48,137 bases of DNA from Hyphomonadaceae bacterium (GTDB lineage: Bacteria; Pseudomonadota; Alphaproteobacteria; Caulobacterales; Hyphomonadaceae): the NCBI GenBank assembly GCA_030697555.1, contig JAUYPV010000058.1, positions 1-48,137 of the forward strand, in the 5' to 3' direction. Within the stretch, counting starts at the first letter, position 1. Every line of letters starts with the position of its first letter. Shown piece after piece: positions 1 to 48,137 of the stretch. The position numbers were made by a program, and so were the translations under genes. The notes beneath the pieces were generated by a model that saw only the letters and a list, made by a program, of their open reading frames with translations, had not been told where the DNA came from and made no database searches.

Positions 1-1413
1 TATATCATCGACGAAGTCCACATGCTGTCGACGCCCGCGTTCAACGCGCTGCTGAAGACGCTGGAAGAACCGCCGCCGCACGTGAAGTTCATCTTCGCGA
101 CGACCGAGATCCGCAAGGTGCCGGTGACGGTGCTGTCCCGCTGCCAGCGCTTCAACCTGCACCGCTTCTCGACCGAAGCGTTGACTGAACATCTCGCCAA
201 TATCTGCAAGAAAGAGATGGTCGGCGCCGAGCCGGATGCCTTGGCCTTGATCGCGCGAGCCGCAGAGGGTTCGGCGAGAGACGCTCTATCCATTCTCGAC
301 CAAGCAGTATCCGGCCGTGCCATCCTGACGGAAGCAGGCGATGAAATACTAGACGAAAGCGGGTCCAGAATAACGGATGAGGGAGACATCACGGTCGAAC
401 AAATACGCGACATGCTCGGCCTCGCCGACCGCTCGCGCATTCTCGATCTCATGGACACCATAATCGGTGGCGATCACAAGGCGGCGCTGACCGAGGCGCA
501 GTCGCTTCTGGAGGCCGGCGCCGATGCACCGGTACTGATCAAGGACCTCATGGATGCGGTGACGGAAGTCTCGCGGGCGCAGGCGCTGAAGGACGACTAC
601 GCCTATGTTGGTCCAGCGGATTGGGCCAAGCGTACGAAAGTGATGGCCGACAGGCTGTCCCCGGCGCAGTCGGCGCGAATGTGGCGCATGTTGCTGCAGG
701 GGTTCGAGGATTGCGCGCGCGCGCCCGATCCGCAGGCTGCCGCACAGATGGTCGTGCTTCGTCTCGCCGCCGCCGCGAGCCTGCCTTCGCCGGAAGACGC
801 AATGAAGCTCATGGCGGCCGGCGGCGCTGTGCCCGGCCCAAAGTCCCAGCCTGAGCGAGGGCGGGAGCCGGCGCCGCGCATCGATGCGCCGAGCGCAGCC
901 CGTGAGGTCCACAGTGAAGAACCGCACCATGGCGTGCGGATGTCCTCGCTGAAGGAGATCCTGACGGAGCTCGAGGCGCAGCGCGAGATCGACCTCAAAT
1001 ACGACATCGAGCGTTTCGTGCGGCCGGCGGAGATCGACTTCGGCCATTTCCGCTACACCGCCGCGCCGAAAGCGCCGCATGACCTGTCCAACCGCATCAG
1101 GCTGTGGCTCGAGAAGACGTCGGGGGTCGAGTGGGAAGTGCTGCAGTCGAACGACGGTTCGGCCGAGAGCACGTCCGAGACGCGCAAGCGCAGAAGCCGC
1201 GAAAAGCTCAAGGCGGCGGAATCGCATCCGCGCATTGTCGAAGCGCTCAAGGTTTTTCCGGGCGCACGCGTGCTGCGCGTGGAGGAGTCGGAGCCGCAGG
1301 AAGAGCTTGAAGATCAGCCCGCGATAGCCAATGTGATCCATGTCGATTTCTCTCCGCGCGAGCGTGCGGAGGAATCCCACCCCGAACCCGAAGAGCGGGA
1401 GGACGACGATTGA
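1..1413 (+). CDS. dnaX: DNA polymerase III subunit gamma/tau, 5'-truncated
   Basis: Clamp-loader ATPase subunit of the replicative DNA polymerase. The window opens inside the gene: frame 1 reads YIIDEVHMLS, the Walker B/DExH region, followed by FNALLKTLEEPP, the ATTE sensor 1 motif and the arginine-finger motif SRCQRF. The P-loop and zinc-binding cysteines must lie upstream. Domain III and a tau-like C-terminal part with acidic, low-complexity ends follow. An unusual stretch of about 22 residues (bases 322-387) sits just before the conserved VEQIRDMLGLADR segment, where most homologues have only a few residues. The stop overlaps the TTG start of ybaB (TTGA), so the two are probably translationally coupled. 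Confidence 0.95.
   Translation, partial: YIIDEVHMLSTPAFNALLKTLEEPPPHVKFIFATTEIRKVPVTVLSRCQRFNLHRFSTEALTEHLANICKKEMVGAEPDALALIARAAEGSARDALSILDQAVSGRAILTEAGDEILDESGSRITDEGDITVEQIRDMLGLADRSRILDLMDTIIGGDHKAALTEAQSLLEAGADAPVLIKDLMDAVTEVSRAQALKDDYAYVGPADWAKRTKVMADRLSPAQSARMWRMLLQGFEDCARAPDPQAAAQMVVLRLAAAASLPSPEDAMKLMAAGGAVPGPKSQPERGREPAPRIDAPSAAREVHSEEPHHGVRMSSLKEILTELEAQREIDLKYDIERFVRPAEIDFGHFRYTAAPKAPHDLSNRIRLWLEKTSGVEWEVLQSNDGSAESTSETRKRRSREKLKAAESHPRIVEALKVFPGARVLRVEESEPQEELEDQPAIANVIHVDFSPRERAEESHPEPEEREDDD
322..387 (+). repeat. In-frame 8-residue repeat-like insertion inside dnaX
   Basis: The translated stretch reads as three imperfect units, ILTEAGDE, ILDESGSR and ITDEGD, following a pattern of aliphatic-x-D/E-x-G-D/S. 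It is acidic and uses codons uncommon in the rest of this gene (three ATA, one CTA, one AGA). It lies between the end of clamp-loader domain II (SILDQAVSG) and domain III (VEQIRDMLG), in a surface linker where an insertion could be tolerated. The reading frame is maintained on both sides. Whether it is a small mobile coding repeat or a lineage-specific linker cannot be decided from one copy. Confidence 0.55.
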
Positions 1414-1736
1414 AAGACCTGTCCGAGATCATGCGCCAGGCGCAGCAGATGCAACAGCGTCTGCAGGAGGCGCAGGAAAAGATGGAGCAGATCACCGCCG
1501 AGGGATCGTCCGGCGCCGGCATGGTGAAGGTGACACTCAAGGGCAAGGGCGAGCTGGCGTCGCTTTCGATCGATCCCTCGATCATCACGCCGGATGACAA
1601 GGACATCATCGAGGACCTTATCAAGGCGGCTCATGCGGATGCGCGCCGGAAACTGGATGAGGCGATGGCCGAGGCGATGAAACAGGCGACCGGCGGGCTC
1701 GGCGGCATGCTGCCGGGTTTCAAACTGCCTTTCTGA
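1410..1736 (+). CDS. ybaB: YbaB/EbfC family nucleoid-associated protein
   Basis: Small dimeric DNA-binding protein of 108 residues, the usual family length. The N-terminus is a Gln/Glu-rich helix (IMRQAQQMQQRLQEAQEKM), followed by the G-M-V-K-V-T-x-x-G-K-G sheet and the typical Asp-rich DKDIIEDLIKAAHADA segment; the end is Gly/Met-rich (GGLGGMLPGFKLPF). It starts at TTG overlapping the dnaX stop, the standard dnaX-ybaB arrangement. In many bacteria recR follows; here it does not, and a convergent small membrane gene ends one base after the stop. Confidence 0.93.
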   Translation: MKDLSEIMRQAQQMQQRLQEAQEKMEQITAEGSSGAGMVKVTLKGKGELASLSIDPSIITPDDKDIIEDLIKAAHADARRKLDEAMAEAMKQATGGLGGMLPGFKLPF

Positions 1737-1737
1737 G

Positions 1738-1968
1738 TCAGGCTTCCGGATTGCGGGATTTCGGTTTGATGCGGCGGTAGACCCGCCAGGCGAGGAAACC
1801 GAAAACGACCGCCGCGCCGCCGAAGAACACGAACGGCATCACCTCCGCCCGCAGGACGAAATTGTAGATCGTAGCCATCGCGCCGGGCGAAATCAGTACG
1901 GCGAATCCTACAATGGGCACGCCCAGGGCGATCACGATCGCAACAATTTCTCCCGGTTTGAATCCCAT
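1738..1968 (-). CDS. Small two-TM membrane protein, unknown function
   Basis: A 76-residue protein with two predicted membrane helices (roughly residues 8-28, IVAIVIALGVPIVGFAVLI, and 42-63, VMPFVFFGGAAVVFGFLAW) and a basic C-terminus (YRRIKPKSRNPEA), suggesting a cytoplasmic tail. I do not recognise a family. It is convergent with ybaB (one base between the stop codons) and divergent from fmt, with about 70 bases in between that must hold both promoters. It occupies the place where recR and def often lie in related gene orders. Confidence 0.6.
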   Translation of the reverse strand: MGFKPGEIVAIVIALGVPIVGFAVLISPGAMATIYNFVLRAEVMPFVFFGGAAVVFGFLAWRVYRRIKPKSRNPEA

Positions 1969-2038
1969 GGTTGAAACCTAACATAGCCTACATCAAGGCG
2001 GATACCTTTCCGCGCAAACACGCGCTAGGAAAGCCCCC

Positions 2039-2959
2039 ATGTCATTGCGCCTCGCCTTCATGGGATCTCCCGCTTTCGCCGTGCCGACATTAGAGTTGAT
2101 CCTTGCCGCCGGACACGATGTACCATGTGTCTACTCGCAGCCGCCGCGTCCCGCAGGGCGGGGCAAGGAGCTGCGCAAGACAGCGGTGCATGAGACGGCC
2201 GAGCGCCATGGTATCGAGGTGCGCACACCGGTTAACTTCAAACAGCCCGCCGACCGCGAGGCGTTCGCCGCGCTGAAGCTGGATGTGGCGATTGTAGTTG
2301 CCTACGGCCTGCTGCTCCCGAAAGCCATCCTCGATGCGCCGAGGCTCGGTTGTTTCAACCTGCATGGCAGCATCCTTCCGCGCTGGCGCGGCGCGGCGCC
2401 GATCCATCGCGCCGTGATGGCGGGAGACAAGATCACCGGCGTGCAGGTGATGAAGATGGATGTCGGGCTCGATACCGGGCCTGTGATGCTGACTGCAACG
2501 ACGCCGATCACGGAGGACGACACGACCGGCGAGGTGCATGACAGGCTCGCGATACTCGGTGCGGGTTTGATGGTCGAGGCGCTGGCCGCGCTGGAAGCGG
2601 CGCCGGTGAAGTTGATGACGCAGGCCAATGACGGCGTCACTGTTGCGGCCAAGGTTTCACCGGCAGAAGCAAAGATCGACTGGACGAAGCCTGCGACTCA
2701 AGTGGCTGCGCACATCAGGGGGCTTTCGCCTTTTCCCGGCGCCTGGTTCGAACTGGAGGGGCAACGCATCAAGGCGTTGCATGCGAAGGCGGAAACGGGT
2801 TCGGGCCAGCCGGGCGATGTCATCGATGAAAACCTGCTGGTCGCCTGCGGTGAGGGCGCGGTCCGCATCACCCGCTTGCAGAGAGCCGGGAAGGGGCAGA
2901 TGACTGCGGACGAGTTTCAGCGCGGGGCCCGCATCGCCAGAGGCCGGAGGCTTTCATGA
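2039..2959 (+). CDS. fmt: Methionyl-tRNA formyltransferase
   Basis: Transfers a formyl group from 10-formyl-THF to initiator Met-tRNA. The 306 residues match the family length. The N-terminal Rossmann-like domain begins RLAFMGSPAFAVPTLELI, and the catalytic segment NLHGSILPRWRGAAPIHRA with downstream MKMDVGLDTGPV carries the conserved Asn, His and Asp. The C-terminal OB-fold part includes IDWTKPATQVAAHIRGLSPFPGAW. An AGGAAAG sequence precedes the ATG. The stop overlaps the GNAT start (ATGA). The usual upstream partner def (peptide deformylase) is absent here. Confidence 0.96.
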   Translation: MSLRLAFMGSPAFAVPTLELILAAGHDVPCVYSQPPRPAGRGKELRKTAVHETAERHGIEVRTPVNFKQPADREAFAALKLDVAIVVAYGLLLPKAILDAPRLGCFNLHGSILPRWRGAAPIHRAVMAGDKITGVQVMKMDVGLDTGPVMLTATTPITEDDTTGEVHDRLAILGAGLMVEALAALEAAPVKLMTQANDGVTVAAKVSPAEAKIDWTKPATQVAAHIRGLSPFPGAWFELEGQRIKALHAKAETGSGQPGDVIDENLLVACGEGAVRITRLQRAGKGQMTADEFQRGARIARGRRLS

Positions 2960-3459
2960 GCGAAAGGATGATCCGCCAGGCGACCCCAGACGACCGGACG
3001 GCGATCCTCGAACTCAACACACGCGCGTTTGGCCAGCCCGACGAAGCGAATATCATCACGAAGCTGGAGAAGGATGGCGACATCCTGGTCGAACTGGTCG
3101 CGCACGAGGGCGACCAGATCCTTGGCCACATCCTGTTCTATCCCATCGGGGTGTTCGGCAAGCTGGGCGCCATCGGGCTGGGGCCAATGTGCGTCGATCC
3201 GTGGGTGCAACGCGAGGGCATTGGCTCGAGTCTTGTGACGCAGGGGCTCAACCTCGTTCGTGAGCAGGGAGCGCCGCTGGTCTTCGTGCTCGGGCACAAG
3301 GAATACTATCCGCGCTTCGGTTTTTCAGAGGAAGCGACGGCGGAATTCCAGACGCCGCTCAAGGGGCCGCATTTCATGGCGATCCGTTTCCGCTTCGGTC
3401 CGCCTATGTCGGGGCGGCTGGTCTTCCCCGCCGCGTTCGGGATTGCCGATCTTGCCTAG
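2956..3459 (+). CDS. GNAT family N-acetyltransferase (YhbS-like)
   Basis: A 167-residue single-domain acyltransferase. Motif A, the acetyl-CoA pyrophosphate-binding loop, is visible as VQREGIGSSLV (Q/R-x-x-G-x-G/A), preceded by the strand LGPMCVDPW. The later YYPRFGFSEE segment is typical of the YhbS-like subgroup. The substrate cannot be predicted. It overlaps fmt by four bases (ATGA), and its last eight bases overlap truA, so it is embedded in a translationally coupled fmt-GNAT-truA operon. Confidence 0.85.
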   Translation: MSERMIRQATPDDRTAILELNTRAFGQPDEANIITKLEKDGDILVELVAHEGDQILGHILFYPIGVFGKLGAIGLGPMCVDPWVQREGIGSSLVTQGLNLVREQGAPLVFVLGHKEYYPRFGFSEEATAEFQTPLKGPHFMAIRFRFGPPMSGRLVFPAAFGIADLA

Positions 3460-4201
3460 GTACAAGCTGACTCTGGAGTATGACGGCGGGGCTTTCGCGG
3501 GCTGGCAGCGCCAGGATAACGCGCCGTCGATCCAGCAGGCGCTCGAAGAAGCAGCCGAAGCCTTCGATGGTGCGCCGGTCACGGTAGTCGGCGCAGGACG
3601 AACGGATGCGGGCGTGCATGCGCTCGGGCAAGTTGCACACCTCGATCTCGCAAAGCCGATCCGCGCGGGCAAGGTGCGGGACGCCCTCAACGCCCATCTG
3701 CGCCCTCATGCGATCGCGGTGCTGGAAGCGGCAGACGCAACGCCGGAGTTTCACGCGCGATTCGACGCTACCGGTCGCAGCTATTTCTACCGTATCCTGA
3801 ACCGCCGCGCCGATCTGGCGCTGGAGCGAGGGCGGGCGTGGCGTGTGACGCAGCAGCTCGATGCCGAAGCCATGAATGTTGCAGCGCAAGCGCTGGTCGG
3901 GCGTCACGACTTTTCGACCTTCCGCTACAGCCAGTGCCAGGCGGATACGCCGGTGAAAACGCTCCGCTCGATTTCAGTCATGCGGCATGGCGAGGAGATT
4001 CGCGTGAACACCTCGGCGCGTTCCTTCCTGCACCGTCAGGTGAGGTCGATCGTCGGCTCGCTGGTCGAGGTTGGACGCGGCAACGAAGATCCGCGCTGGA
4101 TCGGGGAAATTCTCAAGGCGGCTGACCGAACGTTATGTGGCCCCGTTGCGCCGGCCGAGGGGCTCTATCTTGAAAGCGTGAGTTATGATCCGCTGACCTG
4201 A
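3452..4201 (+). CDS. truA: tRNA pseudouridine(38-40) synthase
   Basis: Modifies uridines 38-40 in the anticodon arm of tRNAs. The protein begins at TTG (bases 3452-3454) as (M)PRYKLTLEYDGGAFAGWQRQ, the family's N-terminal signature; the same frame stays open further upstream, but that part is the GNAT gene read in another frame. The catalytic Asp is in GRTDAGVHALGQ. Later landmarks are the HDFSTFR segment, RSFLHRQVRSIVGSLVEVG and the end APAEGLYLESVSYD. At 249 residues the length is normal. Known alphaproteobacterial neighbours fmt and, further on, dapE are nearby. Confidence 0.95.
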   Translation: MPRYKLTLEYDGGAFAGWQRQDNAPSIQQALEEAAEAFDGAPVTVVGAGRTDAGVHALGQVAHLDLAKPIRAGKVRDALNAHLRPHAIAVLEAADATPEFHARFDATGRSYFYRILNRRADLALERGRAWRVTQQLDAEAMNVAAQALVGRHDFSTFRYSQCQADTPVKTLRSISVMRHGEEIRVNTSARSFLHRQVRSIVGSLVEVGRGNEDPRWIGEILKAADRTLCGPVAPAEGLYLESVSYDPLT

Positions 4202-4236
4202 GAGCGCGCCAGACAGGACGCGGGCGGGAGGGGCAG

Positions 4237-4743
4237 ATGAAACTCTGGAAGCCGATCGTTGTAGCTGCGCTGATCGCCGGCGTGCTCGACCTGATCTATG
4301 CGGTGGTGCATCTCGGCGGGTACTACAACATCTCGCCGATGCAGATCTTCCAGTCCATTGCGCGGGGCGTGCTGGGGCCTGCGACGACGGAAGGCGGTTG
4401 GGGTTCGGCCAGCCTGGGTATCTTCCTCGAATTCGTGCTGACGGGGATCATGGCCGCCGTCTACATCTTGCCGGCGCGCAAGATGACCGACCTCAGGACC
4501 TACTGGTGGATCATGGGACCGTGCTACGGGATCATCGTGATGTGCGTCATGTATTTTGTCGTGCTGCCGCTGTCGGCTGTGCACGGCAATTCGGCGCTGC
4601 CGGACTCAAGGCCGGGACCTGATGGGAAGATCGTCGACCATCAGATTCTCTACGGCACGATCTTCGCGCACACGATCCTGGTGGGGCTGGTGATCTCGGC
4701 CTGTGCGCGGTTCCTGTGGCCGAAGAGCGAAACGGCGGCCTAG
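4237..4743 (+). CDS. Four-TM membrane protein, unknown function (YagU/DUF1440-like appearance)
   Basis: A 168-residue hydrophobic protein with about four membrane helices: near residues 6-27 (IVVAALIAGVLDLIYAVVHL), 62-82, 90-112 (WIMGPCYGIIVMCVMYFVVL) and 139-159. Conserved-looking features are the SPMQIFQSIARGVLG loop and an H-x-x-H-like arrangement near the last helix. It resembles YagU-like inner membrane proteins in layout, a weak comparison made from memory. It lies 35 bases after truA and converges on tamB, with the stop codons sharing the palindrome CTAG (4740-4743). Confidence 0.7.
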   Translation: MKLWKPIVVAALIAGVLDLIYAVVHLGGYYNISPMQIFQSIARGVLGPATTEGGWGSASLGIFLEFVLTGIMAAVYILPARKMTDLRTYWWIMGPCYGIIVMCVMYFVVLPLSAVHGNSALPDSRPGPDGKIVDHQILYGTIFAHTILVGLVISACARFLWPKSETAA

Positions 4744-7700
4744 TAGTCGTTCTTCCAGCGCACGGCGATCTTGGTGTCGCCATTGCCTTGGGCGGACGAG
4801 ATGATCGACAGGTTGTCACGTGGCTCCCATTCGACTTCCGCGGCGACGCCGCCTTCTCCGCCTGCGCCAACCTGCAGGTAGACGTCGTCGGCGATGTACT
4901 TGCCAGCCTGGACTGTGGCGACGCCCCCCGAGGCGCCCACGGCGACGCGGTCGAGGCCGGTTGCCTGGCGCACAAGGCCAACGGGATCGAAGCCGGCCTG
5001 GCCGCCGGCAAGCTGGGTGAGACCCGCCGCGAGCTGGGCCGCTTCGAATGCCGAGAGTTCCGAAGCCGAACGGCCGAACAGCACGCGCGACAGGATTTCG
5101 TCCTGCGGCAGGGCCGGCGTCGATTCCAGCGCGAACTTGGGTTCGGTCGGCGAACCGGTGACGTGCACGCGGGCGTCGATGTCTTCGGCTGAGCGTTCCG
5201 CGGAAATGTCGATGCGCGCCGTGCGGATCGGTCCGTCAAGCGTGATCGAGCCGGTGTCGAAGGCGAAGCGGCGGCCCGCGAGATCAAGATCGCCGCGGAT
5301 CAGCGTCGCCGTGCCCTTGATCTCCGGGTTCGAGATTGGCCCCTGCACGTGCATGTCGACGGACCATTCGGTGTCGAGCCCGCGGCCGAACACAACGACA
5401 CGGCGCGGCGCCTTCACCTGAAGGTCAAGCTGGACGAGCCGTTGCCAGAACGCCGTCTCGCTGGAGCTGCTGGTCTCCTCCTGATTGGGGAAGTTGACGC
5501 GGCGCAGGCCCGGCAGGGTCGGGATGGAGGCGGACGCCGGCTGTTCGATCGAGATGCGGGCCTGGTTGACGGTGAGATCGCCTGTAACTCGGATAGAGTC
5601 GGTATCCAGCGTCACCGCGCCCTGGCCGGAGACAACAGCCGTGCGGTCGTCGCGGCCGAGCGCGCGGAGGTTGGTTGCGGTGAACTGCACGCCGCCGTCG
5701 AAGCCATCTTCCCAGTCGATCCTGCCTTCAGCAGAGAGCCGACCGCCATTGCCGTCGTTTGCCGAGACTTCGGTGATGCGGGCGGAGCGCTGGTCGAACA
5801 CGCCCTTGCCGGAAATGTCGGCGAGGCGAAGCCCCGTCTCGCTGTGTTCGTAGGCGCCATCGGCGATGCCGAAGCCGCCGGAGAGGGTGGGGCTGTCGAG
5901 CGAACCGGCGACGCGGACATCGGCGTTGATCGCGCCGCGCAACACCTGGTCTTCCGGCCCGAACAGCGACCACATCTGTTCGGCGCGTCCGTCCAGCGTC
6001 AATTGGGCTTCGAGCGGCGCGTCGCGATCCGGCACGACGTTGAAGCCTTCGCCGACGAGCACTTGCACGCGCGAGCCTGCTTCGAGCTTGAAGCCTTGGC
6101 CCGCGCCTGTAGCGATGGTGGTGAGGACACCTTCGCGCAGACGGCTGGTGAGGCTGACCATCACCGGATCGGCGGTGACGCCGACTGGGTTCGCGCCGCT
6201 GATGCCGAGCTGCAGGTCACCGACGGCGGGCGCGGGTCCGTTGGAGAAGCGTGCCTGGCCAGTGACGCGGCCATCCATCGGGCTGATGCGGGCAAGGCGC
6301 GACAGGGCCCGTAGGTCGACATTGGCGAGGTCGAGATTGGCCGAGGCGCCCTCGAATCCGGATTTGACGGTTGCATTGAACTGCCCGCCGAAAGCAGCGA
6401 GCTGCGTGTCCACGCTCCAGCCGGCTTCGCCATAGCTCCAGTTCGCAGGGCGCGACGTCGCGACCGGCAGCTGATCGACCGTTCCTTCCAGCGTTGCCGT
6501 GCCTGTCCAGGCCTCGGCGGTGTTGCGGCCATTGGCGTTGAAGGCTATATCGACTGGCGCGCCGAGCGTGCCTTTCAAGCGGCCCTTGAGCGTCGCTGTA
6601 TCGTCTGCCGCGCGGGCCTCGAATGCGACGAGTTCGATCCGCATCTGGTCGCGGCGCAGATTGGCGAGCTGGCCGGTGACGTCGAGCTTGAGGTCATCGC
6701 CCACCGATACCGTGCCGGTGGCGGCCAGCGTGCCGCGGGTGAGACCTGAGATACCGACGAGCGAGCCATTGGCGTCGAACGAGGCGTCGAACACGCCATC
6801 GGCGTAGGCAAGTTTCGGTGCACGGATCTGCAGACCGCCGAGGCGCGCGTTGAGATTGACGATCCGCCAGTCGCCCCCGCCGCCTTCCAGGCGACCGGCG
6901 GCGACCATGGGCTGGCCTTCGGATCCGCCAGACAACGAGAAGTCGCCCGCGATCTTGTCGCCAAGGCTGGCCTGCGCCTCGCCGACGATACGGTCGATGG
7001 TCACGCCCGCGACGGAGACCGAGCCATCGGACAGGCGAGTATCGATGCGTGGCGCGGCCAGCCTGCCCGAGACGTCGGCGACGAAGGCGAGTGAAGCGAT
7101 TGTGGCGCCCGGAACGTCGAGCGGACGGGACAGCGAACCGGTGGCGCGGCCGGTGACCACGCCATTGTCAGTGATGCGGCCGGTCATGGCGGCATTGAGG
7201 CCCTCGCCACGGAACGAGCCGGATTCCAGCACGAAGCGCCCGTTGCGCACGACGCCGGTGATCTTCACCGCAGGAGATGGGCCGGAGAGTTGTGCCAGGG
7301 TTTCGATACGGGAGGAGACCTGCCGGCCGGTCGCGTCCGCCGAGATACGGATGGGCGCGTCGTGCGAAGAGCGCTTGACGTTCCACTGGCCGCGCGCCGA
7401 GCCGGTAAGTGGCGCAACATCCGACAGGCGCAGGAAGCTGGCCGCGCCTGAATATTCGAACGCGCCGGTGCGGATAGCGTAGGTTCCCCGCGCCGTGACC
7501 TGGCCCGGAGCGCCTTCGACCTGTGCCTGCGAGAGTTCGACCATGCGGGTCGCGAGGTTGACCTCGCCGCGTGTCGCCACGCTGTAGCGCGCCGGCGCAA
7601 GCGATTTCAGGGAAGTGACGCGGCCGCCGTCGACAATCGCGCTGGGCGCTTCCCAGAATATCGACGAACGGTCCTTGCGGATCGTGAGCGGTGTCGCAAC

Positions 7701-8876
7701 GCGATCGATGGCGCCAGAGGGATATTCGAGCCTGGTTGCAACGGCGTTGCCCTGCCAAACAAAATCGGTCAGGCCGATGAGGCGCAGCGTTCCGTCCGCA
7801 TTCACCTTGCCTTTGAGCGGTGGGGCGACGAAGGCGAGATCGAGGCCGGTTGCGTCCAGATCGATCCCTTCGACCAGCCGGGACTCGTCGATGTCGAATA
7901 CGGCGTGGGCGTCGATCCTTCCGGCGGGGGCGTTGAGACGCAGCGAGACCGGAGCCTTCGCCGCGTCGGCAAGATTGGCCTCACCTTCCAGCGTGACGCC
8001 GCCGCCAGTGCGGTCGGCCACCGCGGCAAGCAGCGGCCAGCGCTCGGCGGAGATGGAGGCGGACAGCCGGACTACATCTCCGGCGCGGGAGAGATCAATC
8101 AGCGCGACCGACTCATCGGCGAAGACAAGCCGTGCCGTACCGTTGAACTGAGTGACCGTGCCATCGACATTGGCCGAGAAGGCGACCGGTGTGTTCTCGG
8201 GCGCCTGAAGCAGGGCGGCGACAATTCCGCCGGCTGGGCCCGCGACCGTCGCCATGCCGTCAAGCGCTCCTGCGGCGGTCCATTGGGCGGAGGCGTCGAC
8301 CCGGTCGGCCGGGCCGGTGAGTGGCGCAACGCTCAGCTTTGCGAAGCCTGCGCCGTCGCGGCCTCGCGCCGCGCCGCCATTGACGCGATAGCTCGCAGCC
8401 GTTGGGCCAAGCACGTTGTCGGCGATCTTCAGCTCTTCGATGATGACCTCGTCGAGCTTCAGGCCGATGTCAGGCGGCGGGCGGTTCTCGCTCTGATAGG
8501 TCGTGTGCGGCAGGCGCAGCATGTCGACGACGCGGATTTGCACGGCCCGAATCTCGAGATCGCCGCTGAACAGCTTCTCGGGCGTCCACTCGACGCGAGC
8601 GTCACGGGCGCGCAACCAGACGCCGTCGTCATCCACCAGCGCGATATCGGCCAGCGTTGCCGCGCCCAGCGGGTCGCCCTTGAGGCCGGAGATGCGGATC
8701 ACGCCCAGCGGCCCGATGCGCCGGCCGTCGATCTGCGAGACGAGGAAAGCGCGGCCGGGGTCGCTAGTGATCCAGTAGCGCAAGGCTACGCCCGCGGCGG
8801 CTAGCGCCAGCATGGCGAGAACCACGCCAATGGCGATGCGCAGGAGGAGTGGGATTTTGCGTTTCACCTTCGCCAT
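4740..8876 (-). CDS. tamB: Translocation and assembly module protein TamB
   Basis: Very large (1378 residues) inner-membrane-anchored periplasmic protein that pairs with TamA and is proposed to bridge the membranes as a lipid-conducting beta-groove (AsmA/TamB superfamily). An N-terminal basic stretch and one TM helix (IPLLLRIAIGVVLAMLALAAAG) are followed by long repetitive beta-rich sequence. The C-terminal TamB (DUF490) domain is recognised by GRGLDTEWSVDMHVQGPISNP, the AFDTGSITLDGPI region, PQDEILSRVLFGRSASELSAFEA, and the terminal DNLSIISSAQGNGDTKIAVRWKNDY with an aromatic last residue. Its ATG overlaps the tamA stop by one base (TGATG), so the two are co-translated. Confidence 0.93.
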   Translation of the reverse strand: MAKVKRKIPLLLRIAIGVVLAMLALAAAGVALRYWITSDPGRAFLVSQIDGRRIGPLGVIRISGLKGDPLGAATLADIALVDDDGVWLRARDARVEWTPEKLFSGDLEIRAVQIRVVDMLRLPHTTYQSENRPPPDIGLKLDEVIIEELKIADNVLGPTAASYRVNGGAARGRDGAGFAKLSVAPLTGPADRVDASAQWTAAGALDGMATVAGPAGGIVAALLQAPENTPVAFSANVDGTVTQFNGTARLVFADESVALIDLSRAGDVVRLSASISAERWPLLAAVADRTGGGVTLEGEANLADAAKAPVSLRLNAPAGRIDAHAVFDIDESRLVEGIDLDATGLDLAFVAPPLKGKVNADGTLRLIGLTDFVWQGNAVATRLEYPSGAIDRVATPLTIRKDRSSIFWEAPSAIVDGGRVTSLKSLAPARYSVATRGEVNLATRMVELSQAQVEGAPGQVTARGTYAIRTGAFEYSGAASFLRLSDVAPLTGSARGQWNVKRSSHDAPIRISADATGRQVSSRIETLAQLSGPSPAVKITGVVRNGRFVLESGSFRGEGLNAAMTGRITDNGVVTGRATGSLSRPLDVPGATIASLAFVADVSGRLAAPRIDTRLSDGSVSVAGVTIDRIVGEAQASLGDKIAGDFSLSGGSEGQPMVAAGRLEGGGGDWRIVNLNARLGGLQIRAPKLAYADGVFDASFDANGSLVGISGLTRGTLAATGTVSVGDDLKLDVTGQLANLRRDQMRIELVAFEARAADDTATLKGRLKGTLGAPVDIAFNANGRNTAEAWTGTATLEGTVDQLPVATSRPANWSYGEAGWSVDTQLAAFGGQFNATVKSGFEGASANLDLANVDLRALSRLARISPMDGRVTGQARFSNGPAPAVGDLQLGISGANPVGVTADPVMVSLTSRLREGVLTTIATGAGQGFKLEAGSRVQVLVGEGFNVVPDRDAPLEAQLTLDGRAEQMWSLFGPEDQVLRGAINADVRVAGSLDSPTLSGGFGIADGAYEHSETGLRLADISGKGVFDQRSARITEVSANDGNGGRLSAEGRIDWEDGFDGGVQFTATNLRALGRDDRTAVVSGQGAVTLDTDSIRVTGDLTVNQARISIEQPASASIPTLPGLRRVNFPNQEETSSSSETAFWQRLVQLDLQVKAPRRVVVFGRGLDTEWSVDMHVQGPISNPEIKGTATLIRGDLDLAGRRFAFDTGSITLDGPIRTARIDISAERSAEDIDARVHVTGSPTEPKFALESTPALPQDEILSRVLFGRSASELSAFEAAQLAAGLTQLAGGQAGFDPVGLVRQATGLDRVAVGASGGVATVQAGKYIADDVYLQVGAGGEGGVAAEVEWEPRDNLSIISSAQGNGDTKIAVRWKNDY

Positions 8877-10675
8877 CAGAACGCCTGTCCGATGGAGATA
8901 TAAATCTGGAAGTCGGCATCGCCGTCCTGTTTATCCAGCGGAACTGCAATATCCGCCCGCAGTGGGCCGAAGCCGGCATAGTAGCGAACGCCGAAGCCCA
9001 CGCCCGCGCGCATCTGGTCGATCGGCGGTTCGGTGTTGGAGCCTGCAGCGCCTGCATCGACGAAGGCGACATAGCCCAGTGTGTTGGTGGCGCGATAGCG
9101 CAGCTCGGCGCTCATCTCCACAAGGGAACGGCCGCCGATGAGGTCGCCATTGGCGTTGCGGGGCGAGAGCGACTGGTATTCGTAGCCGCGCACGGAGCCC
9201 CCGCCACCCGCGAAGAACAGGCGGTCAGGCGGTGCGCCATTGGGACCGATGATGGCGCCGAGGCGGCCGCGCAGGGCGCCGACGAAGCTCTTCGTTCCGA
9301 AGTCGCCATAGATACTGGCCTCGCCCGACATCCGCGTGAAGGCGATGGTGGTGTCGCCATAGGTGACGCCCGGCTCTATCGCCGCGCGCGCGCGAACACC
9401 GTTCACCGGATCGAGGATGTCCTTGACGCCGGTATACTCGGCGGTGCCCGAGCCCGAGAGAATGTAGACGTCGCGCCGTCCTGTTCCGGCTGTCCTCGCC
9501 GCCGTGTCGAGGATGCTCGCATAGCCTGCCTCGACGCCGAGAGAGCCACGCAGGCGAGGCGTCAGCCTTTCCTCGATGGTGGCGGAGATGCTGGCGCCGG
9601 CCTGATCAAAGGCGTCGGTTTCGAAGTCCTCGATCTTGGCGCCGAGCTTGAGGTTGCGGCCATAGCGCTGGATGTTCGGATCGCGCCAGGTGGTTTCAAG
9701 GCGGCGCTGCAAGGTGGCGAGTTGCGCGGCGATCTCCATCGAGTCGCCGCGGCCCGTGAGGTTGCGCAGCGTCCACTCGCCGTCGACACCGTAGCCTTCG
9801 CTGGTCGAGGCGGAGGCGCCGAGCGCGATGGTGCGGCGCTTGCGTTCCTTCAGTTCGACCTGGACATCGCGAGAGACGAGGCCGTCATCGCCAGTCTGGC
9901 CTTCGGGCGCGAGGCGCGCGGTTGCGGTGTCGAACAGGCCGGTCTCGGCGAGACGCGCGCGGTATTCGTCGAGCTTCTCGGGCGTGTAGCGTTCGCCCTC
10001 CTTCCAGGGTTTCAGCTTGTCGAGGTAGTCCTCGCGCGTGCGGCCGAGTCCCGAGTAGCTGAGCTTTCCGAAAGACGAACGGAAGCCAGGCTGGAGCCGG
10101 AAGGTGAGGTCGACCGTGTGCCCCCTACCGTCGGCGAGAGCGTCGACCGGCTGAGCTCGAGCGTCGGGATAGCCGGCGTTGCGCAGGCGCGCGATGAGGC
10201 CGTCGCCGATCTCGATCACCGGCTGCGCGCGCGCGGGCACGCCGTCGGTGATCGGCACGATCAGCGACTGGAGTTCTGTGCGTGTGATCTCGTCGGGTTC
10301 GCCGCCGAGATACTCGATGCGTGTGGAGGTGTAGACGAACAGTGGGCCCGTCGTGACGCGCACGCCGCGCGTGAAGGTCTCGACGCCTTCGGCGTGAGGT
10401 TCGACTTCGGCCTGGTAGTACCCTTCGGATTCGAGGAGCTTGGCGACGATGCCCGCGGCGCGGTCGGCCTGGCGGCGGGCTTCGAACAGGGTTTGGGGAT
10501 TGGGCTCTTCGCGCAGGAGGCGACGGAGTTCGTCGTTGAAGGAGGCGGGCATGCCCTCGATGGCGACGCGTCCGGCCTGGGCGAAAGCGGGCTGTGCGAG
10601 GCAGGCAAGCAGAAGCATAGCCAGGCCCGCAAGGACCTGACTGGCGAGGCCGAGATATCGCCTGCCGTACGCCAT
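8876..10675 (-). CDS. tamA: Autotransporter assembly complex protein TamA (Omp85 family)
   Basis: Outer-membrane Omp85-family barrel with periplasmic POTRA domains, partner of TamB. I place the start at the ATG ending at 10675: it gives 599 residues, beginning MAYGRRYLGLASQVLAG with a clear Sec signal peptide ending near QPAFAQA. The frame stays open 35 codons further upstream, but that part does not look like a signal peptide. POTRA-like repeats occupy roughly residues 30-270. The C-terminal half is a 16-strand barrel with the L6 VRGYEYQSLSPRN motif (family consensus VRGF) and an ending IYISIGQAF with terminal Phe. It follows dapE on the same strand. Confidence 0.92.
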   Translation of the reverse strand: MAYGRRYLGLASQVLAGLAMLLLACLAQPAFAQAGRVAIEGMPASFNDELRRLLREEPNPQTLFEARRQADRAAGIVAKLLESEGYYQAEVEPHAEGVETFTRGVRVTTGPLFVYTSTRIEYLGGEPDEITRTELQSLIVPITDGVPARAQPVIEIGDGLIARLRNAGYPDARAQPVDALADGRGHTVDLTFRLQPGFRSSFGKLSYSGLGRTREDYLDKLKPWKEGERYTPEKLDEYRARLAETGLFDTATARLAPEGQTGDDGLVSRDVQVELKERKRRTIALGASASTSEGYGVDGEWTLRNLTGRGDSMEIAAQLATLQRRLETTWRDPNIQRYGRNLKLGAKIEDFETDAFDQAGASISATIEERLTPRLRGSLGVEAGYASILDTAARTAGTGRRDVYILSGSGTAEYTGVKDILDPVNGVRARAAIEPGVTYGDTTIAFTRMSGEASIYGDFGTKSFVGALRGRLGAIIGPNGAPPDRLFFAGGGGSVRGYEYQSLSPRNANGDLIGGRSLVEMSAELRYRATNTLGYVAFVDAGAAGSNTEPPIDQMRAGVGFGVRYYAGFGPLRADIAVPLDKQDGDADFQIYISIGQAF

Positions 10676-10807
10676 CCACACACTCAACGCTGTCGCTGGC
10701 GAAATTGATCGCGCCAGCGGCCCATTTGCGAAGCAAGCATCACGCCGCGGCGAAGTCGTGGCGGACGCGAGATTCACCAAACATGTGAGAGGTCTGGACG
10801 CCGCTTT

Positions 10808-11956
10808 TCAGGCCGCTGCGAAGTAGCTCGCCAGCAGCCGGTAATATATCCGGCAAAGCGTTTCGATTTCGTCGACCGGGATGCATTCGTCGACCTTGTG
10901 CGCCATTTCATTTCGTACACCTAGTTCGGCGACAGGGCAGACGTCCTTGATGTAGCGTGCATCCGAGGTGCCGCCACCCGTGGTGAGCAGGGGGGTGCGG
11001 CCGGTCTCGGCTTTCACGGCGGCCACGATCAGGTCGGTGAGGCGGCCTGGCTGCGTGTAGAAGGCTTCGCCTGATACGCGCATTTCGGTGGTAATACCGA
11101 CCGGGCCTTGGGCACTACCGATGAGCTGGGCGATGCGCGCCATCAGATCATCGCCCTTGTGGTTCGGATTGAAGCGGATGTTGAACTTCGCCGTCGCGGA
11201 TGCAGCGATGACGTTGTGCGCCGGATTGCCCACGTCGATCGTGGTGACTTCGAGGTTGGAGGGCTGGAAGCCGGGGCTGCCATTGTCGAGCTTTATGGCG
11301 CGGAGTTTCGCGAGGGCGTCGAGAAGGACCGGAACCGGATTGGCGGATTTTTCCGGATAGGCGACGTGGCCCTGGCGGCCGGTTGTCTTGATGACGCCGT
11401 TCAGGCTGCCGCGCCGGCCGTTCTTGACGATGTCGGCGATGATGTCTTCGGAGGTCGGTTCGCCGACCAGGCAGTGGTCTAGTTTTTCGCCGTCGGCGAT
11501 GACGGCGGGGAGGAGGCGGCGGGTGCCGTGGAGGCCGGGGCCTTCCTCGTCGCCGGTGATGAGCAGGGAGATGGACCCCTTGGGCGGGCCGTGGTCGCGC
11601 ACCAGGCGGGCTGCAGCGACCACGAAGGCGGCGATGGCGCCCTTCATGTCGCAGGCGCCTCGGCCGTAGAGGACGCCGTCCTTGATCTCGGCGCCGAAAG
11701 GATCGGTGGTCCAGCCGGCGGCGTCGCCCACGGGCACGACATCCGTGTGGCCCGCGAAACAGAAATTCGGCGCCTCGGTTCCAAGCCGCGCGTACAGATT
11801 GTCCACGCCCTCGAAGGGATAGCGCTTGGTGCGGAAGCCGAGTGATTCCAGGGCGCCGGCGAGCAGATCCTGCGCGCCATCGTGGCAGGGGTTCACGGTC
11901 GGCTGGCGGATAAGGGCCTGGGCGAGGGCCACGGGATCGTCGAGATGCTCGGTCAT
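10808..11956 (-). CDS. dapE: Succinyl-diaminopimelate desuccinylase
   Basis: Zn-dependent M20-family hydrolase of the succinylase branch of lysine/meso-diaminopimelate synthesis. The 382-residue length is normal. Metal ligand motifs are FAGHTDVVPVGD, GRGACDMKGAIAAFV and TGDEEGPGLHGTRR, followed by the dimerisation/substrate part with GGGTSDARYIKD and the final HKVDECIPVDEI with the last His ligand. It has its own upstream gap toward the divergent OmpA-like gene (about 150 bases). dapD, the preceding pathway step, lies 3 kb away instead of adjacent. Confidence 0.96.
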   Translation of the reverse strand: MTEHLDDPVALAQALIRQPTVNPCHDGAQDLLAGALESLGFRTKRYPFEGVDNLYARLGTEAPNFCFAGHTDVVPVGDAAGWTTDPFGAEIKDGVLYGRGACDMKGAIAAFVVAAARLVRDHGPPKGSISLLITGDEEGPGLHGTRRLLPAVIADGEKLDHCLVGEPTSEDIIADIVKNGRRGSLNGVIKTTGRQGHVAYPEKSANPVPVLLDALAKLRAIKLDNGSPGFQPSNLEVTTIDVGNPAHNVIAASATAKFNIRFNPNHKGDDLMARIAQLIGSAQGPVGITTEMRVSGEAFYTQPGRLTDLIVAAVKAETGRTPLLTTGGGTSDARYIKDVCPVAELGVRNEMAHKVDECIPVDEIETLCRIYYRLLASYFAAA

Positions 11957-12108
11957 GGCGGGGGTTTAGCGCGGGGTTTCGTTGCAGGGAAGGAACTCCG
12001 AACGGCCAGAGACTTAGACGGTAGTGCTTGCGGCAGGCGGCTCTGGGCCGGTATTACCGGGGTAGGACTGAGCCAGGAGACTGAACAACCAGCAGGGACC
12101 AGAGGCCA

Positions 12109-13317
12109 ATGGGCGTTGCCTCCTCCTCGAAAGATCCATTTGGCCGGAGCGCGCAGCCGGCTGCGGCGCCGTATGTGCTGGGCCGGGACCGGTTCAAGGA
12201 ACAGGCCGAGGCGGCCGCCGCGAAGAAGGCCCCCAGGCCGAAAGACGCATTCGCCGGAACGGCCCGGACGCAGGCCGACGCCTACTGGAAGCCGGCCGAC
12301 CCAAATAATCCTCCGGTCCGCGAGGCGGGATTCCGTGCCGACGCCCCGCCGCCGAAGGGCGGCAAGGGGCGGACGCTGTCCAACGGCGCAGCGCTTCATG
12401 TCGTCGCCTCCGCGCCGCGCGAAGTTCCTGCCGACCCCGCCAAGATCGGCGAGATGATCCGCGAGCGGCGTGCGGGGAAATCGTCCTCGCTTGTGCTGGT
12501 GTCTTCGACGGCGCTGGCGACTGCCTCGGTTGCCGAGGCGACGGGCGGGCCGGGCGAACTCGCGATGCCGAAGGTGGAGAAACCGGCGCCGAAGGCGAAG
12601 GTGAAATCCGGCGGCGGTGGAAGTGGCGGAAGCGGTGGTGGAGGCGCGTACACGGCGCCACGCGATCGCGTTTTCAACCAGGACGATCTGATGGGCGTGT
12701 TGATCGTGCTCGCCATGCTGCTGCTGCTTGCGCTGTACCTGCTGCGCGGCGGCGCGGGCTCGGTGCAGGACCCGGAGCGGCTTGTCGATGTGCAGTCGGC
12801 GGCGACAGAGCCGGCCGCGCCTGTTGGTCCGCCGCCCGATCCGTTCGGCGACAAGGCCGTCGACCTGACGCCGAAGACGCCGATCCCGGTGACGCCGGAA
12901 GTCGCTGCCGAGCCGCCCCCGCCGCCCGTGATCATCGATGTGCGGTTCAACGCATATTTCTGCACGGCGAAGAGCGAGCTGACGGCCGCGTCGATGGCGG
13001 CGCTCGACAAGCAGATCGCCGTTTGGGAATCGCTCGAGGGCAAGGAGATGCTCGTCACAGGCTATGCCGACACGCGCGGGGCGAGCGAGTACAACGCCTG
13101 GCTCGGCGGCGAGCGCGCCAAGGCGGTGGCGAACTATCTGCAGACCAAGGGCATCGCGGCCAAGCCTTCGGCGGTGGGCGAACTGCCCGGCCTCGCCGAC
13201 AACGAGAACTGCGCCAACCAGCGCCGCGTCGATGTGCGGCTGGCCGATGCACCGGTCGAGCCGCCGAGCAAGTCGTGTGCACCGCCGCCTGATGCGGCCG
13301 AGATGGTGTGCGGGTAG
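12109..13317 (+). CDS. Inner-membrane-anchored OmpA-like peptidoglycan-binding protein
   Basis: A 402-residue protein with no signal peptide. Residues 1-190 are Ala/Pro/Lys-rich and probably cytoplasmic, ending in a Gly/Ser linker (about 166-179). One TM helix follows (about 193-213, LMGVLIVLAMLLLLALYLL), then a Pro-rich periplasmic spacer (about 235-275) and a C-terminal OmpA domain (about 278-380). The domain shows VTGYADTRGASEYNAWLGGERA and the NQRRVDVRL end, which carry the diaminopimelate-binding Asp and Arg. Cys residues at 285, 368, 390 and 401 could form disulphides. The layout suggests a cytoplasm-to-wall tether; the specific role is unknown. Confidence 0.85.
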   Translation: MGVASSSKDPFGRSAQPAAAPYVLGRDRFKEQAEAAAAKKAPRPKDAFAGTARTQADAYWKPADPNNPPVREAGFRADAPPPKGGKGRTLSNGAALHVVASAPREVPADPAKIGEMIRERRAGKSSSLVLVSSTALATASVAEATGGPGELAMPKVEKPAPKAKVKSGGGGSGGSGGGGAYTAPRDRVFNQDDLMGVLIVLAMLLLLALYLLRGGAGSVQDPERLVDVQSAATEPAAPVGPPPDPFGDKAVDLTPKTPIPVTPEVAAEPPPPPVIIDVRFNAYFCTAKSELTAASMAALDKQIAVWESLEGKEMLVTGYADTRGASEYNAWLGGERAKAVANYLQTKGIAAKPSAVGELPGLADNENCANQRRVDVRLADAPVEPPSKSCAPPPDAAEMVCG

Positions 13318-13372
13318 CTCCGCGCCGGCCGGCTTTCCGATTTTCTATCTCCGGCGAGGCCGGGCGAAGAAG

Positions 13373-13399
13373 AATGCTAACAATGCTAACAATGCTAAC
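13373..13399 (+). repeat. Perfect 9-bp tandem repeat, three copies
   Basis: The unit AATGCTAAC occurs three times without mismatch and is followed by a degenerate AACAACACAAAC tail. It is AT-rich against a GC-rich background and lies 56 bases after the stop codon of the OmpA-like gene. With no spacers it is not a CRISPR array. A slippage-prone microsatellite is the simplest reading. Confidence 0.85.
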
Positions 13400-13643
13400 A
13401 ACAACACAAACAGCAGCGCCCGCTGCGGAGCGAGGTATGAGGATGCGGTCGCGGCTGCGATGAGCGCGGGAGTATGGGTCTGCCATGGCTGGAGTATGAG
13501 GCCGCGCCGGAGGGGCGGGGATAAGTATTTTCTTGTCCCACGGTTCGCGCCCATATCGGGCTTTGAGATCGTTTGGGTTTGTGCGGAATCGAGCGGAGTT
13601 ATGCAGCAACAGATTCGGCTGGATTGGCGCCGCCGGTGAGCCC

Positions 13644-13689
13644 GTGGTTCGACAGACGCGCACTTCGTGCGCTGGTCACCATGAGGGCT
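13644..13689 (+). repeat. Dispersed intergenic palindromic repeat, copy A
   Basis: The sequence starts GTGGTTCGACAGACGCGCAC and ends CACCATGAGGGCT around an internal GCGCAC-TTC-GTGCGC hairpin. The reverse complement of 16178-16222 matches it with only a few differences. Both copies lie outside genes. The TTCGAC...hairpin...CACCATGAGG layout recalls widespread non-coding repeats of alphaproteobacterial genomes. Confidence 0.7.
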
Positions 13690-13746
13690 GCGAGGCGGCC
13701 GGGATGTTGAGAGAGCCCTCAAGGTGGGGCTACCGGCAAATACGCG

Positions 13747-14181
13747 CTACTTTTTGCGCCGGTACAGCTTCAGGCCGGACCAGTCGTTGTCGACGGCGCA
13801 GACTTTTACGTCGACGAGGCCGAGGGGGAGGCAGACCTTTCTCACGCCGTCTTCCGTGAGGTCCTTGAACATCGGCGAGGTCTTCTTGGGCCAGGAGACC
13901 CAGATCATGCCGCCTTCCGCCAGGCGCGGTTCGAGTTTGGGGAGGTCGCGGGCGAGGCCGGCGATGTCTTTCACGAAGAGGTGGATGAAGTCGAAGCTGC
14001 CGCTTGCTGGCGCGGCCTTCTTCGGCGCGATGGCCGCGTCATCGGTCAGGTCGCCGTAGTTGGCGGGCGGGGCGATGGCGATGGCTTTTGAGCCTTCTTT
14101 CCAGCCGAGCTTGTCGATCAGGCTCTTGCCTGAGTAACCGGCTGCTGCGGCCTTCTTCGCGGCTGTTTTTTTGGTGGTCAT
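13747..14181 (-). CDS. DUF3052 family protein
   Basis: A 144-residue protein starting with a Lys/Ala-rich tail (MTTKKTAAKKAAAAGYSG). DUF3052 features follow: GYSGKSLIDKLGWKEGSKAIAIAPPANY, a central FDFIHLFVKDIAGLARDLPKL and the GGMIWVSWPKKTS strand. Function is unknown; the family is generally a small soluble single-domain protein. A clear GAGGGG ribosome binding site precedes the ATG. It is followed by the palindrome-DUF559 unit on its upstream side and by repeat-rich intergenic DNA downstream. Confidence 0.85.
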   Translation of the reverse strand: MTTKKTAAKKAAAAGYSGKSLIDKLGWKEGSKAIAIAPPANYGDLTDDAAIAPKKAAPASGSFDFIHLFVKDIAGLARDLPKLEPRLAEGGMIWVSWPKKTSPMFKDLTEDGVRKVCLPLGLVDVKVCAVDNDWSGLKLYRRKK

Positions 14182-14275
14182 TGTCCCCTCGTTTCTGTGG
14201 CTGAGTCATACACGAAGACACGAAGCATGCATGGCGGGACGGGGTGGGGATCGCCGGCAATTGAACAAGGTTTCA

Positions 14276-14404
14276 CACCCCCCACCTGTCCGCCCCCCTT
14301 CGGGCGGGCGGGACCGCGTTTCGCGAATTGGACAACGAACGATCAGGGTAAGCAGGAGCAACAAGGTCCCGCCCGCCCGAAGGGGGGCGGACAGGTGGGG
14401 GGTG
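14276..14404. repeat. Long palindrome: perfect 40-bp arms, 49-base loop (copy 1)
   Basis: Left arm 14276-14315 and right arm 14365-14404 are perfect reverse complements over 40 bases. They enclose a 49-base loop (14316-14364) containing AATTGGACAACGAACGATC and AGGGTAAGCAGGAGCAACAA. Each arm holds an internal CCCGAAGGG-type mini-palindrome. The right arm ends six bases before the DUF559 stop codon. A related copy with the loop in inverted orientation lies on the other side of that gene. Confidence 0.95.
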
Positions 14405-14410
14405 ATTCAC

Positions 14411-14854
14411 CTAGTTCCGGACTTTGTTCTGCTCGCTGACCTGCTTGGCCATCAGCCGCATCTGCACTTCATCATAGATCGTATCGACCACGCCCCGCAG
14501 GTTCTGATCGATCTCCTGCACGCTGAAGCGGATGACGTCGTAGCCTCGACGGTTCATGCGATGGTCCTTCCGCGCGTCGCAAACGGGATCATGCGTTGGT
14601 CCATCGACCTCGACGATCAGCTTCAGTGGCACGCAACAATAATCTGGATATCTGTGGTCGATGACGTGCTGCTTGCGGAATGGCGCACCAAGCTGGGCTG
14701 CGCGCAGGTGCGGCCAGAGTTTATCCTCAGTTCGCGAGGCTTCGCGGCGAAGCTTGCGGGCGAACTGCGTTTCTTCGCGCGAGCGTCCCGGATACGGCTT
14801 ACGTGGCTTGCCAGCCTTGCGCGTGCGCGAGACGTAAGGATCGTCTTTCGACAT
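14411..14854 (-). CDS. DUF559 domain endonuclease-like protein (Vsr/PD-(D/E)XK-like fold)
   Basis: I start at the ATG ending at 14854, preceded by GGGGAAGCG; this gives 147 residues beginning MSKDDPYVSRTRKAGKPRK. From about residue 30 the DUF559 pattern is clear: FARKLRREASRTEDKLW, then FRKQHVIDHRYPDYCC, LKLIVEVDGPTHD, a basic helix and GYDVIRFSVQEIDQNLRGVV. The Asp of YPDYCC and the E-x-D of VEVDG fit the family's putative catalytic site. The basic N-terminus suggests DNA binding. DUF559 proteins are related to very-short-patch-repair endonucleases, but their role is mostly unproven. The gene is enclosed by two inverted copies of a long palindrome and separates dapD from its usual neighbours. 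Confidence 0.88.
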   Translation of the reverse strand: MSKDDPYVSRTRKAGKPRKPYPGRSREETQFARKLRREASRTEDKLWPHLRAAQLGAPFRKQHVIDHRYPDYCCVPLKLIVEVDGPTHDPVCDARKDHRMNRRGYDVIRFSVQEIDQNLRGVVDTIYDEVQMRLMAKQVSEQNKVRN

Positions 14855-14917
14855 CGCTTCCCCCAACACGCCAAAACCAGCATGTCTGGGAATCACGATC
14901 AACACCTGAACGAGGAT

Positions 14918-15057
14918 CCACCCCCCGCCTGTCGTTCGGCGCTTCGCGCCTCACCCCTTCGGGCGGGCGGGGCCATGTTGCTCCAGCTTACCCTGATTGT
15001 TCGATGTCCAACTCGCGAAACCAGGTCCCGCCCACGCGGGGCGGACAGGTGGGGGTT
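14918..15057. repeat. Long palindrome flanking DUF559 (copy 2, inverted)
   Basis: The right arm, about 15024-15057 (GGTCCCGCCCACGCGGGGCG followed by GACAGGTGGGGG), pairs imperfectly with the left arm 14918-14974, which carries a roughly 20-base extra hairpin with GGCGCTTCGCGCC. The loop 14975-15023 is 49 bases long and matches the reverse complement of the copy 1 loop at 42 of 49 positions by my count. Copy 2 is therefore the same element turned around, so the two copies form large inverted terminal repeats around the DUF559 gene. Confidence 0.9.
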
Positions 15058-15082
15058 CAACATTCCGAGGACCAAGTTCGAT

Positions 15083-15955
<873 letters not shown>

Positions 15956-16095
15956 GCTGGTCTCCGTCTTCAGGCAACTGCGCGAATTACATGGTCCGGC
16001 TCCGGGAGCCAATCAAAATCGGGAGTGCCCGGACTAGTGGCAGTCAGGCCAAATCAGGGACACAGGGCTGTGCGTAGCTCGAGTCCCCTCAACCG

Positions 16096-16146
16096 CCCTC
16101 GTCCTTCGACGGGCGGCCTGCTTCGCAGGCCTGCTCAGGATGAGGG
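16096..16146 (+). repeat. Intergenic hairpin repeat (CCTTCGAC...CAGGATGAGGG type)
   Basis: Outer arms CCCTCGTCC and GGATGAGGG pair at 8 of 9 positions, around a perfect 7-bp inner stem GGCCTGC-TTC-GCAGGCC. Together with the element at 16178-16222 it fills the 300-base gap between dapD and the HAD gene, where I see no coding sequence. The layout matches common alphaproteobacterial intergenic repeats built from TTCGA and ATGAGG boxes. Confidence 0.65.
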
Positions 16147-16177
16147 CTCCAGCTACATCACAGGTGTAGGCGAGAGG

Positions 16178-16222
16178 AGCCTCATGGTGAGCAGCGCACG
16201 AAGTGCGCGTCCGTCGAACCAC
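16178..16222 (-). repeat. Dispersed intergenic palindromic repeat, copy B
   Basis: Read on the minus strand it begins GTGGTTCGACGGACGCGCAC and ends CTGCTCACCATGAGGCT, nearly identical to copy A at 13644-13689 but in opposite orientation. The inner hairpin GCGCAC-TTC-GTGCGC is conserved exactly. It lies just downstream of the HAD gene. Confidence 0.7.
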
Positions 16223-16258
16223 TAGGCTCCGGGCTCACGGATGCGGCGCCAAACGGAT

Positions 16259-16954
16259 TCAGGGGCGGGTGCGAGGCATGAAGCTCAGCGTCCCCAGGAA
16301 TTGGGCGAGATCGTCTGCGATGTGGTGGACGTGGGGCGGGTGGCCGGGATGTTCGTCGGCCACTGGTCCCCAGTCCCTGGCCGACCGGACGAGAATGGTC
16401 GTCATGCCGCGCTGATGGGCGGGGACGAGGTTGCGGGCGAGATCCTCGAACATGGCGGAGGTTTCTGGCGTGGCGCCGGTGGCGGTGAAGAAGCGGTCAA
16501 AGGATTCTTCGCTGGGCTTGGGCAGGTAGTTGGCGGCGTGGATGTCGAACATGTCGTCAAAGAGGTGATCGATCTTCAACTTCTTCGTCACGTTCTCGGC
16601 GTGGCGGCGGGAGCCATTGGTGAAGACGTAGCGCTTGCCGGGGAGCGTCGCGAGCGCCGTCGAGAGATCGGGCAGGCCGTTCAGCGGAGCGAGGTCGATG
16701 TCGTGGACATAGTCGAGGAAGCTGGAGGGATGCAGGCCGTTGACCTTCATCAGGCCGGACAGCGTCGTGCCGTGCTCGGTGTAGTAGCGCTTCTGCAGGG
16801 CTTTCGCTTCGTGGTGCGGGAGGGAGAGCGTGCGCGAGACGAAGTCGGTCATCTTCACGTCGATCTGGGCGAAGAGATCGCAGTGCGACGGGTAGAGGGT
16901 GTTATCGAGATCGAACACCCAGCTGTCGATGTGGCCTAAGTCAGGCCCGCTCAC
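16259..16954 (-). CDS. HAD family pyrimidine 5'-nucleotidase
   Basis: Dephosphorylates pyrimidine nucleotides or related phosphates (SDT1/PPM1-like HAD subfamily). The protein (231 residues) starts at GTG overlapping the previous stop as GTGA. It shows HAD motif I DSWVFDLDNTLYPSHCDLF with the Asp nucleophile, motif II YVFTNGSRRHAENV, motif III Lys in NYLPKPSEESFD and motif IV MFEDLARNLVPA. The small helical cap with YYTEHGTTLSGLM is typical of this group. It is coupled to the DUF1036 gene and often sits near dapD and argB in relatives. Confidence 0.9.
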   Translation of the reverse strand: MSGPDLGHIDSWVFDLDNTLYPSHCDLFAQIDVKMTDFVSRTLSLPHHEAKALQKRYYTEHGTTLSGLMKVNGLHPSSFLDYVHDIDLAPLNGLPDLSTALATLPGKRYVFTNGSRRHAENVTKKLKIDHLFDDMFDIHAANYLPKPSEESFDRFFTATGATPETSAMFEDLARNLVPAHQRGMTTILVRSARDWGPVADEHPGHPPHVHHIADDLAQFLGTLSFMPRTRP

Positions 16955-18021
16955 GGTTGCTTTCTTTGGGGCGCGGCGAAGGCGCGGTCGAAGAATTCGT
17001 AGACCAGCTTGCCGTCTTCCGGAACGGCGGTCTCGACGAAACTTGCCGGGCGGTAGCGGCGGGCCTCGCAGTCCTCGCGGCCGAGGATGGCGAATTTGGA
17101 GCGCGCGGTGCAGAAGACCGTCTCGGCGCCGTTGAGGATGCGCTGGCCGCCGGGCGTTTCCATCTCGGCGTAGACATAGTGCGGGGCGGCGATGAGGCTT
17201 TCGTCGACCGTGCGGGCGCAGAGGCCGGCGTCGAGCGTCCACCAGCCGCGCGATTCCCAGCCGTCGGGCCGGCGGCGGGCGATGGCGGCGAGGATACGGT
17301 TGTCGGTGCGGTTGCACAGCATCATGCCGACTTCGAGCGCGCGGTTGCGGGCGACGTCCTCGAGGATGTCGACGAGGTCGACATTGTTGGTGTTGGCCGG
17401 CAGCTTGCGCTCGGCGAGGAAGCTGGTGATGGCGGCGCGGCTTTCGCGGCCGAGATAGCCATCAACCACGTCGGCGTTGATGCCGGCGTCATCGAGGAGC
17501 CGCTGGATGCCGGCGTTCTGGGCCGACTGGCCACCCTTGGTGTAGGTGTCGGTCTCCTTGAACGTCATCGCGCCGCCGGAACGCTGGTCGATGCGCACCG
17601 CTTTGAAGCCGCGCTGCTCGAGGCCCATCTGCACGCAGGAGGATGGGTTCTCGACGGCAAAGGAGCCGTTGGGGTCGACGCAGAGCGGGATCTCGCCGTT
17701 CCAGACGCGCTGGCCGCCGCGGTGGGCTTTCGAGGAGCGGGCGAAAACGAAATAGATGCCGGGCTTGAGCGGGCCGTCGAGCGCGCTGCGGCACTCGCCC
17801 GGACGCAGGCGCGTCCAGCCTTCGACGATGACGGCGTTGTTCTCGGGGCGGCCGGTGGCGGCTTCGAGGACGAAGCTGGTCTGGTTGCAGAGGCGCCAGC
17901 CGTCTGCGGCCTGAGCGTCGGCCTGCTGCGTCGCGGACGAGGGCAGGCCCAGCGCAAGCGCGAGCGCCCCAGCGACGAGGGCGGGAAGGAATCCTTTAGC
18001 GGACCAGCGTTCCCGCGCCAT
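16951..18021 (-). CDS. Secreted protein with two DUF1036 domains around a peptidoglycan-binding-like segment
   Basis: The start is set at the ATG ending at 18021 ([20 protein letters not shown]), giving a Sec signal peptide cleaved near ADAQA and 356 residues. Two DUF1036 copies are seen: [16 protein letters not shown] at about residues 40-150 and [18 protein letters not shown] at about 235-340. Each has paired cysteines and a W-x-x-L-x-x-G-x-C motif. Between them [22 protein letters not shown] with [17 protein letters not shown] resembles a peptidoglycan_binding_1 repeat. Function is unknown, presumably periplasmic. It overlaps argB by 26 bases and is probably co-transcribed with it. Confidence 0.85.
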
Positions 18022-18931
18022 GTTCGGTGAACAGCTCCATGAGAAGGGCGTGCGGCTTGCGACCGTCGAGGATGACGGCTGCTTCGACTCCCTTTTCCAC
18101 TGCCTGTATGGCGGTTTCAAGCTTGGGAATCATACCGCCTTTTGCAGTACCGTCGGCAATGAGGCCCCGGGCCTCGGCAACGGTCAACTGCTTGACCAGA
18201 TTGCCTGATTTGTCGAGCACGCCGACCACATCCGTAAGGAAAAGCACGCGGCTGGCCTTTAATGCCGCAGCCACGGCGCCGGCGGCCGTATCGGCGTTAA
18301 TGTTGAAGCTTTTTCCGTCCTGGCCCACGCCTACGGGGGCCACCACCGGAATGAAATCATCCTCGGCTTGCGCGGCAAGAGCGCGCAGAACGCTGGGATC
18401 GACCTTGTCGGGCTCGCCGACGAAGCCGAGGTCGACCACCCGCTCGATGTTCGAATCAGGGTCGCGCTTTGTGCGCGTGGCCTTGGTCGCGGTGATCAGG
18501 TTGGCGTCGGCGCCGGAGAGGCCGACAGCCTTGCCGCCTGCCGCGTTGATGGCGCGGACGATGGATTTGTTGATGCCGCCGGCGAGGACCATCTCGACGA
18601 TTTCCATCGAGGCGGCGTCGGTGACGCGCAGGCCGTCTTCAAACGTGGAGACGATGCCGAGCTTGTCGAGCATGCGGCCAATCTGCGGGCCGCCGCCGTG
18701 CACCACCACGGGATTGATGCCGAGCAGCTTGAGCAGGACGACGTCCTTGGCGAAGAGCTGCGCGAGCTCCTCGTTCTCCATGGCGTGGCCGCCGTATTTG
18801 ATGACGATGGTCTTGTTGTCATAGCGCTGGATATACGGCAGCGCCTCGCTGAGCGTGCGCGCCGTCGAGAAGGCGTCGCTGAGCTGGAGGGCGTTGGCGG
18901 CTGCGATTTCCGTATTCATGCGCGGGGGCAT
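17996..18931 (-). CDS. argB: Acetylglutamate kinase
   Basis: Phosphorylates N-acetylglutamate in arginine synthesis. Landmarks are [15 protein letters not shown] (the nucleotide-binding K-x-G-G), [14 protein letters not shown], the AsnAlaAlaGly substrate region ([20 protein letters not shown]), [25 protein letters not shown] and [18 protein letters not shown]. At 311 residues the length is normal. An alternative ATG four codons downstream (ending 18919) would remove MPPR; neither start has a strong ribosome binding site. In related genomes engB and yidC are often immediate neighbours, but here about 5 kb of other genes intervene. Confidence 0.95.
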
Positions 18932-18975
18932 ACAGGGTTTTGCCGCCGGGATGAAGAGGGCTCAGATATCCGCGT

Positions 18976-19278
18976 TCAGTAGATTCTGCGAAGGTGGCGG
19001 CCGAGATCAACCTGGTCGGAAAGGACGCGCACGATCCTAACGTGGTCCTTGAGGGCCGTGTAGACGATATAGTGGCTGCCGTGATGGTGAATTCTCACCG
19101 GTGGCCTGAACCCGGTCCGTTTGCGCGCCATCGTCGGAAATTCGGCAATGAGCTGCATGGCGCGGTCGAGATCGGCGAAATAGAGGTCGGTCTGCGCGAC
19201 GCCGAACGTGGCATCGCCGTACCGGGAGGCCTCCAGGATATCCGCCCGGGCCGCAGGACTGAGGAGATAGCGGCTCAC
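18976..19278 (-). CDS. parE: ParE/RelE-type toxin
   Basis: A 100-residue plasmid-stabilisation-type toxin. The family pattern is visible: YLLSPAARADILEASRY at the start, RAMQLIAEFPTMARKR, a basic RIHHHGSHYIVYT strand and the end VRIVRVLSDQVDLGRHL. ParE toxins inhibit DNA gyrase, whereas RelE toxins cut mRNA on the ribosome; the VLSDQVD.GRHL end favours ParE-like. Its ATG overlaps the antitoxin stop (ATGA), the usual antitoxin-first order. It could be an active addiction module or a domesticated one. Confidence 0.85.
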   Translation of the reverse strand: MSRYLLSPAARADILEASRYGDATFGVAQTDLYFADLDRAMQLIAEFPTMARKRTGFRPPVRIHHHGSHYIVYTALKDHVRIVRVLSDQVDLGRHLRRIY

Positions 19279-19529
19279 CCGGCTCGACGCTTCTTCGCCG
19301 CCGATCTCCGGTCCGCTTGCCGCACTTGAGAGGGCGTCATTTCCACGCCTTCGCCTTCCATGCCTTCGTCAATCGCGGCCTGAACAGCCTTGATGGCCTC
19401 GAGGCCTTCCCGTTCCTTGCGGATCAGGTCGCGGATATATTCGCTGTCGTTGCCGTACTGGCCAACCTTCACGCGCTGGTCGATGTACTTGCCCATGGCG
19501 TCGGGCATCGAAATCGTCTTGCGGATCAT
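19275..19529 (-). CDS. parD: ParD-type antitoxin (ribbon-helix-helix)
   Basis: The start chosen is the ATG ending at 19529, preceded by GGAGT at good spacing; the 84-residue protein begins MIRKTISMPDAMGKYIDQRV. Residues 3-45 fit a ribbon-helix-helix DNA-binding domain (KTISMPDAMGKYI, then GNDSEYIRDLIRKERE). The acidic tail IDEGMEGEGVEMTPSQV would wrap the toxin. Seventeen in-frame codons further upstream exist but cover the promoter and palindrome, so I exclude them. The pair sits in a 5-kb stretch separating argB from engB. Confidence 0.88.
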   Translation of the reverse strand: MIRKTISMPDAMGKYIDQRVKVGQYGNDSEYIRDLIRKEREGLEAIKAVQAAIDEGMEGEGVEMTPSQVRQADRRSAAKKRRAG

Positions 19530-19540
19530 GGTGAAACTCC

Positions 19541-19569
19541 GATCATACCTGTTCATAACAGATATGATC
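19541..19569 (-). promoter_or_regulatory. Probable ParD operator: 29-base near-perfect palindrome
   Basis: GATCATACCTGTT and AACAGATATGATC flank a central CAT; 12 of 13 arm positions pair. It starts 12 bases upstream of the antitoxin ATG and covers the predicted -10 element. Ribbon-helix-helix antitoxins typically bind such palindromes to repress their own operon, so autoregulation is inferred. Confidence 0.75.
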
Positions 19570-19580
19570 GTGTTTTTCAA
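19552..19580 (-). promoter_or_regulatory. Predicted sigma-70-type promoter of parDE
   Basis: On the minus strand TTGAAA (19575-19580) and TATGAA (19552-19557) are separated by 17 bases, close to the housekeeping consensus. The -10 lies inside the palindrome at 19541-19569, as expected for repression by the antitoxin complex. Confidence 0.6.
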
Positions 19581-19592
19581 CCAAACGCGAAC

Positions 19593-19994
19593 TCAGATGT
19601 CCGCGTAGATTTCGAGGAGGTTGCCGTCCGGGTCGCGAAAAAACAGGGTGCGATGGCCCCAGGGCTGGTCGGTCGCGGGGCTGACGATGGGGACACCCGC
19701 GGCCCGGAGTTCCAGCTCGCAACGGTTGACGTCGTCGGGCGCTACGCGGAAGGCCAGCTGGAGCGAGGCCGACCCTTTCGGGGTCGGGAGATCGTCGGTG
19801 CCGGCGTGCGGTCTGGCGAGCGCGAGGATGTTCGCGCCGATGCGGTGCTCGGTCCAGTCGGGCCCAAGCTCGCGCTCTACGGGGAAGCGCATGATGTTCT
19901 GGTAGAAGCCGCGCATCGCCGCGATGTCGCGCGCGAAGATGACGGTATAGTCGACCGAACGGATGCGGCCGAGGGCGGTAGCGGATTGTGACAT
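19593..19994 (-). CDS. VOC family (glyoxalase/dioxygenase fold) protein
   Basis: A 133-residue vicinal-oxygen-chelate protein with two beta-alpha-beta-beta-beta modules. The first begins DYTVIFARDIAAMRGFYQNIM; the second ends GHRTLFFRDPDGNLLEIYADI, with the typical D-P-D-G-N-x-x-E metal-ligand Glu. The ligand His expected in the first strand is not obvious (Y-T-V-I instead of H-x-x), so metal use is uncertain. Only four bases separate it from the downstream hydrolase gene, suggesting co-transcription. Substrate unknown. Confidence 0.85.
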   Translation of the reverse strand: MSQSATALGRIRSVDYTVIFARDIAAMRGFYQNIMRFPVERELGPDWTEHRIGANILALARPHAGTDDLPTPKGSASLQLAFRVAPDDVNRCELELRAAGVPIVSPATDQPWGHRTLFFRDPDGNLLEIYADI

Positions 19995-19998
19995 TCTC

Positions 19999-21912
19999 TT
20001 ACTCGGCGATGGGAAGGATGACGGAGCTGGGCGACTTGGCGGAGCGGTAGATGCTCTGCGTCGCCTTTTTGTAGTCCGTGGGTTTGGCGAAGAAGATGTT
20101 GGGGACGAAGGTCTGGGGGTTGCGGTCGTAGAGGGGGAACAGGGTCGACTGCACCTGGACCATGATCCTGTGGCCCCTCAGGAAGACGTGGTCGACATTG
20201 GGCAGGCCGAACTTGTAGTTTTCCACCTTACCGGGTTTGAGGGCGCGGGGCTTGGCGAAATCGTCGACATAGCGGCCGCGGAAGATCTCGGTGCCGATGC
20301 CCATCTGCAGCCCCGCGGTTTCGGGATGGTAGGTGTCGGCGTCGGGATAGACGTCGATCAGCTTGATGACGAAGTCCGAGTCCGTTCCCGAGGTTGCGGC
20401 GAACAGATCGACCATGGGGGCGCCTATGATGTGGACGTCTTTGTCGAGCGGCGCGGTTTCGTATTCCAGCACGTCGGTGCGGCCGGAGACGAAGCGCTGG
20501 TCGTTGATCAGCCAGGGGCGCCAGACATTGGCGTCGCGCATGTGGACAGGGCGCGGGACGAAGGGCACGGGCTTGGCGGGGTCGGAGATGTAGTCGTCGC
20601 GATCATCCTTCGTGGAGGTTGGCCTGGTGAAGGAGAGCGCGCCGTTGGCCTGGAGATAGAGCGGCTTCGCCTTGCCGCCGGGCCAGGACTTCGACTCATT
20701 CCATTTATTCGGGCCCGTCGTGTAGGTGAGCACGGGCGGCGTTTTTGGATCAGGCGCGCCTTTCAGGTAGTGGTCGAGGAAGGGCTTCATGTAGCGCGTA
20801 CGGTATTCGAGGCCGGTATCGCCCGGGAGTTTCAGCGGGCCGAGCTGGGAGGCTTCGTAGTTGACGCCGGAATGGCGCCAGGGGCCGATGACGAGGAAGA
20901 GCTTGTCGTTGTTCGTGTCCTTCGGTTCGAGCGTTTCGTAGACCTTGGGCGCGCCGTACGAGTCTTCCTGGTCCCACTGGCCGACGACCAGCATGGTGGG
21001 AACGGTGAGCGGCTTGTCCTTCATCCATCTGTCGACGGCCTGCTCCGACCAGAAGGATGTGTAGGCGGGGTTCTGGAACCATTTCTGGACGAAGGGGAAG
21101 GCTTCGAGGCCGTACTTCTTCGCATAGTCGCTGGCGGATCCTGCCTTGAGGAAGGTGAGGTAGTCGTCGCCCGCGCCGGAGGCGACATCGTCACCGTCGC
21201 CGGCGTTGATCGTCAGGTTGGTGACGAAGTCGAAATTGAGCAGGCGGAAGGCGCCGTTGTGGAACCAGTCGTCGCCCATCCAGCCATCGACCATCGGGCT
21301 CTGCGGCACGGACGCCTTGAGCGCGGGGTGCGGGTTGATGGTGGCGACGAGCGCTGTGAAGCCGACATAGGATGAGCCGGTGATGCCGACGTTGCCGTTG
21401 GCCTCGGGCACGTTCTTCACCAGCCAGTCGATGGTGTCGTAGGCGTCGGTCGATTCATCGACGGTGGTCTTGTTGAGCGCGCCGATGATCGGGCGGTTCA
21501 TCACGAAGTCGCCTTCGGATTTACCGCGGCCGCGGATGTCCTGGTAGACGCGGATATAGCCGTCGTTTACGAACTCGGCGTCCATGACCGGCAGGATGTC
21601 GACGAGGCGCTGGCTGCCGGTGCGCGAGGTGGCGCCATCGGCGTTGTAGGGGGTGCGTGTGAGCAGGATGGGCGCGTTGCTGACGCCCTTGTGCATGGCG
21701 ATGACGGTGAAGAGTTTCGACCCGTCGCGCATCGGGATCATGACTTCCTTGCGGACGAAGTCGGCCTCCGGGCGGGTGAAGTTGTAGGCGGCGTTCATCT
21801 CCGGAGTCATCGGCGCGACGGGCGGAGGCGTTTGCGCGAGGGCGATGGCGGATAGGGCGAGCGCGGCGATGCCGGCGGTACCCATAAGCTTATGGATCAT
21901 GGATTTGGCCAT
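19999..21912 (-). CDS. CocE/NonD family hydrolase (X-Pro dipeptidyl-peptidase S15-like)
   Basis: Secreted alpha/beta hydrolase, 637 residues from the ATG ending at 21912. The N-terminal signal peptide is MAKSMIHKLMGTAGIAALAL with cleavage after ALAQ. The nucleophile motif is GITGSSYVGFTALVA (G-x-S-Y-x-G), an oxyanion or cap region follows, and GPWRHSG supplies the likely catalytic His. The C-terminal part (VDLFAATSGTDSDFVIKLIDVYPD, then RGHRIMVQVQSTLFPLYDRNPQT) is the jelly-roll domain of this family. Known members act on esters, acylated amines or peptides; the substrate cannot be predicted. Confidence 0.92.
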   Translation of the reverse strand: MAKSMIHKLMGTAGIAALALSAIALAQTPPPVAPMTPEMNAAYNFTRPEADFVRKEVMIPMRDGSKLFTVIAMHKGVSNAPILLTRTPYNADGATSRTGSQRLVDILPVMDAEFVNDGYIRVYQDIRGRGKSEGDFVMNRPIIGALNKTTVDESTDAYDTIDWLVKNVPEANGNVGITGSSYVGFTALVATINPHPALKASVPQSPMVDGWMGDDWFHNGAFRLLNFDFVTNLTINAGDGDDVASGAGDDYLTFLKAGSASDYAKKYGLEAFPFVQKWFQNPAYTSFWSEQAVDRWMKDKPLTVPTMLVVGQWDQEDSYGAPKVYETLEPKDTNNDKLFLVIGPWRHSGVNYEASQLGPLKLPGDTGLEYRTRYMKPFLDHYLKGAPDPKTPPVLTYTTGPNKWNESKSWPGGKAKPLYLQANGALSFTRPTSTKDDRDDYISDPAKPVPFVPRPVHMRDANVWRPWLINDQRFVSGRTDVLEYETAPLDKDVHIIGAPMVDLFAATSGTDSDFVIKLIDVYPDADTYHPETAGLQMGIGTEIFRGRYVDDFAKPRALKPGKVENYKFGLPNVDHVFLRGHRIMVQVQSTLFPLYDRNPQTFVPNIFFAKPTDYKKATQSIYRSAKSPSSVILPIAE

Positions 21913-21994
21913 GGGGGAGGACCTCCAGAGAATGCTGGTTCTCTTAGTCCCATCCCGCATGCGCCGAAAGTGCCGGCGGCAAAGTACGGTGTTT

Positions 21995-22828
21995 CTAGTT
22001 CTTCAGACGGTAGCCGGTCTTGAACATCCAGGCGACGACGGCGAGGAGGACGCCGACGAAGACGACGGTGACGCCGAGGCTGATGGCGACATTGTCACCC
22101 TGAAGGCCGAAGAAGGCCCAGCGAAAGCCGGCGATCAGGTGAACGACCGGGTTGAGCTGGGCGATGCCTTGCCAGGCTTCAGGCAGCATATCGATCGTGT
22201 AGAAGACGCCGCCGAGCATGGTCAGGGGCGTGACGACCAGCATGGGAATGAAGTTGAGCTGTTCGAAGCTCTGCGCCCAGATGCCAATGATGAAGCCGAA
22301 CAGACTGAAGGCGAACGACACCAGCGCCAGGAACAATACCATCTCGACCGGGTGGAGGATCTTCACGGGGACGAAGAAGTAAGCGGTCGCGAGAATCACG
22401 AGGCCGAGGATGACGGACTTGGTCGCGGCGGCGCCGACAAAGGCGATGACGATCTCGAGATAGGAGATCGGCGCGGACAGGAGCTCGTAGATCGTGCCGG
22501 TGAATTTCGGGAAGTAGATGCCGAAGCTCGCGTTGAAGATCGAGTTGGTGAAGATCGACAGCATGATGAGGCCCGGCACCAGGAAGGAGCCGTACTGGAG
22601 GCCTTCGACCACGGGCGGCATGCGGCTGCCGATGGCGGAGCCGAACACGACGAAGTAGAGCGCCGTGGTGATGACGGGCGTCGCAAGGCTTTCGCCCAGG
22701 GTGCGGAAGAAGCGCACCATCTGGAAGCGGTACATCGCCCAGACGCTGTAGCCGTTGAAGGTGGGCACGCGGCGCTGGGCCGGTGCGTGGGCGGGAGCGG
22801 ATTGGGCTGCGGTTGTTGCGTCGGCCAT
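21995..22828 (-). CDS. ABC-2 type transporter permease (YadH-like)
   Basis: A 277-residue membrane protein with six predicted helices, among them [58 protein letters not shown] and [22 protein letters not shown]. The [26 protein letters not shown] segment with the [13 protein letters not shown] end is characteristic of ABC-2 exporters. It starts four bases after the stop of the ATP-binding gene. The pair resembles YadGH, a drug/polymer-type exporter family of unassigned substrate. Confidence 0.92.
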
Positions 22829-22832
22829 GTCG

Positions 22833-23795
22833 CTAGACTTTCTGCGCGGTGGCTTTGGGCTGGGCTTCGGCTTTGGGGGTGTGGACCAGGCTGACGAAGA
22901 TGTCCTCGAGCGAGGATGATTTCGTGTCCAGGTCGCGGAACTGGATGCCTAGATCGCCCATCTTGCGGATGAGCGAGGTGACGCCAGTGCGCTCGGCCTG
23001 CGTGTCGAACGTGTATTCGAGAGCGTGGCCGGAGTCCTTGAGTGTGAGCTGCCACTCTTTCAGACCGTCGGGGATCGCCGTGAGCGGTTCGTTGACGTTG
23101 AAGGTGACGGTCTTCTTGCCGAGCTTGCGCATCAGCGCCTTCTTTTCCTCGACGACGATGAGTTCGCCTTTCGAGATGACGCCGACTCGGTCGGCCATTT
23201 CCTCGGCTTCCTCGATGTAGTGGGTGGTGAGGATGATGGTGCAGCCCTTGTCGCGGAGCTGGCGGACGAGGCCCCACATGTCGCGGCGGAGTTCGACGTC
23301 AACGCCGGCGGTGGGTTCGTCGAGGAAGAGGATCTCAGGTTCGTGGACGAGCGCCTTGGCGATGAGGACGCGGCGCTTCATGCCGCCGGAGAGCTCCATC
23401 AGCTTGGTCTTGCGCTTGTCCCAGAGCGAGAGGTCCTTCAGCACCTTCTCGACGTGCGCGTCGTTGGGCGGCATGCCGAACAGGCCGCGCGAATAGGACG
23501 TGACTGCCCAGACCGTCTCGAAGATGTCGATGTGCATCTCTTGAGGAACAAGTCCGATGCGGGAGCGGGCTTCACGATAGTCCTTGCGGACGTCGAAGCC
23601 GGCGGCGGTGATGTCGCCCGAGGTCGGCGTGACGATGCCGCAGACCGCGTTGATCATCGTGGTCTTGCCCGCGCCGTTGGGGCCGAGCAGGGCGAAGATC
23701 TCGCCTTTCTCGATTTCGAGGTTGATGTCCTTCAGGGCGACGAGGCCGCCCTTGTACGACTTGTTGAGGCCCCGGATGGAGAGGACTGGCGACAT
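22833..23795 (-). CDS. ABC transporter ATP-binding protein (YadG-like)
   Basis: A 320-residue ABC ATPase. Walker A is [18 protein letters not shown], the Q-loop LVPQEMHID, the signature [16 protein letters not shown], Walker [17 protein letters not shown], and the H-loop His is in [19 protein letters not shown]. An additional C-terminal domain of about 90 residues ends in an Ala/Lys-rich tail. It is the first gene of a two-gene exporter operon with the permease. Confidence 0.95.
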
Positions 23796-23884
23796 ATGGC
23801 GGGAAGTCCCCTGCTAATTGGCTTTGTTTGCATCTTCTGGCGGCCTCGGGGCGATGTGGGGCCTTGGGATGCCGGTGTCCAGTA

Positions 23885-23903
23885 GGACGATCGAAGATCG
23901 TCC
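23885..23903 (-). terminator. Short perfect hairpin downstream of engB
   Basis: GGACGATC and GATCGTCC form a perfect 8-bp stem with a GAA loop. It lies about 75 bases beyond the engB stop, in the 181-base gap before the ABC ATPase gene. No T-tract follows on the minus strand, so an intrinsic terminator role is only possible. I see nothing else in this gap. Confidence 0.35.
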
Positions 23904-23976
23904 CAGCCGACATTGGCAAACGATTTTTTTGCGGGTTGCCGTCGCCTGTGGGTGCCGCCCCGATGGCGAGCAGGCG

Positions 23977-24615
23977 TCAGGCGAGCGCGTTGACTTCCGC
24001 CCGCAGTTCCGGGAGGCCGAGGCCCTTTTCGCTTGATGTAACAATCACGCGAGGGTGGGCGGCCGCACGCTTTTTCAGGGCGGCAAGGGCGCTGGCGTGG
24101 ACGGCCTCGACCTCGGAGGCCTTCAGCTTGTCGGACTTGGTGAGGACGATCTGATAGGCGACGGCCGACCCATCGAGCTGGTCGAGCACGCCTGCATCGA
24201 CCTCGCTTACGCCGCGGCGGGCGTCGATCAGCAGGAAGACGCGCTTCAGCTTGGAGCGGGTGCGGAGATAGTCGAGCGTGAGGCGGCTCCAGGTGTCGAC
24301 GGTTTTCCTGGGCGCCTCGGCGAAGCCGTAGCCAGGCAGGTCGACGAGATAGAGACGGCCATTGGCGAGATCGAAGAAGTTGATCTCCTGTGTTCGGCCC
24401 GGCGTGTTGGAGGCGCGGGCGAGCGTCCTGCGGTTGGTAAGAGCGTTGATGAGGCTCGACTTGCCGACGTTGGAGCGGCCGGCGAAGGCGACTTCCGGGC
24501 GATCACCCAGGGGCAGGCCGTCGAGACCGACGACGCCTTTGACGAATTTCGACTCGGCGGCGAACAGCTTGCGGCCTGCCTCGATGTCGTCGTCGGTGAA
24601 GGGGCTGTCAGTCAT
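23977..24615 (-). CDS. engB: Ribosome biogenesis GTPase EngB (YihA/YsxC)
   Basis: GTPase for large-subunit ribosome assembly, 212 residues. G1 is [19 protein letters not shown]2 contains [14 protein letters not shown]3 is [16 protein letters not shown]4 is [10 protein letters not shown] and G5 is VTSSEKGLG. All are intact. It follows yidC by 44 bases on the same strand, the conserved alphaproteobacterial yidC-engB order; argB, the usual next gene, is displaced. Confidence 0.95.
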
Positions 24616-24659
24616 AGTGCGGGTATGCGGTATCGCCCCCTAGTTGTCACTTCGCGGGG

Positions 24660-26474
24660 TCATTTCGCAGGAGCGCGCTCGGACTTGCCGCCATCGTCTG
24701 GCGGTGGCTTTTTTCCGAAACGCTTGGCGATGAACTTGTCGATTTCGGTGTCGACGCCGGTGCGGCGCATGATGATGTATTGCTGGATGACCGTGATGAA
24801 GTTCGACCACACATAGTAGATCACGAGGCCTACGGCGAAGCCGGCGAAGAGGATGGTGAAGACGAGCGGGATCCACCGCATGATCGCCTTCTGCATAGGA
24901 TCGGTCGGCGGCGCCGACAGGCCCTGCAGGGCGACCATGGTGACGCCGTAGAGCAGAGCCCACGGGCCGATCATCAGGAAGCCGCCAACCAGCGGAACGG
25001 AAGCCGGGTTCCACGGGATAAGGCCGAAGAGGTTGAACAGCGACAGCGGGTCCGGCGCCGACATGTCCTGGATCCACGTGCCGAGGAACGGCGCGTGACG
25101 CATTTCGAGCGTCACCATCAGCGTGTGATAGAGCGCGTAGAACACAAAGAAGGTCGGCAGCAGCGGCAGGCAACCGGAGATCGGGTTCACCTTCTCGCGC
25201 TTCCACAGCGCGGCCTGTTCCTGGCGGAGGCGCGCGGGATCGGCGGCGAAGCGTTCCTGCAGCGCCTGCATTTCCGGCTGGAACTTGCGCAGGCGCGACA
25301 TCGATTTGAACGAGGAATACTGCAGCGGGAAGAAGACGATCTTCACCACGACGGTCAGCGCCAGGATGGCGAGGCCGAACGAGCCGAACCAGTTCTGGAA
25401 GAGCTGCAGCAGGAAGAAGAACGGCTTGGTGATGAAGAACAGCCAGCTCCAGTCCACCGCGTCGGTGAAGGCCGGAATTTTCTGCTGCTTCTCGTAGTTG
25501 TCGAGAACCGAGACGCGCTTGGCGCCGGCGAAGATGTGGGCCGCCTTGGAGACCGACTTGCCGGGCTCGACGGTGTAGGGCGTGCCGGCATAGCCGGCGT
25601 TGAAGAAACTCTGGCCGTTGCTGCGGGTGACGCCCGCGGTCATCTGCACAGTTTCGCCCTGCGGTGGGACGGCGGAGGCCATCCAGTATTTGGTAGTGAG
25701 CGCGATCCAGCCCGCGGTGACGTCCTGGATGACGCCCTTGCCTTTGTTGAGGTCGGCGTAGCTGACCATCTGGTTGCTGGTCGTGTTGTAGGTGCCGATG
25801 ACGCCGGCGTGCGCCTGCGGCGGCGGCTTGAGGTGTTCAGTGAGAGCGAGCTGGTGCAGGCGGACGGACGGCGTGAGCGTGATTGGCGCGGCGCCCGTGT
25901 TGGTCAGCGTGTCGGTGACGGTGAACATGTAGAAGTCGTCGATCGTCACGGTGCGGTCGATGCGCGCGCTGGCGCTGGTGAACGTCATCGTCAGCGGATT
26001 TGCCGGTGTGAGCGGGCCGGTGGAGGTCTGGGTCCAGAGCGCGTCCTCGGTCGAGGAGCCGCCGCTGGACCAGGCGACGACGGCGTAGAAGGCGCGGTCG
26101 CTGCCGGCGGGCGACAGGAGCTGAACTTCCGCCGACTTGTCGTTCTTCTGCTTGGCTTCGATCGTCTCGTAGAAACCCTTGAGAGAGACGTCGTCGATCC
26201 GGCCGCCTACCAGCGAGATGGTGCCGTCGACGGCGGGCGCATCGATCGTAACGCGCCGGGCGGCGGCGAGTTCGGCGGGCACGATTTCGTCGCGGGCCTT
26301 GGGCTTGTTTTGCTGGGCCGGGCTGTTTGTGACCTGCTCAGTCTGGCCGCCGCGGGCCTTGGCTTCGCGCTGTTGACGCTGCTGCGGTTCGAGAACCAGC
26401 ATGTTGTAGGCCATGAACAGGCCGAAACACAGGACAAGCGCCAGCAGGAAATTTCGCTGGTCTTCCTTTTCCAT
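24660..26474 (-). CDS. yidC: Membrane protein insertase YidC
   Basis: Inserts and folds inner-membrane proteins alone or with SecYEG. The ATG ending at 26474 gives 604 residues. TM1 is NFLLALVLCFGLFMAYNML, followed by a large periplasmic beta domain (about residues 60-340). The conserved C-terminal five-TM core begins FFITKPFFFLLQLFQNWFGSFGLAI. The hydrophilic-groove arginine lies in VFFPLQYSSFKSMSRLRKFQ, and PLLPTFFVFYALYHTLMVTLEM follows. The C-terminus is basic. It begins four bases after the rnpA stop; yidD, often found between them, is absent. Confidence 0.96.
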   Translation of the reverse strand: MEKEDQRNFLLALVLCFGLFMAYNMLVLEPQQRQQREAKARGGQTEQVTNSPAQQNKPKARDEIVPAELAAARRVTIDAPAVDGTISLVGGRIDDVSLKGFYETIEAKQKNDKSAEVQLLSPAGSDRAFYAVVAWSSGGSSTEDALWTQTSTGPLTPANPLTMTFTSASARIDRTVTIDDFYMFTVTDTLTNTGAAPITLTPSVRLHQLALTEHLKPPPQAHAGVIGTYNTTSNQMVSYADLNKGKGVIQDVTAGWIALTTKYWMASAVPPQGETVQMTAGVTRSNGQSFFNAGYAGTPYTVEPGKSVSKAAHIFAGAKRVSVLDNYEKQQKIPAFTDAVDWSWLFFITKPFFFLLQLFQNWFGSFGLAILALTVVVKIVFFPLQYSSFKSMSRLRKFQPEMQALQERFAADPARLRQEQAALWKREKVNPISGCLPLLPTFFVFYALYHTLMVTLEMRHAPFLGTWIQDMSAPDPLSLFNLFGLIPWNPASVPLVGGFLMIGPWALLYGVTMVALQGLSAPPTDPMQKAIMRWIPLVFTILFAGFAVGLVIYYVWSNFITVIQQYIIMRRTGVDTEIDKFIAKRFGKKPPPDDGGKSERAPAK

Positions 26475-26478
26475 GGGA

Positions 26479-27069
26479 TCAGCCCCTGGCCGGAGAGGGA
26501 TTGCCGGCGCCCGGAACCGGGCTGCCTTCGGCCGCAAGGCGGCGGCGAAGGGTTATCAACGCGATTTCCATATCGTCAAGCAACCGCGTCCACGGAGCCG
26601 AACCGGTGTCCTGCCGGGCGATGAAGACATAGTCGACGCCGGAGACCCCCAAAAGAGGCAGAAGGGCGCGGGCGCCCTCGCGCAGGCGGCGGCGGGCCCG
26701 GTTGCGGACAACGGAGTTCCCGACCTTCTTGGTGGTGGTGAAGCCGGCCCCGGCGGCCTCGCGAGGCTCGGGCCGGCGGCGCGCCTGGACGACCAGAAGC
26801 TTGCGCCGTTCGGCTATTCCGTCAGCGACATAAAGGAATTCGCGCCGTACGCGCAGACGCTCGACGGCGATGGGGTCGGGATTGCGATCGGCGGGTAAGG
26901 CCCGGGCCGTTACGCCCGTTATCAGGCGGAGAGACGCTTGCGGCCCTTGGACCGGCGGCGCGCCAGGATTTTCTGGCCGTTCTTCGTCGCCATGCGCGAG
27001 CGGAAACCATGGCGCCGCTTGCGCTTGAGGTTGCTGGGCTGGAAAGTCCGTTTGGTGGACACGGGTCAC
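26479..27069 (-). CDS. rnpA: Ribonuclease P protein component, extended frame containing rpmH
   Basis: Protein subunit of RNase P, which matures tRNA 5' ends. The conserved part runs from [15 protein letters not shown] through [21 protein letters not shown] (the RNR motif) to [11 protein letters not shown]. No ATG, GTG or TTG lies in frame between base 27069 and that core. The only conventional start is GTG at 27067-27069, giving 196 residues with a 68-residue Pro/Gln-rich extension read through rpmH in another frame. A CTG overlapping the rpmH stop (26923-26925) or another rare start could give a normal-sized protein. The AAGGGG site is only one base from the GTG, poor spacing for rnpA. Confidence 0.9.
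26922..27062 (-). CDS. rpmH: 50S ribosomal protein L34
   Basis: A 46-residue ribosomal protein: it begins (M)[19 protein letters not shown], has [17 protein letters not shown] in the middle and ends in SKGRKRLSA. All L34 hallmarks are present. It starts at GTG with AAGGGG eight bases upstream. It lies wholly inside the longest rnpA frame, seven bases downstream of that frame's GTG, an arrangement reminiscent of the rpmH/rnpA overlap known from Thermus. Confidence 0.97.
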
Positions 27070-27096
27070 GCCCCTTGATCCTTCGAGAAGGCGGGG

Positions 27097-27125
27097 GAAC
27101 TAGCCTGTGGGGAAGGGCAAGTCAA
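27097..27125 (-). promoter_or_regulatory. Predicted promoter of rpmH-rnpA-yidC
   Basis: On the minus strand TTGACT (27120-27125) and TAGTTC (27097-27102) are 17 bases apart, 35 bases upstream of the rpmH start. The -35 is nearly consensus, the -10 weaker. The remaining 27126-27370 has no gene that I can support and must also carry the promoter of the divergent kinase. Confidence 0.5.
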
Positions 27126-27370
27126 GCAAAGCCCTGCGCGGCCAAAACTCCCGTCCCGCCGACGGTTTAGCGGGCTTCATCCGTACAACCTTCAGATGCG
27201 CACGGACTAATCCTCTGGTAGGAAACTTTGGAGGTTATTGCGGTCGCTACTGAGAAGCGGCCCCGGAGGGACCATATCTGAGGTGGAGTGGTGCGCCGAG
27301 GACCGACGAAAATTGATGGAAACGCCCAGGGGGGCGCTGTCTGAGCGAGACGCAACAGCTCGAAGCCGTC

Positions 27371-28801
27371 ATGAACGTCCCGGCGAGTGAACCGGTGGCG
27401 GCAAGAAGCTCTTTCTTTTCAGGGTTGCGCGGCCGGCTGCTGATCCTGACCGCCGCTTTCGTCTTCCTCGCCGAACTCCTGATCTATCCGGCGCTGGCCG
27501 GGATTTACCGCAATGGCTGGCTGGTGCAGCGGGCGCAGGCCGCCCAGATCGCTGTTCTGGCCGTCGAGGCCGCGCCGGACGGACGCGTCAGCGATGAGCT
27601 GTCGCGGCAGCTGCTTTCCTCGGCGCAGGTCGTGGCGGTAGTGGTGCAGGGCGAGGAATCCCGGGAGATGATCCTGGCGCCGTCGCTGGATCTCACGGGC
27701 GCCGAGATCGTCACCATCGACCTTCGCAAGCAGGGGATGCTGGACCCCGTAATCGGCGCTTTTGGAAACATGTTCGGCCCCAATGGACGATTCCTGCGGA
27801 TCATCCTGACGCCAGACATGACGCACGACGTCGAGATGGAAGTGATCGTACCGGAGTCGGCGCTGAAGACCGGTCTGCTCGGTTTCTCGCGCACGCTTCT
27901 TGTCGTGTCGCTGATCGTTTCGGCGGTGGTGGGCGCGCTGGTCTATTTTGCGATCTACCGTCTGGTCGTGCGGCCGATGCAGGGGCTGACCCGGTCGATC
28001 GTCCGGTTCGCGGAGGCCCCCGAGGGCGCCGAGATCAAGACGGTGCAAGGCGGCAGCGACGAGATCCAGCGCGCCAATGTCGCGTTGCAGGCGATGCAGA
28101 AGACAGTGTCAGCCGCGTTCCGCCAGCGCAAACGGCTGGCCGACCTCGGCGAGGCGGTCGCCAAGATCAACCACGACCTGCGCAATTCGCTGGCTGCCGC
28201 GCAGATCGTATCGGAAGGCCTCTCGCAATCGGAAGACCCCCGGGTGAAGCGCGCGGCGCCGCGTCTCGAGCGTGCGATCGAGCGGGCTATCGGGCTTGCG
28301 GAAGCGACGCTGCGCTATGGCCGCGCCGAGCCGCCGTCGCCGAATATCGGCGCGGTGAACCTCGTGCCCGCCATCAGCGAGGCGGCGCAGGAGGGGCTCA
28401 CCGGCTGGCCGGACATAGAATGGAAGCTGGAGGCGCCGCAGGCGCTTGCCGCGTCCGCTGATCCGGACCATGTCCACCGCATCGTGGCCAACCTTGTGCG
28501 TAATGCGGCGCGCGCGATCGCCGAACAGCCGGAGCGCAAGTGTCAGGGACGCATCCGGGCGCGCGCGTTCCAGCAGGGCGAGCAGGTGGTGGTCGAGATT
28601 TCCGACAACGGGCCGGGCGTGCCGAATGCGGTGACCAGCCGGCTGTTCCAGCCCTTCTCGGGATCGGCCTCGCGCGATGGCGCGGGGCTAGGGCTCGCGA
28701 TCGCCCGCGAGCTGGCGCGCGGGATGAACGGTGATCTCGAGCTTTCCAGCAATGGTGAAGACGGCGCGGCCTTTACCCTGCGCGTGCCTGCCGCCGCGTG
28801 A
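27371..28801 (+). CDS. Sensor histidine kinase with periplasmic sensor and HAMP
   Basis: A 476-residue membrane kinase. Two TM helices (about 22-45 and 174-196) enclose a periplasmic sensor of about 130 residues of unrecognised fold. A HAMP domain (about 190-245) begins IYRLVVRPMQGLTRSI. The phosphoacceptor is His268 in AKINHDLRNSLAAAQ. ATP-binding boxes are N (ANLVRNAARAI), G1 (ISDNGPGVP) and G2 (DGAGLGLAIARELA). No response regulator gene is adjacent, so it is an orphan kinase here. The upstream gene order is divergent from rpmH. The ribosome binding site is weak. Confidence 0.92.
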   Translation: MNVPASEPVAARSSFFSGLRGRLLILTAAFVFLAELLIYPALAGIYRNGWLVQRAQAAQIAVLAVEAAPDGRVSDELSRQLLSSAQVVAVVVQGEESREMILAPSLDLTGAEIVTIDLRKQGMLDPVIGAFGNMFGPNGRFLRIILTPDMTHDVEMEVIVPESALKTGLLGFSRTLLVVSLIVSAVVGALVYFAIYRLVVRPMQGLTRSIVRFAEAPEGAEIKTVQGGSDEIQRANVALQAMQKTVSAAFRQRKRLADLGEAVAKINHDLRNSLAAAQIVSEGLSQSEDPRVKRAAPRLERAIERAIGLAEATLRYGRAEPPSPNIGAVNLVPAISEAAQEGLTGWPDIEWKLEAPQALAASADPDHVHRIVANLVRNAARAIAEQPERKCQGRIRARAFQQGEQVVVEISDNGPGVPNAVTSRLFQPFSGSASRDGAGLGLAIARELARGMNGDLELSSNGEDGAAFTLRVPAAA

Positions 28802-28884
28802 CCCGGCCCTCCTCACGGCATTGACGACCCGATCCGCACGGGCAACGCTGGGCTGCCTGGGACAGGCATTAGGGGACGAGGCCT

Positions 28885-30069
28885 GTGAGCGACAAACCGG
28901 AAGTCGACGGGTTCACCAACAAGGATCTCAATACCGAAGGGACGAAAGCCGCGGCGACGAGCGTTGATTTTGCATTCGACTTTCCGAAGCTGCGCGAGGC
29001 GTTCAAGAAGCCTGACGAAGAGGCGGCGGCGGCGCGGCTGGTGAGCCGCATCATCGGCGTGACCGGCGTGCTCCTGGTGCTGGCGGCGCTGATGCTGGCG
29101 TCGGCGGGCCCGATGCTGGGCCACGGAGCGACGGTGACACACGATGAGGCGCCGGCGGCGCGTAACGCTGCCGCGGCTGTCCAACCGGCAGCCGCACCGC
29201 ACGCGGTCGCCAAGCGCCCGCAGCTTTCAAACCAGGAGAAGCTGATCGGAAGCGTCGCGGCGGTGATGGGCCTCCTCGGGACCGCGATGGGGCTCTATGG
29301 CATGGGTAGGGGCTCGCCGCGGCACAGGTGGCTGCGCGCGCGGCTGAAGACGGAAACGCTGCGGCTGTTCCAGTTCCACTACCTGGCCGCGCGATTGCCG
29401 GAGATTGTTTCCAACGCTTTCGATCCCGAGTGGCGCAAGCGCTTCGAGAAGGAACGCGAAGAGATGCTGGAGGAGGTGCAGCAGAAACTGCTGGCTGATC
29501 CCGACAAGGAACTAGCGCGCATCACCAAAGGCAAGGGCGAGACAACGTTCGAGTCCTTCATCCAGCCTCAGCCGGCGTCGTTGTCGTCGGTCAATTCGAA
29601 GGTGGAGGAAGATGCTATCGCGGCGTGGCGGGAGCTGCGGCTTGGCTGGCAGGAGACCTACGTCAAGACCAAGCTGTTGCACAAGGACAAGCGGGGGCTG
29701 ACCGCGCGCGGCAAGGAGCATCTGTTCGCTGTGATCGGCTGGGCCTGCGTTGGCCTGATCATCTTCCTGCATCTGCTGCACTTCCTCGGCGTGCTGGCGG
29801 AGTGGCCGATTGGGTTGATGGAAATGGCGGTGATCTGGACGGCGCTGGTGGCGCTGGCGGGCCGCGCGCTGGAGGACGGCTACGCGCCGCATCGCGAAGT
29901 GGAGCGCTACGAGCAGTACGAGGGCAATATCCGCGTGGCGATCGAACGGTTCGAGGAGGCGCAGGGATTTGCCGCCAAGCTCGAGGTAGCGCGCGCGTTC
30001 GAGCGCACCAGCCTCGAGGAGATGCGGGTGTTCATCCGCACGCAGGCAAAGACGCGGTTCCTGCTCTAG
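28885..30069 (+). CDS. Four-TM protein with SLATT/DUF4231-like layout, unknown function
   Basis: A 394-residue protein starting at GTG. TM helices are at about 53-76, 119-142, 279-303 and 308-328, arranged as two hairpins. After the second helix come the WLRARLKTETLRLFQFHYLA segment and a charged helical region of about 130 residues (KEREEMLEEVQQKL). After the fourth comes the helical tail GYAPHREVERYEQYEGNI...EARAF-like ending RTQAKTRFLL. The W-x-x-x-R-x-x-x-E-x-x-R-x-x-x-F pattern after a TM pair, and the E-R-Y-x-x-Y helix after the other, recall SLATT/DUF4231 two-TM proteins. This family link is inference from pattern only. Confidence 0.7.
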   Translation: MSDKPEVDGFTNKDLNTEGTKAAATSVDFAFDFPKLREAFKKPDEEAAAARLVSRIIGVTGVLLVLAALMLASAGPMLGHGATVTHDEAPAARNAAAAVQPAAAPHAVAKRPQLSNQEKLIGSVAAVMGLLGTAMGLYGMGRGSPRHRWLRARLKTETLRLFQFHYLAARLPEIVSNAFDPEWRKRFEKEREEMLEEVQQKLLADPDKELARITKGKGETTFESFIQPQPASLSSVNSKVEEDAIAAWRELRLGWQETYVKTKLLHKDKRGLTARGKEHLFAVIGWACVGLIIFLHLLHFLGVLAEWPIGLMEMAVIWTALVALAGRALEDGYAPHREVERYEQYEGNIRVAIERFEEAQGFAAKLEVARAFERTSLEEMRVFIRTQAKTRFLL

Positions 30070-30154
30070 CAGACGGTCTCCATCACGAATTGTGCGTTGA
30101 GCGCGCCCGCGGGCGGCGCCATGATCCCGGCAAAGAACCGGGGAGAGAAACGTG

Positions 30155-31705
30155 ATGAAACGGATCGGACTGGGCGCGGCGATGGTCGTGCTGGCGGCGG
30201 CGTGGGCCGGGACGGCGGAGGCGCAGCTTGCGTGCGAGTCGCTGAAGGGACTGCAGCTTCCCGATGTGAAGATCAGCGCGGCTGTGGCCGGGCCTTCGGG
30301 GCGGGGCATGTCGCCGGGGAGCGCGCAGGCGGCGCCTGTGTGCACGGTAACTGGAGTGATCGGGCGCGAGATCAATTTCGTGGTCGTGCTGCCTGAGGCC
30401 TGGAACGGCAAGTTCGCGATGGGCGGACAGGGCGGTATCGCCGGTTCGGTGGCCAGCCAGGCGGGGCAGAGCTTCGGCGGTTTGCAGCAGGGCTATGCGA
30501 TCGCGGGGACCGACACAGGGCACGTCGCCGAACGTGGCGGCGCGCCGCCGACGTGGGCGATGGACAAATGGCTCGGGCCTGAGCGGCAGGTGAACTATTT
30601 CCACGCGGCGATCCATCGCGTCACCGTCACGTCGAAAGCGATCGTGAAGGCGCGCTATGGACGCGATGCGGACAAATCATATTTCGCGGGTTGTTCCAAC
30701 GGCGGGCGGCAGGCGCTCATCGAAGCTCAGCACTATCCGGATGATTTCGATGCGGTGCTGGCGGGTGCGCCGGCGACGAACATCGTGACGCTGACGCTGC
30801 CGCGCGTCGATGCGGGTCGGAAGATCTTTCCGGATCCGAAGAATTTTTCCAAGCGCACGATGGACAATGCGGACCGCCTCGCGCTCGGCAAGGCGGTTCT
30901 GGCGAAGTGCGACAAGGACGACGGGCTCGAAGACGGCATTTTGTCCGACCCTGAGAGCTGCAAGTTCGATCCGGCGACCGTGGCCTGCAAGGGCGGGCAG
31001 AAGGATGGATGCCTGACGCCGGGCGGGCTCGCGGCGGTGCGCTCCTGGTATGGCGGCGCGAAGGAGAATGGCGTCACGTATTCGCCTGGCTTCCCGGTAG
31101 GCGGCGAGGGCGAAGGCGGCTGGGCCGGCAATCTTACGGGCAGCGAGCGGGCGAGTGGCGATGAAGGGGGGTCCAGCTATGCGCCCAACTCCTCGATGAT
31201 GCGCAGCCTCGACTTCCTGCGGTATTTCCTGGCGCGGCCGGACTGGTCGTATGCGGGGCCGTCGCTGGCGAGCATGAAGGCGGACCTTGAGCCGCTGTCG
31301 ACCTACAATTCCGATAATCCCGATCTTTCGGCGTTCCGGAGACACGGCGGCAAGGTTCTGATGTTCCACGGGCAGATCGATCCGACGATCAGCGCGCGGG
31401 GCACGGCGGCCTATGCGGACAGCATCTACAAGCATGATGCATCATCAAAGGCCGACGTGCGGCTGTTCATGGTTCCGGGCATGGGCCATTGCGGCGGCGG
31501 GCCGGGACCGCAGCGCGTCGACTGGCTCGGCATCCTCGACAAGTGGGCGACGGGCGGGCCGGCGCCGGAGGAGGTCAACGCTTCCTTCGCCCCTCAAGCC
31601 AATGGTCAGGGCGGCGGCGCGCGCAAGCTGTGCGCCTACCCGAAGAAGGCGGTGTTCAAGGGAACGGGCGACGGGCGTTCGCCCGACCAGTTCGAGTGCA
31701 AGTGA
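30155..31705 (+). CDS. Tannase/feruloyl esterase family hydrolase
   Basis: Secreted esterase of the tannase family, 516 residues. A GTG lies three bases before the ATG I chose; GGGAGAG upstream serves either. The signal peptide MKRIGLGAAMVVLAAAWAG ends at AEAQ. The nucleophile is in YFAGCSNGGRQALIEAQ (C-S-x-G-G), whose Cys pairs with another near the catalytic His in family structures. The catalytic acid and His are likely in LMFHGQIDPTISARGT and PGMGHCGGGPGPQRVDWL. A lid domain (about 230-400) has the Asp/Cys-rich KCDKDDGLEDGILSDPESC that binds Ca2+ in relatives. Substrate probably a phenolic or aryl ester. Confidence 0.93.
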   Translation: MKRIGLGAAMVVLAAAWAGTAEAQLACESLKGLQLPDVKISAAVAGPSGRGMSPGSAQAAPVCTVTGVIGREINFVVVLPEAWNGKFAMGGQGGIAGSVASQAGQSFGGLQQGYAIAGTDTGHVAERGGAPPTWAMDKWLGPERQVNYFHAAIHRVTVTSKAIVKARYGRDADKSYFAGCSNGGRQALIEAQHYPDDFDAVLAGAPATNIVTLTLPRVDAGRKIFPDPKNFSKRTMDNADRLALGKAVLAKCDKDDGLEDGILSDPESCKFDPATVACKGGQKDGCLTPGGLAAVRSWYGGAKENGVTYSPGFPVGGEGEGGWAGNLTGSERASGDEGGSSYAPNSSMMRSLDFLRYFLARPDWSYAGPSLASMKADLEPLSTYNSDNPDLSAFRRHGGKVLMFHGQIDPTISARGTAAYADSIYKHDASSKADVRLFMVPGMGHCGGGPGPQRVDWLGILDKWATGGPAPEEVNASFAPQANGQGGGARKLCAYPKKAVFKGTGDGRSPDQFECK

Positions 31706-31708
31706 CGG

Positions 31709-33346
31709 CTATTTCCTGGCGGTCACTTTGTAGATCGCGTTGGTGATGTCGGACGACACGTAGATGGCGCCGTCTTTCTTCGACACGGCGACGCCAGTTG
31801 TCGTGAAGGCGGGCAGCGTGCCTTCGGCGGCGGGCAGGCCGGTCTTGAGGCCTTCGACGATCGTCACGATCGACTTGTCCTTCGGGTCGTAGGCGATAAG
31901 GCGGCCGGCGCCGGCTTCGGCGACATAGACGCGGCCGTCGGCGCCGATGTCGACGCCTTCGGGCGAGGCGAGGCCGTCCTTCAGGCGCACGATTTCGCCG
32001 GTGGCGAGATCGACGCTGGAAAGCGAGCCCGTCGCGCTTTCGGTGACATAGATCTTCCCGTCAGCCGCCTCGGCCATGGAGACCGGCATGTTGAGGCCGG
32101 TGACAAGCGCGGCGGGCGGATTTTCCGCCGTCGACGGCGTGGCGGGATCGATCTGGCTGATCACGCCTTTCGCGGCCTCGAGCGCGATGATGCGACCGTC
32201 GGCGAGTTCGAGCGCATCGACCGGAGCGGCAAGGCCATGGCTGATGGAGACGGATTTCTGCGTCGCGCGGTCGACGACCTGCACCATGCCGGCGGCCCAG
32301 CTCGTGATCAGCACTTTGCTCTTTCCTGCGCCGACGCCGAGCTGGTTCTCGGTCTCGTCGCGATACATGCGCAGCGGATCGGTGATGGCGCCAGTGGCCG
32401 TATCAATGACGCGATAGGCGAAGACGTCAGCGACGTGCAGGCGCTCGCCTTCGGGGCCGTCGGTGATCGCAAGATCGGTCGGCGTGGCGAGCGGGCCGGA
32501 GACGATCTTCTTCGTGTCGCCGGTTGCGGGGTCGATCTCGTAGATCGTGGCTTCGGCCATGTTGGAGACGTAGACCTTGCCGTTCGGGCCAAAGGCGAGG
32601 TTGTCGAGCGCCGGGGCTAGCGTTGTGACCACGTCGACCTTCTTGCTTACCAGGTCGATGCGCTTCAGTTCACCTGTCTTGGTGTCGATGGCGTAGAGCT
32701 TGCCGTCAGGCCCGAAATTGGCGGCGGCGGGAATCTCGAAGCCATCCGCCACCACGGTGTCGGCGCCGGTCGCGGGATCGACACGGACGATGGCGTGCTT
32801 GAACCACAGCGGGCCGTAGATCATGCCGTCGGGCCCGATCTCGAACCCGTTGAGGCCGCCGAGATCCTTGCGGATCAGCCGCGCGCCCGTCGTGCCTTTC
32901 CAGTCGACTTCGTAGAGAGCGTCGCCGAGGAAGACCTGCGTGAGATAGAGTTTGCCGTCCTTGGTGAAGGCGAGCGAGTTCGAGCCCGGCAGGCCTGACG
33001 ACACCATGCGTGGCGCGCCGCCCTTCTCCTGCACGAAGACTTTTCCGGTGAGGTAGCCTGTCCATGCCATCACGCCGTCGGGGCCGAAGGCGATGTCGTC
33101 GGCCATGCCATCCGGGGGGCCGAGGCGCGTCGTCACTTCGCCGGTGGCCGGGTTCACTGCATAGATCGCCTGGCCGACCACGCTGCCAGCCAGCACCGTT
33201 CCATCCGGCTCGACCGCGAGACCATGCAGACCATGGAAAGGCGAGGGGCCGATGAATTCGGTTACTTCATAGGTGACTGTCTTGCTCGTTTCCCCGCACG
33301 CAACCAGCGTAAGCGCGAGCACCGAAACACCCAATGACCTGATCAT
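31709..33346 (-). CDS. NHL/SMP-30-like beta-propeller lipoprotein
   Basis: A 545-residue exported lipoprotein with lipobox LVAC (Cys17) after MIRSLGVSVLALT. The remainder is made of repeated blades of pattern (L/I)AxxPDGxxYVxxxxxxxIYxIDPATG, for example GPDGKLYAIDTKTGELKRID and GPNGKVYVSNMAEATIYEID. At least ten such repeats suggest two propellers in tandem. Relatives include NHL-repeat, SMP-30 and Vgb-like lyases; no catalytic metal residues stand out, so a binding role is as likely. It converges on the esterase gene (three bases between stop codons). Confidence 0.85.
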   Translation of the reverse strand: MIRSLGVSVLALTLVACGETSKTVTYEVTEFIGPSPFHGLHGLAVEPDGTVLAGSVVGQAIYAVNPATGEVTTRLGPPDGMADDIAFGPDGVMAWTGYLTGKVFVQEKGGAPRMVSSGLPGSNSLAFTKDGKLYLTQVFLGDALYEVDWKGTTGARLIRKDLGGLNGFEIGPDGMIYGPLWFKHAIVRVDPATGADTVVADGFEIPAAANFGPDGKLYAIDTKTGELKRIDLVSKKVDVVTTLAPALDNLAFGPNGKVYVSNMAEATIYEIDPATGDTKKIVSGPLATPTDLAITDGPEGERLHVADVFAYRVIDTATGAITDPLRMYRDETENQLGVGAGKSKVLITSWAAGMVQVVDRATQKSVSISHGLAAPVDALELADGRIIALEAAKGVISQIDPATPSTAENPPAALVTGLNMPVSMAEAADGKIYVTESATGSLSSVDLATGEIVRLKDGLASPEGVDIGADGRVYVAEAGAGRLIAYDPKDKSIVTIVEGLKTGLPAAEGTLPAFTTTGVAVSKKDGAIYVSSDITNAIYKVTARK

Positions 33347-33445
33347 GCTGTTCTCCCCACAATGGCGGCTCGATGGCGCCGTTTGCGGGGAGGATAGATC
33401 GGCGATCCGCCAAACAGAAGCGCGATGCGCTTCCGTTGAGGAAAG

Positions 33446-35239
33446 CTACTTCACGACCTCCATCGCAACGCCTTCGCGCCTGGGATCGGCGCCGCCTTCC
33501 CATTTGTCCTTGCGGGCAACGATGAGATTGAGGCCGGAGACTTCGCCCGAGACTTCCTGAACCTTGAAGCCGGCGTCGGTGAGGATTTTCGCCCAGGCTT
33601 TGCCGGTGGCGTTGGGGCCGGCGGTGGAGTCGGAGGTCTCGACACGGACCGTGGCGCCGCGCGCGACGACGTTGGGGAGCGAGGACGCTTCCTGCGCGGT
33701 CTTGTTCCAGTCGAGGACGGCGACCAGGGTCTTGGCGACGTAGCCGACGATGGAGTTGCCGCCCGGCGAACCGGTCACCATGAAGACGTCGCCGTTTTTA
33801 TCAAACACGATGGTGGGCGACATGGATGAACGCGGGCGTTTGCCGGGGCCGGGTGCGTTGGCGACAGGCTTGCCATTGAGCGTCGGCGGACGCGTGAAGT
33901 CGGTGAGCTGGTTGTTGAGCACGAAGCCATTGGTCCAGCGCGAGGAGCCGAAGGCGCTCTCGACGGTGGCAGTGAACGAGACGGCGTTGCCTTCGTAGTC
34001 GACGAAGGACATGTGCGACGTGCCGGGCTGTGCAGCGTTGGTGTCGCGGCCCCACATGTCGACGATGGGCTTGTTGTGGAGCACGGCGCCCGGATCGCCC
34101 GGCAGAGGGGCGTCGCCCGGCTTAAAGCCGGCTTCAGCGCGCGACTTGATGTAGGCGGGATTGAGCAGGTCGGCGACCGGGACCGTCACGGCGTCGGCAT
34201 CGGCGACATAGTGGTCGCGGTCGGCATAGCCGAGCTGGTTGGCGATGACGAAATCGCGCAGCTTCGCTTCTTCGGTGGTCGCGCCGGATTTGGCGGTGAT
34301 GTCTTCGTAGAGCGACAGGATCTGGTTCATCGCGACGCCTCCAGAGGACGAAGGCGGGGCGGAGCAGATCGTGTAGTCCTTGTAGGGGCCGCACAGCGCC
34401 GGCTTCACCAGCACTTTGTAGTCGGCGAGATCCTTTAGCGAGAGGTCGCCCTGAATGTCGCCCGAGTGGACGGCGTTGACGATGTTCTGCGCGAGCGGGC
34501 CGGAATAGAAGGCGGCGGGGCCGTCCTTCGCGACCGAGCGAAGTGTGGCGGCATAGTGCGGGTTGGTGCGCTTGTCGCCGACGGCGAGGGCTTTTCCGTT
34601 CGGAAAGAAGTAGGCGCCGGACTCGGGGTTCTTGCCGAGCGTGCCGTTCTGGAAGCGCGCGCCCAGCGAGTTGGCGAGACGCGGCGAGACGATGAAGCCT
34701 TCGTCGGCGAGCTTGATCGCGGCTTCAAAATCCTTGCCCCAGGGCAGCTTGCCGAATTTCTCGTGCGCCGCCTTGTAGAGCGCGACGGCGCCGGGCACGC
34801 CGACCGACTTGCCGGACTGGATGGCGGCGCCGAAACCGAGGTTCTGGCCGTTGACGGTGAAGTAGTCGGCGGTTGCGGTGGCGGGCGCGGTCTCGCGGCC
34901 ATCGAACACCGTCGTGGTGTTGGACTTGCGGTCGTAGACGACCATGTAGCCGCCGCCGCCGAGGCCGGAGCTCTGCGGCTCGACCAGGCCGAGCACGGCG
35001 TGAGCGGCGATGGCGGCGTCGACCGCGCTGCCACCCTGCTTCATCGCATCGAGCGCTGCTTCAACCGCGCGCTTGTCGGCGGCGGAGACCATGGCGCGGC
35101 CTTTCAGCCGCCAGTTGGCTGGAGGCTTGACCGGGTTGGTGTGGGCGATCGCCTTCGGGGCAGTTTGGGCGCTCGTCTGCGGGCTTGCGCATGAAGAGAG
35201 CGCGAGGATCGCAACGGCGGCGTACAGGGCTAGGCGCAT
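33446..35239 (-). CDS. ggt: Gamma-glutamyltransferase
   Basis: Cleaves and transfers the gamma-glutamyl group of glutathione and similar peptides; N-terminal-nucleophile hydrolase that self-cleaves. From the ATG ending at 35239 (AAGGAG upstream) it is 597 residues, with lipoprotein-type signal MRLALYAAVAILALSSC. The large-subunit part shows MVSAADKRAVEAALDAMKQGG and SSGLGGGGYMVVYD. The nucleophile is Thr407 in QPGTSHMSFVDYEGNAVSFT. The SSMSPTIVFDKNGD and GSPGGNSIVGYV motifs follow. The predicted lipid anchor is unusual compared with soluble periplasmic enzymes such as that of E. coli. Confidence 0.95.
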   Translation of the reverse strand: MRLALYAAVAILALSSCASPQTSAQTAPKAIAHTNPVKPPANWRLKGRAMVSAADKRAVEAALDAMKQGGSAVDAAIAAHAVLGLVEPQSSGLGGGGYMVVYDRKSNTTTVFDGRETAPATATADYFTVNGQNLGFGAAIQSGKSVGVPGAVALYKAAHEKFGKLPWGKDFEAAIKLADEGFIVSPRLANSLGARFQNGTLGKNPESGAYFFPNGKALAVGDKRTNPHYAATLRSVAKDGPAAFYSGPLAQNIVNAVHSGDIQGDLSLKDLADYKVLVKPALCGPYKDYTICSAPPSSSGGVAMNQILSLYEDITAKSGATTEEAKLRDFVIANQLGYADRDHYVADADAVTVPVADLLNPAYIKSRAEAGFKPGDAPLPGDPGAVLHNKPIVDMWGRDTNAAQPGTSHMSFVDYEGNAVSFTATVESAFGSSRWTNGFVLNNQLTDFTRPPTLNGKPVANAPGPGKRPRSSMSPTIVFDKNGDVFMVTGSPGGNSIVGYVAKTLVAVLDWNKTAQEASSLPNVVARGATVRVETSDSTAGPNATGKAWAKILTDAGFKVQEVSGEVSGLNLIVARKDKWEGGADPRREGVAMEVVK

Positions 35240-35355
35240 TGGGGGAGGCGCTCCTTCTTGCGCGGGCATTCTTATAGTGTATTGCCCCGGACAACATACC
35301 GGCGACCAGTACCAGAACTGAATCGACCCTTCAGGCTTCTGAAAAGGCTTGTCAA

Positions 35356-36360
35356 ATGTCAGCTCGTCCGGGCCCCTTAAACCTCATAACCGATGTGGAA
35401 GGCCTGACAGTTGGAGCTGCGCACGACACCGCCGCGATGACAGGCGTGACGGTTATCCGGGCAGTTGGCAGGGCCATTGCCGCGGTTGCAGTCGCTGGCG
35501 GAGGACCCGGAACACGCGAGACGGACGCGCTGGGGGCGGACACGCTGGTCGACGCGGTAGATGCAATCGTGCTGTCGGGCGGTTCGGTGTATGGCCTTGC
35601 AGCGGCGGATGGCGTCGCGGCCGCGTTGGGCGCAGCGGGTCAGGGCTATGCGCTGTTCCCGACCAACGAGGTGCCGCCTTCGCCTATCGTGCCGGCGGCA
35701 ATTCTCTATGACCTCGCGAATGCCGGGAACAAGACGTGGGGCGAGACGCCGCCCTATCGCGCGCTCGGGATGGCGGCGTTGAAAGACGCGAAGGTGAAAT
35801 TCGAGATCGGGCGTACAGGCGCCGGCTATGGCGCCCGAGCAGGCCAGGAGCAGGGCGGCGTTGGGTCGGCGAGCGCTGTGACGCATGACGGCATCGTTGT
35901 GGGCGCGCTGGCGGCGGTGAACTCCCACGGCGCGACGATGATGCCCGGTACGAACGTGTTCTGGGCGTGGCCCTACGAGCAGGCGGGTGAATTCGGGGGC
36001 GCGCGACCGCCGGCGGACTTCGCGGTGGATCTGGACAATTGGGGCGCGGCGAAGTCGAACCCAGGCATGACGCCGCCGCCGCAGATGGCGGGACGGACGA
36101 ACACGACGCTGGCGGTGGTGGCGACCAATGTGGCGCTCACGCCGGCGGAGGCGCAGCGCGTGGCGAAGATGGCGCAGGCTGGCATCGCACGCGCCGTGCG
36201 GCCGGCGTTCGCACCGTTCGATGGCGACGTGGTGTTCTGCCTGTCCACGGGCAAGGTGCAGAAGCCAGAGGCGCGGCCTTTCGTGCTTGCGCGTATCGGC
36301 GAGCTGGCGGCGGGTTGTCTGGCGCGGGCAATTGCGCGCGGTGTCCACGCGGCGCGCTAG
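35356..36360 (+). CDS. P1 family peptidase (DmpA/BapA-like aminopeptidase)
   Basis: A 334-residue N-terminal-nucleophile hydrolase of the D-aminopeptidase/beta-aminopeptidase group. Features: ITDVEGLTVGAAHD at the start, VAGGGPGTRETDAL, the IVLSGGSVYGLAAADGV motif and LAAVNSHGATMMPGTN. The self-cleavage region GRTNTTLAVVATNVALT offers Thr250 as candidate nucleophile. No signal peptide is seen, so it is likely cytoplasmic. It is divergent from ggt with 116 bases between; both process unusual peptide bonds. Its stop shares the CTAG palindrome with that of the convergent kinase. Confidence 0.92.
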   Translation: MSARPGPLNLITDVEGLTVGAAHDTAAMTGVTVIRAVGRAIAAVAVAGGGPGTRETDALGADTLVDAVDAIVLSGGSVYGLAAADGVAAALGAAGQGYALFPTNEVPPSPIVPAAILYDLANAGNKTWGETPPYRALGMAALKDAKVKFEIGRTGAGYGARAGQEQGGVGSASAVTHDGIVVGALAAVNSHGATMMPGTNVFWAWPYEQAGEFGGARPPADFAVDLDNWGAAKSNPGMTPPPQMAGRTNTTLAVVATNVALTPAEAQRVAKMAQAGIARAVRPAFAPFDGDVVFCLSTGKVQKPEARPFVLARIGELAAGCLARAIARGVHAAR

Positions 36361-38288
36361 ATGCGCGCTTTTTCGCAGGTGGCGATCGTTTCGTTGATAA
36401 GCGCCAGCATCGCATCCGGATCATAAGGCTTCTGCAGCACTGGAAACTCGTTGGGCGTAAGGTCCGCCTTGCCGGTGTATCCGGTGGTCAGGATGACAGG
36501 CAGGCCGGGCCAGCGCTGGCGCACTGTTCGCGCCAGGTCCACGCCGTTCATGCCGCCAGGCATGACAATGTCGGACAGCACGACGTCGAACGAGGATGTT
36601 TCCAGAATTGCCAGGGCATCCTTGGCGTTGCTGGCGCGATGGCTCCGCAGGCCGCCATGTTCGAGCACCTGACGCACGGTGGCTGCGACGCTGTCATCGT
36701 CTTCAACAACCAGCACGCTGCCTTCGGCGGCGCGCCGGGCCTCGCCGGGAGTCTTCTGTAGTGGATCGGGCGTGGTATCCTGATCGACGGGCCCCAATGT
36801 GGTGCGCGGCAGTTCGATGACGATGGCGACGCCCTCGCCGGGGAAGTTCTCGATCCAGGCGCGGCCATTGGCCTGTTGGGCGAAGCCGTAGACCTGGCTG
36901 AGGCCGAGGCCCGAACCCTTTCCGACTTCCTTGGTGGTGAAGAAAGGCTCGAAGGCGCGCTCGGCGACGTCGGGGGGCATGCCCGTGCCGGTATCGCGCA
37001 CGGTGAGGCGGACGTTTTCCTCACCGCCGGCGTCGATGGTCTCGATCGAAATCCTGAGCTTGCCGCCGTCGGGCATCGCATCGCGCGCGTTGACGGTGAG
37101 GTTGAGCATCACGAGTTCGAACTGGCGCGGATCGGCCTTCACCATCCACCGTTGTGGCGGCGACACGATCTCGATCTCGATGTCTTCGCCGAGAGAGCGC
37201 TGGAGAAGTTCGCGCATCTCCGCGACCAGCTCCGCAGGGTCGATGGGTTCGGATTCGAGGTCGTGTTTGCGGGCGAAGGCCAGCAATTGCCGCGTGAGCC
37301 GTGCGCCGCGGTCGACTGCCTGCTGCATCGAGCCGCGAATTTCGTCCTGTCGTGCCGGATCGCTGGTGCGCTGCAGTAGCTTGAGGCCGCCGGCGACAAC
37401 GGCGAGCAGGTTGTTGAAGTCGTGCGCGACGCCACCTGTTAGCTGGCCGAGCGCCTCCATCTTCTGGGCGTGGGCGAGCTGTTCATAGGCCTGCTGCAGT
37501 TCCAGTTGCGCCCGCTTGCGTTCGGTGAAGTCGCGCGTGATCTTGGCAAAGCCGACCAGCGCGTCGTGTTCGTCGCGGATGGCGTCGATCACGACGTTGG
37601 CCCAGAAGAGTGTGCCGTCCTTGCGGACGCGCCAGGTTTCGGCCTCGTAGCGGCCTTCGCTCGCCGCCTGCTCAAGCGCGCGGCCTGGCACGCCGGCTTG
37701 CTGGTCGGTTTCGGTATAGAAGATCGAGATGTGCCGTCCCACGACCTCTTCGGCGAGATATCCCTTGATCCGTTGTGCGCCAGCGTTCCAGTTGGCGACC
37801 GTGCCATCGGGGTTCAGCATGAAGAGGGCGTAGTCGACGGCGCTTGAAATCATCAGGCGAAGCTGGCGTTCGCTCTGGGCGAGGCGTATCCGCGCTTCGC
37901 GGTCGATCGTGATGTCGCGTGCCACGGCGTAGTGAACGTCGCCCTCGCGGACCACGTTCCAAGAGAGCCAGACCCAGGCGCCGTCCTTCGCGCGATACCG
38001 GTTCTCGAAACCGTCGAGCATATGGCCGCTTTCCAGTGGCTGGCGCGTCGACAGGGTCTTCTCGCGGTCTTCGGGATGGACGAGATCGACCAGCCGGATC
38101 GAGCTGAGCTCTTCCTTGGTGTAGCCCAGCGTGCGCAGCCAGGCGGGCTCGTTGATCAGGCGCGGGCGGCCGTCGGGCAGGGAGATGACGGCGAGGAGAT
38201 CCTGGGAGGCTTCCCAGAAGCGGCGGCGTAGACGTTCAGCCTCACGCGCTTCCTCGGCGCTCAGCTCCTTATCTGAAGACGTATCCAT
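36357..38288 (-). CDS. Soluble hybrid histidine kinase, PAS-PAS-HisKA-HATPase-REC
   Basis: A 643-residue cytoplasmic hybrid kinase (start at the ATG ending at 38288, GAGGGG upstream). Two PAS domains occupy about residues 22-128 and 140-256 ([38 protein letters not shown]). His289 in [15 protein letters not shown] is the phosphoacceptor. The ATPase domain shows [24 protein letters not shown] and [14 protein letters not shown]. The C-terminal receiver (about 523-640) has EDDDS and Asp573 in [10 protein letters not shown], with Lys620 in QKPYD. PAS cofactors cannot be told from sequence. No TM helices. It ends on CTAG shared with the P1 peptidase. Confidence 0.95.
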
Positions 38289-38449
38289 CCTGCCCCTCAG
38301 CCAACCCAACCCAACGCGCGAAGGGCGGGCCGGTTCCCAATCTAGCGGGTTCGAACCGGCCGGCGCAGAGCTGTCCCACCCGGCTGGAGCGGCGATTTTC
38401 GGGCTATTGTGGAGGTTTTCGGGCCGGTTCAGGCAGCCCCTTCGCGCCC

Positions 38450-38477
38450 TTGCGCGGTCGGGGCGCCACGGTTACAA
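38450..38477 (+). promoter_or_regulatory. Possible promoter of tRNA-Arg
   Basis: TTGCGC (38450-38455) and TTACAA (38472-38477) are 16 bases apart; transcription would start about 15 bases before the mature tRNA. The elements are only moderate matches. Confidence 0.35.
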
Positions 38478-38499
38478 CCCGCCCTCCATCGGACCGCGC

Positions 38500-38576
38500 G
38501 CGCCCGTAGCTCAGCTGGATAGAGCACCAGACTACGAATCTGGGGGTCAGGAGTTCGAATCTCTTCGGGCGCGCCA
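38500..38576 (+). tRNA. tRNA-Arg (anticodon ACG)
   Basis: A 77-base cloverleaf. Acceptor stem GCGCCCG/CGGGCGC is perfect, with discriminator G and encoded CCA. The D-arm is GCTCAGCTGGATAGAGC. The anticodon stem CCAGA/TCTGG encloses loop CTACGAA with anticodon ACG. The variable loop is GGGTC-like, and the T-arm has GTTCGAAT. A34 is normally edited to inosine to read CGN codons. No integrase or att-like duplication is visible next to it. Confidence 0.97.
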
Positions 38577-38634
38577 AGGTCTTTCCCTCAAGGATTTGTT
38601 TGAGATTGGGCTCGGCCCAAGCCATGCTTGGCTG

Positions 38635-39642
38635 GTGAGTTCGCAAAGCCTGCTTTCGGTTATCGACGTTGCGCCGCTGTTTGGCGGCGATGCTGCCGCG
38701 CGTGGGCGTGCGGCGGCGGAGATCGGCGAGGCGTGCCGCGGGCTCGGCTTCTTCTATGCGAAGGGCCACGCGATCACGGATCAGACCATGTCTTCGCTGA
38801 CGGCGGCCAGTCATCGGTTCTTTGCGCTGCCCGAGGACGAGAAGCTGAAGATCGCGATGCCGCGCGGCGGCCGGGCGTGGCGCGGCTTCTTTCCAGTCGG
38901 CGGCGAGCTGACGTCCGGAAAGCCGGACATCAAGGAAGGCGTCTATTTCGGCGAGGAGCTTGGGCCGGATGATCCGCGGGTGAGGGCTGAGTTGCCGCTG
39001 CACGGCGCCAACCTGTTTCCGGCCGACGTGCCCGAGCTGGAGTCGGCGGTGACGGCGTTCATGGAGCAGGCTGAACAATCTTCGCATGCCATCATGGAAG
39101 GCATCGCGCTAAGCCTCGGTCTCGATGCGCTGTATTTCCGGAAGACCTACACGGGCCAGCCGACCATGCTGTTCCGCATTTTCCACTATCCGAGGCCGGA
39201 GCCACACGCGGGCTGGGGCGTGGGCGAACACACCGACTATGGCCTGCTCACCCTGCTGGCGCAGGATGACAAGGGCGGGCTGCAGGTGAAAACGCCCGAT
39301 CAATCGAGCAATGGCGGGTGGATCGATGCGCCGCCGATTGACGGCGCGCTGGTGGTGAACATCGGCGACATGCTCGACCGCCTCACAGGCGGCGCCTATC
39401 GCTCGACGCCGCATCGGGTGCTGAACGTCAGCGGCAAATCGCGGCTGTCGTTTCCGTTTTTCTTCGACCCGGGGTTCGATGCGCACATCATTCCGTTACC
39501 GGACCATGCGCAGTACATCCGCGACGACAGCACGGAACGCTGGGACAAGGCCAGCGTTCACGCGTTTTCCGGGACATACGGCGATTATCTCCTCTCCAAG
39601 GTCTCGAAGGTCTTTCCCGATCTTGCCCGCAGCGTAACCTGA
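38635..39642 (+). CDS. Isopenicillin N synthase family Fe(II)/2-oxoglutarate oxygenase
   Basis: A 335-residue double-stranded beta-helix oxygenase. I choose the GTG at 38635 because the following sequence, [17 protein letters not shown], matches the family start; the same frame is open through the tRNA but cannot be coding there. The N-terminal DIOX_N part has [17 protein letters not shown]. The iron triad is His199, Asp201 ([14 protein letters not shown]) and His260 (RSTPHRV), with Arg270-x-Ser272 (KSRLSF) for the cosubstrate. The true substrate is unknown. It starts about 60 bases after the tRNA, and the LPG-synthase-like gene follows after six bases. Confidence 0.9.
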
Positions 39643-39648
39643 CGCGCT

Positions 39649-40611
39649 ATGCGTCAACGGCTGATCATCGCGGCCAGAATCGTCGTCGCGCTGCTGTTCG
39701 CGGCGCTCGCGATACATGTGCTGGTTGGCGAGTTCGGCTCGCTGTCGCTGGATGATCTCGCTCTCAGTCTTGGCGAGATAAGCTGGGGCGCCGCGGGTCT
39801 CATGGCGCTGGCGACCGTGGCCGCGTTCTGCGCCGTCGTTCCCTATGATGCCTTCGCGCTGGCCTATGAAGGCAAGCGTCTAAGCCTGCGGCGGTCAGCG
39901 CTGTCGTCAACGACTAGCTATGCCGTGTCCAACTTGCTGGGCTTTCCTGTGCTCACGGGCAATGCCGTGCGCTGGTGGTTGTTCGAGCATTGGGGTTTGC
40001 ATGTTGGGGATGTTGCGATCGCCGCTCTGGCGACGACTATCGTCTGCAACATTGCGTTTGCGTTCATCGTCGGCATAGCACTCGTCGTGGCGCCGGATCT
40101 GACTGCACAAGTAACCGGGCTTTCTGCGGAGGCGAGCCTGACCGCGGGTCTTGTCATGCTCGCCGTCGCTGCTGCTCTCGTTCTGCTTGCGGTTGTGGGT
40201 CCGAAGGGTGTGAAGCTCTGGCAGTTCAACGTCAGGCGGCCTGGGCGACTGATGTTGCTGCAGGTGCTCGTATGTGCGGTGGATTATTCCGCGACGGCAG
40301 CGGTGCTGTACATTCCGCTGGGGCCGGCGCTAGGCATGGATTTCCTGCCTTTCCTTGCGCTGTTCTCGACCGCCAAGACGATCGGAATCTTCAGCAATGT
40401 CCCCGGCGGGCTTGGGGTCTTCGAGGCCATCATCGCCAGTACGATGGGATCGATATCTCCTGCTGATCTGGCGGCTGCACTCGTTGCGTATCGAGCCATA
40501 TTCTACTTTGCGCCCTTCGCCATTGCAGCGACCGCGCTTGCGGTTCATGGTCTTCATCGGGCGGGTATGAGGAGGACCACTCCACGAGAGCCATCGACCC
40601 CATCCACCTAG
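39649..40611 (+). CDS. Lysylphosphatidylglycerol synthase TM-domain (UPF0104) protein
   Basis: A 320-residue protein with about eight membrane helices, starting IIAARIVVALLFAALAIHVL. Family segments are the YDAFALAYEGKRLSLRRSAL loop, SNLLGFPVLTGNAVRWWLF and the conserved C-terminal FSNVPGGLGVFEAIIASTMG. This is only the flippase-like membrane half of MprF; the catalytic aminoacyl-transfer domain is missing. Such stand-alone proteins are proposed lipid transporters, substrates mostly unknown. It follows the oxygenase by six bases and precedes the YqcI gene by 53 bases. Confidence 0.88.
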   Translation: MRQRLIIAARIVVALLFAALAIHVLVGEFGSLSLDDLALSLGEISWGAAGLMALATVAAFCAVVPYDAFALAYEGKRLSLRRSALSSTTSYAVSNLLGFPVLTGNAVRWWLFEHWGLHVGDVAIAALATTIVCNIAFAFIVGIALVVAPDLTAQVTGLSAEASLTAGLVMLAVAAALVLLAVVGPKGVKLWQFNVRRPGRLMLLQVLVCAVDYSATAAVLYIPLGPALGMDFLPFLALFSTAKTIGIFSNVPGGLGVFEAIIASTMGSISPADLAAALVAYRAIFYFAPFAIAATALAVHGLHRAGMRRTTPREPSTPST

Positions 40612-40664
40612 AAGGCGGGGCGCCAGGGAAGGAACCAGACCAGAGACGGCCCGTTTCCGCCGAC

Positions 40665-41369
40665 ATGGATGCTCGTCCTGCCAGACTGCCGCGCCCGGGA
40701 GCCAGAAGCTCGGCTCGCGACCGCATCCCTGTCGACTTTGCAGTTTTCATACAGTCGGAAGCATTCCCGTGCGTGGGCGCGAAGTCGGCTGCCGCGATCG
40801 GCGGCCTCAGCGTGATCGAAGCGGGCGATTTCGGTGCGCCCGATCACGACGCGGAGATCCATCGCGCGATCACGGAGTTTGGCATCGAGGCCCTGCAGGA
40901 GGAAACCGGGCTTTCCTCGTTCGCCTGCCTGTTCCGCCACGGTCCGAAGATGAGCGAGGCGGAGTTCGAGGCGGCGCTGTGGGCTCGCGCGCAGGGGCTT
41001 CACGATATCGACGCGGCAAGCGGCGCTCCCTGGGCCGAAGGCGTTTCGCGCGAGCCGGATGCGGCAGATTTCAGCTTCAGCGTCGGTGGCGTTGCCTATT
41101 TTGTCGTGGGACTTCATCCCGGCGCTTCGCGGGCCGCCCGGCGCTTCTGCCGGCCCGCGCTGGTGTTCAATCCGCACCAGCAGTTCGAGCGTCTGCGGCA
41201 GGACGGGCGCTACTATCAGATGCAATCGATCATCCGCGAGCGCGAAGTGGCGCGGCACGGCTCGATCAATCCCATGCTGTCGGATTTCGGATCGGGCAGG
41301 GAGGCGGCGCAGTATTCCGGGCGCGAAGTGGAGCCCGGCTGGACGTGTCCGCTGAGGGTGAAGACATGA
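40665..41369 (+). CDS. YqcI/YcgG family protein, putative heme-dependent N-oxygenase
   Basis: A 234-residue soluble protein. YqcI/YcgG features are IQSEAFPCVGAKSAA near the start, SSFACLFRHGPKMSEAEFEAALW, SFSVGGVAYFVVGLHPGASR, RPALVFNPHQQFERLR, MQSIIREREVARHGSINP and the closing QYSGREVEPGWTCPL. One characterised family member is GntA, a heme-dependent enzyme that hydroxylates a guanidino nitrogen in guanitoxin synthesis. That makes N-hydroxylation a reasonable but untested guess here. Its stop overlaps the DUF1989 start (ATGA), the first of two overlaps binding three genes together. Confidence 0.85.
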   Translation: MDARPARLPRPGARSSARDRIPVDFAVFIQSEAFPCVGAKSAAAIGGLSVIEAGDFGAPDHDAEIHRAITEFGIEALQEETGLSSFACLFRHGPKMSEAEFEAALWARAQGLHDIDAASGAPWAEGVSREPDAADFSFSVGGVAYFVVGLHPGASRAARRFCRPALVFNPHQQFERLRQDGRYYQMQSIIREREVARHGSINPMLSDFGSGREAAQYSGREVEPGWTCPLRVKT

Positions 41370-41950
41370 AGGCGCATGTCATCCAGCCGCGTTCAGGCGC
41401 CTCGGTGAAACTGGCGAAGGGCCAAGTGCTGACGGTGATCGATCCGGAGGGCGAGCAGGTCTCGGACCTCATCGCCTACAATGCACGCGACACGGAGGAA
41501 TACATCTCCTCCGGCCGGTCGATCGACTACGCCAGCCGTATCTTCCTGACCAAGGGCGACATTCTCTATTCCAATCGCTCCAACCCGATGCTGACCATTG
41601 TGCGGGACGATGTCGGCCGGCACGACTTTTCGTTGACGCCGTGCTCGAAGGAAATGTTCCGCATCATCTACAACGATGAGGCGCCGCATCATGGCTGCCA
41701 GGGCAATCTCGAGCGCGCCATGGCGTCCTTTGGTATTTCGCCGGACCGCATACCGATTGCGTTCAACGTCTTCATGCATGTCGACGTCAATTCGAAGACC
41801 GGCGAGATCAAGGTGCTGCCGCCTCTTAGCAAGCCCGGGGACTCAACCAGTTTCCGCGCGGAGATGGAGCTAATCGTGGGTCTCACCGCGTGCTCGGCGG
41901 GGCAGTCGAACAATTTCACCTACAAGCCTATCCATTACAGGGTCGAGTGA
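41366..41950 (+). CDS. DUF1989 family protein (urea carboxylase-associated / carboxyguanidine deiminase-like)
   Basis: A 194-residue protein of the family that includes urea carboxylase-associated proteins and the CgdA/CgdB subunits of carboxyguanidine deiminase. Visible landmarks: LTVIDPEGEQVSDLIAYNA, LTKGDILYSNRSNPMLTIV, the Cys/His-containing LTPCSKEMF and APHHGCQGNLERAM, and GDSTSFRAEMELIVGLTACSAGQSNN. The conserved Cys and His residues probably bind metal. It is encoded between the YqcI and ATP-grasp-like genes, overlapping both by four and one bases. Whether it has deiminase activity is unknown. Confidence 0.87.
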   Translation: MKAHVIQPRSGASVKLAKGQVLTVIDPEGEQVSDLIAYNARDTEEYISSGRSIDYASRIFLTKGDILYSNRSNPMLTIVRDDVGRHDFSLTPCSKEMFRIIYNDEAPHHGCQGNLERAMASFGISPDRIPIAFNVFMHVDVNSKTGEIKVLPPLSKPGDSTSFRAEMELIVGLTACSAGQSNNFTYKPIHYRVE

Positions 41951-42930
41951 TGGCGAACGGAAACATCGTCGAATCGCGGGCGGGGTTCGAAGCGAAGACG
42001 CCGCCGCGCGCCAACTGGTTCTCGGATCTTCAATTCCACTGGGACGCTACGATCACGGTGCGCAAGACAGGCGTAAAGATCACATTGAAGGAGCTGACGG
42101 CGGGCGAGCTGTCGAAGTTCTTCGTCTATCTCGGCGTGTTGCTGGTGCAGGCGGCGGGTGTGCGATTGTCGGGTAAACGCAGGTACAAGGTGTGGTTCAC
42201 GCCCGACCGGCCGCGGCCCTGGTATGTGGTGTGGTCGGCGGCGACGCTGGCTGGCGTGAAATTCGTGCGGAACGAAAAGGACGCCGATGCGGTGTTCTGG
42301 TTCGAGGATGTGACAGTCGGCCTGCCGCCACGCGTCTCCACCCATCAGGTGTTGAATGCCGGCGTGCCGGATATTTCCAAGAGCCGCGTCGCGGAGGCGT
42401 TCGGCAGGGTGGCGGGCTATCCCTTCCTGATCGATCCGGCGCGGCACGAGGGGCAGGCAGTCGAAAAAAGCGAGGGCAATGGCACGCATGACGGGCGGCT
42501 GGTCGACTGCCCGACGGCGCCGATCGCCGGCAAGAGCTATCAGCGCTTCATCGATTCATCCGATGGCGTGACGGCGTACGATTATCGCACCACCATCATC
42601 AACCGCCTTCCCCGCTGCGTTCTGGTAAAGACCAAGCCGGCGGTGGACAGGTTTTCGATCCACAACGTCACGGTGAAGTACCGCGAACTCGACGAAGTTT
42701 TTTCCTGCGACGAGATCGACCTGCTTCGCCGGTTCGCGCAGGAGATGCAGCTGGACTGGGGAGCGTTCGACGTGCTGCGCGACCGCGCTTCGGGAAAGAT
42801 CTATGTGGTCGATGTCAACAAGACGGATACGGGTCCGGCGGTCGACCTGTCGCTTGGGGATCGCGAGAAACTGAAGCGCACGATCGGCGGCGGATTCCGC
42901 GAGCTGATCGCACAACACGCGAAGCGCTGA
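41950..42930 (+). CDS. ATP-grasp-like protein, putative ligase
   Basis: A 326-residue protein starting at the ATG sharing its A with the DUF1989 stop (TGATG). Residues 1-130 form an N-terminal part with KVWFTPDRPRPWYVVW and DADAVFWFEDVTVG. From about 140 an ATP-grasp pattern can be followed: SKSRVAEAFGRVAGYPFLID, a flexible EKSEGNGTHDG loop, YQRFIDSSDGVTAYDYRTTI, and DWGAFDVLRD followed by GKIYVVDVNKTDTGP, where Asp and Asn would hold magnesium. ATP-grasp enzymes usually join a carboxylate to an amine or thiol. The assignment is by pattern, not a confident family match. It converges on the cytochrome b gene with abutting stop codons (TGATCA). Confidence 0.75.
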   Translation: MANGNIVESRAGFEAKTPPRANWFSDLQFHWDATITVRKTGVKITLKELTAGELSKFFVYLGVLLVQAAGVRLSGKRRYKVWFTPDRPRPWYVVWSAATLAGVKFVRNEKDADAVFWFEDVTVGLPPRVSTHQVLNAGVPDISKSRVAEAFGRVAGYPFLIDPARHEGQAVEKSEGNGTHDGRLVDCPTAPIAGKSYQRFIDSSDGVTAYDYRTTIINRLPRCVLVKTKPAVDRFSIHNVTVKYRELDEVFSCDEIDLLRRFAQEMQLDWGAFDVLRDRASGKIYVVDVNKTDTGPAVDLSLGDREKLKRTIGGGFRELIAQHAKR

Positions 42931-43623
42931 TCAGCCGCCCGCGAGGATCACCAGACCGACCACGCCGCCCGCGATCACCACACCGAGGATAAATCGCCAT
43001 AGCGGAACGGTCGCGAGCCCGGCCTCGGGGCCTGCACCGCCGTGCGCGCGGCGGCCGGTGATCATCGGTCCAACCAGGTTGGCGCGCTTTACGATCAGGT
43101 AGAAGGCGATGGCCGCGATGTGGAGGCCAATGAGGACGAGCAGGATGTTGAAGGCATCTTCATGCAGGTCGCCTGCAGTCTCCGCCATGTCGTAGCTGAC
43201 GAAACGGGCGAGCGGGCCGGACTCGAGGCCGTCCGTATCCATTGCGAACAGGCCGAGGCTGACCTGCACGACAAGAGCGAGGATGATCGCGGCGACACTG
43301 AGCGCGCCCAGCGGGTTGTGGCCGAAGGCGAGCTGGTGCGCTGGCTTGAACAGGCTGGAGGCGTAGCTGAGAATCGCGCGCGGGCCCTTGATGAAACTGG
43401 TGAAGCGGGCGGTGTCCGGGCCCATGAAGCCCCAGTAGATGCGGAAGACGACAAGGCCGACTATGGTGAGGCCCGACGCCTTGTGCAGCGTCATCAGGTG
43501 TTCTTCGGCGGTCCACCACGAGAAGGCGACCAGGCCGACCAGCAGCCAATGAAACAGGCGCGTCGGTCCGTCCCAAACTTTCTGGGGCTTCGCAGGTGAA
43601 GCAGCGCTGGGCTCAGCCGCCAA
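42931..43623 (-). CDS. Cytochrome b561/b6-type membrane protein
   Basis: A 230-residue di-heme-type cytochrome b. It begins cytoplasmic with KVWDGPTRLFHWLLVGLVAF and has four to five TM helices. Candidate heme ligands are His in FHW, in MTLHKASG, in GDLHEDAFN and in LIGLHIAAI. The P-T-R-x-x-H-W start is typical of Ni,Fe-hydrogenase-type/thiosulfate-type cytochromes b. It follows the cytochrome c' gene by three bases. Together they could pass electrons from quinol to a periplasmic c-type heme. Confidence 0.92.
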   Translation of the reverse strand: MAAEPSAASPAKPQKVWDGPTRLFHWLLVGLVAFSWWTAEEHLMTLHKASGLTIVGLVVFRIYWGFMGPDTARFTSFIKGPRAILSYASSLFKPAHQLAFGHNPLGALSVAAIILALVVQVSLGLFAMDTDGLESGPLARFVSYDMAETAGDLHEDAFNILLVLIGLHIAAIAFYLIVKRANLVGPMITGRRAHGGAGPEAGLATVPLWRFILGVVIAGGVVGLVILAGG

Positions 43624-43626
43624 GCG

Positions 43627-44130
43627 CTATTCTTTCTTCTGGCGGAAATTGTCGTGGCAGTTCTTGCACGCGCCGCCCGTTACGCCGACCTGCGCGCCGA
43701 TGGCAGCGAGATCATCGCCTGTGACGACGTCGGAAAGCTTGTTGGCCTCCTCGCCGAGTTTCTGCGCAGCCGCCTGGAACCCGGCCTGGTCTTCCCAGAT
43801 CTTCGAGAGCGCTTCGGTCTTGATGCCGGATTCAGGGCCGGTGCCGGCAGGGAACCAGTTGCCGATTTCGGCGGCGTGCGTCTTCATCGTTTGCACGGCC
43901 GGACGGATCTCGTCGAGCGAGGGAGCGCCGCTCTTCATCTGGTCGCCGACCGTTTTCATCGCGGCCCCGAGATCCTTGAGGTTCTTCTGCCGCGCCTCGA
44001 TCTGCTGCTTCACGGTCATGCCGTTGGGCAGGGGATCGTCGCCATGGTTGGCGGCAGCCGGCGACTCGCCGCCGCAGGCCGAAAGGCAAGTGATCGCGGC
44101 TATGGCCGCGAGCACGGAAATTGATTTCAT
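43627..44130 (-). CDS. Class II cytochrome c (cytochrome c'), predicted lipoprotein
   Basis: A 167-residue exported protein with lipobox LSAC (Cys19) and then Gly/Glu linkers. A four-helix-bundle pattern follows, beginning VKQQIEARQKNLKDLGAAM (the family's R-x-x-x-M/L start). The heme site CKNCH is at about 155-159, near the C-terminus (CKNCHDNFRQKKE), as expected for class II cytochromes c. A lipid anchor instead of a soluble periplasmic form would keep it at the membrane near its cytochrome b partner. Confidence 0.93.
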   Translation of the reverse strand: MKSISVLAAIAAITCLSACGGESPAAANHGDDPLPNGMTVKQQIEARQKNLKDLGAAMKTVGDQMKSGAPSLDEIRPAVQTMKTHAAEIGNWFPAGTGPESGIKTEALSKIWEDQAGFQAAAQKLGEEANKLSDVVTGDDLAAIGAQVGVTGGACKNCHDNFRQKKE

Positions 44131-44477
44131 GGCGCTCTCCTCACGTCTCAGCGCAAACGCTAGGGAGCGTGTTTTGGTGCGTCAATTGAACGGGGCTTGG
44201 AAACCGCCGCGTACCCATCACGCTGCGAGTAGCGAGCACACAATCGGCGGTGGGTTCGATGGATTCCACGTCGTATGGCTTCTATCATCGGGGACTCCGC
44301 GAATGCGACCCGATGATAAAATCCCGGCCTCTCCCCCAACGTCAGCCTTGAACCTGGCAATAGCGAGGCGCACGATGCTGCTGCCCGGGCCGTGGGAACG
44401 GCCCTTACGGCGCTACAATCCGCGTCCGCCAGGACCGGCCCGCGGCCCTTCACCCCATGTCGTGAAGGACAAAGAAA
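44131..44477. other. Intergenic region upstream of the EF-G-like gene, with a 10-bp hairpin
   Basis: About 350 bases between divergent genes with no supportable gene. It contains a perfect 10-bp inverted repeat, TATCATCGGG (44283-44292) and CCCGATGATA (44309-44318), with a 16-base loop. AAGGA at 44465-44469 is the ribosome binding site of the downstream gene. No riboswitch is recognised. Confidence 0.5.
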
Positions 44478-46517
44478 ATGAGCGGAGGAAAGGCGGCGAC
44501 CGCACGTGCGGTCGCCTTCAGTGGACCCTGCGGGGCTGGCAAAACCAGCTTGCTTGAAGCGATGCTCTTTGCGGCCGGAACGATCCAGCGAAAGGGATCG
44601 GTATCGGGCGGAACCTCGGTCGGGGACGGCAGCGAGGAAGCGAGGGCGAGGGGGCTTTCCACCGAACTCAATGTCGCCGGCTTCGATTATCTCGGAGACA
44701 GGTTTGTCGTGCTCGACTGTCCGGGCTCGGTGGATTTCGCGAGTGAGGCGGACACGATCCTTCCCCTTGTCGATCTCACCGTCGTAGTGGTCGATCCTGA
44801 TCCGGATCGCGCGGTCCTGATCCAGCCACTGTTGCGCAGGCTGGACGAACTGCACGCGCCGCACTGCATCTTCATCAACAAGATAGACAAGGCGCGCGGG
44901 CGCGTGCGGGACATGATCTCGGCGCTGCAGCCATTCAGCGTGGAGCCGCTGATCGCGCGGCAGATACCGATCTGGAATGGCGCGGGCGCGTCCGGCTACA
45001 TCGATCTGGCGCTGGAGCGGGCCTATGCCTACGAGCAGGGCCAGCCGTCGAAGCTGGTGCAGATTCCGGAAGACGAGCGGGCTCGTGAAGCCGAGGCGCG
45101 CTACAAGATGCTGGAGCAGATGGCCGACTTCGACGACGGCCTTATGGAAGAATTGCTGAACGACGAGCAGCCCAGCCGCGATCATGTGATGACCGACCTG
45201 GCCGATGAGCTCGGGCGCGGGCTGATCGTGCCGGTGTTCCTGGGATCGGCGGAGAATGGTTCGGGCGTGCGGCGGTTGCTGAAGGCGCTGCGGCACGAGA
45301 CGCCGGCGCTGCAGGGCGGAGCGGAGCGGATCGGCGCGGACGGGCGCTGCGCGGCGGTGCTGAAGACGCGCCATGCGGGGCAGGCCGGACGGCAGACGCT
45401 GGTGCGCGTGATGTCGGGCACGATTGCCGACGGCGAACAGGTGACGCTGCCGGACGGATCGGTTGAACGCATCGCAGGCGTATTTTCGGTCCAGGGCGAG
45501 GCGCAGACGAAGCTCGACAAGGCGCAGGCGGGCGACATCGTCTGTCTTGGCCGGCTCGAGAAGGCAAAGCGCGGCGATCTGGTTAGTGCGGACGGCGTAG
45601 CGCGGCAGAGCAAGGCGCCGGTGGTGGCGCGGCCGTCGGTCTATGCGCTGGCGGTCGAGACGCAGAACCGGGCGGACGACGTGAAGCTGGCGGCGGCGAT
45701 GGCGCGGCTGGTGGACGAGGACGGCGCGCTGGCGTTCGGGCCAGATCCGGTGACGCGAGAATTCCGGTTGGCGGGACAGGGCGAGATGCACCTGCGCGTC
45801 GCGCTGGACCGGCTGAAGCGGAAGTTTGGCGTCAGTGTTTCGTCGCGGCGGCCGGAGACGGCGTATCGGGAGACGATCAAGGGGGCGTCGACCCAGCGCG
45901 GCAGGCATAAAAAACAATCCGGCGGGCACGGCCAGTTCGGCGACGTGATGATGGAGGTGCGGCCGGGCGCGCGTGGATCGGGCATGGTGTTCGACCAGAA
46001 GATTCACGGCGGCGTGGTCCCCAAGCAGTATTTTAGCGCGGTCGAGGATGGCGTGCGCGATGCGCTGATGAAGGGGCCGCTGGGCTTCCCGGTGGTGGAT
46101 GTCGAGGCGACGCTGCTCGATGGCTCGTACCATACGGTCGACTCGTCCGAGATCGCGTTCCGGACGGCGGGCAGGCTCGCGGTCCACCAGGCGTTGGCCG
46201 AGTGCAATCCCGTGCTGCTTGAACCCGTGCACGTCGTCACGATCCACACGCCGTCGGAGCAGATGGCGCGGATCACGGCGCTGATCCCGATGCGGCGGGG
46301 GCAGATCCTCGGTTTCGATCCGCGCGACCAGTGGCTCGGGTGGGATTCGATCCGGGCCTACATTCCGGAGGAGGAACTGCACGACCTCATCATCGAGATC
46401 AGGTCGGCGACGCAGGGGCTCGGCGAGCTCGAGTTCGCGTTCGACCATATGGCGGAAGTGACCGGCAAGGCCGCCTCCAAGGCCATCGACGCGCGGCAGG
46501 GGATGGCGGCGAAGTAA
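44478..46517 (+). CDS. Elongation factor G-like GTPase with altered switch residues
   Basis: A 679-residue EF-G paralogue with all five domains: P-loop FSGPCGAGKTSLLEA (16-23), NKID at 134-137, domain II GTIADGEQVTLPDGS, domain III TREFRLAGQGEMHLRVALDRL, domain IV GRHKKQSGGHGQFGDV and domain V RITALIPMRRGQILGFD. The G3 box is DCPGSVDF instead of DTPGHVDF, so the catalytic His is Ser. Switch I reads ARGLSTELN instead of the usual ERGITI, so the magnesium-binding Thr may also be lost. It belongs to the stand-alone EF-G-like group; it is unlikely to be the main translocase. Confidence 0.9.
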   Translation: MSGGKAATARAVAFSGPCGAGKTSLLEAMLFAAGTIQRKGSVSGGTSVGDGSEEARARGLSTELNVAGFDYLGDRFVVLDCPGSVDFASEADTILPLVDLTVVVVDPDPDRAVLIQPLLRRLDELHAPHCIFINKIDKARGRVRDMISALQPFSVEPLIARQIPIWNGAGASGYIDLALERAYAYEQGQPSKLVQIPEDERAREAEARYKMLEQMADFDDGLMEELLNDEQPSRDHVMTDLADELGRGLIVPVFLGSAENGSGVRRLLKALRHETPALQGGAERIGADGRCAAVLKTRHAGQAGRQTLVRVMSGTIADGEQVTLPDGSVERIAGVFSVQGEAQTKLDKAQAGDIVCLGRLEKAKRGDLVSADGVARQSKAPVVARPSVYALAVETQNRADDVKLAAAMARLVDEDGALAFGPDPVTREFRLAGQGEMHLRVALDRLKRKFGVSVSSRRPETAYRETIKGASTQRGRHKKQSGGHGQFGDVMMEVRPGARGSGMVFDQKIHGGVVPKQYFSAVEDGVRDALMKGPLGFPVVDVEATLLDGSYHTVDSSEIAFRTAGRLAVHQALAECNPVLLEPVHVVTIHTPSEQMARITALIPMRRGQILGFDPRDQWLGWDSIRAYIPEEELHDLIIEIRSATQGLGELEFAFDHMAEVTGKAASKAIDARQGMAAK

Positions 46518-46592
46518 CCCACCGTTACCTAGCGGGCACTTGTCTTGCGAGCATTGGCATTCGATCAATGCGGCGGGCCTGCTAGGAGACGG

Positions 46593-47918
46593 ATGATGAA
46601 CCGACGCGAAGTTCTGACCGGCGCTAGCGCCGTTGTGCTGGCGGGATGCGGGCAACCTGAGCAGGCGCCGGGCGTTGCGGCGCAGCCGGTCGTGGTTCCG
46701 GGCGATGATCCATTCACGGGCGCGGGCCTGATGAAGGACGTCGAGACCTATGTCGGTTTCGGCACGCATCGCACGGGAAGCGCAGGCGATCTCCAGACAT
46801 CCGAGTGGTTCGCCAGGCGGTGGCACGAACTTGGGTACGATGTCGCGCAGAACGAGTTTCCCTGTCCCAACGCCGATACCACCACGGCGAAGTTCGAGAC
46901 GGCAGGCGAGACGTTCGAGGGTTTTGCGCAGCCTCCGCTGGCGTTCTCGGAGCCGGGCGGGATCACGGCGCCGACGGCCTACTGGAATCCGGCGTCCGCG
47001 GCGGATGTGATGCAGCGGATCGCGGTGGTGCATATCCCGCGCGCGGCGGGAGCGCCGCCGCCGGGGGCGGCTTACCGCGAGGCTTTCGAGAAGTGCCGCA
47101 TCGCGGGCGCGTTGGGGATCGTCGCGGTGATGTCGTCGCCTTCGGGCGAGGTGTCGGCGATCAACACGCCGGTCGAAATGCTGATGGAGATTCCCGTTCT
47201 GCAGATCGGCGAGAAGGACAAGGCGCGCGTCGATGCGGCAGTGACGAAGCGGCAGCCGGGGAAGCTCACGATCGAAGGGCCGGGTGGATTCCGCAACGGG
47301 AAGACCACAATCGCCAGGCGCGGGACGGCAGGCAACTGGGTGATCATCTCGACGCCGCAGAGCGGCTGGTTCACTTGCGGCGGCGAGCGCGGGCCGGGGA
47401 TCGCCATGTCGCTGGCGCTGGCGAAGTGGGCGGCGCAGCGGGATTTCCCGGTGCGTTTCCTGTTCGTTGCGACGTCCGGCCATGAGTGGACGGACTATGG
47501 CGCGCATCTCTTCCACGAGGCGGACGCGCCCGATCCGAAGGATACGATGCTGTGGTTTCATCTCGGCGCCAGCTTCGGCGCGCGGGCTTACCAGGAGACG
47601 GCAGGCGGACTGCAGGTGCTCGATACGCCGAACGTCTCGCGCACGCTGATGGCGAGCGAGGACATGCTGGCAGGGTGTCGCGCGGCGTTCGCCGGACAGG
47701 TTTCGATCGAGCAGCCCGCGGCGGCGGATCTCGCCAAGGCGCTGGGCGAGTACAGGCTGGTGCTGGAGGAAGGCTACTCCTCGTCGGCCGGGTTCTGGGG
47801 GTACAACGCAAAATTCCACACGCCAGTCGATGGAGCGGACTCGACAACGGGTGCGATCATGGAGCCGGTGGCGCGCGCGGTCGCGAAGGTGATCGAGGAG
47901 CGGATTGCGCGCGGGTGA
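46593..47918 (+). CDS. M28-like peptidase, Tat/lipoprotein signal
   Basis: A 441-residue exported protein; the start ATG at 46593 has AGGAGA upstream, with a second ATG directly after. The N-terminus MMNRREVLTGASAVVLAGCG combines twin Arg with lipobox LAGC (Cys19), suggesting Tat export of a lipoprotein. The middle resembles M28 aminopeptidases with an inserted PA-like region: TGSAGDLQTSEWFARRWHELG, VIISTPQSGWFTCGGERGPG, FVATSGHEWTDYGAHLF and LWFHLGASFGARAY. Not all zinc ligands of typical M28 enzymes are evident, so activity is uncertain. It begins 75 bases after the EF-G-like stop. Confidence 0.8.
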   Translation: MMNRREVLTGASAVVLAGCGQPEQAPGVAAQPVVVPGDDPFTGAGLMKDVETYVGFGTHRTGSAGDLQTSEWFARRWHELGYDVAQNEFPCPNADTTTAKFETAGETFEGFAQPPLAFSEPGGITAPTAYWNPASAADVMQRIAVVHIPRAAGAPPPGAAYREAFEKCRIAGALGIVAVMSSPSGEVSAINTPVEMLMEIPVLQIGEKDKARVDAAVTKRQPGKLTIEGPGGFRNGKTTIARRGTAGNWVIISTPQSGWFTCGGERGPGIAMSLALAKWAAQRDFPVRFLFVATSGHEWTDYGAHLFHEADAPDPKDTMLWFHLGASFGARAYQETAGGLQVLDTPNVSRTLMASEDMLAGCRAAFAGQVSIEQPAAADLAKALGEYRLVLEEGYSSSAGFWGYNAKFHTPVDGADSTTGAIMEPVARAVAKVIEERIARG

Positions 47919-47936
47919 GGAGCGATCCCGCAGGGA

Positions 47937-47961
47937 CGATTTGGTCCAGCGGACCAAATCG
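47937..47961 (+). terminator. Hairpin after the M28-like gene
   Basis: CGATTTGGTCC and GGACCAAATCG form a perfect 11-bp stem with an AGC loop, 18 bases after the stop codon. There is no T-tract, so termination is only a possible role. A second small hairpin, CGCCCC-GGCA-GGGGCG, follows at 47971-47986. Confidence 0.45.
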
Positions 47962-48014
47962 GGTGACGAACGCCCCGGCAGGGGCGGGCGGCGACACCAT
48001 AGGCCTCTCCCTGA

Positions 48015-48099
48015 GGAGCGCCGGGCGCCTGCCCGGCAAGGCGCATCAGCATTCACCATGCTCGCGGTTAGACCCTGCCGGGCAGGCGCCCGGCGCTCC
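48015..48099. repeat. Long palindrome: perfect 24-bp arms, 37-base loop
   Basis: Left arm 48015-48038 (beginning GGAGCGCCGGGCGCCTGCCC) and right arm 48076-48099 are exact reverse complements. The loop 48039-48075 includes GCATCAGCATTCACCATGCT. The arms differ in sequence from the DUF559-flanking palindrome, but the stem-long-loop-stem layout is alike. The window ends 38 bases later, so what lies on its other side is not visible. Confidence 0.9.
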
Positions 48100-48137
48100 C
48101 CCGAGTTATGTAAGCGCTCGCAGTCGGACCGGCTTTG

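Follow-up and report, generated by a model that had tools for sequence, protein, structure and literature searches.

The closest described relatives of the arrangement reported here are the RAYT (TnpA-REP) enzymes with their palindromes, the BoxC (PIT, TMECO) repeats of E. coli and the nucleases of the Vsr and EDxHD types. Most REP hairpins are marked at their foot by the word GTAG or CGTC, and RAYTs have been proposed to act in trans on REPINs. The BoxC repeats of E. coli have been known since the 1990s. In a study of these triplex-forming repeats, inverted pairs were described, no mobility functions were reported near the motif, the origin of the repeats was called unclear, and the main text makes no mention of ycjD, fabI or sapF (PMC4666352). 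Among proteins with a DUF559 domain, VsrA of Caulobacter is reported to be required for a DNA damage response (PMC12907096). In our searches, which covered the open-access literature, no link between DUF559 and a repeat was seen among the papers listed.

The locus under study lies in a stretch of 48,137 nucleotides from a Hyphomonadaceae bacterium (contig JAUYPV010000058.1), hereafter the window, where a unit is inserted between dapD and a gene for a 144-aa protein (interval 14182..15082). Palindrome 1 consists of a left arm with the C-rich strand first and an inner hairpin CCGCCC..GGGCGG (14276..14315), a 49-nt loop (14316..14364) and a right arm (14365..14404), and its arms paired at 40/40 positions over 14276–14404, as claimed in an earlier note made from the sequence alone. 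Folded as single-stranded DNA it reached −65.8 kcal/mol (z −12), and 0/200 shuffles were as good. The DUF559 gene (PF04480, E 1.4e-26; minus strand, 14411..14854 with an ATG start assumed) has its stop six bases from palindrome 1, which was also borne out; the open frame (14411–14905) would also allow a longer product, started from a GTG at 14905. Palindrome 2 (14920..15055, limits read from the sequence) is an inverted copy of palindrome 1, with an inverted match of 78/90 over 14949–15038 and loops complementary at 42/49 positions, so that the related, reversed second palindrome of the earlier note was recovered, but it is degenerate and its fold (14931–15055) was no better than that of shuffles (z +0.46). 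A small extra hairpin was read inside one of its arms. The unit does stand between dapD and dapE, whose identities agree with Pfam, but it does not separate them by itself, as two other genes lie there as well. Another perfect hairpin, with 24-bp arms and a 37-nt loop, was seen near the window end (48015–48099).

DUF559 was the only Pfam match of the window protein (93 bits versus a curated cut-off of 20.6), and the DUF559 model matches enzymes of the restriction-endonuclease fold. No HUH/Y1 transposase domain was found in the protein with Pfam. The Vsr model TIGR00632 was not matched by it, its only NCBIfam match being PRK09767 (56 versus a cut-off of 218 bits); one Deinococcus relative reached TIGR00632, below its cut-off. 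A known defence system was rejected after PADLOC gave no match, and a known RNA family was rejected because all 9 Rfam matches (8 microRNA hairpins and 1 antisense RNA) fell below the gathering score. A phage origin of DUF559 received no support from 50,697 phage records, one of which matched.

The site of the unit was compared with the corresponding loci of relatives. dapD was matched in 60/61 genomes, own included, and among the 30 loci fetched, a DUF559 gene within 1,500 nt beside dapD occurred at the window's locus only. At 11 of the 29 other loci, a homologue of the 144-aa gene followed dapD at a distance of 26–102 nt, and none of these 11 junctions contained a C-rich hairpin or a 12-bp inverted repeat between the two genes; the dapD/144-aa gene order was not found at the remaining 18 loci. 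The empty site for which the earlier note had proposed a search was present at 11 dapD junctions, and the 11 relatives having the site lacked the gene and the palindromes alike, contrary to the refuting case named in that note, a DUF559 gene standing here without palindromes in most relatives. Two contigs gave a similar picture: C154 starts with the 3′ part of a DUF559 gene and then a palindrome, and C3 with the 5′ part and then a palindrome. The gene end on C154 was 99% identical to the window gene over 137 nt (98.9% over 272 nt with the palindrome), and that on C3 94% over 122 nt (82% over 283 nt with the palindrome); we take them for the two ends of one second unit. The gene beyond one of these ends, which we take to encode a phosphohexomutase ('manB'), and the unnamed gene beyond the other were neighbours without DUF559 in 8/29 relatives' loci, with a spacing of 193–371 nt in 7 and 762 nt in 1; in the sequence reached at the other 21 loci, the second gene was not seen. 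None of the 8 manB-side junctions contained a C-rich hairpin, and 7/8 were without a 12-bp inverted repeat. A different inverted repeat, with arms of about 21 bp, was seen after manB in one relative (L271, G003). No exact junctions or target duplications were readable at the dapD or C154/C3 sites. As the empty sites are free of palindromes, the palindromes seem to arrive with the gene, and the presence of gene and hairpins together at sites empty in relatives shows that they were inserted jointly.

The window genome carries five full DUF559 genes, each seemingly near palindromic repeats of differing sequence when inspected by eye, and 3/5 had an inverted flank match of at least 16. A search for further copies of the window's own palindrome family, also proposed in the earlier note, returned copies flanking DUF559 (the C154 and C3 ends) and four solo copies (C62, C10, C92 and C168), with no DUF559 match in the 7–8 kb read around each solo copy; two more solo copies were pieces at contig ends. 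The four solo copies sit inside elements of ~310 bp with 25-nt inverted ends, which could mean another mobiliser; with the whole element as query against the draft genome, no separate copy of the 25-nt ends was listed. The general palindrome pattern had only 2 matches in this genome. The outer flank of the C3 palindrome (L027 270–290) resembles, over a short stretch, the 3′ end of the DUF559 gene, a hint that some neighbouring DNA is copied along with a palindrome. The proposal that the arms of one copy are kept identical held for the C154 copy, which has one change per arm relative to copy 1 and still pairs 40/40, but not for C62, with 1 mismatch, nor for C10, C92, C168 and copy 2, which have arm insertions. 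The paired change in C154 fits copying through a folded strand, but it is a single case, and the arms of other copies are unequal.

Hairpins were also found beside DUF559 genes elsewhere. Of the DUF559 genes, 94/128 had a C-rich hairpin no more than 350 nt away on one or both sides, versus 32/335 control genes, so that the refuting case of the earlier note, a palindrome unrelated to DUF559 elsewhere, did not hold. By set, the counts were 1/5 for the own genome, 29/42 for relatives, 22/24 for named genomes, 23/29 for the class, 19/27 for the phylum and 0/1 for E. coli; the perfect-arm detector misses the E. coli BoxC repeat, the arms of which contain a mismatch. Genes with less than 150 nt of flank were excluded (3/131 in the 128-gene count), as were five duplicate loci and, before that count, the second E. 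coli locus. The control genes all came from loci L107–L145, and several DUF559 genes were taken per relative genome, so that the loci are not all independent. The pyrimidine arm came first in 133/137 hairpins. An inverted match between the left and right 350-nt flanks (score at least 16) was found at 37/71 DUF559 loci versus 0/96 random positions in the same loci. In a second set, made up of two E. coli loci and a class sample with one locus from each of 30 genomes, less one locus whose flank was too short, such a match was found at 5/31 DUF559 loci versus 1/335 control genes, and in all sets together in only 46/128 DUF559 genes. Flanks were taken from the domain start in the 71-locus, 31-locus and control counts and from the chosen start codon in the 128-gene counts, and for this reason the numbers differ (37 versus 32 inverted matches for the first 71 genes). 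An extra third tract occurred on exactly one side of 76/182 hairpins near DUF559, on both sides of 0 and on neither side of 106, versus 169/910 placements drawn at random within these flanks. Long palindromes were found upstream of several rhizobial DUF559 genes and are presumably RIME-like. At one locus (L194, G306), in a genome without a match to the general pattern, DUF559 was seen beside three CCCTCTTTG..AAAGAGGG hairpins; arm sequences thus vary more than the pattern allows.

Palindrome copy number tracked DUF559 across genomes, bearing on the same question at a larger scale. In 61 relatives, counts of the CCTCCCCC palindrome correlated with DUF559 counts (rho 0.71), and at least one such palindrome was present in 28/39 relatives with DUF559 and 4/22 without. 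The window's own palindrome family occurred in 4/61 genomes, all with DUF559, and other congeners with DUF559 were without it. With the general pattern, 50/58 genomes with DUF559 versus 17/182 without had at least 3 palindromes in the window's class (240 genomes), as did 24/31 versus 18/182 in 213 other genomes of the phylum; on gene content, class and phylum were taken to be Alphaproteobacteria and Pseudomonadota. A reversed-pattern control at the same threshold gave 4/58 and 4/182 in the class and 1/31 and 12/182 in the rest of the phylum, on which base composition alone was rejected as an explanation. Weak PF04480 matches (E >1e-15) were counted as DUF559-negative, 19 of them in the class and likewise those in the rest of the phylum. 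In 22 discordant class families, entered by hand with the window's own family (f1, 2 vs 0 matches) left out, genomes with DUF559 had more palindromes in 20, fewer in 1 and equal numbers in 1; per Mb, they were higher in 19 and lower in 3. Genome size alone was rejected as well, as palindromes were still more numerous in 7 of the 8 class families in which the DUF559-positive genome was not larger. The discordant families of the rest of the phylum (6 higher, 2 lower, 1 tie) were not significant alone (p 0.29). Exceptions ran both ways: besides the 17/182 and 18/182 DUF559-negative genomes that reached 3 palindromes, 8/58 DUF559-positive genomes in the class and 7/31 in the other phylum genomes had fewer than 3. 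One genome (G244) had 302 pattern matches and 2 DUF559 matches, and three genomes (G116, G154 and G243) were noisy, with many reversed-pattern matches.

Protein identity and flank similarity were correlated across genomes (rho 0.51; 222 cross-genome pairs without distal homology). A flank score of at least 20 was reached by 11/37 pairs with at least 55% protein identity versus 11/185 pairs below 55%, and, as an example from within the genus, the own gene on C153 was 76% and 72% identical to one G003 and one G008 locus, with flank scores of 54 and 39. Similar DUF559 proteins at unrelated loci thus tend to share hairpin families, although this is no rule.

The arrangement extends to other phyla. 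On Deinococcus plasmids, DUF559 genes with hairpins were located inside catabolic operons: in D. proteolyticus a unit occupies a 487-nt interval between hpaB and an oxidoreductase gene, and in Deinococcus NW-56 a unit occupies a 511-nt interval between the oxidoreductase gene and hpaE, which overlap in D. proteolyticus. The DUF559 proteins of these two units are 87.5% identical and stand at different junctions in two species. On the hpaB side, NW-56 has 13- and 1-nt gaps around a VOC gene absent from D. proteolyticus, so that this junction is not strictly the same in the two. DUF559 genes were seen at different hpa operon positions in three Deinococcus strains (L251, L252 and L256). Of ten plasmid loci, picked by us from 31 matched records and with guessed gene limits in L258, nine had a C-rich hairpin on one or both sides, five of them on both; at this laxer plasmid setting (arm 7, 200 nt) the control genes gave 54/335 on either side and 4/335 on both. 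No hairpin was found at a Synechocystis DUF559 gene beside a methylase gene (L250). The Synechocystis plasmid genes in L249 and L250 lie near DUF1156 or PglX-like methylase genes and possibly form a clade with another role. On a Sphingomonas plasmid, a DUF559 gene with a hairpin lies between sufB and sufC (L257 2968–3378). Flanking hairpins were also found at single Pseudanabaena and Hymenobacter DUF559 loci, and the inverted layout recurred, with hairpins of differing sequence, in Proteobacteria, Deinococcus and Pseudanabaena. On pSymB of Sinorhizobium meliloti (L254), the hairpins on either side of DUF559 closely resemble the E. coli BoxC repeat, with an inverted flank score of 102.

Over the 14 kb of E. 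coli K-12 sequence that were read, the TMECO consensus of PMC4666352 had a single match, located 167 bp from the stop of the DUF559 gene ycjD (L158 7206–7240, corresponding to NC_000913.3 1351205–1351239), and this repeat fits the three-tract motif. By eye, a second C-rich hairpin seemingly overlaps the 3′ end of ycjD. In an even draw of 60 from 5,393 E. coli records, BoxC was found at 12–27 places (median 18) in the 37 records with ycjD and at 1–18 (median 11) in the 23 without. This contrast follows the phylogroups reported in PMC12817139, and it is therefore weak as independent evidence and may rest on one or two events. Taken with the same report, our data place ycjD where other strains have the eefRABCD operon, so that E. 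coli offers no clean empty site.

We consider it likely that these observations reflect a two-part mobile system, composed of a DUF559 nuclease with the Vsr/EDxHD fold and the inverted flanking C-rich hairpins that it spreads. The earlier note's suggestion that palindromes and DUF559 gene form a mobile unit, in which the enzyme takes the part of a RAYT, is supported by the empty sites, the linkage and the dependence of copy number on DUF559, all of which the sequence comparisons show; hairpin binding, cutting and copying are inferred. In the proposed mechanism, the nuclease would recognise the single-stranded hairpin, or a three-tract triplex of one strand, for example at a replication fork, and would nick or cut it, after which repair would place a copy of the hairpin at a new intergenic position, either by itself or as a pair with the gene enclosed. 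Solo hairpins might also be acted on by DUF559 in trans, in the way proposed for RAYTs and REPINs, and if copying went through the folded strand, both arms would stay alike. On this scheme the BoxC/TMECO repeats of E. coli could be solo copies belonging to YcjD. We also lean, with rather less assurance, towards the wider reading that nucleases of the DUF559 (YcjD/VsrA-like) kind are the drivers of a so far unrecognised class of mobile elements made of C-rich, often three-tract hairpins that occur solo, as doublets or as hairpin-nuclease-hairpin units, with BoxC as the solo form; the class as surveyed covers the window's phylum, Deinococcus plasmids and single loci of Pseudanabaena and Hymenobacter.

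The same arrangement could arise if the palindromes spread by other means and DUF559 were a homing endonuclease landing on them, the gene between palindromes being the product of homing. Such a process would start from sites that already hold a palindrome, whereas the 11/11 dapD and 8/8 manB-side empty junctions were without a C-rich hairpin, the inverted repeat of L271 being a different one, and the corresponding Deinococcus junctions measured 13 nt or 1 nt or consisted of overlapping genes; we therefore regard homing as unlikely. A passenger role for DUF559, with MITE-like palindromes moved by an unrelated transposase, draws on the ~310-bp element and 25-nt inverted ends shared by the four solo copies of the own genome. 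This reading is the least probable of those weighed here, since the ends had no separate copy listed in the draft genome, and the inverted arrangement with differing hairpins across phyla, together with the pairing of proteins and hairpins, would be hard to obtain in this way.

It could further be argued that DUF559 has a role of the kind proposed for VsrA, in DNA defence or very-short-patch repair, and that the hairpins are incidental terminators or insulators. In Caulobacter, a functional link between VsrA and a cytosine methylase has been reported (PMC12907096), and some DUF559 genes adjoin methylase-like genes. Terminators, however, fail to explain the inverted matching flank pairs, which only 1/335 control genes showed, or the solo copies that track DUF559 and the insertion as a unit, and PADLOC gave no match; a repair or defence role with incidental hairpins thus seems very improbable, if slightly less so than the passenger role. 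We retain the nuclease-driven two-part system as the preferred reading. Bacterial intergenic regions commonly contain short palindromic repeats, and DUF559 would be a direct candidate for spreading them. If the reading is correct, a non-HUH class of enzymes would be added to palindrome mobility, and a function would be suggested for DUF559, classed as a domain of unknown function. Genes of the vsr type that have been described as serving repair would then admit a selfish-element interpretation, and the action of a restriction-fold nuclease on folded single strands of DNA would represent a new way to mobilise DNA.

The known systems can now be set beside this one. Like the EDxHD homing endonuclease I-Bth0305I and the Vsr mismatch nuclease, DUF559 appears to have this nuclease fold, but here it is encoded by a freestanding small gene between hairpins, with no intron or intein noted and no sign of mismatch specificity. 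BoxC/TMECO resembles the present hairpins in that its consensus was matched beside E. coli ycjD and its three-tract motif adjoins DUF559 in Sinorhizobium meliloti and other genomes, whereas the window palindrome fits that motif only loosely. The RAYT systems are similar in layout: an enzyme gene adjoins inverted palindromes, the genome holds numerous solo copies as well as inverted doublets, and enzyme clade is linked to palindrome family. They differ in having an HUH enzyme where DUF559 has a restriction-endonuclease fold, and DUF559 hairpins, unlike theirs, nearly always place the pyrimidine arm first; around palindrome 1, the one palindrome examined for it, neither GTAG nor CGTC lay within 10 nt on either side. 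Its enzyme places the hairpin-DUF559 unit outside the RAYTs by the test that defines them, and the unit fits none of the element classes tested. The system appears to resemble RAYT-REPIN in its seeming way of working, with an unrelated enzyme in the place of the transposase.
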